Shown here piece after piece: positions 1 through 64,000 of a DNA stretch of 64,000 nucleotides (positions are counted from its first letter, which is position 1; each line of letters begins with the position of its first letter). The stretch comes from Sphagnum magellanicum. Lineage: Eukaryota > Streptophyta > Sphagnopsida > Sphagnales > Sphagnaceae. Below the pieces are notes generated by a model. That model had not been told where the DNA came from and ran no database searches. It saw nothing but the letters and a program-made list of their open reading frames with translations. The position numbers and the translations under genes are program-made. The DNA lies in the NCBI GenBank assembly GCA_021904315.1, contig CM038926.1, forward strand, positions 4,388,390 through 4,452,389, read 5' to 3'.

Positions 1-788
1 GACTTCATCTCATGCTTCATACATTCATGTATTTTACAACTTTGATATTCATCACAACCCATGATTTGATCCTTGCATTTATGATCTGAATTCCAATTTT
101 TTGGGGAATTAGATCATTAATTGTATCGTCATGTACTATTCCATGAATGCCAAATTGATGACAACCTTTCATGCATTGATGAACAAGAATAGGTTTTCCT
201 CCATGAAAGGTTGTAATCAATATAAATTCATTCAAAATTTTAGATTTTTCTACTATGTTGTGTTACAACATCTATGGGTTGGAAATGAAAGCTTTCTTCC
301 ATTTGAAATTAACAAAAGAATATCATTTTTCATGGACTCACCTTGATTCTCAAGCTCATCAACATCTTCCCCTGATTCAGAATCATTGCTGCTTGATTTA
401 TGAGTAATGCATGGTTGACCCCATCTCTTTCTATGTCGATGTTTTGATTTTAATATTCCTGGAACACTATTACATTTATCTTCTTTCTGTAATTGACTTT
501 TTTCATTGATGTGATTCTTGTGAACTTTTTGTGACTTTTGATATGTATTGTTGGACTAAACACATAATCCTATGGATTGCAAACAATAGTTGTTTCAAAT
601 TCTAAAGGTGTAACATATCTTCATATGTAAAAGCTTGCTACAAAATGTGAAGTCTTAGTGATAATCTCATTTTACATTACAAGGGGATGAAAATGAGTTG
701 TTGATCTCACTTGTTTCAATTGCATATAAGTTTTTTTTTCTTGGGCCTTCCATTACAATGTCAAGTTTTTCTTGTGCATTATGTGCAA
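1..788. other. left edge, no gene recognised
   Basis: AT-rich sequence. Short open frames on both strands are below 75 codons and show no domain, codon pattern or splice context I can defend. It lies downstream of the long minus-strand ORF that follows and may include its 3' flank. Confidence 0.4.
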
Positions 789-1082
789 CTAGTTTTCGCA
801 TCTTGGGTGTCCAATTTGGAATAATGGAGTCCTTGTGATCATTTGATTCCTTACAACCTTCAAGAAATTTTTGTTCCTCCTATAAGATTCAACTAGAAGT
901 TGAACTTGTATACCCTCCTCCATAAACATGGTTCTAGGAATTCTCTTACATCTTGCATTCCTCCCCTCTATACCTTCTATTTTGTTTAAGATCTCAAATT
1001 GGATTGTAGCATTTGAGTTCCAAAAATCTTTAATGGCATCTTTCACAAACTTTTTTCTTGTTTTTTTTTCATGAATTTTCAC
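789..1082 (-). CDS. small basic ORF just downstream of the giant ORF
   Basis: An open frame of about 97 codons begins a few bases after the stop of the 1081-codon ORF, on the same strand but in another frame. It has no ATG at its start; the frame is entered through a GTG. The product would be basic and rich in Lys, Arg and Ile, with no motif I recognise. It could be a further exon or distal part of the same coding unit, or chance. Its close apposition to the giant ORF is the only argument for it. Confidence 0.2.
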   Translation of the reverse strand: MKIHEKKTRKKFVKDAIKDFWNSNATIQFEILNKIEGIEGRNARCKRIPRTMFMEEGIQVQLLVESYRRNKNFLKVVRNQMITRTPLFQIGHPRCEN

Positions 1083-1087
1083 ATAAT

Positions 1088-4000
1088 CTAGTTGGATTGA
1101 GATTTTGGCTTTGAATGTAATTTACTTGTTTGAATGTGGCTCATAGTTTTGAATAAAACATCAAAACGTGTATATTGATCTACCATATGTTTTCCGTAGT
1201 CATGAAAAGCTCTGAAGTCTGAATTTGTTTTGTTGCATGTGTTTTTTAAGTATTTGTGAACTTTGGATTCAATGTTTCTTGTGTGTATGCAACAATCAAA
1301 CTTGCCTTTCTCCTCTGAGGACCACATGTTACTATCTAATAGCGGATCAATACTCGTGCTTTTCTTCAAGCATTGTGACTCCTTAGATGGAAGTGGATCC
1401 TTGTTGTTTTTAGTTAGAGGTAACTCCCTTTGCACTTTTATTGTTCCATGTGCAAGGGTTTCTTCATTCCATTTTTTTTGTAGTTGTGGTATCAAATTCT
1501 TTTGGGGGCATGCACATTTGCTTTTCCTTAGGACCCTTCCAATAGTTTTTCTTGCTTTCAATTTCTTGTTAGTCAACCCAATGTCCCTCACAAATGTCAA
1601 TTTCTCTTTTAGTTGTGGAGGAATATTATCATTATATGGTTTTGTTACAAACCACCTTTTTGGCTCAATGTCGACATGTAGTCCTTTTACTTGTTTCCTC
1701 AAAGTGGAACATATGTGTATGTGGGACATTGTGTCATCGTCTAGTAGTGAGGGGTGACATTGTTGATCAAGAAGCTTGCTTGGAACCTCATTCCAAGCAT
1801 CGATAGTACATGCACTACACCACAAACTTTTATCTCCAAAACCATTGTACTTGTAGAGATTGTGGTTTATTTTTTCAAGACCAACATTGAACCTTTTCAA
1901 AATTTGAAATTTACACCTATTGATTTTTTCAACATCAGGATTGCCTTTGTTACTTTTGTAGGACTTATCAATATTTCCCCCATTTGTTTGGGAAACGTGG
2001 TTAATGCCCATGTCATGACATACTACCATTTTGTCTTTCTCCTCTTGTAACTTTTGGATGGTCTTGTTCATACTACAAATGAATGTATTAAAAAAATTCT
2101 TCACCATGTTGTCACCATTGCTAGCCCAACAATATTTTTTGTTCTTCCAAATCTCAATGCTACATGAAGATGTTGGATCAAAGTGGCAATTGTTGGGACC
2201 AAAGACCTTCATTGAATTTGGAATAAGACAATGACTACTACCACCACAATACCTTTTATGATGATTTTTGTCTTCTCCATCTATGGGCATAGTGTGATTT
2301 ATCTTGGTTTCTTCTTTTATGTGTTCACCAGTTGTTTTGCGTTGAACAAATCCTTTTAGGTAGGTTTCAAATTTTATTTTTCTTTGTTTAAAAGGATAAT
2401 ACAATAACATGCCATTATCTTTTTGGCAATGGCTTTCCACATTTATGAATGGACTACCAACATATGGCTTCTTAGTTGAATGTGATTTGTTCATTTCTAG
2501 TTGTAACACCTCAACATCATCATGCAAAAGAGGTGGTAGCATCGATCCACAAGATAAGATTACATTTGATATAATAGTAGTAGACCCACAGTTCACATTC
2601 AAATCTTCCAATTCACACATAAATGCCTTTTCGAAGATTTCAACATTGTGTAAGTTTCTTGAAACATCCAAATCTTTGGGTTTAAAATTTATGTTTTGCA
2701 TTGTCTTGGATTGGATGTTGACACAACTACATGAGTTTCGAATTGAGTCTTGTATATTAACACCATTTGAAAAAAAACTTATACTTGTGCTCAAATGTTC
2801 ATGTCGTTCCATCATGTCATCTTCCAAATTTGACCTAGACATGATGAAACATTGCATAAAATTGCTTTTACCTTGTTCTATTGCATTTTGCCAAGTGTTA
2901 TTTGAAAAAAAATGTTGATCCCTATTCTTGTTACTACAAGATTCATCATTTTGTCCATCTTTTGAAGGCTTCCAACAAATGTCGAGCCTTATCCCAATCT
3001 CCATGGCTACATGTGTATTCATATCAAGGAATTTCTCACTTTCTAAATCCCTTTTCAATCTCTTAGTAGCATCGAACATCTTTTGTTTCATTTTTTCCTC
3101 TTGATAAGGGGTTTGAATTAGGAACAAATAATTTAATTTCTTGGTGAGCCCCACAACATTAATACTAAGGTTTGATAGTGGCAAAATGTTCACATAAGTT
3201 GCATTTGGAATACATTTTCCCCCTTTTTTACATATAATCTCCACCTCTTCACAAACACCTTCATCACTCAAAACATCTTTTGATTTCTTGGCACCAAACA
3301 TGGATTTCAAGAACTTTGAAATTAAAAAAAAAATCACAATTTCTAGTGGAAGAACTTCAATATCATCATAACTTAATAATTTGTTTCCCAAACAACATCT
3401 TCTAGCCTTGAAGTACAATTCATTTCCACAAAATTTGTTTATAGGAAATTTGAGTCCATTATTAGTTACAATATTTTGAAAAATAAATGGAAAATATGTT
3501 TTAGAACAAGATACATCGAGAAATATTCCAATGTCACCATTTTGTTCATCTTCACTTTGTTGGTCTTGTAATGAACATGTTGACATACCAATAATACTTC
3601 CCAAGCCAATTTCAACATCTTTCAAGGTTATTATCCTTCTTGTATTATTTCCATCTTTGGAATTTACAAATCCCATGTCATTATCATCTTTGAAAACATC
3701 CAACCCATGGTTAATATTGATTGTGTCACTACAATATTTGTTCCTTTTTCTGGGTGGTCTACTATGCAAAAATTGCAGCAAACCCATTGATCCTAAAGGC
3801 TTGCAACATTGTTCAACTCCATCATTTGATAATTGGTTGCAAGTCACCTTTTTCTTTGCCATAAGGAATTTCATAACCACCTTAGGGACCTTGTCACAAA
3901 ACTTTAAACGATTAGCTTCCATCACAATAAAGTTACCATCTTCATCCTCCTCAAAGTTTATATCATTATGATTTCTACTAGTTCCATGATGTTGCAACAA

Positions 4001-4333
4001 TTTCTTGCTATGTGTGCACCACCACCACCACCACCTTTTTCTCTTGCCATCTCTTTGGAACTTATGCCAACAAGAAACCTTAAATTCCTTGAGACTGTCG
4101 GCATCATCCTCAACCTTCAATTCCTTGAAACAATCATAATCACCATCAACCTTTACTTTTTTACAACTCTCAAAATTATCAATAACATTTAATTCCTTTA
4201 AACTTCCATGACTAATGTAATCATTTTCCTTAAATTCCTTGAAACTTTTGCATTCGAGATCAACCTCTTGTGGATTCACAATTTTCTTGACAAATTGCCA
4301 CTTGCAACTCATCATCTTTGTGCAAAACCCCAT
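1088..4333 (-). CDS. very long uninterrupted ORF, unknown protein (about 1081 aa)
   Basis: One frame stays open for more than 1080 codons in AT-rich DNA where other frames close within about 170, so it was selected for coding until recently. The first ATG (4333) gives a product starting MGFCTKMMSCKWQ; the frame is also open a few codons upstream through a GTG. Residues about 25-85 hold imperfect 11-14 residue repeats of the type S-L-K-E-F/L-K-V followed by acidic residues. A run of five Trp follows, encoded by a CCA/TGG microsatellite. The rest is rich in Lys, Asn, Cys, Ser and His, with a basic C-terminal third (for example KARKTIGRVLRKSK). I see no signal peptide, membrane span, reverse transcriptase, protease or transposase motif. 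It could be a host orphan gene or an accessory ORF of a mobile element. I do not recognise the family. Confidence 0.5.
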   Translation of the reverse strand: MGFCTKMMSCKWQFVKKIVNPQEVDLECKSFKEFKENDYISHGSLKELNVIDNFESCKKVKVDGDYDCFKELKVEDDADSLKEFKVSCWHKFQRDGKRKRWWWWWCTHSKKLLQHHGTSRNHNDINFEEDEDGNFIVMEANRLKFCDKVPKVVMKFLMAKKKVTCNQLSNDGVEQCCKPLGSMGLLQFLHSRPPRKRNKYCSDTININHGLDVFKDDNDMGFVNSKDGNNTRRIITLKDVEIGLGSIIGMSTCSLQDQQSEDEQNGDIGIFLDVSCSKTYFPFIFQNIVTNNGLKFPINKFCGNELYFKARRCCLGNKLLSYDDIEVLPLEIVIFFLISKFLKSMFGAKKSKDVLSDEGVCEEVEIICKKGGKCIPNATYVNILPLSNLSINVVGLTKKLNYLFLIQTPYQEEKMKQKMFDATKRLKRDLESEKFLDMNTHVAMEIGIRLDICWKPSKDGQNDESCSNKNRDQHFFSNNTWQNAIEQGKSNFMQCFIMSRSNLEDDMMERHEHLSTSISFFSNGVNIQDSIRNSCSCVNIQSKTMQNINFKPKDLDVSRNLHNVEIFEKAFMCELEDLNVNCGSTTIISNVILSCGSMLPPLLHDDVEVLQLEMNKSHSTKKPYVGSPFINVESHCQKDNGMLLYYPFKQRKIKFETYLKGFVQRKTTGEHIKEETKINHTMPIDGEDKNHHKRYCGGSSHCLIPNSMKVFGPNNCHFDPTSSCSIEIWKNKKYCWASNGDNMVKNFFNTFICSMNKTIQKLQEEKDKMVVCHDMGINHVSQTNGGNIDKSYKSNKGNPDVEKINRCKFQILKRFNVGLEKINHNLYKYNGFGDKSLWCSACTIDAWNEVPSKLLDQQCHPSLLDDDTMSHIHICSTLRKQVKGLHVDIEPKRWFVTKPYNDNIPPQLKEKLTFVRDIGLTNKKLKARKTIGRVLRKSKCACPQKNLIPQLQKKWNEETLAHGTIKVQRELPLTKNNKDPLPSKESQCLKKSTSIDPLLDSNMWSSEEKGKFDCCIHTRNIESKVHKYLKNTCNKTNSDFRAFHDYGKHMVDQYTRFDVLFKTMSHIQTSKLHSKPKSQSN
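4016..4036. repeat. CAC/TGG trinucleotide microsatellite
   Basis: Seven consecutive CAC units on the plus strand. Read on the minus strand they give the Trp run inside the giant ORF, so the length of this tract changes protein length in whole codons. Confidence 0.85.
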
Positions 4334-4345
4334 GGATGTCACCAC

Positions 4346-5035
4346 CCTTCCTCTGCCCCCCTTTGATTCTTCACAATCTCAAATCAACAATATTCAAAAC
4401 CCATTGTTTGCAATCTTTAACTCAATCAATATACCCAAGGAACAAATTAATGTTATTCCTTTGCAAAATGATGTTTGGCTTTTATGTCCCCCCCACCCCT
4501 CTCCTTCTTCCCTACAATTATTATTCTCCTTCACGTTTCCATGTTCTTCACCAACATGCAACAACATGGGCTCTTATTTTTATTCAAATATATGTTTCCC
4601 TCTTTTCATTTGGTTTCACAATTAAGTTGGGAGGTTGGTAACAATTTAGACTAGGTAAAGGAACCTTGTCTTTTTTTCATTTAAGGGAAATATTGCAACC
4701 TATTTCACCTTCTTTTCTTTTGAAGTGAAAGGTGGTGCGCATTGAAGCTAAGAGTTATGCATTATTATAAGATCAATAATCCCAACCAAATCACGAGTAA
4801 TTATATTTATTTTATCGAATGGTTTGTTGGATTTATCCAAATATAAGGTTTCAAGTGGCCCATATATATGTATGTATGCATGTAATTTTTTAAAAATTCA
4901 AAAAATTAGTATTTCAATACTTAAATTCCAATGACAATGCTTCATTGGAATTGGTTTATGTAGGATGGGTATTTTGGTGATCATAACTACGAGAGAATTT
5001 TAGAGTCATTCCAAATTATAATTCATCATGGATCA
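4346..5035. other. upstream flank of the giant ORF, no gene
   Basis: AT-rich DNA with C-rich runs near 4350 and 4490. It would hold the promoter and 5' leader of the minus-strand ORF if that ORF is expressed. I cannot point to a convincing TATA box or splice site. Confidence 0.3.
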
Positions 5036-5039
5036 AATT

Positions 5040-5886
5040 TCATTTGGTTTTTATTTATTTTGTCTATTTGTATCTTATTGTTTTGTTTCAATGTTTTGTC
5101 TATTTGTATCTTGTTGTTTGTCTTACACCTTTTCAATGTTTTCTTTTTCTTTTGTATGTTTTTTTTTTGTTGTGAAATTTTCTAACAATTAGCATTTTGC
5201 CTAACAAATCAAGAATGTAAAAAAAAAATTAACAAAACAAAATGAAATATAGTGAAATTTACAAAATTTTATCTTTAAAAAAGACAAAATTGATTACAAC
5301 AAAATTATTATGTCCACACGAAATAATTCAATCATTGTCACTAATAATGCAAAGTAACATGATGCCCAAAAAATAAAAATGCATAATATTAACATGTGCA
5401 TTTTCATAAAACCTTGTTTCTCCTGATAATTATTTCAATTTTTTTCTTTTAACATGGACATGAAAAAACACATGTTGTATATAGGCATGTCTATTCATAT
5501 CCATGTTATATAGTAAAATAAAAGTTGAAATTGGTCCATAAATTATTTGGGCTCCGCATTGCTTTGCATTATTGGTGACGATGATTAAATTATTTTGTGT
5601 GGACATAATAATTTTGTTGTAATCAATTTTGTCTTAAATTAAAAGGATACAATTTTGTAAATTTTACTATATGTAATTTTGTTCCATTAATATTTTTTTA
5701 CATTCTTGATTTGTTGAGCAAAATGCCAACAATTTTTTTAATATATTATAAAAAATCATAACAAAATACAAACTAAAAAAAGAAAAAACATTGTTAAGGG
5801 TGTGACACAAACAAGAAGATACAAATATAGACAAAAACATTGAAACAAAATAGACAACAATATACAAATAGATAAAAGAAAAACTA
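5040..5886. mobile_element. fold-back element (long inverted repeat)
   Basis: Sequence from about 5040 to 5355 reappears as its reverse complement at about 5565-5886, with scattered substitutions and small indels. The arms are over 300 bp and surround a centre of about 200 bp. Landmarks are the GTCCACAC core (5312 region, inverted near 5600) and the TTTGTCTATTTGTATCTT outer part (5060-5110, inverted near 5820-5880). The centre holds a smaller hairpin with ATGAAAAAACACATGTT near 5460. There is no coding capacity. This is the form of a non-autonomous fold-back or MITE-like DNA element. I could not identify target duplications, so the family is open. Confidence 0.65.
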
Positions 5887-5966
5887 GATTTGTCACCCCA
5901 TTGATCACAAATCATTTTCATGCAAATGAGGATAAAACCATCAAGTGGGGAATTCATCTTAACACA

Positions 5967-8094
5967 TGTGAGGCGACTTTCTGTCCCTCTACTCCTGGAT
6001 TTATGAGGTGACTATACTTGAAAGTACATATGCTACTTGTGAAGGAAAAATGCAAGTGTATTTCTAGATGTTAAATTGCGTTTGTAGTTGAAACCAAATA
6101 ACTTACCTCCTATGCATCAAATACAAATTGGAATTAATAGATCTATTTTCCAAACGCAAACACCTCAAATCCTAAAATTTTATGTCAAATTGTCATTCAT
6201 TTAAACCAACCTTTAAGGGTTCAACACCATGTTCAACTTAATTGCAGACCACCAGCCACTTGAAATATTATTCCTAACGCATATGTTATTCAAATCTAGC
6301 TTACCTTAGCCCATTAGAAAGTTAATTACAAGGCACACCTTTCTACCAAATCCTAAGTTCTGTAGCTAAACTAGTAAGAGGTTATGCCACCAAACTCAAA
6401 AGGGTTTTACGAAGGTAGTAAGTTCAACTTGGCTACAGACCACCAGTCACTTGAAATATTATTCCTAACACATACATTATTCAAATCTAACTTGCCTTAG
6501 CTCATTAGAAAGCAAACTACAAGGCGCACCTTGCTACCAAATCTTAAGTTCTGCAACTAAACCAACAAGAAGTTATACTACCAAGCCCGAGAGGGTTTAA
6601 GAGATTTTTCTAAAATTCCAACCTCCCAACACTATCCCTACTCACTTCCATTCTTTCAAAACTATTACAAATGTCCATTATATTCTTCTTTTTCTTCGCA
6701 TCTACCAAGACTAATCATTCTTTTCTTTTTCAACTAGGTTGTGGGAACAAGTATTTTCAAATTTTGAATTGAAAATTATTTCTAGGGAAAAAGAGCCTCA
6801 ATGATCCGAATTCACCCTCTTAAAGAAAATGAGAAGGAAGGAGGTGAAAGAAGATCTTAATTCGGTGGCCAATGGGAGGTTCCAATGTTTGGTGGCCCTT
6901 GGAAGGTTTCATTGCTTGGTGGCCCGTTGATTTTAAGGTTTTACTTTATCGTGGTTCTAAGCCATTACTTACGCATTTCCTTCATTTTCCTTGATCTATA
7001 GATTACAACCCCGCATCTCGATGTAATAAATCCTCCACACATTCATTGTTGATTTGATTTTGATTGAAATTTTTTTTCCTTTCCTTGAAATTATGGTGTC
7101 GTGTATGGCCACATCTTACGAGCTTCAAACTGCATAAGTGAATGAAGAACCAGCTCTAGAAACAATTCTAGATTTGACATTGACGTAACGTCCTTGTGAT
7201 GAAGATCTCGAACATCGAGAGGTGCGCGCTTGTTGAACCCCCTGGAGCTTGGTATAATTGCATTTCTCCAAGCTCTCGCACCTTCGTGATCTTGTTATAA
7301 GTCGACCTCGCTTGTGGCAATGAACTTAAAATCGTCTGCGAAGGTTGTTATAAAACTAAAGACACCTCTATCTTCGTGTGGTCTTCAATTCCTGGCGTTG
7401 GACACTATCGTTGGTTACGTAGTTCGATTCGTCGGCTGCTTCCTAATAACAAGGTGAACTACCTAGTTCACCGATGCATCCAAGATTTCTTGTAATTATA
7501 AACTACCACTAAGGCATAACCCAAGACTCAACATGTAATTGCAGCTTTTCGCTGAGTTTATCCTTACTCTAAATAAATGTTTCATTCATTACAACACTCA
7601 TGTTGCCATTGCCATCCTATCACAGTATTTATTTAGTCGTTAAGTTGTCTCGAATTAATTTTATGTTCATAAGGCTTGAACATAATTCTATCTCTAATGG
7701 ACCTTTCATTGACACCCCTTCAACTGTTTCGTGAATCTCAAACATCTTTGTTACTCACTAAATACTAAAACAAGACCAATGTTTTATTGAACACCACAAA
7801 TTTTGGTGTTTGCTTCTACCCCCAACCCTCTAGAGATTTCTCACCCCTAATTACACAGTTGAGGTTCTAAAATTATGATTACCAGCTTTTTGTTGAAAAA
7901 AAGAACTAACCCAACACCTTATTCACCAATATCATATTTCGGAAAAGAAAACAACCCCTCCATGCAACCACACACATTCATCATTCTTTATGAAGTTTTT
8001 AAAAGCCCTTAATAACCTTACCACACTCAAATAACCTTGATGCAACTTTTAAAAATTGAGACTACCGCACATGGTTGTGTTGGTATGGCTCACA
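5967..8094 (-). mobile_element. solo LTR, family B (2.13 kb)
   Basis: The block begins TGTGAGG and ends GGCTCACA. It is flanked by the 5-bp duplication ACACA (5962-5966 and 8095-8099). Along its whole length it matches the reverse complement of 59426-61691. TG...CA ends, short terminal inverted bases (TGTGAG/CTCACA), a 5-bp duplication, no coding frame and two independent copies of similar size identify a solo LTR of an LTR retrotransposon, probably Ty3/gypsy. The strand is given relative to the copy at 59426; the true transcription direction is not established. An internal segment of about 190 bp is duplicated (6229-6395 and 6420-6600). Confidence 0.85.
6229..6600. repeat. direct duplication inside family B LTR
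   Basis: Two tandem copies of about 190 bp share the core ACTTGAAATATTATTCCTAA and the downstream TTAGCNCATTAGAAAG segment. The same duplication exists, inverted, in the other family B copy (about 61080-61430), so it predates both insertions. Confidence 0.75.
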
Positions 8095-8099
8095 ACACA

Positions 8100-10139
8100 C
8101 CTTCATATTAAGGTAATTCATATGTTAGTTTTTTTGACCATTCAATTGTGTTAACACTTTTCTTTTCTTTTCAATTTTTTTGAGGTTGGTGGACTAGCAT
8201 ATGATTGCACTTCACATAACATTTTGTTCCTAATGATAAAAAAATGGCCAAGGCCTTTATGAAATTCTAGAGACTAGCCATGGCTTTGTCCATTATTTTG
8301 CAACTCCATTTCAGTATGGTGTATTCATGAATTTTGAAATCTAGGGATGCACCTAGATTAATAACCTGATAAATCATACAAGCCAAATGGTTAGCCTTAG
8401 CCTAGAGGATACAAAGACGAATATCAATAGTCATATACATATGCCCAACATGCCAAAAGGACTTGCAAATACTACATAAGTTGTAGAAGCAATCATTGCA
8501 CTACACATGATGGTCAACATCTTCAATGTTTACATTGCCACAATGGGAAAAGTACATCACATTTGGCATAACATCCAATGACCTCTACAAACCAAATATT
8601 CCCAGTGTTGGAATGTAGATAATCTATATTTATAAGGTAGTTAAAAAACACATGAAATCTCACCATCATTTGTTGATGCCATAGGTAATATGTCGAAATG
8701 TTCCATATCAATAGTTGTCACACAACATGCCATTTGATACCGAAGACCACACCATATTGAATTATCGGGTCCAAATAAAATAATAAACATATCATTTGAC
8801 ACTAGGACAACAAATAAGTAATTGGCCTAAATAGTGAACTATTTCAATAAAATAGGGGGGTGTTTTGAGCTATACAATCTACTTTAGTATCTATTCCCCT
8901 AACACTAACCATGATAAATTACAGTGTTTGTGCACATGCACAAAAGATTCTTGCTCTGCAATTTTATCCCTTGAGTGCGATAACCTAAATTTGGCGAGGG
9001 CACACTCTCCATGTGGATATATTGGCAATTTCCACAATGCATATGATAACAAAGTTGTCTTATGTAAAGCCTGGTTGCAAAATTGCCAAGTAATGTCACA
9101 AAAAAAATGACAATGATTTCTAGAACTTTGGTAATTTTCCAAAACACATCTACACTACAAGGTAGATACTTGATAAGTCTTTTCTCGCAAAATGAAAAAA
9201 CAATGCTTGGATATTTTTAAAGGATGCATGAATGTATAATTACATATGTTGATATTATTCCACTAACCATAATGGATATCTAAAAAAGTCTCTACAACTC
9301 CACTTCTTATACCATTCTTTATGCCTATCTTTTTGTTCTATGGTTGTATGTCTTGGTGTATTTAGCCATCTGCATCACTAAGCATCAAGAGGACATAGAT
9401 CCAAGATGTCACATTAGATTTCATAAATCAAAATGCCAGATGTATTCTAGTACTTCAAGTACTTAAAGCCAAAAATATCTTATGAACATGGGCTAAAAAG
9501 GTCCTTAAATTTGATGTCAATGTTATATCATTGGATAATCACTATGAAAAATTGTGTCTATTGAAACCACACTACCCTCTAACCAAAATTCAAAAAACAA
9601 TTCACATATAAGTATTGTGCAACTATCTTTTGGGTATTACAACTAGTGTGCAACTATCCCCCTAGAAATATGGTGTATTAATAAATAAATTATCATATCA
9701 AAAAATTAATTAATTGTATTATAGTTACATGTGGCAATTACTTTAGAACTATTATAAATGTGCCACTAAAACAATAACTATGCTGCAACTAATGTACAAT
9801 GTACATACGTGCAATCATGCCATGCATCCACATTTCCATTACCCATTATGGGATACATTTGCAACTAGTTTTCAATTATGATTCCCATTAATACAATTAA
9901 TATGGCCACTAATGCACCACTACTAAAGTACTATTGTTCAACTATGTTATAACTATGATACAACTACTTATAATTAATTTAATAAAGATACATATTCATC
10001 AATTATTCATATCTTCATCACATACATGCTTCATTTTGAGTGATTAAAAATGTTATGGGAGTGTTACCTCAATCTTTAGAAATCATCTTTGAAGTGCAAA
10101 GGAAAAGGAGTAATAAAAAAATAACAAGAAGAGAAATAA
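8100..10139. other. AT-rich interval, no gene recognised
   Basis: Open frames of 60-83 codons on both strands (for example around 8523-8711 and 8891-9147, minus) are isolated and carry no recognisable domain or splice continuity. I would treat the stretch as decayed repeat DNA. Confidence 0.35.
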
Positions 10140-11031
10140 TGACACACCCCCAAACTCCTTGATAGATTCAATTGTAAATCCAAATGTGAAAACAATGGAA
10201 GGATAAGGAGTTGGGGTACATTCCCTGGTTCGCAACATTTTGGGGTAAAGGGGCGTGTTAGAGCTCCAAGATGACGACTAAGATGAGCAATAAGTGGGTC
10301 AATTATTCACACGAACTTGCACAAACCAATCAACAAGTTGGTTAGTGTGTACTTAAAGCATTTTTGGTGAATGGACAAACCATAAGTAAACATAAATTCA
10401 CAAGATTCACCATGGCCTGAACTTGGGGGAAGCCACCACCTTCCCCCTTATAGTATTCTCTGTGCCTAACTAGGGGGTCTACACCCAAATGTCATTTTTT
10501 CTGGGGACACCCAAGTTGGGAGTCTTGAAATTCCTGAAATTGGGACTCTCGCAATTTTGGAAGTCCATAACTTTTTGTGTAGACCTTTGATTGAGGTGAG
10601 GTCTAAAGCAAAATTATAGCCCTCATCGATAGCTTTTCAATGATATGTGGCACGCCACTTGCACACAAGTGAATTAAGGTAATTTCCGACTTTTAGTGGT
10701 TTGGAGTCAAATTGGTAGTTTGACTTTCGGCCCTTCTTTTGGCCATAACTTATGTTTTAAGTACCCAAATGGGTCATGTTAGCCCATTTTAAACATCTGC
10801 GTTTCAAGAGATTTCAATGGCACAAGGAACTTCTCAATCCAATGATTTTTGACCCCTGTAATTATTTTCTAAAGATTCGGGAATCGATCGGGACTCTTAC
10901 TCCCAAAGTGGGAGTTCACTTGAGTTCACTCCTACATTCCTAGGAACATGAAATGTGACGCCCAGGCTTCACTCGCCTGCACCTTTGCAAGCCCTTGCTT
11001 TGGTTACGAACCCAAGGTTAAGGTTATGACA
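10140..11031 (-). mobile_element. solo LTR, family A
   Basis: On the minus strand it starts TGTCATAACC and ends with a GTGTCA terminus. It is flanked by the perfect 5-bp duplication AATAA (10135-10139 and 11032-11036). It is collinear with the other family A copies, sharing the segment with alternating GGGAGTC words and the TATAGTATTCT segment, which is a TATA-like box (AGAATACTATAAGG) on the LTR sense strand. No internal retrotransposon sequence adjoins it, so it is a solo LTR. Many CpGs of the better-preserved copies appear here as TG or CA, in keeping with an older methylated insertion. Confidence 0.9.
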
Positions 11032-11036
11032 AATAA

Positions 11037-12626
11037 ATTTTCCAATTTACAAAACACATTTTTTTCCCATTTTTCTTCTTTGGACCCCTCCAACTTTCAA
11101 ACCTCATTTAACTTTTTAATTTCTTATTCATTTTAAATGATTTAAAATGTTATCCACTTGAAATTTTACAAATCATTTTTGAACTCTAATAGTAACAAAA
11201 TAACATATAAGGAATTTTTTGGGTGTTTGGGAACTAGCCTTTATAGTGTTGGGTGGTTTGTTTTTTTGAATTCTTGACCCTTATACTTTGGGGGGTTGTA
11301 GCTTTTTCAATTTTATTCCATTTTCAATGACTTTTAACACGCTAAATGTGCTAGTAGGAGGGGGGTTCAAGTTTTGTTTAAACACCAAAAACAATGGAGC
11401 CTTCCCCTTGAATCTAGCTTGCATGAAGCACTTAACTATTCTAGTTGTAACTTGATTACAGCTCCATTTGTAACTAAGAAATAACTAAAAGATTTAACCC
11501 ATATGTTTTGTCTTCAAATGCCATGTTATAAATTATATAAAAAAGGAGCTTGTTCTCTTATATTCTCACATTGAAATACAAGTGCCATTTTGGGATGAGC
11601 TCAAAAGAGCTTAACCCAAAGGCTAAACGTTTTAAAAAAAATTCATAGCTATTTTTTAGTTCACTTTATATTGTGCTTTCCTACCTACTTACCACCTAGG
11701 TAAGTAAGTAAGTCCTATTTTTTTACCTACCTACCTATGGTTATGTACAACTTACCTAGCTATTCAAATATGTATTTATATTTATTTATATTTATTTATA
11801 TTTTTCCAAAATACACTTAAATACGCCGTGTGACAATATTTTTTATTATGCCATGTGTCATAATTTCGGACCATCATTAATAATCATAATGAACGATGGA
11901 GATCAATATTTTGAAAAGAAAATAATTTATCCAAAAAATTTCATAGTACCACATGGGTCCAAAATTTTTAAGGTGTACCAAAATCTTGTCACAACGTCAT
12001 CTTTTTATGTCTACCTAGTCCTTTTTTACCATGTAAAGACACATTTATAAATGATTATAATGGAATCTAAAATTTTAATGGTTTGAAATATAGTCCTTTT
12101 GAAAATTTTAATAACTTTTGATTCATTATTTTTTATGGGGATCAAAATATAAGGTAAAAAAATATTGTAATAAGGATTAGGCCTTTCTCATCCAATGTGG
12201 TACACCTTAAAAAAATTTCACCCACATGTCATATTTTAATAAATGGATGATAATTAATGATGTTAACATGACATGATGGGTGCAGTTATAATGGAGTTGC
12301 ATAATAGTTGAAAATTAGTTGTTTTGATAGAGTTGCAATGAATCGCATCGTATATACAATGAGTTACAACTTGTTCGTTAGCACTCACGATGTATAAATA
12401 TAATGAGTTGTAAGTGTCCTCTATAATTCAAAAATGAGTTGGAAGGCTAATTACAAAACCCCCCTTTTCCACATAATGAATTAATTAGTTACAAATTTCA
12501 AATTCAGCCAAAAAATCAAAACCAATGTTGGGACCTAGAATTTTCATTTATACTTCAAAATGACGGACATGCCTTCTGATCAGGTCCTTTACTATAGCAC
12601 CTTTGAGGGTGTACTAGGGCTTGAAG
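11037..12626. other. AT-rich filler with simple repeats and a weak inverted repeat
   Basis: No gene seen. It contains an ACCT/TAAG-rich tract near 11685-11745, a (TATTTATA)n tract at about 11770-11803, and a degenerate inverted repeat. In that repeat ACATGGGTCC...TTAAGGTGTACC near 11950 is mirrored by GGTACACCTTAA...CCCACATGT near 12200. The inverted repeat may be an eroded MITE of about 400 bp. Confidence 0.4.
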
Positions 12627-13575
12627 ACGAAGGTTTATGCACAAAGTGCATATTCATCCAATAAAATGACAAAGAAAGGACGAAGGTTTATGCACAAAAT
12701 GTCACAACCCCACTTTGGCCAAGTGTGGGGGTGAAGCCCAACACTTGGAAAAGTTGGAGGTTTGGAGTCCTTCGGGACTCCCAAATGTTTAGAGCTCGAC
12801 AGAAAGGCCCAAAACAACTCGCATTGAGGCGTTCTTGGTGTCATTGGAAAGGTCTTGAATCGTAGATATCGAAAATGGCCTCGCATTGGCCATTCAGACA
12901 TCTGTAGCCCAAGTTATGGGCAAAAGAAGGGCCGGGAGTCAAACTGGCAGTTTGACTCCCGACCACTAAAAGTCGGGAATCGACCTCTTCCCGACGTCGC
13001 CTTGAAGAGTACGACACGGCGTTGGAAAGCTCTCAACAAGAGCTACAACTTTGATTGAGGACTCGTCCCGATCTGAGCTCGGGGCGAGGAGTTATGGCCG
13101 CTCAAAGTCCCGGGAGTCCAGCCGGGACACTTTCGGGACACTTTCGGGACTCCATTTCAGGAGTCCCAACAAAATGTGCCATTCGGGTGTAGCCTCCGCG
13201 ACCAGCCGCAGAGAATACTATAGGGAGTAAGGTGGTGGCTTACTCCCGAGTCCGGGCTGTGGTGAGTCTTGTGTGTTCAAGTGCCCGTGGCAAGTCCCAA
13301 CACCCAAGGGTGTCCCGAATGCTAAACTAACCTTTTTTGGTGGGTTTTTGAATGCAGATTCACACGAGCTAAACTAGTCCCTCTTCCTAGTCTAATCCCT
13401 GGGCTCCCAACTCGACCCTCTACCCCTTTTTAGAGTTGGAAGCCGGGAGCGTGCTACTAAGTCGCAATTTCCGCAACTTGACTTTGTGAAACCCTCAAGT
13501 GGGTTTCACCCCGTGACTTGGGAGCACGTCACAAAGTGCCTATTTTTCCGATAAAATGACAAGGAAAAAACCTAG
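12627..13575. repeat. 53-bp tandem duplication split by an LTR
   Basis: One unit (12627-12679, beginning GACGAAGGTTTATGCACAAAG) is followed by a second that starts at 12680. The second is interrupted at its GCACAAA site by a family A LTR and resumes at 13534 with CAAAGTGCCTATTT. The first unit therefore shows what the insertion site looked like before the LTR arrived. Confidence 0.8.
12700..13533 (+). mobile_element. solo LTR, family A (GC-rich, CpG-preserved copy)
   Basis: It starts TGTCACAACC and ends GCACGTCA. The flanks CAAAA and CAAAG fit a 5-bp target duplication with one change. It is collinear with the other copies but shorter and richer in G+C, keeping many CpG sites lost elsewhere (for example GGGAATCGACC, CCCGACGTCG). 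This suggests a younger insertion, a different subfamily, or less methylation. The TATA-like ACTATAGGG segment lies near 13217. There is no internal region. Confidence 0.88.
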
Positions 13576-14205
13576 TACTTACTAAATTTCAGGCTAACTG
13601 GTAGTTCTCTCTATTACATTAGCAAACTTGGCCATTGGTGGGCGTAATTTGGGAAACAAACGTTTGTTTCCATAATTTACCACTATTACACCACCCAAAC
13701 AAATTACACATAGTTTGGCTGTGGGCAATTTCATAGATATAGCTATAATTAACATAAAAATAGTCGTATTAGCTGGAGAATTATTCATTTTCAATTTGCG
13801 CGCTAATTATTGATCCCCAAAAATACTAAACTAACGTTAATATAACTAAATGGAAAAGCATGCAAAAAACCAGGCCACTGAAAAAACTTAACCAATCAAC
13901 CTCCTTATTATCCCATAAATGACTATTCAAGATCATCAATGTAACAAAAATCCATTATACGTATCTTATATTTACATATCATATCATTTACATTACAAGC
14001 AAAATCTAGGTTTCATTTTGCTTAAACCCAATAAATAAGCATTTACCTTATCATTTGATTTACACCATTCATAATATAAGTAAACATTTCCATATCTTTT
14101 ATACCCGATCGATTTATTATTTGAGAAAAGAAAAAGCGCACAAAAACGAGCAAGTAATAAATGCACTGCTTTCTAGATTCCACTATTTACCAAAAACACT
14201 TATAA
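13576..14205. other. AT-rich interval, no gene recognised
   Basis: Nothing I can name. Because it abuts the mitochondrial insert, part of it could also be organelle spacer, but I see no conserved mitochondrial landmark. Confidence 0.3.
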
Positions 14206-14210
14206 CATTT

Positions 14211-14281
14211 GGCGGGAATAGGATTTGAACCTACAACATTCAGATTATGAACATGACGAGTTACCAATTACTCTATCCCGC
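14211..14281 (-). pseudogene. trnfM: mitochondrial initiator tRNA-Met (CAU), decayed copy
   Basis: The minus strand folds as a tRNA. A GCGGGA acceptor arm pairs with TCCCGC. The D-arm is GAGTAATTGGTAACTC, the anticodon loop is TTCATAA with anticodon CAT, and the T-arm is GTAGGTTCAAATCCTAT. The pattern follows plant mitochondrial tRNA-fMet rather than nuclear tRNA-Met. The anticodon stem (TCATG against TCTGA) has a mismatch and a wobble pair, and no CCA is encoded. With the neighbouring 5S remnant this is a relic of organelle DNA, not a working nuclear tRNA gene. Confidence 0.8.
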
Positions 14282-14927
14282 GAGCATAATAGAGTTTATT
14301 CAACTGCAAATTTTTTTTTTTTTGCACAACAATTATCTGCCCGGCCCTAAGTATAGCCTTTTTTTATAAGTATCGTATTTTATTGCCAAATTTCTCTATG
14401 GTAATTCATCTCTCGACTAAAGTCTTGCATAGCAATACTTTGGGACTTAGCCCCCAAAGCAAGAACCATCGGGCAATTGTTTGTTTATCATTGCTTTGTG
14501 TAACTTTATTTAACAAGCAAAACGTAAAGCTAACTAAGCAAGTCCTTTGGCCTGCCTGAAAGACAGTTGCAAAGCTGCTTTCTTCGAAGATATTTGCAAA
14601 TATTTCATAGCCCAGTTCATCATCATGCATGGTCAATAAAATCTTTTTTAGCGTCATCAATCGGCACACGCCTGCTTTTTTTCTTTGTTAGGCTTACTAC
14701 ATTTTCTCGCTTTGCATTTGATTTTAGGAAGCCACATCCCCCCCCCCCCGTACTACCCCCCATTTCGTGCCCTCTATAAGCTTCGTCAAAGTCACTTTAT
14801 GGATTTTATTTATTGGAGCCTTCACTTGCTTTGGCGCCCGCAGAAAGGGCCCACCCAATCAATAAAATTTTACGGCAAAATTTTTTTTTACTATGCACAT
14901 TGGAACTTTAAATTAGATTAAGTACGT

Positions 14928-15048
14928 TGTCCAGGCTTATACCATGTCTCCCAAAATTTATAAATCAATACATATGCCATAAGACGATTTCACATTTCGA
15001 GGTCGGAATGGGATCGGGTGTTTTCACATCTTACCATAGTGCTCGGAA
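14928..15048 (-). pseudogene. rrn5: mitochondrial 5S rRNA, decayed copy
   Basis: Read on the minus strand the segment runs from CCGAGCACTATGGTAAGATG through GTGAAAACACCCGATCCCAT and TTCCGACCTCGA to GGGAGACATGGT and AAGCCTGGA. These are the ordered landmarks of plant mitochondrial 5S rRNA. The central CACCCGATCCCATTCCGACC block is intact, while the terminal stem and the middle arm carry substitutions. I find no convincing 18S rRNA 3' end to its right, where it would lie in many plant mitochondria. Confidence 0.85.
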
Positions 15049-15129
15049 GCGCATAGCGATTAATGAATAGAATAAAGACTCTACTTGCCTAGTCGTAGGT
15101 TTCCTTTGTTCACTAAGGCAGGCTACATA

Positions 15130-17940
15130 GGTGCTCTTTGGATTGGTAGGTGTATTTGAGGTTGAATGGAAGACTCCTCGTCACAACATTCTAGTTGAAT
15201 TTTTGAAAAACCAAAAGTTGGATTCTGAAAATAACAAAATCAAGGTCATGTTGGGGGAAGAACAAAGAATTATAAACAAACATATGTTGGTAGAGGTTTT
15301 TATAATCTTGTGACAAAGGCAGACCAGGCAGAGATGTTAAATGCTAAAGTAACATTATTAGACATAATTGTTAGAATCCCAAATACTTACAACATCAATG
15401 AAAGGTGGGTTGTAAAGAAAATGAAGTCAAAGTATGTCAATGGAATTGTTGCAATTTTGCTCATTATCTACTAGAAAGATAAGATGCAATATTTTAGCAA
15501 TAAGTCTGCCACAATGATCTCCATAGTCGATCATGGAGAGTTTATCAATTAGGTTGCAATTATGTATTCTCAATTGGTCAAGGAATTGATCAGATGGGAA
15601 AAGGGTTTGAAAAAAAATGATCGAGGGAACAACCAAAAGAGACCAAAAAAGGATGTATGCCATTCTACTAGAGTCCTAGAAATTTTATTTTTTAAGTGGT
15701 TTCCACTAGAAGGAGCAGAGCCATAGGAGAAGAAGAAGCAAGCAAAGCAACCACATGAGGACATGAGAAGAAAGGAGAGTATGAAGGAGAGGTTTATAAA
15801 AAACAAAAGACCTTTAAACCCTACACACATTTTTCTTAAAAAGGAGAAAGAACCAAAGAGTAGGACAAGCAAAATAATAGTTTTGATGTCTTAATATGAT
15901 GATGATGAAGAGAGGGAGACTTTGTAAAAGAGAAAAAAAACACGAGAGGATATTATAATGAGGGGTAATATTAATCTTCAACATGCAGTATAATTATTGA
16001 AGAACCAACAGTAACAACATTAGAAACAAAAGGAGAAATCCATATCTCCTAGGTCTAATCTAAGACCGGATCTCTCCCTTGCAATAATAGAAATCAAATG
16101 GGCATGAACATCAAAGAAGGCCTAAGAAGGAGTTAAAATCTCAAGTTTAGTAAGCATTAGAAGAGCAAATATAGGACCTAGACTTGGATCCTCCATAAGT
16201 ACAATAATCTATTCCAATACCACAGACTAATGAAGGTATGTTACATTCAAGACTAAGTTATGCAACAAGCACAAATGTATTTGGAGAAATTTGGACTGCA
16301 CATAGAGATTTAGGTTCTTCAAGTATAAGTTCCAAAGGTCAGACTCCTAGGTTTCATACATTAGGATCTGTGAAAGGGTTAGAAGCAAACTTGGATGAAC
16401 ATAGGAGGGCTACTAGTATGTTTCAATAAGCAACAAAATATAGTGTACAAATGACCAATATTTTGTTTAGACTTTCTGATTTGGAAATTTTTAAATAGCA
16501 AATCATAGAGAAGGATAGATTTGTCCAAAATCTGCAAAGGGATTTGAAGAAGGAGCAAAAGCTCAAAGTAGAGTTATAATTTAGGAAGAATGTGAATAGT
16601 GAGGTATTAACAGAATCGCAAACAACCATATAGAATATTAATAACATGGAGGAGCACAATAAGGATCTAAAGAACATTAGAGTGGAAAGGGATTCTTTAC
16701 AGGCAACTTTGAAGTAGACATATGCTAATTATTAAAACTTGAAGGCAGAGAAGGATACTCTAAGTGTAGAACACAACAAACTTCAAAGAGACTATAAGAA
16801 TATGGAACAAATTATTTTGAAGCAGCAAAAGGAACTAGAGAGCTTAGAGTGGACATTGGTAATGTATATTAAGTTAAGAATGAGATATAAAGGTAATCTG
16901 ACCAAAAATAAGCATAGATGGACAAAAATTTGCAAAAGTAGGTGGCCTTTAATGAAAAATTACAACAAAATTTGGAGGAGGCCCAAGGAGTCAAGCCTTT
17001 TAGTTATGATAGTGTCTTAAAAGAAAATAGTGAATTTAATAAGCAACATACTTTGCTTCAGGTAAAACTCACGGCATTGTTAATGGAGGAAAATGATGCA
17101 TATTTGTGGTGGGATGCAATGCATGATATTGTTCAGAAAGATATTGGAAAGGTCTATAAATATGAACCTTTAATCCTTTATCCAAAACTAGAAACCTCAT
17201 ATGAGGAAAAAAACAAAGGAAATATTAATGGTGTAAGACCATCAAATATATGAACAAAAGAAGAAGAATTAGGAGACCTCAGGGGAAGGGAGGGTAATTT
17301 TCATAGGGAAGTTGGTGGTATGACATGTGCATTAGAACAAATTTTTAAACTAATAGAATTTGTTTTACATGAAGTTAATTCTCAAGAGTATGCATCTACA
17401 ACCACAAAAATAAGGGAGTAGATATAAATTGAGGACCACAAAACTTAGGAAGTTAAGTAGGATCATATTGAGCTTGCATCAGAACTGCAACAACATGAAC
17501 ATATTTAGATTATATGAGAGTTACAACAACAAGAGCAAACTCATATAACATCAAATTTGAAGTCACATCAAGAGCTACAAGTTACATTAGAGCTGCAACA
17601 ACAAGAGTAGACTTAGATTACATCATATATATAATCATAATAATAGCCACAAATGACATCAAAATTGCAGTCATAGGAGCAGATAGCAACACATTCATCA
17701 AACAATTGCACAACTGTTAATAGAAGCATCATAAGAACAACAACAGACTTTATATACAACAAAGAATCAGACATTGCTTTAATTAGAAATACATGAGCCA
17801 CATACATAGCATATTGTAATATATATAGTTCAAATTGTAGTGTAGCAAGTTCGATGTTAGATTTTTGAATCATAGAATTAGAAACAACATTAGATTTAGC
17901 TTTCTTGACTTACTTTTTGATCCAGAATTCGAGGATGTAA
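15130..17940 (+). pseudogene. decayed coiled-coil reading frame
   Basis: Plus-strand frames with coherent composition run for 2.8 kb but are broken by many stops and shifts, so no intact protein is encoded. The left part (15130-15900) is Lys/Arg-rich. From about 16440 to 17250 successive frames give heptad-like Leu/Glu/Lys sequence, for example EKDTLSVEHNKLQRDY and EKLQQNLEEAQG. From 17450 to 17720 a Gln-rich ELQQQE repeat follows. A line ending in DPEFEDVI near 17930 precedes a G-rich tract. The frame may derive from a mobile element's structural protein or a host coiled-coil gene; I cannot decide. Confidence 0.45.
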
Positions 17941-19029
17941 TTTAGAGTACAGGTGGGGTAATGTTAAGGGAGTAATTACACATGGTAATAGTTAGTTAAT
18001 ATATTTTTATTTACCTACTTATTATTCTAGGAATTACTAGCTAGATTACATAATTTTTGTCATTGTTTGAATTTGACTATAACATAGGATTGTTTTTTTT
18101 GAGTAATATCTTTGGAAAAGAGGAAGAGAAACTATCATTGTAAAACATTGAGTTTTGATGGAATATGAAACAAGAGCACTTTAATTTCTAGAAAAACTTC
18201 AATTCCATAGCCAAATTTGTTATTTTGATGTTTTTATCATACTTTCATTACTAGATTTTAATTTTGAAACTAGATATGAGTAAATCTGAATGAGCAAATT
18301 TATTAGCATTAATTTTATGATATGTTCAGTCCAGATTTAGATCAAAATATACAATTAGGAATTTTATATTTACCAAATACTAAAAAATAATTCAAGCAAT
18401 GTTTTTTTTTGTTTCATTGATCCTCTCCAATGGTTGGCACTAACCATAGCAAAGGACAATCCTTATAAATTGCAAAAACATTGACCTTCTCTCACATACT
18501 TTTCCAATAGACCTTGATCCTTTCCTATAGTCAATACCGATGATTAAATGGAAGGCTTATGACAATTAAAAAATTTCAAAATTTTAATTAAATTTCAGTG
18601 TAGCCCAACACAAGAGGGTAGAGTATGGAAGGATGGTTTTGTGTTTATCAATTGTTTTGACTTTCGCTATGAAGATTCTAGTGTCTCCATTGACTTAGAA
18701 TCGTAATCCAACACCCTCACAATTCCTTCCAAGTTGCCCTACTTCAAAAATTAACAAAGGAAACCCCATAACATAATAAGTCCACAACAAATTGCATAGT
18801 ACAATGAGAAGAATATGTTCTGGTTAAAGATGTCCATATTTCCATAAACCTCCTTGCCACAATCAAATGCTCCTAGCATTTTGTGAACTTGCAATGGAAA
18901 CAATGAAGAATTATTTCATATGAACATTTAAAGTGATCTCTAAACACATGTCTCAAATCAAAAATATAAACATCTAAATGGAAAATTTGGAAAACTTTAT
19001 TCGTTGCAAAAGAAAATGAAAGAAAACCC
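17941..19029. other. no gene recognised
   Basis: AT-rich sequence with short T runs (18070, 18400) and no coherent open frame. The GGTGGGGTAATGTTAAGGGA stretch near 17951 resembles the purine-rich tract before a retroelement 3' LTR, but I could not find matching LTR ends. Confidence 0.3.
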
Positions 19030-19960
19030 AAGGTTTTCATGGCTTTTCGATAATCAACACCAAAGCCATGGCTGAAAAATGGAGAAAAGGAAACTTGGGT
19101 TCTAGGTTCCTTGTATTTAGTTGAGACTCAAGGCTAATCACCCTAGACACTTGTCACAACAATAAGGTGGGGGTTTTCTTTGCTTCTCACAGCAAACGGT
19201 GAGGCCAAGCCCCACACACCTATAGCAAATTTTTTTTTAAAAACCCGAGGGCTTGGAGCCTCAAGCTTTCTTCACTTCTTGAAGCAAAAGGCACGAGCAA
19301 GCATGCCAACGACCTCCTTTGACAAAGAAGGAAACTCCAAGGTTCCAAGCCTCGAGCTTTCTTGATCTTGTGAGTCAGAAACTTGGGGTTAAGTGCCCCA
19401 AATCAGTTGACCACACAAACAAAAAACCCAAGGCTCCAAGCCCCATGGTTTCTTTACTTCTCAAGGTGAAATGCAAGGTTGAACACCTTGCACACATGCA
19501 ACAAAATTGAACAATAAACTTGGGGCTTAGCGCCTTGTGCTTTCTTTGATTCTGGAATGGAAAGGCACGGTGGAGCTTCCTACACACCTATTATAAGTTT
19601 TTTTTTAAAAACCTGGGGCCCAAGCCCCCAGTTTTCTTTGCTTCTCAAGGTGGAAGGTGAGGCCAAGCGCTTTGCACACTTCAACAATATTGGAAAAAAA
19701 CCTGGGGCAACTAACCTTGGGGCTTCTTCGTTTCTTGAAGCAAAAGGCATGGTCAAAGCGCACCCACCCCCTCCTTTGATGAAGAAAAGAACTTCGGGCT
19801 CCAAGCCCCAAGGTTTTTTGACCTCATGAGTCACAACCTGAGGTTGAAAGCCCTAGATCACTTGACCACATAAACAAAAAACTTGAGGTTCCAAGCCTTG
19901 AGTTTTCTTGGTTTTCTAGGTTTCTTCACCCTAAGTGTAACAATGTAAAACAAAAAACGA
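19030..19960. repeat. tandem array of about 92-bp units with higher-order pattern
   Basis: Units repeat the words CTTGGGGCTT/CCAAGCC, GTTTTCTTTGCTTCTCAAGG, AAAAACCTGGGGC and GCACACxxxxAACAA about every 90-95 bp, some eight to nine times, diverged by tens of percent. Related units recur further apart. The CACACCTAT...TTTTTTTTAAAAACC unit near 19205 returns at 19580. The CCTCCTTTGA...AAACTCCAAGG unit near 19312 returns at 19772. That implies a multi-unit higher-order arrangement. Open frames here on both strands are by-products of the repeat. Confidence 0.7.
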
Positions 19961-21609
19961 GTATGGAAGCCCCATAGTGCTTCATTGAAGGCAAAAAATG
20001 AGACGCTTCCCTCTCCACTAATTTCCTAGACAACAAAAGAGAAAAAATAAAAATTGACAATAGAAGAGCTTAAGGGAAGGAAGAAGCTTACCTCTTGGTT
20101 GCTATGAGCTTGAATTTGAAAGTGCTCATCCTTCAACACACATCATAAAACCCTAAAAAATGTTTTTGCTTTTTCACCATTCACAATTCAAAACTTTAAT
20201 TAATTTATTCTTCTTAATCACTTTAGATGAAATAAAATGAATTGGATACAAATGGAATTTTCTTGGTATCCACTTTCTAATTTTTTGCATAGTTTGATGG
20301 TAATTTTTTTTTTGGGGACCAATAGATTGATTCTCTCACAACTCTTACAAAAGTGAAGGCTTGAATATTGAACTTGGGTCCCCATTGTGCCAACCTCTTA
20401 TGTTTCTTGAATGGTTGAGAGTCTCCTTGTAGTGATGGTTTTTCTTTGTTGCCTTTGCTTAGGATTTGTCCACATGAAGCTACTCCCCCTCCTCTTGGGC
20501 ACCTTTTGCATTTCTTAATGTCATTGGTGTCTTGCATTTGGTTTCTATTAAATGCATAAATTTTCTTATTAGCAACGACCTTTTTATAAATTCATCTTTT
20601 GCCTTTGTGTCCTTGAAAGTGGTGCATTTGTGGTTTTAGGTCTTCTATGTATTTGAAAGTAACGCATTTAGGGTTTAGGGTCTTCAAGTGTCAGTGCCCT
20701 AAAACAACACGAATATATTGTTAATGCCGCTATTATTAACTGTTCATTATAACCTTTGGGGGTTGTCACGGTATAGTTTTTGCCATTGACAATTCTCATG
20801 GTTTTTATCCCTATGATTGATAAATGCCATTATTCATTATGTCCCTACTCTCTTTATTATTATGAAATTTGTATCATTCATCTTCTTTAAAAAAAATGAA
20901 CTACCTATTCTTCATATCAGCAACCCAACAACATTTTCCCAAAAGGTCATGTGTGGAAAAATACATTTGTCTTGTACATATATGCCTAACACCATTAATG
21001 TTTCACCTTCCTTAAATTTGATGGTGTATGTACATGGAATTTTTTTGAATGTCCAATTTCAATTAATCATCCATAACATAATGTTAGGTATGTTTTCACA
21101 AGCATGTTCATATCAAATTTTTATGTTACCCATCTCATCAACCTTTATTGATCTCAATGACTATTCTAACGAGGATGTCTTTTTGCATGTGAGTTCTAAC
21201 GTGAATGTATGTGGTTCATTTTTTGCCCTTGGTTTCAAGATTGTCCACTTTGGAGGGCATGCCTTTGAATTTGAATCAAGTTCAAGGTTTTGGAATATTT
21301 TGCTTGGTGCAAAGTGATCGTTGCCATATCAAAATAATTTTGGGTTGAGATTCAGGACAACTCGTTGCTTGGGTCACCTATGTTGTGTGCAAGGTGATTG
21401 TGAAAATTGTGGTGAATGCATTCATATTTTAGTCATAGGTTAGATGCAACTCCTCCATCAGATTCCTCACTTGGATGCATTTTTTTATGCTCCTCCCCTC
21501 TATGTTGCTAATTGCATTGGGAAAATTTATTATCTTGTGCATAAATTCTAATCTTTTTCAAAAGTGGCGATTCATCTTTGGGTACATAATCATCCTATTG
21601 TGAATCGAA
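19961..21609. other. no assigned gene; one 166-codon frame
   Basis: Mostly AT-rich. A plus-strand frame at 20817-21317 would encode 166 hydrophobic residues (many Ile, Phe, Ser, Asn; for example MLGMFSQACSYQIF and GHAFEFESSSRFWN). It has no known motif, no sign of splice partners and no supporting context. It may be a fragment of a decayed element. Confidence 0.3.
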
Positions 21610-22331
21610 AATGCAAAGAATCAAAACCCAATTTCTCGAAGAGTTCTTTATACCATTGGAAAGCTATTGAAACGTAAATGTTTAAAATGGGCTCACATGA
21701 CCCATTTGGACATCTAAAACACAAGTTATGGCCAAAAGAAGGGTCGGGAGTCAAATTGATAGTTTGACTCCTGACCACTAAAAGCCAAGAATTGACTCGA
21801 TTTCCTTGCATGCAAGTGTCATGTGACATACCGTTAAAAAGCTCTCAATGAGGGCTACAACTTTGTTTCAGACCTCATCTCAATTGGAGGTCTGCACACA
21901 AAGTTATGGGGCCCCCAAAGTTGCGGGAGTCCCAACTTAGGTAATTTTGGGACTCCCACTTGGGAGTTCTGGGACAAAAAGCCATTTGGATGTGGGCATC
22001 GTGGAGAGGCATAGAGTATACTATAAGGGGGAAGGTGGTGGCTTCCCTCAAGTCCGGGCCATGGTGAGTCTTGTGAGTCTGAGTTGTTTGTGGCTCGTCC
22101 TAGCACCAAAAGTGCTCCATCTATGCACTAACCATTTTGTGTTGGTTTTGTGCAGGTTTGTGTGAATAGTTGATGCTTGTCACTCTTCCTAGTCCCATCT
22201 TGGAGCTCCAGCACGCCCCTCTACCCCCTCAAAGTGCTGCGAGCTAGGGAGTGTGCCCCGACTCTTTGCTATTTTGCTATTTTCAGTTTGGACTCACATT
22301 TGAGTCCATTAAGGAGCTTGGGAGTGTGTCA
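21610..22331 (+). mobile_element. family A LTR, 5'-truncated
   Basis: Collinear with the right three quarters of the family A LTR: the TTCTTTATACCATTGGAAAG segment, the GGGAGTC words, the TATA-like TATACTATAAGG near 22015, and a GAGTGTGTCA end. The left quarter, including the TGTCG start, is missing, so no target duplication can be read. CpG sites are partly lost. Confidence 0.82.
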
Positions 22332-22339
22332 TTCTAGAA

Positions 22340-24060
22340 CAAAAGGCATTCATTTTCAAGATGTCAATAAATGTTGTGGGGAATGGAACATGTCTTGTCA
22401 CACGAATGTAGCATGTAGGGGATTTGTAGAATGTTTATATCATGTTTGATCATGTAAAGCGTGTCGTTGGTTGGACAATTATGGCTTGTCATACATGTAT
22501 ATGATCTGCCCTATTTTAAAGGGACGACCATTATTGTTTGTGACATGCAGTTTAAGAACACAAAGGTTCAATAAGTAATGTGGACAAAGTTTAATGACAT
22601 GATGTTAAAACATGGGTTTCCAAAATTGAATTTCAAGGGATTCATGGTTGATAATGCGTAAGCGAATTGGAACACAATCATAATTGTTTATGGATTAGGG
22701 GACCTCTTTGTGAAGATGGTTGATAAGGAGTGCACATGTCTATTCCACTTGATTCAATCATTCGATATGCACACCAATCAACCAATCAAACTTGAATTGC
22801 AAGATTAACACATCATTCTTTGCCATAATACAAAGGGCACAACATCTCTTGGGGAGGCTAATAGTTTCTATGCTCCAATTCATTGTTAGTGGTTTTCATC
22901 AAAGGCTAATTTTGAAGTAGACGTCCATGAACTTACAAATTGGCTTAACTTTTGGCATTTTTGTGTTAGGCAATGGTGAGGTTTCATGGTCCATGTGAGT
23001 ATTTCACCTACAAAGTTCCTATGACTCCTTTTCTCCTTTGTTAATTCGAAATTTGAATTCCATTTGCATTCTATTTTCATTTGTGCCTCCATTTCCTTTG
23101 TGACATTTTAGATTTTGTTGAAGTTTTCCTTCTTTTGATTTACATTAATTCAATGATGAGGAATGGGTGGGCACGCCCGCTCACAATCTAGCAAAAATTG
23201 TTCATAACATGTGGTTGCAAAAGTTGAAAAAACGTGACACTTATCTATACACTATGAGGTTCAATGACTACATTTGTTATTTCAAACAATCTACATTGTA
23301 TAGATAGTTTTTACAAGGTGGTCCACCTGGTCATGAATTTGATTAGAATGAATTGTTATTAAGGAGGGCCTAAGGATCAAATGATCTTACTAGATTTGCA
23401 ACAATTATCGCAAATTACATGTGGATGAGTCATCCTTCACAAAGCGCCTTGTGCACCTAGAGAGTAAAGAGGTTTTTGGGTATGCCAAATGACTTGCTAA
23501 TTATCCTCTTGGCGTAAACAAAGATTACCATTAACTTGACCATTTGAATTTCTCCTGTCCATAATTAACCATTCTTACTACTAAACATGATAAGGTGGAG
23601 GATGTACGCATTCAACAATTGCCAAATGGTTTTGATATTTTGCTACCTTTGGTATTTTGAAGTGGCTTGGAGTTAAAAGAAAATATTTGTGTTGATGGCT
23701 AATGGCATATTGAACATTGCCCATCCAATTCTACAATTCAATGTTCATCACTATAGAAAACCATACCGCTCAAATGTAAAGTAAGATCAACCTTTACAAA
23801 TTTATAAGTGGAACCTTTGTTCCATGTTATTCAGGTTTATGGGTCCAATATTGCAACAGATCACTTAAACACCATAAGCATTAGTTTTGTCTCGATGATT
23901 TGAGCCATTGCATTAGTGGGATAAGGCAAAATTTACAGTTGCTAGGCTTGTAGTTCCAATTATATGGCCCATCCAAGAAGGTATTACTTTGACTCAAAAG
24001 GTGGCAATAACTCTAAAAGAGGCATGGTTTTCCTTTGATTGCTTGTGTAGAAACAATGTT
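22340..24060 (+). pseudogene. decayed transposase-like frame (probable MULE-type DNA transposon)
   Basis: Plus-strand frames in 22540-23000 give TIIVCDMQFKNTKVQ, then WTKFNDMMLKHGF, FKGFMVDNA, ANWNTIIIVYG, VKMVDKECTCLFHLIQS, and after short breaks VHELTNWLNFWHFCVRQW. Frames to about 23500 (for example HNLAKIVHNMWLQKLKKRDTYLYTM) look like its continuation. The order resembles a transposase-like protein family I recall from non-flowering land plants. The spaced Asp and Cys/His residues suggest a MULE-like catalytic core. Several in-frame stops (for example at the VDNA/ANWN and LQD/HIIL junctions) and frame changes make it non-functional. The family name is inference. Confidence 0.4.
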
Positions 24061-24350
24061 TGAAGTTTATTTGGCTTCCAATTTTCTAGTTTAAATAATT
24101 CCCATGTGCTTGCTATGAGTTGTCACAACCTTGTGAGGTCGTCCAATGTAAGTTGTTGGCATACAATTCATGGTGGCAAGAAGGTGAAATGACATTCCAT
24201 CTTCAAAATAACATAACAACACACCAACAATTGGGAGGTTGGCATTTTACTTCTCTAATGCATTGTTTTTCCTACTCTTGATGTCCTGCCACTTGGGTAT
24301 GGATGAATTTACAATATTCTTTCTAATAATAAATGATATGATGCCATTAT

Positions 24351-25266
24351 TGTCGCAACCCTAGCTTTGGGCTCACGACTAAGGCAAATGCTTGGAAAGG
24401 TGCAGGCTAAGAGTGAGCCTAGGAGTCACATTTCATGCTCCCAGGAGTGCAAAAAAGTGTGAGGGAATGAACCCCCATGCTCCCAAATGAGCTCCCACTT
24501 TGGGAGTTGGATTCTTGATGGACTCTCAAATTTTTAAAGGGCAATTGCAAGGGCCAAAATTCATTGGATTAAGAAGTTCTTTATATCATTGGAAATATCT
24601 TGGAACGTAGATATCTAAAATGGGCTCGCACGTCCCATTTGAGTACTTAAAACACAAGTTATGGCCAAAAGAAGGGTCGGGAGTCAAATTGGCAATTTGA
24701 CTCTCGACCATTAAAAGTTAAGAATCTCTTTGATTTCCTTATGTGCAAGTGGCGTGCCACATATTTTTGGAAAGTTATCAACGAGGGCTACAACTTTGCT
24801 TCAAACCTCACCTAAATTAGAGGTTTGCACACAAAGTTATGCGCCTCCAAAGTTGCAAGGGTCCCAATTTTGGGAATTTCGGGACTCCCATTTGGGAGTC
24901 TTGGGACAAAATGACATTTGGATGCTGGTCTTGTGGCCAAGCACGTAGAATACTATAAGGGGGAATGTGGTGGCTTCCTTCAAGTTCGGGCCATGGTGAG
25001 TCTTGTGAGTCTGTGTTTATTCGTGGTTCGTCCGTGCACCAAAAATGCTCCAACTATGCACTAACCAACTTGTTGTTTGGTTTGTGCAGGTCCATGTGAG
25101 TAATTGAATTTTTTGTCACTTTTCCTAGTCCCGTCCCGAAGCTCCATCACACCCCTCTAATCTCAAAATGCTACGAGACAGGGAGCGTGCCCTAACTCCT
25201 TCTCCTTCCGTTGTCTTCACCTTTGGACTTGTAGTTGAGTCCATTAAGGAGTTTAGAGGTGCATCA
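24351..25266 (+). mobile_element. solo LTR, family A
   Basis: It starts TGTCGCAACCCTAG and ends GAGGTGCATCA. It is flanked by the perfect 5-bp duplication ATTAT (24346-24350 and 25267-25271). It is 916 bp long with the TATA-like AGAATACTATAAGG at about 24947. Nothing of an internal retrotransposon region adjoins it. This copy fixes the family A boundaries used for the others. Confidence 0.93.
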
Positions 25267-25271
25267 ATTAT

Positions 25272-28200
25272 TGGAAAATTTCCTAGATGTTCATGCGTTT
25301 ACTTTGTTACAATGTTGATAGCTTCTTTGGGTGGCCATGGGGCATATGTGCAATGTAAACATGTGTATCACATCTTGTACATGATTATCTTTTGTGAGCT
25401 CACTAAAGAGTTCATTCATTACTACATGTGGAGTTGGGATGAAGTTTAATGTTTGTTAATGTGCTTAAAAACCTTTGGAATCTAATGACATACATCACAA
25501 TTGCATTTACTTCAAATCAATTGTGTTTTTCTCATTCATCAAACTTGTTGTAGTTACTTCGACTATGTACAAAATTTAGTTTCCAACTACATCCTAATAG
25601 TTTTTTCTCCATTATGTATTATTTCAATCATTCTTATGAAATGTATTTTGTTTTTGTTCAGGTGAACATACAATAGTGGTGTGACATCAAAATATGTGGC
25701 TTGATAAAATTTTGATACATTTTATTAACAATGAAACCTTTGACAATCATAATGTGCTTGCATGTAGATTACCTTTTTTTTTGTAGAATACTATAATACC
25801 TTGCCATTGCAGCACATGTTTGTCAAAAAATAATTATATTTATTAATTTAAATTCATCAAATATTTCTCATGCATGTAGTTTCTTGTCATTTGAATATTG
25901 CTAAAGATGTTGAACTTATTATATAAGAGCCCTAGATATTTAGAACATTGGTTGCACCAAGGATGATAAAATGCATCTTTGTATTTTTTTTGACTTCAAA
26001 CCTTCACATGATGTTATTGTCGACAACTATGTTACCTAAATCCATGTTCATAATCAATATATCATCTGAGCCTATTCACCTACTCACTCGCTCACCTATT
26101 AGTGTCGTTGAAACTACCATAATGTTTTAATTAACCCCCATACAAAAAAGGTGACATTTGCTTTACTCATAAGAGATGTATGATCCTATTGAGAGACTAG
26201 GAGAAAAAGAAAACTTCAACAAGGTTTTCTTTGCAAACACATTCATTGATTTAACATTTTGAGTCTTCTTGGAAGATTCCAAGTTCATCAAAGACTATAA
26301 AGGAAAATTATCACAATGGAATCAGTACCAAACACACAAATATATCAACTTGACTTGGTATGAAAGTTGAGATTTGATATTAAAAAAAATTGTGGAACAA
26401 TAAACGAACAACATCCAAATTAATAGATGCCACCTGGAAAAAATGAAAATTGCAAATCAAGATGAAAAAGTAAAAAATTGAAATGCAATTGAGATTTTTA
26501 GTGAAAGCAACAAATTTGTTGATGGGACTACCATAGTTGGGGAAGACTTAGTGAAATGTTGCATCCAATATTGGAAACATTATGCTTCTAAACACCATGG
26601 GTCGACCCTATAATTAGTTGTAATGAAACAACTAATCAAAGGTTGATTGATTATTAAAGACAATTATAATGTTCAGAGGTTCATCATATAGATTTAACTT
26701 GGATATACAATGTTATAAAAACAAAGTTAAATCAAATAGAAATTCTCATATGTTCATCTTGTGTACATTAAACTCAAGAGATATAAAGTCGTATTTTTAG
26801 TCACATAATGTTCATCACAATATTTCCATTCAAACGATATGAAAATAAAACATTTAATTCATGACACATATAATATTCTTAGTAACATCTCAAATTAATC
26901 TAAACAAGAACACAAGAATGGAAAAAAGAAAAAGAAAATGTGAAGCACAAGATAAATGCCAAAAGAAGAAAACAAATGCAAGAACACATAGAAAAAAAGG
27001 ACATGAAGATGTAAAACATTTTTTTGAATATTACCATAAAAATTTCCATAGGTCTTCAAGATGCAAAAATAATAAAATGTGATGATGTTCATATGTAGGA
27101 ATTAGATACTTTTCCACCGCAAATATGCATTTAGAATAACATATTATGTTTCAAACAATTCAAAAAATTTCTCACAAATTCTACATTTGAACATTGTTGG
27201 GTCTGAAGTGAAAAAAAATTGTATATGATCTAAAAATATGTAAAATGAGAAGTTTAAACATTAATCAAATTTCCAATAGACTTTTTTATGCATTCAACTT
27301 TTCATCATGTTTATGTAGCTAACAACTCCAAATGGTTTCATAACTATAATATTTGTGAAGAAATGAGAAGGCATAAATAAATTGATATTCTCTTGAACAT
27401 AGCCAAAATGGTTACATATAAGGTTTGAATCACAAGCTCAATGAACTAGATGACAATGCCTTACAATGGATGATTTAATCAAGAATATATATGATTTATG
27501 AACCTTGCAAGATAATTACAGTTCAATAAATAAATATATAAAAAATACAAATAGAGATTTTATGAATTTTTGTATATCAACTATTCACATACCAATACTT
27601 CAATTTTTGTCATTAAATTGTCACTAGTAATGCATAGTAGTGAGGAGTCCCAAGTTTAATAAAGTAAAAGCACCTATAATTGTTTGAATATAATCATAGA
27701 AGTAAATCAACATTCAATTTTCTCTTACATTCATTATTGCCCCAAGCTAATGGATGTGCATGTGTAGATTTTGGGTGCACCCATCCAATTGATGTGTTCT
27801 TTTTAGTCTACCCATCTACTTGTTGGGTTTCTTCTCAAAATATGAATGTTGGGTAATTGATTTAATCATGCCTCAATATCATTATATTTTTTTGAGTTGT
27901 TACTTGCCATTTTGTATCACAAGGTTTCATATCACTATAAAATGTAAAAAAAATCATATTACTAATTTTTAAAATGAAATTTGTTTGATAAACATACAAA
28001 TAATTAGTTTCAATTCTTTTTGATCTTATTAAAATGAGATTCCTAAAAAATGATTTGAAAAATTATGCAAGAATTGACTAAAATAAAACACTTCAATTTT
28101 AAAATAAATTAAAATTCTAATATAAAATTGTTTTTTGAGATATAATTTTAAAAACTTAATTTGATGTTATTTTAATAACTTCAATAAGGCTCTGATGAAG

Positions 28201-29724
28201 ATTTAATAACAAAAATCTAATGAAATTAAATTTTAATTGATTAATTTGTTTGTATTGTTGTTACCTTTTATGTTATAAAAAATTATTATTGCCTTAAGAT
28301 AGTAGATATGCATGCATGATTTTAGGTTTTACTAAGCATGTATGGGGCAAACACAACTAGTTTTTCTTTAAACACCACAATTTGGAACTCAACCCAAGGA
28401 AACTAATTTGGACACTTTAACAATTTTAAATTGGAATATGTTTAACTAATTTCCAAGTAAAGAGGGATGGAAAGGTGTCTTTTAATATCGAAGTCTTGTC
28501 TTTTCAGAGGGTTTTTTTTTTCTTTATCAATACTGTAGTTACAAGCAGATTTTCAATACCTTTTGTACCACTTTGCTTTCATTCCTCTTCAATTGGATTC
28601 GAATTCAATTCTTGTTCAATTCAATAAAATTTGAATTCAAGTTGCATACGACATCATTCAGTATTGTCATGTGAATGGAACTTGATCTCCACAAAATCAA
28701 TTCATTTTTTGATAATCATTGGTAATGCAGAATAGAATAGCACAAAGCCCAAGTTATTTTATATAATAATAAAAATAATTACACCATTACATGGATAACT
28801 AGTCTGCTTGAAACCATACTCTGGATAAATCCAGAGAACAGAAATGTATAATAAGGATCAGTTAAAAGCCACCAACATGAGCCAATCATTGTGATTTAGC
28901 AATCAGAGTCAATCATATTTTTTCAATAACCCTTTTGGGTGCAAGAAATAACTATTCATGTGCATATTTATAGGTCCAAACTCAGTTCTGCACTAATCAA
29001 AGGAGAAACTTCATCCAAATTATAGTGTACAAGCCATCATGCTCCTACTGATGGAGCTGCTCTGATCCATCATATGTGGTGCTTGTTTGCCTCCATGCTC
29101 CTTATTGTAGTTCTGTAGTGTGTTTTAAAATGAAGAAAGGGGAGTAAGCGCAAGGATGCAAGAAAACAATTGTCATCACAGTCAAAGCTCTTTGAAAAAG
29201 GGTGGATCAAAATTGTATAACATTTGCAACCAAAACATTCTGTCATAGGACAGCTTAAATCAAATATTACCATCTTGGTAGCAGCCCAAACTAAAGCACA
29301 CATTCTTTTGGCACAACAAGCAGTCACTTTTACTTCAGTTTCACTGAAGAAAGCAGAGCAAACAATCCAAGACCCAAAGGATGTTCGTCTGAACCTTAAA
29401 TCCTGCACTATGAGCTATGTCTGCAAACCAAGGAGTACAAAACCAACAAAACCAAAACATCCGCACCTTCTTAGCTTTGTAGCACACTGGTATAAACACT
29501 AGGAAATATTCCGACCATGAACTTGGAACTATGAACATTTAGTAGCTATTCTTGACAGTTAGATAATGAGTGGGTGGGGTGGAGGATTGAAACTGCAATA
29601 TGCATTTGATAGATTACTCTGCTCTTCACAACCACAACCTAAAAACGTTTTCAACTCTAGAGGTTGCTCATAAGGCAAATCCTAGCAAAACTGAGAGGCC
29701 TTTCTGAGTCTGCAGTGTGGGAAC
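25272..29724. other. long AT-rich interval, no gene recognised
   Basis: Only short unrelated frames are present, including a Lys-rich one at 26861-27082. I see no conserved domain, RNA gene or LTR structure. The last kilobase (from about 28850) is less AT-rich and may include the 3' untranslated region of the minus-strand zinc-knuckle gene. Confidence 0.35.
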
Positions 29725-32073
29725 TTAGCTCACTGATCCAACCCTTAGGTCTTCTTCCTCTGATTGGCAGCCACTTGACCAACAACACAATGCCACCTCT
29801 GTATCACTATCTTCACTCCCATACCCAACAAGGCCATGCCACCTTTCTGGCTCCACAACAACCTCCACAGACTTTTGCAATGGCTCCACAACCAATGTAC
29901 TCATCTCTGGGACTTCACTAGTGCACTCAATGAAAGTATCCAAACCTTTTTCTTTGTTGCCCATATCATGACATGGAAGCTTTGGCTTGAGTAACCTACT
30001 CTTTTCACAAATGGAACTTCCTTTCCTCTTCACTCCAAATACTTTGAGCCCGACTGATGAGAATCCACTCTGCTGTTGTACACCTTCAATTGGGCTTTGC
30101 TGTCTCAATTTGAGAGCTTTAATCTCATGCCTGGTGTTCTCCTTTTGATCTTGTTCATTCTTGGAAGTGAGTCCAGTGACACCTAAACCATCCCATGGGC
30201 CAACACCTCTAGCAGGAATAGATCCAGTTTCCAGAGACCCTCCTTGTTCCCCAGATGTTGAGGTTTTAATTCCAGCTGCTCTGGCTGCAAGGAACGCCTG
30301 CTGCTGCTCTCGTCTCTCTGCGTCAGCTGCCTGGAGGCACAAAAGAGGCACTTAGTGTTTGCCTAATAGTTGCATTCAGTTGATATGAATGAGATGGCTT
30401 GAAAAACTTATGAGAGTGTTGAGAAAGTGCAAGACAAAGCGACCTTTGCAAATGGGTCATCACAAAACTTGGCAATATGGCCCTTCTGTCTGCACCTGGT
30501 TCCACCAGCATCCCACCAGTGTCAATAACTCTGAAAAAATTGCAATGAGAGTGAACAATGCTTTGCTCCCAGCAGAACTGACATATCATATCTGAAGCTC
30601 TGAAAGTGATATGACTTCCTTGTAACATAGATGCATCAAAACAATGAACCAGTTACAGGTTGATTCAGATCCAACATCAAAATAGTATGCCTTTAACCAA
30701 AGAAATGGCCCTATTCTGCCCTGTATTTCTCTTTGAAAGCTGATGATCAGGGTATACCATACACATCTCTCTCCATGCAAACATATAAAACCTTGATCTG
30801 AATAGTGTCTTAGCATTTCCAATTGAAAGGAGATGAGCCGTACTTGTGACAAGAGACATTTCTACAGTTGCGTTGCAGATGGCCTCTCTCTCCACATCGG
30901 CTACATGTCACACCCTCCACACACTCCCACGCCATGTGGCCCCGTCTGCAACCCCCCAACACCATCCATTCAGATGATTCCTCTTGACAACTATAATCAA
31001 GCATTTCACATCTACATTCTTTAGGAATATTCATTCTGACTCCAATCATGACCTGCTTCAATTCAGAAACTCAGATTTTCACAAGCATCTTTCAGACAGT
31101 CACTAAAGCAAGTGAGCCCCACTATCAGTCAAGAACTACAGCTTAAAGTTGTGTTAAGATATAGAATTTCTTCACTACATCTTTGACTGTGACAAACACT
31201 TCCAGTTGGGTTTTTGGAACTATCAGGTTTTGGGGTTTTAGGTACCAATCCAAGGACAAACCTGCTCTGAGAATCCAATTATGTCTATGAGATTTCAGAG
31301 ATAGGTGACCATTCTGTCATTTGTAGCAAACCTAAATCAACAGGAGAAGAATGTGTATGGTTGGTCATAACCTCATGAGTGTCACTTACAAAATTTCAGA
31401 CCATCATCTTCACCATGAATAGCAGTGACTAGCTGCATTGACTCACAACTGACTTCATCAGCTCCTGACAGTGGCTGAAGGGTACACAATAGTCTGCAAA
31501 AAAGTTTGGGCAAACATTACACAAAAATCTCCAGTCCTGAATTTCTGTTGTAGTTCTGGAAGTAATCTGGAAGACTCAGTTCTAGAGGAAGATGTTGCTA
31601 AACCCAGCTGCTATCCTAACTAAAACACACAGAAAATGGACCCAGAATTTATGACCAAGATCACACCAATTGGTCATGTATGAAACTTAATATGTGATTT
31701 GCAAAGAAAACAAGAGAAGGAATCCTCGTCCAGAAGCAACAACAAACACTTGCCATGCACCTAGAGCTCTTCACCTCAGATCAAAACAGACCAAATCACA
31801 TTCATGAAACCCTAGTTCACAAACTGCGCAATCTTATGAAAGAGTTGCGCAGAAATTTCCCAGCGTTTTCTTCATCAATTACTCAACAGCTTCTCAAGAA
31901 ACCGAAAGATTGCCTCATGGCATGTGACATAGTGGCATGGTTGGAGACAGACACAGAGACACAGAGACAGAGGGAGCTCTTTACCCATTGCAGCGGAAAC
32001 AGGTGTGCAGGGAGCAATGTCGAGCAAGATGGCCTGAGCGTCCACAGCGATGGCAGGGACCTATGCTCCCCAT
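29725..32073 (-). CDS. CCHC zinc-knuckle protein, 4 coding exons (282 aa)
   Basis: Exons on the minus strand: 32073-31985, 30945-30844, 30495-30444, 30330-29725. All three introns are GT-AG and phases agree. The start MGSIGPCHRC places four CCHC knuckles (C-X2-C-X4-H-X4-C) back to back at residues 7-20, 25-38, 44-57 and 62-75, each with all four metal ligands. Introns cut knuckles 2 and 4, so the joined exons are confirmed by restored ligand spacing. Then comes an Ala/Arg/Gln helix (AADAERREQQQAFLAARAAG), a polar tail of about 180 residues, and near the end the acidic LVGYGSEDSDTE motif. Tandem knuckles usually bind single-stranded RNA or DNA, as in AIR1/2-like or CNBP-like proteins. The tail does not let me name an orthologue. 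Donor 3 (GTCGCT) is weak. The frame is open upstream of the ATG to a stop, so an earlier start through an upstream exon is possible. Confidence 0.85.
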
Positions 32074-34920
32074 CAATTGAGTTGCAGCAAAGAGCAGTAT
32101 ATTCCCACCTTTGCTGATTTTCCTGAACTCGTCAGTCTACAGCCGATCTGTCCGCATGCTAAAGATTCGTGAAGCTCCTGTTCCGCTTTTTTTACACAGA
32201 GATCTCTTGTGATCAGACCTAACATACTCGATCAGGGAATTTCTCCTTTCGATTCCAGGAAAAGGAGTCTCGTACCGAGGACAGAAACTGATGACAATCC
32301 TCGAAGAAGGTAATCAATGTCCTGAGTGCTAAAGGGGATGAAGAACTAAGTGGGGCGTAAGCTAAGGCTCTCCTCGGAAACCATCGAGCTCCTTGTTTTT
32401 GTTCTTCCGCCTTCGAATAAGAGATTCTTGGGATAATATCCTTAGGGTTCACCCGGGACTCATTTGACGAACTGTGCGCTCAATTACAAAGATACTAGAG
32501 GCCCTCGATGTCCAGGGGTTGCAGAATCCCTCGCACACGTGACACAAAGTCCCTTTTCTGTTCTTCTAATGTCAAAGAAACGGCAAAATCCAGAAGAGAC
32601 CTTCCAGATAATGCTATACCCAACACCGAACAAATTCTGGGAATCAAATTCCAGGAGAGATTGAGAGACGTGCACACGGAGATTTCAAACTGATTGGTAA
32701 ACGATCTGAATGGGGTTGAGAGAAGACTGGAGATTCATGGCGATCTCCACTGTCTCACGGCAGATGCGTCATCACATCAAATCCTAAATAAAAAAAGCTC
32801 CAAGAATAAATGCTACTGCTGCCTCCAGATGCACAACCGCACATACGTAATGGTTTTGCACAACCACAAATTCTGATCCAGAATTACGGTTACATTTGCC
32901 AGCTTCCGGGTGATTCATTCTTGATGTCACTCGTTCTCTGCTTTTTTCTGGAACCAGAGAGATCCGCTGTACCCTGAAGCATGTCCCGATGCTGTTTATG
33001 CGTGTCAAGAGTTGAATTCCGAACCCATTTCGCACCTCAGGGATTCCCTGAACATTGATTGTTATGTACCTTTTCACCCCAGTCAGATATAACTTTTTTG
33101 ACGTCTACCTGTCCAACAAGGGCATGTGCATTTGGTGGCAGCACAATAAGTTTCTGACAATGGGCTACAGCCTACCAGTTTCTGGAGGTTGCTGTGGTTG
33201 GTGTGTAAGTTCATAATACTATTCATGCGACCCATCTGTTGTGAGCTCTTTGACAAGTGTGTCGTTGTCCCATGTGAGAGCGACTTCTTGTGGGTTGAGG
33301 CGAGAATGCCTATTTTCTTTCCCCGCAGGAAGAATTGGACTTCTGTCAGATCTCCTCTGTTCACAAACTTTTCTTCTACCTGCTTCTCCAACTTTTCACT
33401 CTATTGAGCCCTCTTTTCTGACATTACACATCTATTATAGATCATGAGATCAATTGAAATCAGAGAACTAAAATAATGCTACATGTTTTTGTGCAGTGAC
33501 ATTGTGATCTGTTTGAAGTGAATTCTCTGATGTATATAGTGTATTCAGCTTGTACAGGGCAAAATTTAATGGCAAACAGCAGAAAGACATTATGATCCCA
33601 ACAACAAGAGCATTGATCATTGGCACCAATCCTCACTATTGCCTTCATTTCACTCTTCATCAACCACTCAAGAATGTTCTTTGCAGTTGTTTTCCAGTCT
33701 TCAATACATAAAAAAGGTATCTCCCTTGTTTTAGCTATTCTGACATGAACTGTCATTCCTTTTGTGATCATACTTTGTGTCTACACCTAGTTTCGTTGAA
33801 ATGGTGGAAATTTGTAGTATTTGTTTGTTGTGCATCCAAATGTAGGTGTTCAACCTCTTGTTTCTTGTGGTTTTTGACTGTATCAGGTCATTGCAAGCAG
33901 CCTTCCAGCGCCTTTGCATTCGCTTTGCACAATCTTGTATCAAGAACAAGATTCAATCCACTAGCAACTTGTTGATACATGCATTATTGTTTTGTGTCTA
34001 AATTGAAATTTGTATTCTCATGGAAAAGAAGGAAAAAGTATGATTTTTTAAGCTTCCAAATTTCTTGTATCACTTGATCTCCCAATGAAGGCCTAATGCT
34101 CAAGCTCCCTTCGATTCCTCTACTAAACCTTCCAACACACTTTAATGATGTTTGTACGAATCAGATTCCTCAATGCATCATCTATAAGCAAGACCAACCA
34201 CACAAACTTATTTTATCATTCCAACAGATCCATGTTGGTTTAGCAGAAGGGAAACTGATCAGCACAAATCCACTTGTCAATAAATCAGCATTATTCTTTG
34301 TTTTTATATTTTGTGAGTAGTTATTTGAGCCCTGAGTGCCATGACATTGCTTCACATAGATGAAACATGGTTCTATTGGACACATAAGATGTGGGTCCCT
34401 GAGAAAGTTTTGAAAGCTAGAAATGCATTGGAGAAAAGCTTGGGTTCAAATGCCCATTTGTTGATCAGACATGTTAGCTAGGTGGTGTAATTATGCCCAT
34501 ACATGTGCAAGAGTGAATGAAAATTTTGGAAGCTAAAAAGATGCATTAAAAAGAGCTTTGGTTGATCAAAATGTCAATCACCCAGTTAGCTAGATGTTAT
34601 AGTTGTAAAAGAATTTCCACTAGCAGTACTACAATAATATGTACACAATAAAAAGGATGAAATACATGCCTTAAGTAGCATGACAAGCTCCGAGGGGATA
34701 TAGTTATATACAAACAAGAATGCCCTTTACACAATACTTGGATAAGTGTGGCCAAAATTTGGAGCAATGCAGATCTAACTACACTATCACACCATAACAT
34801 TGACAGAGCTTGATTAGTCTATTATTGGGTTGTGTATGTAGCAATTTGACGTAAACATTCAACCATGGCACAATTGGTTAAGATTCTTTCAGAAAACTAT
34901 TGTTTTAAAATATTGTATTA
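32074..34920. other. upstream region of zinc-knuckle gene, no second gene assigned
   Basis: 32100-33100 has higher G+C and more CpG than the surrounding DNA, as expected for a promoter and 5' leader of the minus-strand gene. Minus-strand frames at 33083-33391 and 33460-33771 are of about 100 codons with mixed composition. I could not connect them through plausible splice sites or recognise a domain. Confidence 0.35.
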
Positions 34921-37900
34921 TTGTCACAGCCATTGCTTTGGATCCTATGTGACCGGAAAGGGGGTGACCGAACGGGGAACCTGTTTGTGGTTTTTGTGAT
35001 GTGAAGGCCAATTTTGCTTTAAGGGTTTAAGAGTTAAGCCCGCCGAAAACTGGTTTAATGAAGGCGGCGGGGTTTATGATTTTCGGGAGGTGAGGATGGC
35101 AACGGTGCATGGGAAGCTTGTGCAGGAAGCTTGGAAATCAGACAGGGAGTGGGGGAGGAAATCTTTTGATTTTGCTGAATGTGTAGTAGTGTGAGAGATC
35201 GGAGCAGATAAGGGTTGAAAATCAGAGATGCGTAGAGGACGAGAGGAGTTCTGGTGCACAGAAAACACAGGAGTTTGGAGGATAGCTAGTTGTTGATCTC
35301 TTTTGCTGCGTTAGCAACTAGAAGATGGCCAGCTCCATGATCTGATTGGAGTAGGACTAATCAAGGCTCGGTGTTGAAGAAGGAGGAAGCTTGAAGGTGG
35401 TCTGAGCTGTAGAGATGCACATAGAAGTTATACCTGTAGAAGTTCTAGTAGTGGGTTTGGGAGCAGTTGATGTGTGCCCCTCTTTGGGAATTAGCAGAGC
35501 TGGAAGTATAGAAGCTATGGACTTCAATTAGGACTATTGTAATACAGTCTACTCAATAGAAGAAAAGTTACTCACATTCTGGCAGAGTGAACTCATTGGA
35601 GGAGTGGAGGTGTTGTATTGACCCTTCCCTTTTAGGTGACACCTACTTCTTTGTAACTCTTGATACCATATTTAGGTTGTGTTATTTCGAATATTTTTGA
35701 AATAATGGAATGCATACATTAATTATTTATGATGACCTAAATAAACAATCAATGATAAATTGTCAAATGTCACTATTGTCATGTTAATCAGCAAGTCATG
35801 AGGCATTCCCAAAAGATGTGTTCGATTTATATTCTCATTTATTAGAAAAAGCTCGAAATGTCAGACCAGATTAGTGCAAGTAGCTTGACTGTATTACCTG
35901 CCCCACACAATTACAATGATAATGTTATTTGATAGGATAATGCAAGATAAAATATTCAATTAAGGTTAATCTGTGAATTTATTGGCATCAGATCACTGTG
36001 AAACTTCTCTTGCTGAACTCTTAGGTTATCAGAAACTGCATTTGACTTAAGATCTCTCCATTTAATATGTTTTCCCAGACTTCTCATACAGAAACTTCTG
36101 CTACAGCTTCTTCTTTCATCCACAGTAACAAATGAAAATACCCAAATTCCAATTCAATGCCCTGATCCTAGAAATGACACTCAACCAGACAGACGTTTGC
36201 CATCCACATGCACGACACCTCCCTAGGTCTATATTGCTTCATGATAGATCGATACATTGCACTTGGTACTCAAAACATTTCCTCACATCCTCACACAATT
36301 ATAATCCCATAATCCCACCATCAAGCATTCAGGAATCTTGTAGCATTTCCCAATTTCAGTCCCTCTGCAGTTCTACTCACAATCACGACTCCCAAACCTT
36401 GACTGGTTCTCTCAACATCTCCCCCAATTTCTAGTATCCGAAAACTTATGCCATTCTCCGACTTTGATCAATGCTCTAGGGATTTTCATCGACTCCCAAC
36501 AAAATCACACACATGTATATATAATATGAGCAAGATGTTCATGATCATGAACTGCAAAGCAGAATAACAATCGGTGATCTAACAGAACTTGAACATGTTC
36601 TACAAGAGTTATAGCAAGAACATTCCACTTGCTTCGTCTACAGTGCTTGCTAAACATCTACTACAACTATCCCTTCTCAACCACACAAAAGCACGAAAAT
36701 ACTGAGCTCCTGAATTCGCTGATCTCCACAACACCACCATTGCTCCTCTCTTATCCTCTCCTCACTCCGCTTCCCGCCATCACCTCCTCAGCCGGAAATC
36801 CAAAGCATTCAAGAAGAAACGACACACAAAGATAAGCAACATCTTCAATTCTGTAGCACACCGCCATACTAATAATACCTAGAAACCACATAACATACAA
36901 GACACGAAACAACTTCGATTCAAGCACCCATCCAAAAAACAAACCGCCGCCTTCTCCCGGTTCACGAGGCAGCCAACTATTCATGATGATCCAAAGTTCT
37001 AGCTGAAAGCTGATGTATCCATAATGTAACCGTGACCGGAAATGAGCTCCGGGGTTGATTTTTTTTTGCGAACACCTAACCTGTGATTGCCTCAGGGTTT
37101 TTGAGAAGTGCTCAGTGAACAAGATGATGTCCTGCAAAAGAGAAAAGCACTACCGAATGCTTTTTGGCTGATTGTGAGTGATGAAGGATAAGGCGAGCTA
37201 ATTCCAGACGTGAAGCGGGTGGCAGTCTGTCTCTTGGTTGTGAGTTGAGCTTGGTGTCGATTTTGTGTTTTGTGTAGTATTGTTGCAGGTATGACGGCCA
37301 CCTGACGGCGAGCGATGCTCTGTGATCTGCAATGTGTTTTTGGAGCGGCTCTAGTGATGGGTATCTAAGCTTCCGGATTGTGGCTTTTTTACTGTTGGAG
37401 GGGGTGTGTTTCTACATTGAATGTTTATTTCCGATTTTTGATGGAGATGAAGCGCATTTGTGGCTGTCAATGATGTTTTCTGTGCGTTATGGCGTTCGGG
37501 GCTTGGCTAGAGGATCCGGAGAGACGAGGGTACAAATGCAGGATTTCCGACGGGTGGATGCAGGCAATCTTGGTGAAGCAGCTAAGTATTCGAGTGGAAT
37601 TAAGTGTTGGAGCTAGTTTCTAAAGATAGAAGATATTAGTTGTTGATTATGCATGGTGTTGGACACATTGGTGATAGGAGCAGGACTTGAGACTTCGGCT
37701 ACGTAGTTCTGCATACTCTACAACGTACCCAACGATAAAGATGGAACATGGAAGAGGAGTGATGACAAATCTAGGTATGCCAAGGTTTAGGTGACGATCG
37801 GGATTGTGAGGAGCTTCAGTGAATTGGGTGGTTGAGTGGAGTGGCATATTGCATAAGTATTGTTTTTGGATGTCTTCTGTCTCAAGTCGGCTGGAGCTTG

Positions 37901-38990
37901 GTGTTTGGTGACATTTGCCCTTAAGCTTGTGGGTTGCAGACTGTCTGTAATGAGTCACAGAGGTGTTGAATGAGATAATCAACATGAAGTGAGTGAGCAA
38001 TGAGTACTGTGGGACATCTGGATCATGCTGCTGAAGACCTGGAGGCATCATACGGTGCATGAAATGAGTTTCTTGAGTGGTGTTAATCAGAACACCAGAT
38101 CTTCTGGAGGAGTTGGGAATGATAATTATAAATGTGTAGATTGTCAATGAGTTGGAGTTTAAATCTGAGTAATGTGATGTCTGGTGCGAGGTTCAATCAA
38201 GTAGCAGAACAACTGTAGTGGTGGGGAACAAGATTCATTGCTGTGAGATTTTAAATTCTGTGGTATCTTCTGTGTTTTGTGATGTCTGGCACTGATGTAA
38301 GTAGTGTATCGAGTGTGTGTGAGTGTTGATTGGATTTCTTGGATGTGAGGAGGAAGAATGAATGTCGGTTTAAACATTGCATTGAGTGGCATTTCCAACA
38401 TAGTGGGCTTGGGCAGAGAGGCACAAAGCCACATTGGTGCAAAATAGAATCCAACCTCTTCCATCTTCCAATATGTTACTGGTGTTACTGAAAGGAAGTG
38501 GATTAGTACATTGTAATGTTAATGTTTTTTGAATAAATCTGCTGCAATGTCAAAATGGAGATGTGATTAGTATCCTTGAAGCTTTGTAAGGATTGTATGT
38601 TTGTTTTGGTGTAATACATCAACATTGACACCTGGACGTGGAGCAGCCTTGTCATGCAAACATTCAAGCAAGTTGGATAGTTTGTTAATATACTGTTGCT
38701 AATGATTGCCTTTGTACTTTAGCACCTTTACAGCCAGCTCAATGAATCTTGCTCTTTTTTTTTCTTTAGCCTGGTGGTACTAGGTTAGCTTTCAAGTAAG
38801 ATTCCACCATGCATGGCACTGCATTGGATATGCAATGCTGGGATTTTGTACACTATTCATGAAATTAACAAGCTATTGTTAGCATAATCTGCCTCTATTT
38901 TTTTGTTGTCAGTCTTGAAAAGTTATACACTATAGGTTATGTGCCCACAAAGCTTCCTGATAAGCTGTGTTTATTGATAGGTCTAGTCAT
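34921..38990. other. mixed interval, no gene recognised
   Basis: Two GC-richer patches (about 34940-35640 and 36700-38200) stand out from AT-rich DNA. Frames up to 166 codons exist (minus strand 37647-38147 and 36751-37137), but none shows a motif or joins a neighbour. Eroded LTR or leader sequence of the copia remnant to the right is possible; I found no LTR ends. Confidence 0.3.
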
Positions 38991-38996
38991 TGGTCT

Positions 38997-39400
38997 GAAA
39001 ATAATATTGTTGTCAGGTGTTAGTCATGGCAGACTCAGGTAACAAAGAAATAGGTAATATAGAATTGTTTTAATTGAGAGAATTTTCATTTGTGGAAATT
39101 TCAAATGTGTGCAGTATTCATGGGAAACAGAAGAATTTAGAGTGCCACAAGTGTGGAAGAAGGGGGCACTGGGCTTGAAAATGCCCATATGAGGACATGG
39201 ACAAAAGTGACAAAAAGAAGAGTGATGGGTTGAGCGGCAAGAAGTCAAAAGGGCCTTATAAAGCTTTCATGGTGAGCTCATTGAAGCTTTCCAGGTGGCA
39301 TTGGTATGTTGATAGTGGTTGCACAACACATGACATATCAGAGGTCATGGTTCACAACTTATCAACCCAAAATTCAAATTTCACAAGTTGTCAGCTGAAT
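38997..39400 (+). mobile_element. Ty1/copia gag-protease fragment (fossil)
   Basis: A zinc-knuckle stretch (CHKCGRRGHW, about 39140) is followed some 40 residues later by WHWYVDSGCTTHD (about 39300), the protease active-site surroundings typical of plant Ty1/copia elements. A short ADSG-containing leader precedes. The rest of pol and both LTRs are not seen. The piece is clearly broken, with at least a few disruptions, and is old. Confidence 0.65.
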
Positions 39401-39760
39401 ATGCTCATAGAAGTGTTGTGCATGCCAAATCTTGGCAGAAGCTTATTCTTGTGCTATAGACCAGTCCAAAAGAATATCTGGGTGATTGCACACTAAGGGG
39501 GACTAAAAAATGGCAGATATGGTATCCATATAAAGTTTCTAAAAATCCTGATTTTGGGGGGGTAATAAATTGAATTTTGATTTCTTGCTCAATCACATGT
39601 CTTGTTTGCATGCATCACCTTGTTCAGCCGGTTGTACCACCTTGGTGCTCTAAGCATGTTCGGTGGACAATCTGCGATCTGCAAGCTTCGTCATGTGTGA
39701 TCACATATAGCTCTCAAGTGTATGTTCAAGTCCATCTCTCTATGACATTAGGTTGCTACA

Positions 39761-41150
39761 ATGTCAAGTGTTTTGGCACCTTCTTCAAGTGATCCTTGCA
39801 ATGATTGGAGTAGGAAAGTAAAGAATGAAGGCAGGAGCTCAGGTCTTCGTCTTAGTGCAAGGGGTATGACTGCACCATTATACACTGAGGTCCTGAAGTT
39901 GTTGGTTAATGATGGGAGTTGTAGGTTTACAAGAAAGGATTTTGCAGACAAATATGGCTTGTGCTACATAGGCATCAGCCCCAAGCAGATTTGGCTATCT
40001 AAAGATTGCATGTAAGAGGAGGTTCATAAGTTTTTTGGCCTTGTTGTTAACAAAAATGGGGACTGTTATATTGAGTGTTTGGGTGCAATGTTCATCACAA
40101 AGCTTTGGATGACTATCCATCAGAAACCCTATGTTTTGATGTCCAGATTGATAACACTAGGTGTGGCTAGAGGAATCATTTGTGAGCAGAAGGGGAAAGA
40201 GATGAACTAGGCAGCATATGGCAAATGGACAAGTGTAGAACAATTCTGACATATGAGGGCAAGGGTGCAGTTGGTGTTTGTGTCAATGATGCAAATTTTC
40301 AGGGCCTATCTGAAGAAGAAGAAGGTGAGCAGTTTGATGAGGAGGAAGGGTATATGCAAGCAAGCATGACTAGATTTCATGGCTTTGCAGGCATATTTTG
40401 AGTTTTGCAAGAAGTTGTTTACCAGTGGCAAAGAACTTTTGAGCATGAAAAAAAATTCATGGTTGTTGTGCGAGCTTCTTCCAAGTTGGAGGAGAGGAGG
40501 TAGCAACTGCTTCTTAATAAAGGAAAGCTTCAATCTTTTTGTTTGGATTTAGAGAGAGAAGAGTCTATTGCAAGCACTGATTGTTCTTCCGCTGAAGCTA
40601 TGAGCACTGCCATTCAAAAAGCTTTAGTAGCATATTTGAAATCACAGGCTGAAAAAAGGTAATGCTGAGTTTGAGAAAGTGCACAAAGACGTTGCAAACA
40701 TGGTTACTAACATGAGTGCATTTGGAAGACCAGGTTGTGGTTTGTAAGCAACATGACAATGTTGTTCAGGGTCTAATAAGTAAATCTCAAAGAGGAGGAG
40801 ATCTTTGTAAAGGTTTGCAGCCACAACCTTTCCTCCCTTCTGAGATTGTTGATCTGATTCCAAGAACATGGGTAACATTAGACAAATGCTCACTTTGCAG
40901 GTTGGGCCTTGCTCATCTTTGGACTGCTTGCTTTGCTTCTTGCCAACATGTTTATCATGAATGGTGTACAATGTATCACTTTGGAAATTCCAGTAATTGA
41001 ATACAGAATGGATGCAAGGAGGAAATGCATGAAGCATGGTGGATTTCAATGGGCTTAAAGAAGTTAGAAACTACAAATTCTTTAGCTCACATTGGAGATG
41101 GAGGAAGATCCAAACAAAGTCACAATGATTCAAGTACTTCATAGAGGTGG
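39761..41150 (+). pseudogene. decayed frame ending in a RING-like Cys/His motif
   Basis: It opens with an intact stretch of 84 codons starting MSSVLAPSSS. Then broken frames give DCYIECLGAMFITKLWM, an acidic EEEGEQFDEEEGY and, at about 40880-41060, CSLCRLG...ASCQHVYHEWC...CKEEMHEAWWISMG. The C-X-H-X2-H-X2-C core and flanking C-X2-C resemble a RING-H2 finger followed by a Trp-rich tail. At least five stops or shifts interrupt it, so it is a relic. It might be a host gene copy or a mobile-element ORF. I do not recognise the full-length family. Confidence 0.4.
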
Positions 41151-44100
41151 ACCTTTGAGCATGTTTTCATTTTCTAAAGATTTCAGATGGACTGTTGTTG
41201 TACATAGCTTAACATCTTTATAGATATTAGGTTTACTGTTCTCAGGCATGTAGTATGCTTGCTGAAATGTTGTTCATTTTGACTCACAAAATTTAGCTAT
41301 GTTGTCCATAAAAGTCTTTGAGAAGTAGTTGGTTGTAATTGTAGTCTTTAGAAATAGGTAGAAACTTTTTACTAAAAGAAAATTGTAGTTTGAAAGTCCA
41401 TAGATGAAGTGGAGATTCTTGATAATGTGTTAGTACTTGATCCTGTTTCCATACTCATTCCACCAAGACATAGCAAAAGTAAAAACCATTCCATAGTAGT
41501 AGTTGTGATTGTTTCCATTAAGAATCCCTATCAAGTTATATTTTTTCCCTTAGACCTCTAGAAGTAGTGACCAAAGTAACTTGACTACACAAGTTCAAAG
41601 TGAATGTTCCTCTTACCTTACTCAGGAGTCCACCGGTTTCCAACTTGAGTCCACATGTTGAACTGAATACATCTGTGACATATGTTTAGTGATGGATTCA
41701 TGCAAGTGTTGGCAGACTTTGAGAATTGTTTATTGGACTGATCTTCTAGGTCTTATGCCTATGCAGTCATCAGTTTCAATTTCAGCCAATCTCCCTAGCC
41801 CTTGATGTGTGCCTCCTCCAAATTGCAAGAATGATACTCCATGCCAAGTGTGGGCAACTTTCATGTCAAGGATCAACTGAAGCAGTGTGTTGTTGATTTT
41901 GAAGTTACAAGTCCTATTGGGGAAATCAAGGACCAGCTAGATGTTGCAGCAAAACTGACCAGCTAGTTGTGAAGGACTTTAGGAAAGAAATTTTGATGCT
42001 CCTGGAAAGAAGACCAAGAAGGTAAGGTGCATGTGTGTCTGCTGCAAAGGCAATGCATGCAACAATCACTCAAGCTTCTACTCATTCCAAAAAACACAAG
42101 TAATAGATCTATCATTTTATTATAGATAAGGAGATTATAGCACAATTCATGGTCCTAGATGCAGACAATATTTGTAAATGTTTTGTTGTTTGAATTCATT
42201 GGAATTCAATTCCTATTTATTTTGGGTAAGCAATGTTCATCTTTATGCATTTTGATCATGATCCAAAGTTGCACTTCTCCAAATAGGTGAACATGATTTG
42301 ATTCTTGTTCATAAGTTGTTCTTCCAGGTTTGGTTCTTGGAGGTCTGTGGGTAGTGGTTTTGCCTTTGATGTTCTGGCAGCACTTTTCCAAACCTTGGCT
42401 GCTTGACTTGAATGGATATGTGGAAGTGTCTGCATAGGTTCACTCTTGCCCCTATTATTCTTTTCTCTTTCCTGTGTTGACTTATGTGCGTGGTTTTGAG
42501 TGTTCATTACTCAGCTGGGGTCTTTGAAAGCTTTCCAAACATCAAAGGCTTTCATGTTTTTTGCTAATCACATTCCTACATGGTGAAATGTACAATGTGT
42601 GATGCAAATTTGACTAGCAGACATGTACTTCTAGAGGAACAAGTACAACATGCAAGTCTATTGCAACTCTTGATGTAATCTATTTTCAGGTTGTATGCTC
42701 AACTTTTGTGTCACCTGCAAATCATTTGACTAAGTTCCATTACTTTATGCTATATAGAGCTATCAACCTCAAATCTTCACAAAGTTTTGGCATACTTTTA
42801 CAGCCTTGTTTGTAATGTTTCTAGTGTGCAAATATTCTCAAGTAAGGTTATTTTGTTCCCAATATGTACAGGGCATTACTGAAATGGCTGTGACAACACA
42901 GGGGACTTAACATGTGGAATTTACTGCATTGAGCATTTCATTAATCAGCTAGGAACCTTCACCATTTTGAATGAGGTCTTTTATAAGTGACCACATTAAG
43001 CCCAAGAAGTGTCAGATTTAGACTCAGAGACCTTGATATGGTTTTTTTACCATACATGCTACTAGTGTAGGTGTTCACACAAGGATTCATCAGTTTGTAT
43101 ATAACTTGTTGCTTGGTTGCTTTGTATGTTGATCCAATTTTGAGTAGACATTGTGGGTAGAAAGTATAGTTTGCCAAGAAGTTGGGCCATAAGCTAGAAG
43201 GCCCACATCATTGTTTCTATTGGTTTCTTTGGATTTGCTTCATAGAGGAAGATATGTGTTCCCTCATGTCAAAGGAAAACATTGCATATTGTAAAATTTG
43301 CACTTTGAAGTAAAAATTCTGAAAAGATCATTTTAAAAAACACCTTGTGCAATTCTAAACAGGATACAGATGATTAAATCTTCTAGTTATTAAGATACTA
43401 TTCCAGATAAAGGTTTTGCAAACTCTTCTAGACATTGCATATTATACATATGCACTTTGCAGCAAGAATCTTGAAAAGATAATTGAAAAAAGACCTTGTC
43501 CAATTTGAAACATGATACAGGTGATAATCTTGCCAGTTTTTTATACCAATCTGAACTTTGAAAGCTTTTTAGATTCTTCCAAACCTGAATATAAGTATCA
43601 TTCAAATGCTACAAATAACTTTCAATTTTCCATATATAATTTGTATAGATGTAGTTAGTTATATAAATGTTCATTTCTTTTATTACATAAACACATGAGA
43701 GGTAAGAACAATGTAAACAAAAAGCTTTTTTCAATTTAATCATGGTCAATTACCATAACTGAATTCAAGTGTTGGAGGTCTATTGAAGCAGATCTGCTTG
43801 TGAACTGCATGGAAATTTCCAATTCTGACAACACAAAGAGATAATAATCTGACCCTTGCCTACCTATTAAAAACCTGCAAAGAGGTGACACAAAATTGTA
43901 ATGCATTGTCTGTATTCACAAATGAGAGTGGTCAAACACGATTGATGGATAATGTTTTTACATGCTAAAGACAAAGTGTAGTCACCACATTCAAGATCCT
44001 GAGATGCCTGCTATATACATATCTACAGGATGTAACAGCAGATAAAGAGAACCTGGTAAGCAGACAGAACAAAAGGAAACAAAAAGATGAACTCCTGGCT

Positions 44101-44194
44101 CAAAGAGTCAACAGAGTATAGTGATAAGAGAACAAAACTGGCATGGAAAACAGAGGACATGACACCAGGAATTGAGCTTACAATGAGAGCCTTT
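41151..44194. other. intergenic, no gene recognised
   Basis: AT-rich, with short frames below 85 codons. The right end presumably holds the 3' untranslated region of the formin gene. Two similar stretches near 43290-43350 and 43410-43510 (CTTTGNAGNAANAATNNTGAAAAGAT) indicate a small local duplication. Confidence 0.35.
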
Positions 44195-47100
44195 TTACCC
44201 TGTTGACCAATCTGAGTCATAGCTGTTGGCCTGACTTTCAATCCTAACAAGCAGCTTCTCTTGGACACTGGAAGCAATAATTCTCTTGCGTTTTGTTTCT
44301 GACCCATTTGTGACTTCAAACTTGTTACATTGGTTCTTGATGGAAAGAGCCTCAGAGATTCTCATATCCTGCAGTGAATATGGATGATGGCCTGGTGCAC
44401 TGTCTGGTCTCCCTAATCCATTGACAAGAAAAGAATGTTATCAACAATATAAGTAACATATGTCGATTGTGGTAATGATGGATTCATTGCAAAGTTACTG
44501 TTTAAAATACATGTCCAATGCTTTGGTGAAATTTGTTTGCATGACATGAATTATTTAGCTTATGATAGCTAAAGGGACAGATCTAACTTGATTGTAACCT
44601 GGGCATGCTGGGTGGGAGTTTCTGGCCCTCCCCTCCTCTTGTTGCTTGTAGGATGGGCTCACCTTGCAGTTCAATTCTCCCTGGCAGGAAGCAAGAAAGG
44701 GAGAAATTTCTGCAGGAGACTGTATGCTTGTTGACCTGCAATGGCAGCTGATTCTGGTTATTACACAGTTGCTACAATTGAATTGGAGAAAAATTCACTT
44801 CCATGGAAATGATTCACATTACTCAAAAGGACAGGAGAAATGAAAGGAAATTGCAGATCCTGCTCACAAATTAGAAATAGACTCAGACCAGCTTGGATAG
44901 GAATTTAACATGTCCTGCTACTAGCACATTATGGCTGGTGCAAGAACATCTAACCTGCAAGTCTGCTGGTATTTCAGCTTGGCCACTTCTTCACTCCGCT
45001 TCTTCCTGGATTTGATCTCAGTGCTCACACAATTGAACATGAAAAGGAATTCTCGCATAGTCTTAAACAGATCAGTCTGTCTCTCCTCCTTCATCGTTTC
45101 CCCAAAATAGGCAGCCAGGTCTTTAAGCTTTCCAAGAGCTGAATTTGCAAGGCTGTTCAGATTTGCTATCTCTGTTTTGGTGTTTTCAGCAAATGGAACC
45201 ATGAGATCAAGGAAATGCCTGTCATATTTTGGTTCTGAGTTGTTTATCAAAGAGCTGGTTACTTCAATTTCTCTGTTCACTAGTTCTACACCCCGCTCAA
45301 GCTCATTCAGACTTGAGTGAATCCGATCCAGGCTCAAATTTGCTGCAGACTTCACTTCTTTCATTTCTTGAGCCAGTTTTCCAACCTGCACCAGTAAGAG
45401 TCATAATGTGCTAATTCATAATAGAAAGGATAAAATATCTATGCACCAAGCATCACTGCTGCAGCAACAGGGGAGTAATCATAATTATCTTGTACCTGGT
45501 CATCACTTTTGAGCAACTCCGCAACCACAAAGTGCAACAGAGTTGTTCTCTTGTTCCTGCCCTTAACATCCATTAGTTTCAGCAAGGTGTCAAGCTTGAA
45601 CCCACTTGCTGACCCACGGCATGAGCCTCCATTCAAATGGTTTCCAACTGCCAGCACCATCTCCAGTATTCTGACAAGGGTACTGCTTGACATCAGCTGG
45701 TCACATGCCCGCTCCAGCAGCTTCAGGTCTTGTTGTGTCTGTCCAGCAGTGGAACAGAGAAGTCAAGCTGTATTTCATCTTTGTTCTAAGCTCTCTTTTC
45801 ATGATTCTGATGAAATGAAAAAAAATCCACCTCCAATCTCTGATGTTGCAGTCACATCAGGGGAAAACATTTGTGATGCTTTGGTTTACAGACACACCTG
45901 TTCCAATGTTGCACCATACTGGAGCTTAAATAAGAAAACCTTTATCCATTTCTCCTGCCGAGGGATGCTTAGAAGTTCCAGATAGTACCTGACAGACACA
46001 AATTCACAGGAAATGTCCCTTAAAAGCTCTTGATCATCACTGGCAGTTTCTTCTTCTTCACAAAAGACCAGAGTCTGAGTTACATTCACCTGCTATATCA
46101 CAAGTCTATTCTGAATAACTACTATAGACAATTGTAAGAACTTGAAAGATGTTAATTTGAGGATTGTACACAACAATTAATGAGAAGCATACTTCTCAAC
46201 CTCAGCTAGCACTGAGGGGTCTCCTCGATAGCACTGGAGAAGTGTAATATCCTCTTCACTTGGGAGAGTGTTGTGCATTACATTTAGCACCTCCAGTGTC
46301 AATACACTTTGGTCAATTTCACGAAGCGCTTGGCATAGCTCTAGTAAGGGTATACGTAAGCTTCGTAGCTGTATACTGATATTGTGAGCTCGTTTTAGCT
46401 CTAATATATGCATGCCTTGTGGCCTCTTCAATCTCAATCCCCTCTGATTGCAAAGGACACATTAGCACACCAAGCACAGTTCAATGCAAGATGACACTAT
46501 TTAATCAGATGATGAATAGACTGTGGGAACTGTCTCATAAAAGAAATGGCAACAACACAAAGCACAATGGCAAAGAAGTGGCCCAGGATAAGCTTCTTGC
46601 TGCAGTAAGTCTAGAAATAAGGATCATCCAGGTCAACCTTGGTAGGTGTGTTCTTTGGAGTTGCATCTGTGAGAGCAAAGAGGGACTCGAGCTCTTGAAG
46701 ATCCATCTGCACTCCTTCCAATGCTGTGTTTGACCATACAGTTTTATCTGTTGAGCTGGTGGTGATCTTGTCCCATACAAGTTGCTTCAACTTCAGCTTC
46801 CTCTGGTTTCCAATGTTACCTGTGTTACTCATACCTTTCTTTATTACAACAGGAGGAGGTGATAATCCGCCAATTCTATGAGTGGGTGGAGGTGGAGGCG
46901 GAGGCGGAGGTGAACATAGGGATTGTGGAGGAGCATGAGGTAGGGGAGGGGGAGGTCTTGGAGGAGGAGGGGGTGGAGGTGGAGGAGGTGGAGGAGGGGG
47001 AGGGGGAGGAGCTGGGTTAGGAGGACCAGGTTGGGGCCTTCCTGGATTGGGAGGAAAGCATTGACTATGTGCAAGCAGCTCTGGAGATTGGGGAAAAAGT

Positions 47101-50100
47101 GGGGACGTGTGATTGGAGCCCGGACCCTCTGCAATCACTTCCTTTTGCAAGGTTATAACATCACCACGTGAAGACCTGCTTGTACCACAAGCTGAAAATG
47201 CATTCAGACATAGTGGTGGTGAAGGCTTTTCTTCCATCTGGTCTGGATACTCTCTTTGTATTTGGCACAAGTTGATGGGTGAAGTCAGACACCCTGAGAG
47301 TTTAGGAGCTTCCAAAGGCCTTGTTGAATAGCTTGGGCTTGTCTCCTGCATATGTGTCCCATCAAAGAGGTTCAAATGGTGTTGAGCTAATGATGTAGGG
47401 GCTACTGCATCAGCATCATGCAAAGACAGACTTTTATTTGCACATTGCTGGAGTGATACAAGAGTTTCCATCCCTTGCAAATTTGAAATCTTCTGAGGAG
47501 CTATCTGTTCATTTTTGGGTTTCATCAAGGAGATGCCATTTCTGCTGCTTCCATTGCTGTGACCATTCTCATGACATATTCTCCTTTGCCATGCAGTGTA
47601 GGCAGTTGACTTGCAGTGAGGGAGATGATTACCAAATTGACAGCTTCTATCCAAATGCTTTTGACTTGACTGGAAAGATCCAGTGCAGCAACTATTCCCT
47701 GACTTTTGCTGAGGGTCTCCAGCAGTAAACCTGTTGTTTGTCTTCTCAAGCGCTGTTTCTGGAGTCAGATGTGAAGTAGTTCTCTCCTCCAGATCTTCTA
47801 AGCTCTGTTTTGGAAACTGTGGTAGATAATACTTCCAATCTTTAATACAAGCCATCCCCAAGAAGCTGCAAATGAGTCCATATTTTGGTGCACTGTACCA
47901 AGATGTTGACTGACAACATGAAGCATTTGGATGAGACCTCCCATTCACATGCATTGAGTTCAAATGTGGTGGTTGCGTCTCTTCAAGACGGTCGTCCTTC
48001 CAGTGATTGTGAGAATCTGCACAGTCTCTAGCAGATTCCAGATTCTTGAAGGAGCTACCATTAGACATGCTTGGAGGAGCTGAAGTGGGGCAGTCCCAAG
48101 TATTGTTCCTACCCAAAATAGTCACGCAGTTGTATTCCTGGCTGTTGTTTGGAAGATTGCACAATTTGTGAGAACCTATCTTGTGAAACAAAGGTTTTGC
48201 AGCCTTGTTCATCTCAACTGTAGAGACTCTTGGCTGTGGCATAGTAAATCCTTCTCTAATGCAATTTGCCACATCACCAGTCTGTTCACAATCAATTGGC
48301 AGGGAGGCAAATCTTGCTAGGATGGCAAGTTTGAAATCTCGCCCTTGCTGCAGGGTCTTCTCTATAAGATCATCCTGAGCAGAGGGTATCCCGTTTTCAC
48401 TAAGACATTTCATATCGTTGTAGCTTGCAACCATGTCCATAGTTTCAAGATGAGAATCAGTTCTCTTGGAACACATCATCCATTGGTCAATGATCAATTG
48501 TAGTCTATGAAAGAAGCTCTTTGAAGTATGCTCTGGCTTGCATTTGTATCTTGACTTCCATCGCAGCACTGTTCTGTTAGGAACCTCAAATCTTCTAGCC
48601 TGCCTATTCCTGTTTCCACTAGAAACATGGGAAGGAACTTCACAATCATCATATTGCATTCCCTGTTGATCAGCTGCATTTCCACTTTGGAACCATTTGT
48701 GAGAGTTGGATTTCTGAGAAACCTCAGATAATGATTGATACTGGTTACAATTGCATAAATGTTGGAGCTCATCACCTGCAAATACTAGAGTCCTCAAATC
48801 ATCATGAATCTTGCATCCACCTTTTCCTTGGCCCAATAAAATTGGAGTTATTCTCAAGTCATCATCAAATCGGTGCCACCAGTACTCTGGCACATAGCAG
48901 TTGCTCTCTGGATCTTGCAGAGCACTGTTTTTGCTGATAGGCATCTGGAGTGGCTCAGATAAATTCCCTTGTGTTATCAAGTTCAAGTTTTCGAAAACTG
49001 GTTGCATGGTCCTTTTGGCATGTTTTGTGTTCCTGCTTGTTAATGGGATTGTCTGGGGATTTAGCAACCTCTCAAACACCGAGGTCCTGGAGTCTGGACT
49101 CAAGGGATGTACAGAAAGAACCACAAGGGAGTCTTCACTCTGCAGCCTCTTTCTGAAGTTCTGTTGACTGCATCAAGCACATAAATTTAGCTTACAATTG
49201 CATAACTACAGTTACCTTGAAGGTCAAGATATGCCAACCTACTAGTCTGTCTTCAAAAAGAGAATGTGCCAAGAATTGGGCAATCTGAAGTTAAGCACTG
49301 AAAAGTCAAGAGTGAAGCAGAACCTTTTTTCCTGTTGCGGAATGGGACTATCAGCGATTCCCAGAGGTTGAGAAGTATCACTTGCAACTTCAATAACCTT
49401 GGAAAATGATGACAGGATCCCAGCTGGTTGCATCTCTCTGCTGCTCTCTTGAAAACCTGTCTGCCATAACAGAGAGCTCACTTGCACAAGTTACTGCCAC
49501 CTTCTATAATTTGTGTGCATTCAAGATTGATCAGCCAGACAGTAATACATAGTCAGAGGTCATTGAGCATTCTGATAATCACTTCATCTTTAGATTTAGC
49601 AATGGATTCTATTTTTTGGTTCTCTGAGCAATCAACATGTCAAACTTTCAATGTTCCCTTTCCTCCTCACTATTCTCTGTCTAAGATTTCATTTTTGGAA
49701 GGAGAAAGATCTCTAGCAGTCTGTATCACTGTGACTGGAGACAGTATGCAGAGCATGTACCATACCAGTGGGATTATCTGGTGACATTGCATGTGTTTCC
49801 TGCGCACTAGCAAGGGACTGGCATGAAATGTGGCCATAGCAGAAAAGATAATTCCACTCATTGATCATTGTGGCCAGAAACACACTTGCAACTTGAACAT
49901 TTGTGAAGTGCCTGTGGAGCACAGCAGCCATTTCTGTTGACTACATTGCTGTATATGATGGTTAAAGACCTGTCAGCAGATCTGGTACCTCATTCTCACA
50001 GATATAATAACTTGGACACCATAAATTAACTGTGACAAGTCCCAAATGTTCAGAGAGATGTAACTGCTGCTTTTTTCCACTTGGAGAAATGTGCAGCTCA

Positions 50101-51709
50101 CTTCTATCATTCAAGGTGTACAGAGACCATAGACAACAATGAACCTACAGATGACAGGATCAAATGTATGCATAGTTTCTCTCAAAAAACAGAATTGAAG
50201 CTTATTTTTAGTAGATGACAAGTACATGAGATGATTCAGCTGGTCTTGCCTTGCATTACCTGTGAACTATTGCAGCATCATCAGATCTCCGTAACAGGAG
50301 AGGCCCAAAAGTTGTTTCCATTCTCTTTGCATTGGTCCCCTTGTTGGAGGAGCTCACTTGGAGAAGCAGGAAGGCAATGCTCCTTAGAAGTGCATAGTTT
50401 GAGGATGGAAGGCGATTCAACAGTAGACGGAATACATACAAGCGGGAATACAAATTTGGAATTGCTGTACATGGGAAAAAGAAAACGCATCAGTGAGGCT
50501 GAATCTTAGGTTTGCAAACTGCAATCAAAACTGTCCAAAAAAGTATTCCAGAGAAAATGTAACAGTATCAATTTGGACCACAAGGATAGTACAAGCATAT
50601 TCATTGAATGCAAAGTTGCAAATGCTACAAGGACCTGCTGCTGCAATGAATGCATCATGAAGTGAGCTGGTCAACAGTGAGCCATTGAGCTCCTTCAGGT
50701 AGAGAAGCACCCCTGCTGCAACAGCATGTGGATTCAAATGCTTCAGCACCAAATCTGTACTCTCTGCAGACAAAACAATCTGGGAATTACTCTTTGTTCC
50801 CAAATCTCTAAATCCTTTCCTGCCACACGTACCCAGAACAAAATGCCAATATATACAAATTGAAACAAGCTTATTTTTGCATGACACCTTCCACATTCAA
50901 AGAAATACCCAACATCATCTTGTTACTATGATCTGGCTGGCACATTAAGCTGTCTCATAGCCAGTGCAGGTATCAGGGCAAAAAGATGCACCGATGCTGA
51001 TGCTTTGTTTTCTAAGACACTGAAGACGAGAGTGAATATCATGTTTTAGAGAATTATAAGTACCCAAACAGAGTTTGAAGAGCATGTGCTTGATTCTCTT
51101 TTTCCCACTTTGATTTCTAAGTTTAAAACCCCTCCAGCACAAGCAGACACATACCATATTTGAAAGGAAAAATGTGAAAAACTCCACAAAGTACTGCCAT
51201 TGTTATGACATGAAAGAAGAAGAATTTGCCTTTGGAATGAACATGAGTAAACCATTTGCGCACAGCAAGAACCTCTTCCAGTGGAGTCAGTACCAGAAAC
51301 AAACCTTCAACATTGGTAGCTGGGGCCATGACCACACACAACTATCAGCTTGACTGTGGATACCATTTGGACATGTTAAGCACTCCCAGAAGTAGGCTTA
51401 AATTAGACCTTAAAAAGAAGAATATCCAGAAATGAATCTTGATCACAAAATCGAGCCTCAAGGGTAGATTTCTAGTCCCAAGAAGCTCACAGGGACATGG
51501 AATTAAGTATCCCAATATGCACAAATTTTGGTAGAAAATGGAAAGAAGATGATCAAGGGTCATTAACCAGTTGCAATCAAGTATGCTGTTGCTCGTTGCA
51601 AACCAATTAAGCTTGTTGCAGTGAAGTCAGCAGCTATTGCAGCCATGCTTGCGACCCTTGCTCTTGACATCTTCTGGCGCTTGCGTATTCCATGTATTTT
51701 CTTGAACAT
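44195..51709 (-). CDS. formin with N-terminal RhoGAP-like domain (class III type), 13 exons, about 1560 aa
   Basis: Exons (minus): 51709-51568, 51319-51230, 50763-50635, 50464-50260, 49911-49766, 49456-49324, 49167-46638, 46443-46193, 45988-45898, 45738-45496, 45385-44955, 44735-44662, 44412-44195. Phases agree at every junction and total 4683 nt. All introns are GT-AG except the second (GC-AG). Residues about 25-235 form a RhoGAP-like fold, 235-985 a polar linker (mostly one 2.5-kb exon), 989-1051 the proline-rich FH1, and 1070-1455 the FH2. FH1 binds profilin-actin and FH2 nucleates and caps actin filaments, so the protein should act on cortical or cytoplasmic actin, perhaps directed by Rop/Rho GTPases. 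There is no signal peptide, membrane span or PTEN-like region, which excludes classes I and II. The chosen start is MFKKIHG. An alternative first exon (52763-52733, MLETSSHGAA) would join in frame and add 16 residues. Confidence 0.88.
44985..46803 (-). other. FH2 domain coding exons
   Basis: Starts at KLKLKQLVWDKI, the FH2 opening (the usual form is KLKPLHWDKV). It continues through LELKRAHNISIQLRSLRIP, LPSEEDITLLQCY, YYLELLSIPRQEKWIKVF, the diagnostic AVGNHLNGGSCRGSASGFKL, DTLLKLMDVKGRNKRTTLLH and the helical LKDLAAYFGE end. Length is about 385 residues, normal for FH2. The Ile-equivalent and Lys actin-contact regions are present by position; I see no disruption. Confidence 0.93.
46860..47046 (-). 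other. FH1 proline-rich segment
   Basis: It encodes about 60 residues that are mostly Pro. One unbroken run exceeds fifteen Pro, and a second run of nine comes just before THRIGG. On the plus strand it is a GGAGGN-rich tract. It lies immediately before the FH2 and is the expected profilin-binding track. Such tracts vary in length, and assembly or sequencing slips are possible here. Confidence 0.9.
49766..51709 (-). other. RhoGAP-like domain coding exons
   Basis: Five exons translate to segments matching RhoGAP order: LQRATAYLIATG, ATNVEGLFLVLTPLEEVLAVR (arginine-finger loop), NPHAVAAGVLLYLKEL, SLLTSSLHDAFIAAA, YVFRLLLNRLPSSNYALLRS, TTFGPLLLR and VFLATMINEWNYLF. In active RhoGAPs the loop reads G-I-F-R-V-S-G. 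Here it is G-L-F-L-V-L-T, so the catalytic arginine position (about residue 56) is Leu. A GAP without its arginine finger would probably bind Rho-type GTPases without speeding hydrolysis; that is inference. Other core residues, including the Lys of YLKEL, are kept. Confidence 0.8.
50764..51229 (-). other. GC-AG intron in the RhoGAP region
   Basis: The exon ends TCCAAAG and the intron begins GCAAAT. The acceptor is TCTGCAG followed by AGAGTACAG. Phase 1 is preserved and the joined residues (HSK-ESTDLVLKHL) fit the RhoGAP alignment with no gap. Using instead the nearby GT at about 51170 (AAATATG/GTATGTG) would add about 20 Phe-rich residues that do not fit the domain. Confidence 0.6.
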
Positions 51710-51726
51710 TTTGTTAGAATGCCTGG

Positions 51727-52732
51727 CTGCAATTCACACATAATCAAAACAGGCTGACACAATAATCTTCATTGCATTCTTTACACATCTAGCCTGTCAG
51801 TAGATTGCGTAACTCCTAGATAACCTCTTTTCCTTGCTACATTCGTGAAGAATTCTGCACATTGCTTTCACCACCAGACTATACTTCATGAAGCAGATCA
51901 TTCTTGTGGATCCAAATCCGTTGAGCAGAATCGATTTGCAAACCAATAAATTCTGATTTCTTGAAACAGAATTGTCACTATTGCACGAAGAAATTGCGGG
52001 ATCCAGTTCATGAGACAAACAGCAGCTTGCAAGAAGCGAAATGTAAGAACAGCCTCTCAAGAAACAATTACGTGTGCGTTTTGCACTAGATCTGTGCTAT
52101 TCCAGCAGCAGCACATTAGAGGAATCAATCGCAATTTCATTCATGACTTTTGCGATCTACGTGTAATCTCTTCGACGTTTGATCTTATAATGCTGGAAGG
52201 GAGAATTGAATGCAGACTGCGACATTTGATCATACGATGTTGCAAGGGAGAATTGAATGCAGACTGCGACATTTGATCATATGATGTTGCAAGGGAGAAT
52301 TGAATGCAGACTGCGACATTTTATCATATGATGTTGCAAGGGAGGATTGAATGCAGACTGAAAATGCCGAAGTTCGCTAGTCTGTGGTGATCGCCGTCAT
52401 GCGCTTCTTGCAAAGATCCACCTGTAATTGCAAATTGTACGTTTGCTTCCGAGAATTCGCTGCGCGACACCCGGCAGTTCTGGTTCCATTGGTGCATCTT
52501 GTCCATTGGATTCCAACAGATCTTTCAAAAGAGCACACCAGATGAGGTGCTTGCAAGAGATCGCGAAATCACGATGCAAATGACATTGTCAGCGATGTGA
52601 TTGGATCACGCAATTTTGAATCCCCATTCCACGGAGTAGCGGAAAAATCCAACCAGCTCACGGTTGTTGCAATCAGACTGCCCCCAAAAAACGGATAGCT
52701 TTTAGGTTCCGATTCTGAACCGTTTCTACTAC
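51727..52732 (-). other. formin 5' region, possible first intron
   Basis: Minus-strand frames at 51797-52060 and 52569-52763 are open but do not join the next exon in phase, except through the small 52763-52733 exon. The interval is richer in G+C and CpG towards 52.4-53.0 kb, as expected near a promoter. It contains the 47-bp tandem array described separately. Confidence 0.4.
52181..52360. repeat. 47-bp tandem repeat, about four copies
   Basis: Units start at 52181, 52228, 52275 and 52322 with GATCATATGATGTTGCAAGG and GAGAATTGAATGCAGACTGC. Units 2 and 3 are almost identical, which points to recent expansion. It lies between the formin coding start and the divergent AK6 fragment, so it is in likely 5' regulatory or intronic DNA. 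Confidence 0.92.
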
Positions 52733-52997
52733 CAGCAGCGCCATGGGAGCTGGTTTCGAGCATGATCTTGCGGGATGTTCTGAACCCTCAACTACTTGCA
52801 GGCTGTGTTGTGTGCTACTTCGAGAAGGTTGATGTTCTCTGGAATGAAATCTGCAAGCCCTATTTACTGAGGAAAGCTCATCCCCAGCAAGGGTCACAGT
52901 GTTTTTGGAGGTTGTTCAAGATTGTCGCAAACTCCCAATTACTTCGAGTCGGAGCACGGTTTTCCCCTTTGTACCTGACTGTTGCCGCGAGAGAGCG

Positions 52998-53189
52998 ATG
53001 ACAGACGAAAGCAGGAAGAGGGCGAGGTCTAATATCCTGGTCGCGGGGACACCCGGCACCAAGAAGACGTCCACGTGCTCGTTGCTGGCAAGCGCCACTG
53101 CCCTGCGCCACATCAACGTTGGGGAGTTAGTGAAGGAGAAGTCATTCCACTATGGCTGGGACGCGGAGCTCGAATGTTACATATGCTAA
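52998..53189 (+). pseudogene. adenylate kinase 6 (AK6/hCINAP-type) 5' fragment
   Basis: The frame MTDESRKRARSNILVAGTPG, then the rest of the P-loop, TCSLLASATALRHINVGELV, KEKSFHYGWDAELEC, is the N-terminal quarter of the nuclear adenylate kinase/ATPase AK6, an essential ribosome-assembly factor. After ELECYI the match stops and a stop codon follows two codons later. The remaining three quarters (about 110 residues) are not found in the next kilobase. The P-loop reads GTPGTKKTS where the family has GTPGTGKTT, so the glycine before the catalytic Lys is replaced. No good GT donor follows, so truncation is likelier than a first exon. It lies head to head with the formin, about 1.3 kb from its start, or 0.24 kb from the alternative one. 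Confidence 0.75.
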
Positions 53190-54310
53190 GATTTGTTGTT
53201 CCCTTCTATCTTCCTGCGTCTCCGAAACCAGAGGCTTTTTCATTTTGGCAGGCGATTCTTTCAAAAGCGAGAATCCCAAAGCAGGATGTCCAGCTCAGAG
53301 CAAAAATGGACATAGTAAGAGAGTCCGGAGAGGGAAGAAATTTCCATCCAGCGTATCTGTGAGCAGCATGCTTATGTGAAGGTGCATCATCTCTGTGGAG
53401 ACTGATAGCATAGAAAGCAAAGCTGTTCTGAAAAAATCCAGGATGAACATGGGAGAGTGCTATTAGTGTTTTCCTTTTGCAGGGTTTGTATGCAGAATCA
53501 TTCAGTGAGAGCAGGATTTGCTTTGGAGGAGGCACCATCTCTTTTAGTGTCTGGAATCACAGAGAAAAGCAAACCCAGTCTGAGGAACTTTCAGCAAGAG
53601 CATGTATGACATATTTCTGTTTTTGTGGGATTTGTATCCATTCCTACAGTGAAGAAGAGCTTTGGAGGCTGCAATTGTAGATTGTTTTTTCATGTCTCTC
53701 TCACAATTCAGAGCATGTTAATGGTTTCCCATTGACTGGTCTGGACTTCAGTTGCAATCGCAGACTTGCGGGTGGACCTTTCAAATCATGATTCAAAACA
53801 TGAGCACCAATGTTGCAATTCTCAGTGGATTGATGAGGCCATGGAACACCACTTGTGCATAATCCTGAGACTAGGTACTCCCCCTCTCTTTATTGGGCCC
53901 TGCACCCACAGGGACAGGGACTATCGCATTAGATCCAACTTTTGTAAGTTTTACATTATTAGAACCGGTTTTTTTGGTGAAAGCGTTTAGACTGTTAGGT
54001 TGGAAAGGATTTTTTTGGTGTTCAAAGTGTGGACACAGTAGGTAGATGTACAACATATTATCTATTGGCAAGGCCAGCGTGTATGTGGATGCCTTGTTTT
54101 GTAAAGAGAAACATACATACACTAGAATTGCAGTGTTTCTATAGAGTGTCACGGCCAACTCCATGACTGTTATCCAGATATTTCATTTGCACTCTGCGCT
54201 GCTGCCCACTACCAGTGACGATATACTATTTAAATTTTTTCTTATGTTTTCATATGATTTTCAATAATTTATCATTATTTATGTTAATGTCAAACGTAAT
54301 TTAAATCAAT
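53190..54310. other. no gene recognised
   Basis: Moderately GC-rich to 53.7 kb, then AT-rich. Two loosely similar lines (GGGTTTGTATGCAGAATCATTCAGTG near 53485 and GGGATTTGTATCCATTCCTACAGTG near 53625, with a shared GCTTTGGAGG downstream) hint at an old duplication. No AK6 continuation is visible. Confidence 0.3.
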
Positions 54311-54318
54311 ATACATTT

Positions 54319-54364
54319 CATGGATATGAAAAAACACATGTTAATTTGTTTTTTCATATCCATG
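54319..54364. repeat. perfect hairpin, 19-bp arms
   Basis: CATGGATATGAAAAAACA is mirrored exactly after an 8-base loop. The motif ATGAAAAAACACATGTT also occurs in the centre of the fold-back element near 5460, so this may be a remnant of the same family. Confidence 0.75.
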
Positions 54365-54599
54365 TTTGTGGATGGGAAAAAAGTGAGATAGTTATAAAAT
54401 GTAGGTATTTATTATGGAAGGTGGGAAATAGTTATTAAGAAAGTTAATAAGAAAAAGAAGTTTTTTTAAAGAAAAAAACAAAGTAGTTAGGCTTGAAAAT
54501 GAGGTATTTTTTGTATTTAGAGTGGTGCACGGACAAACCATATGAAAAATCCCAAAATTTGCCTCATATACTAGTTTCAATTATTCGTCATTAGAATTT

Positions 54600-55230
54600 T
54601 TTTATCATAGTTCTTTGATGTTTTAACCATGGTGTTGTTTCAATAGGGTAGATAAAATTAGCATCAAGTAGTTTAACTAAATCTTCTCTAACCTTCAAAG
54701 CATAATTTGGGTTCATTCAATATTGTGTTTGTCTAATAGATTGAACATTAGCCATGTGTTCAATTCTATGTTCACAAATGTTTTTAGAAATTCCCTTCAA
54801 TTCCATGAAAATGCACTTTTATAATCCATCAATAAGTCTTTGACTTGTGATTGAAATGTAGTTGGTAAGATTGCACTTATTAACACATTTCAAAGTTTTT
54901 CTTCACTACTTAAATTCAACTCTGCAAGTTGTTCACTAGTTGTGATAGTCCAACTAATATTATTTTTATCCTTAATTGTGATATCTATTACCTTGTCAAG
55001 AATTAATGCTTCACCTTGTTGGTGTTCATAAAAAAATATTGAATACTCATTCTTGTCTTCTAGTTGCAACATTCCACAATCAATTTCAAATAAAAAATAT
55101 AATTCTTCTGGCACCACTTCTCCTCTAGGCCATAGTTCTGGAATTGTTTTATATAGTTCTTTTTTTTCTTGTTCAGAAAGTCCTTCTTTTCAATCAATTT
55201 CATTGTCCAAATTTTTTGGTCGTTGCAACA
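54600..55230 (-). mobile_element. Ty3/gypsy pol fragment (fossil)
   Basis: Minus-strand translation gives MNPNYALKVREDLVKLLDAN followed by FIYPIETTPW, the start of a plant Ty3/gypsy reverse transcriptase. Upstream is an acidic linker region (DKVIDITIKDKNN, SEQLAELNLSSEEKL) and GLSEQEKKELYKTIPELWP. The catalytic YVDD region, RNase H, integrase and LTRs are missing. It is broken, with a few disruptions, and is old. Confidence 0.7.
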
Positions 55231-55568
55231 ATTTAATATTCACACACATAATAATACTAAGTGTTACAATTCGATGTTTAGAACATAACAATGCATCTTG
55301 GGTTTTGTGACTAGTTTTAAAACGACTATTTTTTTTTCAATTATGTTTTTGATTACTTGGTTACAAAAAAAACTATGTAATTGCAAAAGACATCATTTGC
55401 GACTATAATCAATATGACAACTTGTTTAATTTTTGGGTAAATAGATTAATATTTTTGAATTTATATTAATATATTTCAATGATTTAAAAATAAAAAATAC
55501 CATTTAGTTTTGCAACTAATAACAATTAATAATGACTCAATTTCTAATGATGATGATGTGGCATGCTA
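55231..55568. other. AT-rich filler
   Basis: No gene or repeat landmark seen. Confidence 0.3.
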
Positions 55569-56542
55569 TGTCGTAACCCTAGCCTTGGGCTCACTCCTAA
55601 GACAAAAGGGGTTACAAGGTTACGAACCAAAAAGAAGCTCGGGAGTCAAGGCAAAGAGGTCGTAAGGGTGCAGCCCAAAAAAAAGCCTGGGAGTCACATC
55701 ACATATTCCCGGGAATGTAAGAAAAGTGCGAAGGAGTATGAGGGAGTGAACCCTCACACTTCCAAGGCAACTTCCACTTTGGGAGATGGAGTCCCAGTGG
55801 ACTCCCAAAACTTTAGAAAGTAATTTCAGGGGTCAAAACTCAATGGCTTGTGGCATTCTTTATATCATTGGAAAGATCTTGAAACGTAAATTTTTTAAAT
55901 GGGCTCATATTGCTCATTTGGACAACTAAAACACAAGTTATGGCCAAAAGAAAGGCCGGGAGTAAAACGGCCAATTTGACTCCCGACTAAAAGAAGTCAG
56001 GAATCGACCCGATTTACTTAGCTGCATAAGGTGTGCAACATACCGTTGGAAAGCTCTCAACGAGAGCTACAACTTTTCTTTAGATTGCATCACAATCCGA
56101 GGTCTACTCGCAAAGTTATGGGGCTCCAAAGTCGTGGGAATCCCATCTAGCGCGATTTTGGGACTCCCATTCGGGAGTCCCGAAAGAGAAAAACCATTTG
56201 GATGTCGGCTCTGTGGCCAGCCACAGAGTATACTATAAGGGGGAAGGTGATGGTTTCCCCCAAGTCCGGGCCGTGGTGAATTTAATGTGTCCGTGTTGCC
56301 CATGGTTCGTCCTAGCACCAAAGGTGCTCTAACTATGCACTAACCACTTTGTGTGGGTTATGTGCAGGCTCGTGTGAGTGAGTGAAGCTTGTCAACTCGT
56401 CCTAGTCCCATCCCGGAGCTCCAACACGCCCCTCTACCCCTCAAAGTGTTATGAGCTAGGGAGCGTGCCCAGACTCCTCCCTCTTCCGTTGTGTTCTACT
56501 TGGACTCACATTTGAATCCTTCAAGGAGTCGAGAGTGCATCA
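55569..56542 (+). mobile_element. family A LTR (974 bp), no target duplication seen
   Basis: It starts TGTCGTAACCCTAGCC and ends GAGAGTGCATCA. It is full-length, of the same subfamily as the copy at 58249 (both have the CACATATTCCCGGGAATGTA segment) and in opposite orientation to it. The flanks TGCTA and ACAGC do not match, so either flank was rearranged or this copy came from recombination between elements. The TATA-like TATACTATAAGG is near 56227. Confidence 0.88.
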
Positions 56543-57894
56543 ACAGCTGTATAAAAAGCCAAATTTTTCCCTTCTCTTATTAGTTTTTCTAAAATTCCTT
56601 TATCAAAAAGAGTTTCCTCCATAGTCAAACTGGATTTTTAGATGTTCACGATGGCTATTACACGGCCATCATTTACATAGACTATGTTTTCTTTCCTTCT
56701 TTTCAATTTAATTGTAGAAAAATTGCTCTCTATCGCTTAATGTTGAAAGCAATAGATTTTTCCTAGCTTTGAATTTCTTAGGTTTCTTTTGCTTATTGGT
56801 TTCTTGTGTTCTTGAGTTGCTGCTACCTCTTTTTTTTTTCTACTTTAGTATTGTAGCTACAACATGAACAACAATAACCATAACTAGCAACAGCGTAAGC
56901 GAAGGAGAAAGGACACCGGAAACTTTGGAAGGAAGAAGGAGCAAATAGCTCCAAAACTTGTTTTACTGCCAACTTTAGGTCTTGGGAGCACGTACACACA
57001 CACACACACAGAAGGTTTGATTGTAATACAGTATTTACACTAGGTGAGGCAACCCCACATACACTTGCTTTCTTTGTACATGGGTTTTGAGGTTAGCATC
57101 TGGGCTATGCACTCCTGTCTGTTTTTTAACTTGCAATCATGCAGTGAGTAGCCTTTATAGTAGCTCTGGAAAAAGAAGAAAAAGAAGAAGAGAATAAAAA
57201 TTTTAAAAACACGAAGTAGAAAAAAAAATTCTTTTTTCTGCATGCCATCGTTGTAAAGCTCACGGATGTGGATAACATTGTCTGTCACCATCCATCATAG
57301 TCGCCATCCATTTCGTTTCATTCCATTTCGTTGCAGTTCCATCCAACGTCCATCATAGTTCTGTTTGATGTCCATCGCAATTTTGTCCAACATCTGTCGT
57401 ATTTCTATCCGATGTCTATTAACTTTCATCCAAAGTTTGTCAACGTTCGTCCATCCAACCCCTTTCATCCATCGACATCCATTCATTGCCATTCATCCCC
57501 GTCGATGCGTTGTATTCTTCAAATCATATGTACATAATACATACGTATCTGATATCATATTTTTCAAACCGTATGTACGTATTTTTAAAGATCGTATATA
57601 GGTTTTTTAAAATTAATACGTAAATTTACATGCTCTTATATTAATACATACATCTACATATTTCATATTAATACGTATATCTATGTTTTTTTGTAATAAT
57701 ACATACACTTACGTAATATTATTAATACATAAATATACAATTTTTTTTTCCTCTACTTTGTCATTTAAAATGTGATTACAGAAACTGAAAGTTGTTTAAG
57801 GTATGTTTTCTTAAGCACTTCATATTTCAGTTTCCATTATTGTTACATTTAATTGCATAGGTTGTGTTAGAACTTTGTAGCCAATGCTTTGCAT
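56543..57894. other. intergenic with three simple-repeat tracts
   Basis: A (CA)n run lies at about 56990-57011. An array of about 22-bp units of the TTNNGTCCAANNTCTGTC type is at 57290-57500. An array of about 27-bp units built on ATTAATACGTANATNTACAT is at about 57605-57745. The short frames here come from these arrays. No gene was seen. Confidence 0.6.
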
Positions 57895-58248
57895 TACTAC
57901 AAAATTTTGGGCATGGGACAACACCATGTCCTTGGATGATGAGAGCACTATCGCTCACCCAAAGCCAAGGTATCAGCTAGGAAGTAACACAGAATCATTT
58001 GAATCGATTTCTTTGAGCTCACGATCTTCATGACAATACCATCAAGCGTTTACAATGCCACCGTCATCTAGTATAACTCCTACCAGGAATTCAAGTTCAA
58101 GTTACACTACATCAACGGTACATCAAAATCCATTTGAAGGGGTTAATCGGTGGGGTTCGCCTGCTGTCGCACCAACTTTCACACCATCACCGTATATTCC
58201 GCTACATGTTATTACCTATACACCCATATTAACAGTTCCTCTCGGAGA

Positions 58249-59222
58249 TGACGCACTCCCAACTCCTTGAAGGACTCAAATGTGAGTCCAAGTAGAAGAC
58301 AACAAAAAAGGGAAAAGTTGGGGCACGCTCTCTAGCTCATAACACTTTGAGGGGTAGAAGGGCGTGTTGGAGCTCCAAGATGCGACTAAGAAGAGTTAAC
58401 AAGCTTCATTCACTCACACGGGCCTGCACACAACCCACGCAAAGTGGTTAGTGCATAGTTGGAGCACCTTTGGTACTAGGACGAGCCACGAGCAACACGG
58501 ACACATTAGACTCACCATGGCCCGAACTTGGGGGAAACCACCACCCTTCCCCCTTATAGTATACTCTGTGGCTGGCCACAAAGCCTACATCCAAATGGTT
58601 TTTCTCTCTTAGGACTCCTGAGTGGGAGTCCCAAAATCGTGCTAGATGGGATTCCCGCAACTTTAGAGCCCCATAACTTTGCGAACAAACCTCGGATTGT
58701 GATGCAGTCTAAAGCAAAGTTGTAGCTCTCGTCAAGAGCTTTCCAACGATATGTTGTACACCCTCTGCAGCTAAGTAAATCAGGTCGATTCCTGACGTCT
58801 TCTAATCGGGAGTCAAATTGGCCGTTTTACTCCCGACCCTTCTTTTGGCTATAATTTGCGTTTTAATTGTCCAGATGAGCAATACGAGCCCATTTTAGAC
58901 ATCTACGTTTCAAGAGCTTTCAAATGATGTAAAAAACGCTACAAGCCATTAAGTTTTGACCCCTAACATTGCTCTCTAAAGTTTCAGGAGTCCACTGGGA
59001 CTCCATCTCCCAAAATGGGAGATGCCTTGGGAATGTGAAGGTTCACTCCTTCATACTCCCTCGCACTTTTTTTACATTCCCGGGAATATGTGATGTGACT
59101 CTTGGGCTTCTTCTTGGCCCACACCTTTGCGACCTCTTTGCCTTGACTCCTGGGCTTCCTCTTAGCTCACAACCTTATAACCCCTTTGCCTTGGTTGCGA
59201 ACCCAAAGCTAGGGTTACGACA
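58249..59222 (-). mobile_element. solo LTR, family A, inserted in gypsy gag
   Basis: The minus strand starts TGTCGTAACCCTAGC and ends GTGCGTCA. The flanks GGAGA and AGAGA match at four of five positions, giving a near-intact target duplication. Coding-like gag sequence of the host element lies on both sides. It is closely similar to the 55569 copy but inverted. Confidence 0.9.
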
Positions 59223-59425
59223 AGAGAATTGAAAAATTCAATAAAAGGCCAGGTACGATTTCTTTGAGGGAGTTCAAGGTAATTTTTTCAACTGTGGTTT
59301 GTGAATTGAAGTTCAAGTATGGTGCTAATTACATCGAGGTGTTCACATTCAAACAACTGGCCCGTTATGTGCACTATGAAACATGAGATGTCTACGAGCA
59401 ACATTCTCCAAGGATTTTGGGTGTC

Positions 59426-61691
59426 TGTGAGCCATACCGACACAACCATGTGCGGTAGTCTTAATTTTTAAGAGTTACATCAGGGTTATTTGAGTGGGGT
59501 AAGGTTATTAAAGGTTTTTTCATAGGGAATGATGAATGTGCGTGGTGCGAAGGGGGGTTATTTTTTTTTCTGAAATGCGTTATTAATGAATAACGAGTTG
59601 GATTAGTTCTTTTTTTCAGCAAAGGCTAATAACCATAATTGTAGAGACTTCGTTGCGTAATTAGAGGTGAAAAATCTCTAGAGGGTTGGGGATAGAAGTA
59701 GACACCAAAATTTATGGTGTTCAACACAACATTAGTCTTGTTATGGTATTTAGGGAATAGCAAGGATGTTAGAATTTCTTAAAGCAGTTAGAGGGATGTT
59801 AATGAAAGATTTAATAGAGATAGAATGATCTTCAAGCCATTGAACATAAGGTTAATTCGAGGCAATTCAACGATTAAATAGATAGTATGATAGTGTGCCA
59901 ATGGCAATAGGAGTCTGATGATAATTGAAACATTTATTTATAATAGGGATAAGCTCAGCAAGGAGCTGCAAGTACATGTAAAATCCTAAGTTATGCCTTA
60001 ATGATAGTTCACAACTGCAGGAAATCTAGGATGCGCCGGATGGTGTGAACTAGGTAATCTACCTTGCTATTAGGAGGCAGTTGACGAATCGGACCGCGCA
60101 ACCAACGATAGTGACCGACGCCGGGAACTGAAGACTATGCGAAGTTAGAAATATCTTTAGTTTCGTAACAACCTTCACAAACAGTTTCGGGTTTGTCACT
60201 AGAAGCGAGGTCGACTTGCAACAAGATCACCAGGGTGCGAGAGTTCGGAGAAATACAATAGTACCAGGCTCGAAGAGGTTTGACTTCAAGACGAGCACAC
60301 ACCTCTCGAAGTTCGGGTTCTTCATCATGAGGATGCTGTGTTAGGGTAAGATCTAGAGACGACTCCGGAGGCGGTTCTTCATTCGCTTATGCGGCTTGCG
60401 GCCCGTAAGATGTGACCATGTGCGACGCCATAATTTCAAGGAAAGGAAAAAAGGTCAGATCTTCAATCAAAATCAAGTTGACAATGAAGGTGTGAAGGAC
60501 TTGTTACGTTGAGGTGCGCAATCGTAATTTATAGATCGAAGAAAAGCAAAGAAAGGCGTGAGTAACGGCTTAGGACCATGGTAAAGTAAAACCGTGAGGT
60601 CAAGGGGAAAAAAATGGAGGGCGTAAGTAAAGGTTGTTGGGGGAAAATGGAAGAGGTGAAAAGGTGTTTTTCCTTCACCTTCCAATGGCCACCAAGCTTG
60701 GAACATTCCATTGGCCACCAAGCTTGGAACATTCCATTGGCCACCAAGCATGGAACCTTCCATTGGCCACCAAGCACGGAACCTTCCATTGGCCACCAAG
60801 CTTTGGATCCACCTTCACCTCCCTTCTCCTTCTCTTTTAAAGGCGAACTCGGATCATATGGAGCTCTCTCTTACCTCAGAGATAATTTTCATGTAATCTT
60901 GAATACTTGTTTCCACAAGCGTATTGAAGAGGCAAATAATGATTAGTCTTAGTAGAAGGAAGAAAGAAGGAAAGTAGAATTAAAATCTTGTAATAGTTTT
61001 GAAGGAATGGGGGTGGGAAGTGATAGTGTTGGAAGGTAGGAACTTTAGAGAAACCTCACAAACCCTTTCGGGTTTTCATAGCATAACTTCTCTCTAGTTT
61101 AGCTGCAGATCTTGAAATTTGGTAACAAGTTACGTCTTATAGTTAGCTTTCCAAAGAGCTAAAGCAAGCCAGATTTGAATGACATATGTGTGAGAAACAA
61201 CATTTTAAGTGGCTGATGGTCTGCAGCAAGGTTGAATTATCACCTTTGTAAAATCCTCTCGGGTTTTGTAGCATAACTTCTTGCTGGTTTAGCTGCAGAG
61301 CCAAGGATTTGGTGACAAGATGCGCCTTGTTGTTAGCTTTCCAAAAAGCTATGGCAAGCTGGATTTGAATCACATATGTGTGAGAAACAACATTTCAAGT
61401 GACTAGTGGTCTGCAGCTATGTTGGACATGGTGTTGAGTCCTTGAACATTGGTTTAATTGAATGATAATTTGACATGAAGTCCTAGGATGTGTAGTGTGT
61501 GAACTTGAAAATATATATCCATCAGTTCTAATCATAAATGATGCACAGAAGGTGGGCTACTTAATTTCAACTACAAACGCAATCTAACATCTAGAATTAC
61601 ACTTGTATTTTTCCTTCATTAGTAGCATTTGTGCTTTCAAGCATAATCACCTTGTAGAACCGAGAGTAGAGGGACGGAAAGTCACCTCACA
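59426..61691 (+). mobile_element. solo LTR, family B (2.27 kb), inserted in gypsy gag
   Basis: It starts TGTGAGCCATACC and ends GTCACCTCACA. It is flanked by the perfect 5-bp duplication GTGTC (59421-59425 and 61692-61696). It matches 5967-8094 in inverse orientation throughout. It is 138 bp longer than that copy, largely because a 26-bp minisatellite has expanded. No coding capacity beyond repeat-driven frames. Confidence 0.92.
60680..60806. repeat. 26-bp minisatellite, five copies, inside family B LTR
   Basis: The unit is CATTCCATTGGCCACCAAGC plus TTGGAA, repeated about five times with few changes. The sister LTR has only about two and a half degenerate copies (around 6865-6925). A 110-codon open frame here follows from the repeat and is not evidence of a gene. 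Confidence 0.9.
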
Positions 61692-63541
61692 GTGTCACCC
61701 AGATCCCCAATCCAACTTATGCCACAACTATCGCCACCGCCTCTCAAACTACACTACAAGCTGCCATTACACATCATGGGACTATGCCCAATAATCCAGA
61801 TCTAGTACCTACTTCAGTAAACCTTTCTCCTTAATAACTCATTATTGTTACTGCAAACATTCCTCCCACCATCGATGCACCAGCTTTTGCTAATCCAGTG
61901 GGGGAATTCTTTCGAGTTCTTGAGCTGGAATTTCCGGTTAAGAGTTTTTTTTTTAATTTGTAGCTCGCCACCTTCTCTCGGCAGAAGGATGAAACCCTCA
62001 AAATGCTTTACAGGAGGCTTTTCAAGCTTAAAGAGGATACTCAAAGCATCATAGACCTAAAAGTTGCCCATCGATATCTTCATTCGTTAAAAAGTACTCC
62101 AACACTCCATGTGTAGGTTTTGCAACGGGTTTTTGCAGAATTTGGAGATTCATACACTTTGGTAAATGTGTACAACATTTTTAAAAAGCTGAAACCAGCT
62201 CATGCACACTATGAAGCCAATACTATGAGCCTCCATCACATTCAAGGCCTTAGGTTCCACCAGCTGAACCAACCAAATCATCACATTTTTCTTTAAAGGT
62301 TAAAGCAGTGCACTCGGTTACATCCATCCTACCTTCTTATAACTACTATGGCAATCCTGCCAACAAAGCTAATGAATGCAACATTCCTTTCGAAGATCTC
62401 TTTTGTGATTATTATGGGAAAAAAGGACATCAGGAAGTTGTTTGTTTTGTCAAGTTCCAGGAACGGAACCAATTCCAATTATCACGGGCAAATTTATCAG
62501 CATCTTCCGTTGGCCCTCAACCAAAAGCCAAGGCACCTCAACCTTCCACTTAGGTTTTCCCCACCAAGGGTAATTCCAATAAGAATGCTAAGAAGAAATA
62601 ACACAACGCTAACAAGAGGGAGGTGCTTCCAGCCCATGCCGCTCAAATTCAAACTCTACAAAATGAACTCGAATCATTGAGGGCCCAATTTGCTAATCTA
62701 AAAGGCAAATATTCCCACCAACTAGTCATGCCCAACCTGTACAAGGTTTAGGATCACGAAAAGGACCTCCTAGGTCGTTCTATGGCCTCTCACATGATGC
62801 CATGGTTAGGGAATATGTTCTTTCCAGTGCACACAATTCTAGTCTCACACTAGAATTTACCTCTCTTTTTTGCCCTTCCTACTTTGTGGCATAGGAGGTT
62901 ATTGTGGCACCCAGAGTTTCTACCACTAGGCAGGTAATTCAAATTGATGGACTCGCATATAATTCAAATCCTATTACTAGGGCTGGAAGAGCTCGAGTAA
63001 TCATGCCACAATATTTTTGTCCTCTCAACATGGAAGAAGAATGTACCTTGTTGGCGAAGGGGAAGGAGACTATTACACCACAAGCTGCTAGGGCATCAAA
63101 TTCTCGTGTCCCAAGAGTACATGTACATTAAAAAAACACACAATTTTCCATTAATCAACTTATGGAATGCCAACTTCAAATGCATGAAGTGGCACAAAAG
63201 CTTGTGAGTATATCGTTGTTTAGTTTTCAAGATTTGAAGCTAAACATCAAGGACATAATTGCAGTACTAAAAGATACTTTGAACACCACATCAAGTCCTT
63301 TACTAATCCTTGATCCACATGTTGTAGGGGTCCCATCCAACACCTTGGAGAGACATTTGATTAGCCCACGTGTTGTAAATGGCATTCGTAATTTGGTCAT
63401 TAAATCTAACATGGCTAAACTAATGGGTTCGCCTACTTCTGATTTTACATTCACATATCAAAAAGGACACCTCATTTGTGAATTTGTTACTCAACAAAGG
63501 TGTTGTGGATAGTCATTATCTCCACAAAGTCTTTCACTCAT

Positions 63542-63811
63542 TTCCAAAGGTGGTGCCTAGTGAAAAAATTTCCATTGCCACCGGAATTGCCATTGTCAAC
63601 AATATTGAGTCAACAATCCAGGTGGGAGGACATATACCTAGAATGGTATTTCTTGATGCAGGTGCCCAACCACTCATTTCCAAAGGTGGTGCCTAATGAA
63701 AGAATTTCCATCGCCACCGAAGTTGCCATTGTCAACAATATTGAGTCAACAATCCAAGTGGGAGGACATATACCTATAATGGTATTTCTTGATACAGGTG
63801 CCCAACTAGTG
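63542..63811 (+). repeat. 135-bp direct repeat in the gypsy protease region
   Basis: 63542-63676 and 63677-63811 are near-identical, differing at fewer than ten positions. Both contain the GTGGGAGGACATATACCTA line and the aspartic protease motif region. The low divergence shows the duplication is recent compared with the general decay of the element. Confidence 0.9.
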
Positions 63812-64000
63812 ATTCTTAAAGCTCAATTCGCCAAGAAGATGGGCATGCTCGACTCCAAACTACGAAAATTTATGAAGCAAATTCACACTGCTAATGGGAG
63901 CATAGAGGAGGTACTTGGGGAGAGCTCGGATTTTATTGCACTTAACTTCAATGAAGGTACAAATCAGGAGTTTTACCTACAGGTCAGATGTTTAATCACC

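Follow-up and report, generated by a model that had tools for sequence, protein, structure and literature searches.

Structure of the gene and its domains

The window, that is, the whole 64,000-nucleotide stretch of DNA that was analysed, includes on the minus strand a gene of 13 exons running from nucleotide 51709 to nucleotide 44195, the same end points that the first-pass annotation had given. Exon-by-exon rebuilding joined the 13 segments in frame with no internal stop codon. The preferred model has 4,746 nt of coding sequence including the stop codon and specifies a 1,581-amino acid protein, while an alternative model that uses a GT donor for exon 2 has 4,821 nt and specifies 1,606 amino acids. 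Intron lengths are 110 to 466 bases. GT-AG borders flank 11 of the 12; for intron 2 the preferred model gives GC-AG borders, whereas the alternative gives GT-AG. The exons and what they encode are as follows.

Exon 1 (preferred), 51568..51709, minus strand: start codon and RhoGAP helix A; its join to exon 2 scores 18.0, and a rival first exon exists
Exon 2, 51230..51319, minus strand: arginine-finger region EGLFLV (Arg to Leu); ends at a GC donor, or at a GT donor at 51155
Exon 3, 50635..50763, minus strand: RhoGAP, conserved Lys to Leu
Exon 4, 50260..50464, minus strand: RhoGAP, conserved Asn to Arg
Exon 5, 49766..49911, minus strand: final RhoGAP helix and start of the linker; in-frame join, and the alignment to 2ee4 reaches its end
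Exon 6, 49324..49456, minus strand: linker, placed by its in-frame join
Exon 7, 46638..49167, minus strand: linker, FH1 and the beginning of FH2; open frame, proline runs and a match to the FH2 start
Exon 8, 46193..46443, minus strand: FH2, with the residue aligned with INF2 Ile643
Exon 9, 45898..45988, minus strand: FH2
Exon 10, 45496..45738, minus strand: FH2, with the residue aligned with INF2 Lys792
Exon 11, 44955..45385, minus strand: C-terminal part of FH2
Exon 12, 44599..44735, minus strand: C-terminal tail, placed only by its in-frame join
Exon 13, 44195..44412, minus strand: C-terminal tail and stop codon, placed only by its in-frame join

The first-pass annotation had proposed that these 13 exons encode a single polypeptide, and the rebuilt protein has the organization that it described: a RhoGAP-type domain is followed by a linker of about 750 residues (approximately 239 to 985), a proline-rich FH1 region with proline runs of 17 and 9, and a complete FH2 domain. 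The Pfam search for RhoGAP (PF00620) that had been suggested as a check on the head matched the whole 1,581-amino acid protein with an E value of 5e-16 (59.3 bits, profile positions 4-147 of 148), and FH2 (PF02181) was matched with an E value of 1.9e-89 (300.9 bits, positions 6-371 of 372), both scores being above the Pfam cut-offs of 24.5 and 34.8 bits, respectively. No further Pfam family reached its cut-off in the whole protein; two others appeared at E values of 0.086 and 0.24, below theirs. The linker had no Pfam match at E values up to 1. Searched separately, the piece from FH2 to the end of the protein gave an FH2 match of 304.4 bits over the same 6-371 of 372 positions, and exons 3 and 4 matched RhoGAP with an E value of 4.1e-15 (profile positions 48-147). 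Three of the four FH2 pieces were recognized on their own (4e-15 to 2.2e-28), and the start of FH2 within the long exon had an E value of 2.2e-05, below cut-off.

When the head was compared with PDB, 27 sequences were listed at E values up to 10; 17 had values below 0.001, and beta2-chimaerin was the best (1.8e-7). These matches are named RhoGAP proteins. The FH2 part had 19 matches listed, led by INF2 (1.3e-38) and including mDia1 (1.5e-36); none of the 19 is named as a plant formin, and one of them, 9ya0, is called 'Formin 1' with no organism label. One viral scan found no relative.

About 3 kb of DNA separates the two domain regions, and exon 7, an open frame of 843 codons, includes in-frame Met codons that make a separate start possible. 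Both features would be compatible with two adjoining genes, one coding for a short RhoGAP-like protein (exons 1 to 5) and the other for a formin starting within exon 7, with no fusion between them. However, exons 5, 6, and 7 have matching phases and join without a stop codon, in the domain order described for class III formins (PMC2386819), and we consider two separate genes unlikely.

Dispersed repeats around the gene agree with the earlier description of the DNA as repeat-rich, although neither the repeats nor the tRNA evidence pointed to a particular lineage. Two minus-strand frames between 29.7 and 44.2 kb included no Pfam family, and the remainder of the window was scanned in part for neighbouring genes. 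The dispersed and tandem repeats that surround the gene, a P-loop kinase fragment that adjoins it, and the presence of a single non-standard donor and a weak acceptor could all be expected of a decaying gene whose head has lost its function. Against this, the joined coding sequence extends for 4.7 kb without a stop codon or frameshift and the RhoGAP and FH2 profiles are nearly complete, which makes a pseudogene highly improbable.

Exons 1 and 2

The support that the sequence gives to exons 1 and 2, which encode the N-terminal half of the RhoGAP-type domain, is moderate, with doubt about exon 1 and about where exon 2 ends. The Pfam RhoGAP match increased stepwise from 54.8 bits with exons 3 to 5 (profile positions 48-147) to 58.8 bits when exon 2 was added (18-147) and to 63.3 bits when exon 1 was added as well (4-147). 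The 78 residues of exons 1 and 2 alone had no RhoGAP match in Pfam, and in a search with a three-sequence profile of the N-terminal half the spliced peptide ranked only 15th, with 2.5 bits, among 3,610 targets that included 2,000 shuffles. A Pfam scan of the three minus-strand frames between 50.5 and 56.5 kb, with stop codons replaced by X, found no other N-terminal half of a RhoGAP domain; its one weak RhoGAP stretch (0.066, profile positions 45-84) lies within exon 3.

Possible joins in the region 50764-52300 were then enumerated using a ten-sequence ungapped profile and GT-AG joins only. The preferred exon 1/exon 2 join ranked second with a score of 18.0, and 60 dinucleotide shuffles used as control had a mean of 3.2 and a maximum of 12.4. 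The top join (19.06) keeps exon 2 and has a different first exon and an acceptor located 22 bases earlier. All eight top joins use exon 2; this supports that exon and leaves a choice of two for exon 1. The rival exon 1, with its donor at 51979, raises the Pfam RhoGAP match to 65.3 bits. When splice sites were scored with a matrix trained on the ten introns that are not in dispute, the preferred exon 1 scored 5.47 for its donor and 2.88 for the exon 2 acceptor, and the rival scored −0.7 and 1.61. The rival was ranked second because of these poorer splice scores, despite its slightly higher domain scores. The acceptor score of 2.88 is itself below those of all ten training acceptors (6.24-12.74).

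At the other end of exon 2, the same matrix gives the GT donor, which lies 75 bases further on, a higher score than the GC donor (4.73 versus 1.84). Its use adds 25 mostly hydrophobic residues and the RhoGAP match falls from 63.3 to 56.1 bits and to positions 47-147, while the GC donor leaves the domain whole. Because the Pfam match is broken, the version with the GT donor was ranked second despite its higher donor score. Another donor variant of exon 2, giving the junction TH|S, had 63.9 bits, with a donor score of 4.03 and an acceptor score of 2.18.

Residues of the RhoGAP-type head and relation to class III formins

The residues of the head were compared with those of RhoGAP proteins in five PDB alignments (1xa6, 2ee4, 1f7c, 2ee5, and 5irc; entries 2ee4 and 2ee5 represent the same protein). 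The arginine finger of active RhoGAPs is absent from the formin head in these alignments: the position is Arg in all four that reach it and Leu in the formin (EGLFLV). Downstream of the finger, a Lys present in five of five alignments is also replaced by Leu, and the Asn of the NLxxxFGP motif, again present in five of five, is replaced by Arg. A MAFFT alignment agreed on Leu, Leu, and Arg at the finger, Lys, and Asn positions. In the FH2 domain the residues aligned with Ile643 and Lys792 of INF2, numbered by counting along the 1,249-residue chain of 9azp, are kept as Ile and Lys. We take these two INF2 residues to be important for actin contact.

A 2008 study described class III plant formins in a moss, a lycophyte, and two prasinophyte algae and gave the loss of the arginine finger and the replacement of the Lys by Leu as common features of their sequences (PMC2386819). 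The gene has a RhoGAP-type domain and FH2 together, shows both the finger-to-Leu and the Lys-to-Leu changes, and on these grounds was filed in class III, in agreement with the first-pass annotation. The architecture and the two published residue signatures speak for this placement, the likeness being set by published descriptions and not by a sequence-level comparison with class III proteins. Phypa7 of Physcomitrella, Selmo2a/b of Selaginella, and Ostta1 and Ostlu1 of Ostreococcus likewise have an N-terminal RhoGAP-related domain and FH2, and by description they too have lost the finger and changed the Lys to Leu (PMC2386819). The finger position differs in kind, being Leu here and Ser in Phypa7 (PMC2386819). 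The Leu at this position is aliphatic and not small, a reading that depends on exon 2.

Plant class I and II formins share FH1 and FH2 with this gene, and differ from it in the features that precede them. No PTEN-like match, the hallmark of class II, was found when the entire 1,581-residue protein was searched in Pfam at E values up to 1, and a hydropathy scan of the preferred model revealed neither a signal peptide nor a membrane span before FH1, the hallmarks of class I. The highest 19-residue mean hydropathy was 1.55 in the preferred model and 2.15 in the GT-donor alternative, where the hydrophobic stretch is inside the RhoGAP region. When the FH2 core was compared with unverified reference stretches, so that the values serve as a lead only, it was about equally distant from class I (39% identity, 132 bits) and class II (34% identity, 133 bits) and farther from INF2 (33%, 100 bits). 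This near equidistance would be compatible with the independent acquisition of a RhoGAP-like head by a formin of class I or II, outside the class III clade. Such an origin appears very unlikely, as both class III residue signatures are present in the RhoGAP-type domain and neither the class II head nor, in the preferred model, the class I membrane span was found.

Class III is known from algae, mosses, and lycophytes and is reported to be absent from angiosperms (PMC2386819, PMC11194305). The proposal that the gene helps to place the organism outside the flowering plants fits this reported absence; the accompanying list of lineages, mosses and lycophytes, had omitted the prasinophyte algae. 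No report of class III in ferns or gymnosperms was found in the part of the open-licence literature that was surveyed, and the portion of PMC6888108 consulted includes nothing on class III formins. It is conceivable, although we regard it as doubtful, that the gene represents class III in a lineage with no documented member, such as a fern or a gymnosperm, where the head, changed at three interface positions, would act as a sensor of Rop-GTP and so as a plant stand-in for the GBD switch of animal and fungal formins. The kind has been known since 2008 and the gene is an additional example of class III.

Possible role of the RhoGAP-type head

Replacement of the finger, the Lys, and the Asn indicates that the head is probably not a GAP, and a dead GAP that binds Rho/Rop is more likely than an active one. 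For class III it had already been proposed that the domain binds GTPases and has probably lost GAP activity, another hydrolysis mechanism being kept possible (PMC2386819). We favor as the likely function that of a class III formin whose pseudo-GAP head binds Rop/Rho-GTP, whose FH1 feeds profilin-actin, and whose FH2 dimer builds filaments. The head would bind GTP-loaded Rop/Rho at the membrane with no acceleration of hydrolysis, and once bound could recruit the formin to the membrane or release it there; the proline runs of FH1 would supply profilin-actin and the FH2 dimer would nucleate and elongate actin filaments. The plant head may thus be the counterpart of the GBD/FH3 region in animal and fungal formins.

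The first-pass annotation had stated that the gene links Rop/Rho signalling directly to actin nucleation. That statement should be narrowed, since with the GAP residues replaced the link would probably be GTPase binding and not GAP activity. An active GAP that turns off Rop beside the new filaments through a mechanism other than the arginine finger could be envisaged by analogy with Rap1GAP, which keeps an alternative mechanism possible (PMC2386819); the fold is retained across nearly the entire Pfam profile, and the true sequence of exons 1 and 2 is known as a model only. Nevertheless, the Arg, Lys, and Asn positions have all been changed, and an active GAP seems quite unlikely.

With regard to function, class III is an almost unexplored formin clade: the authors of a 2024 review were aware of no functional work apart from one report of low For3 expression (PMC11194305). 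A gene with a clear pseudo-GAP signature offers material to test direct Rop binding by a plant formin, and it would be useful for placing the loss of class III on the plant tree.

The animal formins INF2 and mDia1, the best PDB matches, have FH2 in common with this gene, which instead of their N-terminal regions has a RhoGAP-type head and no GBD or FH3 family match at E values up to 1. The inactive GAP-related domains of IQGAP, p85, and ARAP2 provide a different parallel, since in them too a GAP-like domain is likely to serve as a binding module, although their partners are other than those proposed here and the GAP-related domain of IQGAP is C-terminal (PMC2386819).

Features upstream of the formin start

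Two features lie upstream of the minus-strand formin gene, whose preferred start codon is in exon 1 (51568..51709):

52173-52360, 47-base tandem repeat, four copies
53001-53190 (+), beginning of a P-loop kinase

The tandem repeat is located about 460 bases upstream of that start codon. The kinase fragment, identified by a Pfam AAA_18 match slightly below the cut-off (1.9e-6, 28.8 bits), is separated from the formin start by about 1.3 kb in divergent orientation, and it resembles adenylate kinase 6 (AK6). It includes the sequence GTPGTKKT, at one position of which Gly is the usual residue. A search of the three frames of the plus strand between 53.0 and 57.2 kb did not recover the remainder of this kinase.

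Dispersed repeats, tRNA and retroelement-type protease

Other features of the window are:

55605-56542 and 58249-59187, dispersed repeat, inverted pair, 88% alike
14209-14283 (-), tRNA-Met (CAT)
1091-4378 (-), open frame of 1,096 residues
63482-64000 (+), retroelement-type aspartic protease (gag-asp_proteas, 3.7e-8)

More diverged relatives of the inverted pair are found at about 10.3-10.9, 12.7-13.2, 21.6-22.3 and 24.4-25.1 kb. The tRNA appears to be a short insertion of an organelle-derived initiator tRNA. The open frame showed no Pfam match at E values up to 1, and its single NCBIfam match was below the cut-off (0.073). The frame of the aspartic protease includes a 136-base tandem duplication (63535-63806).
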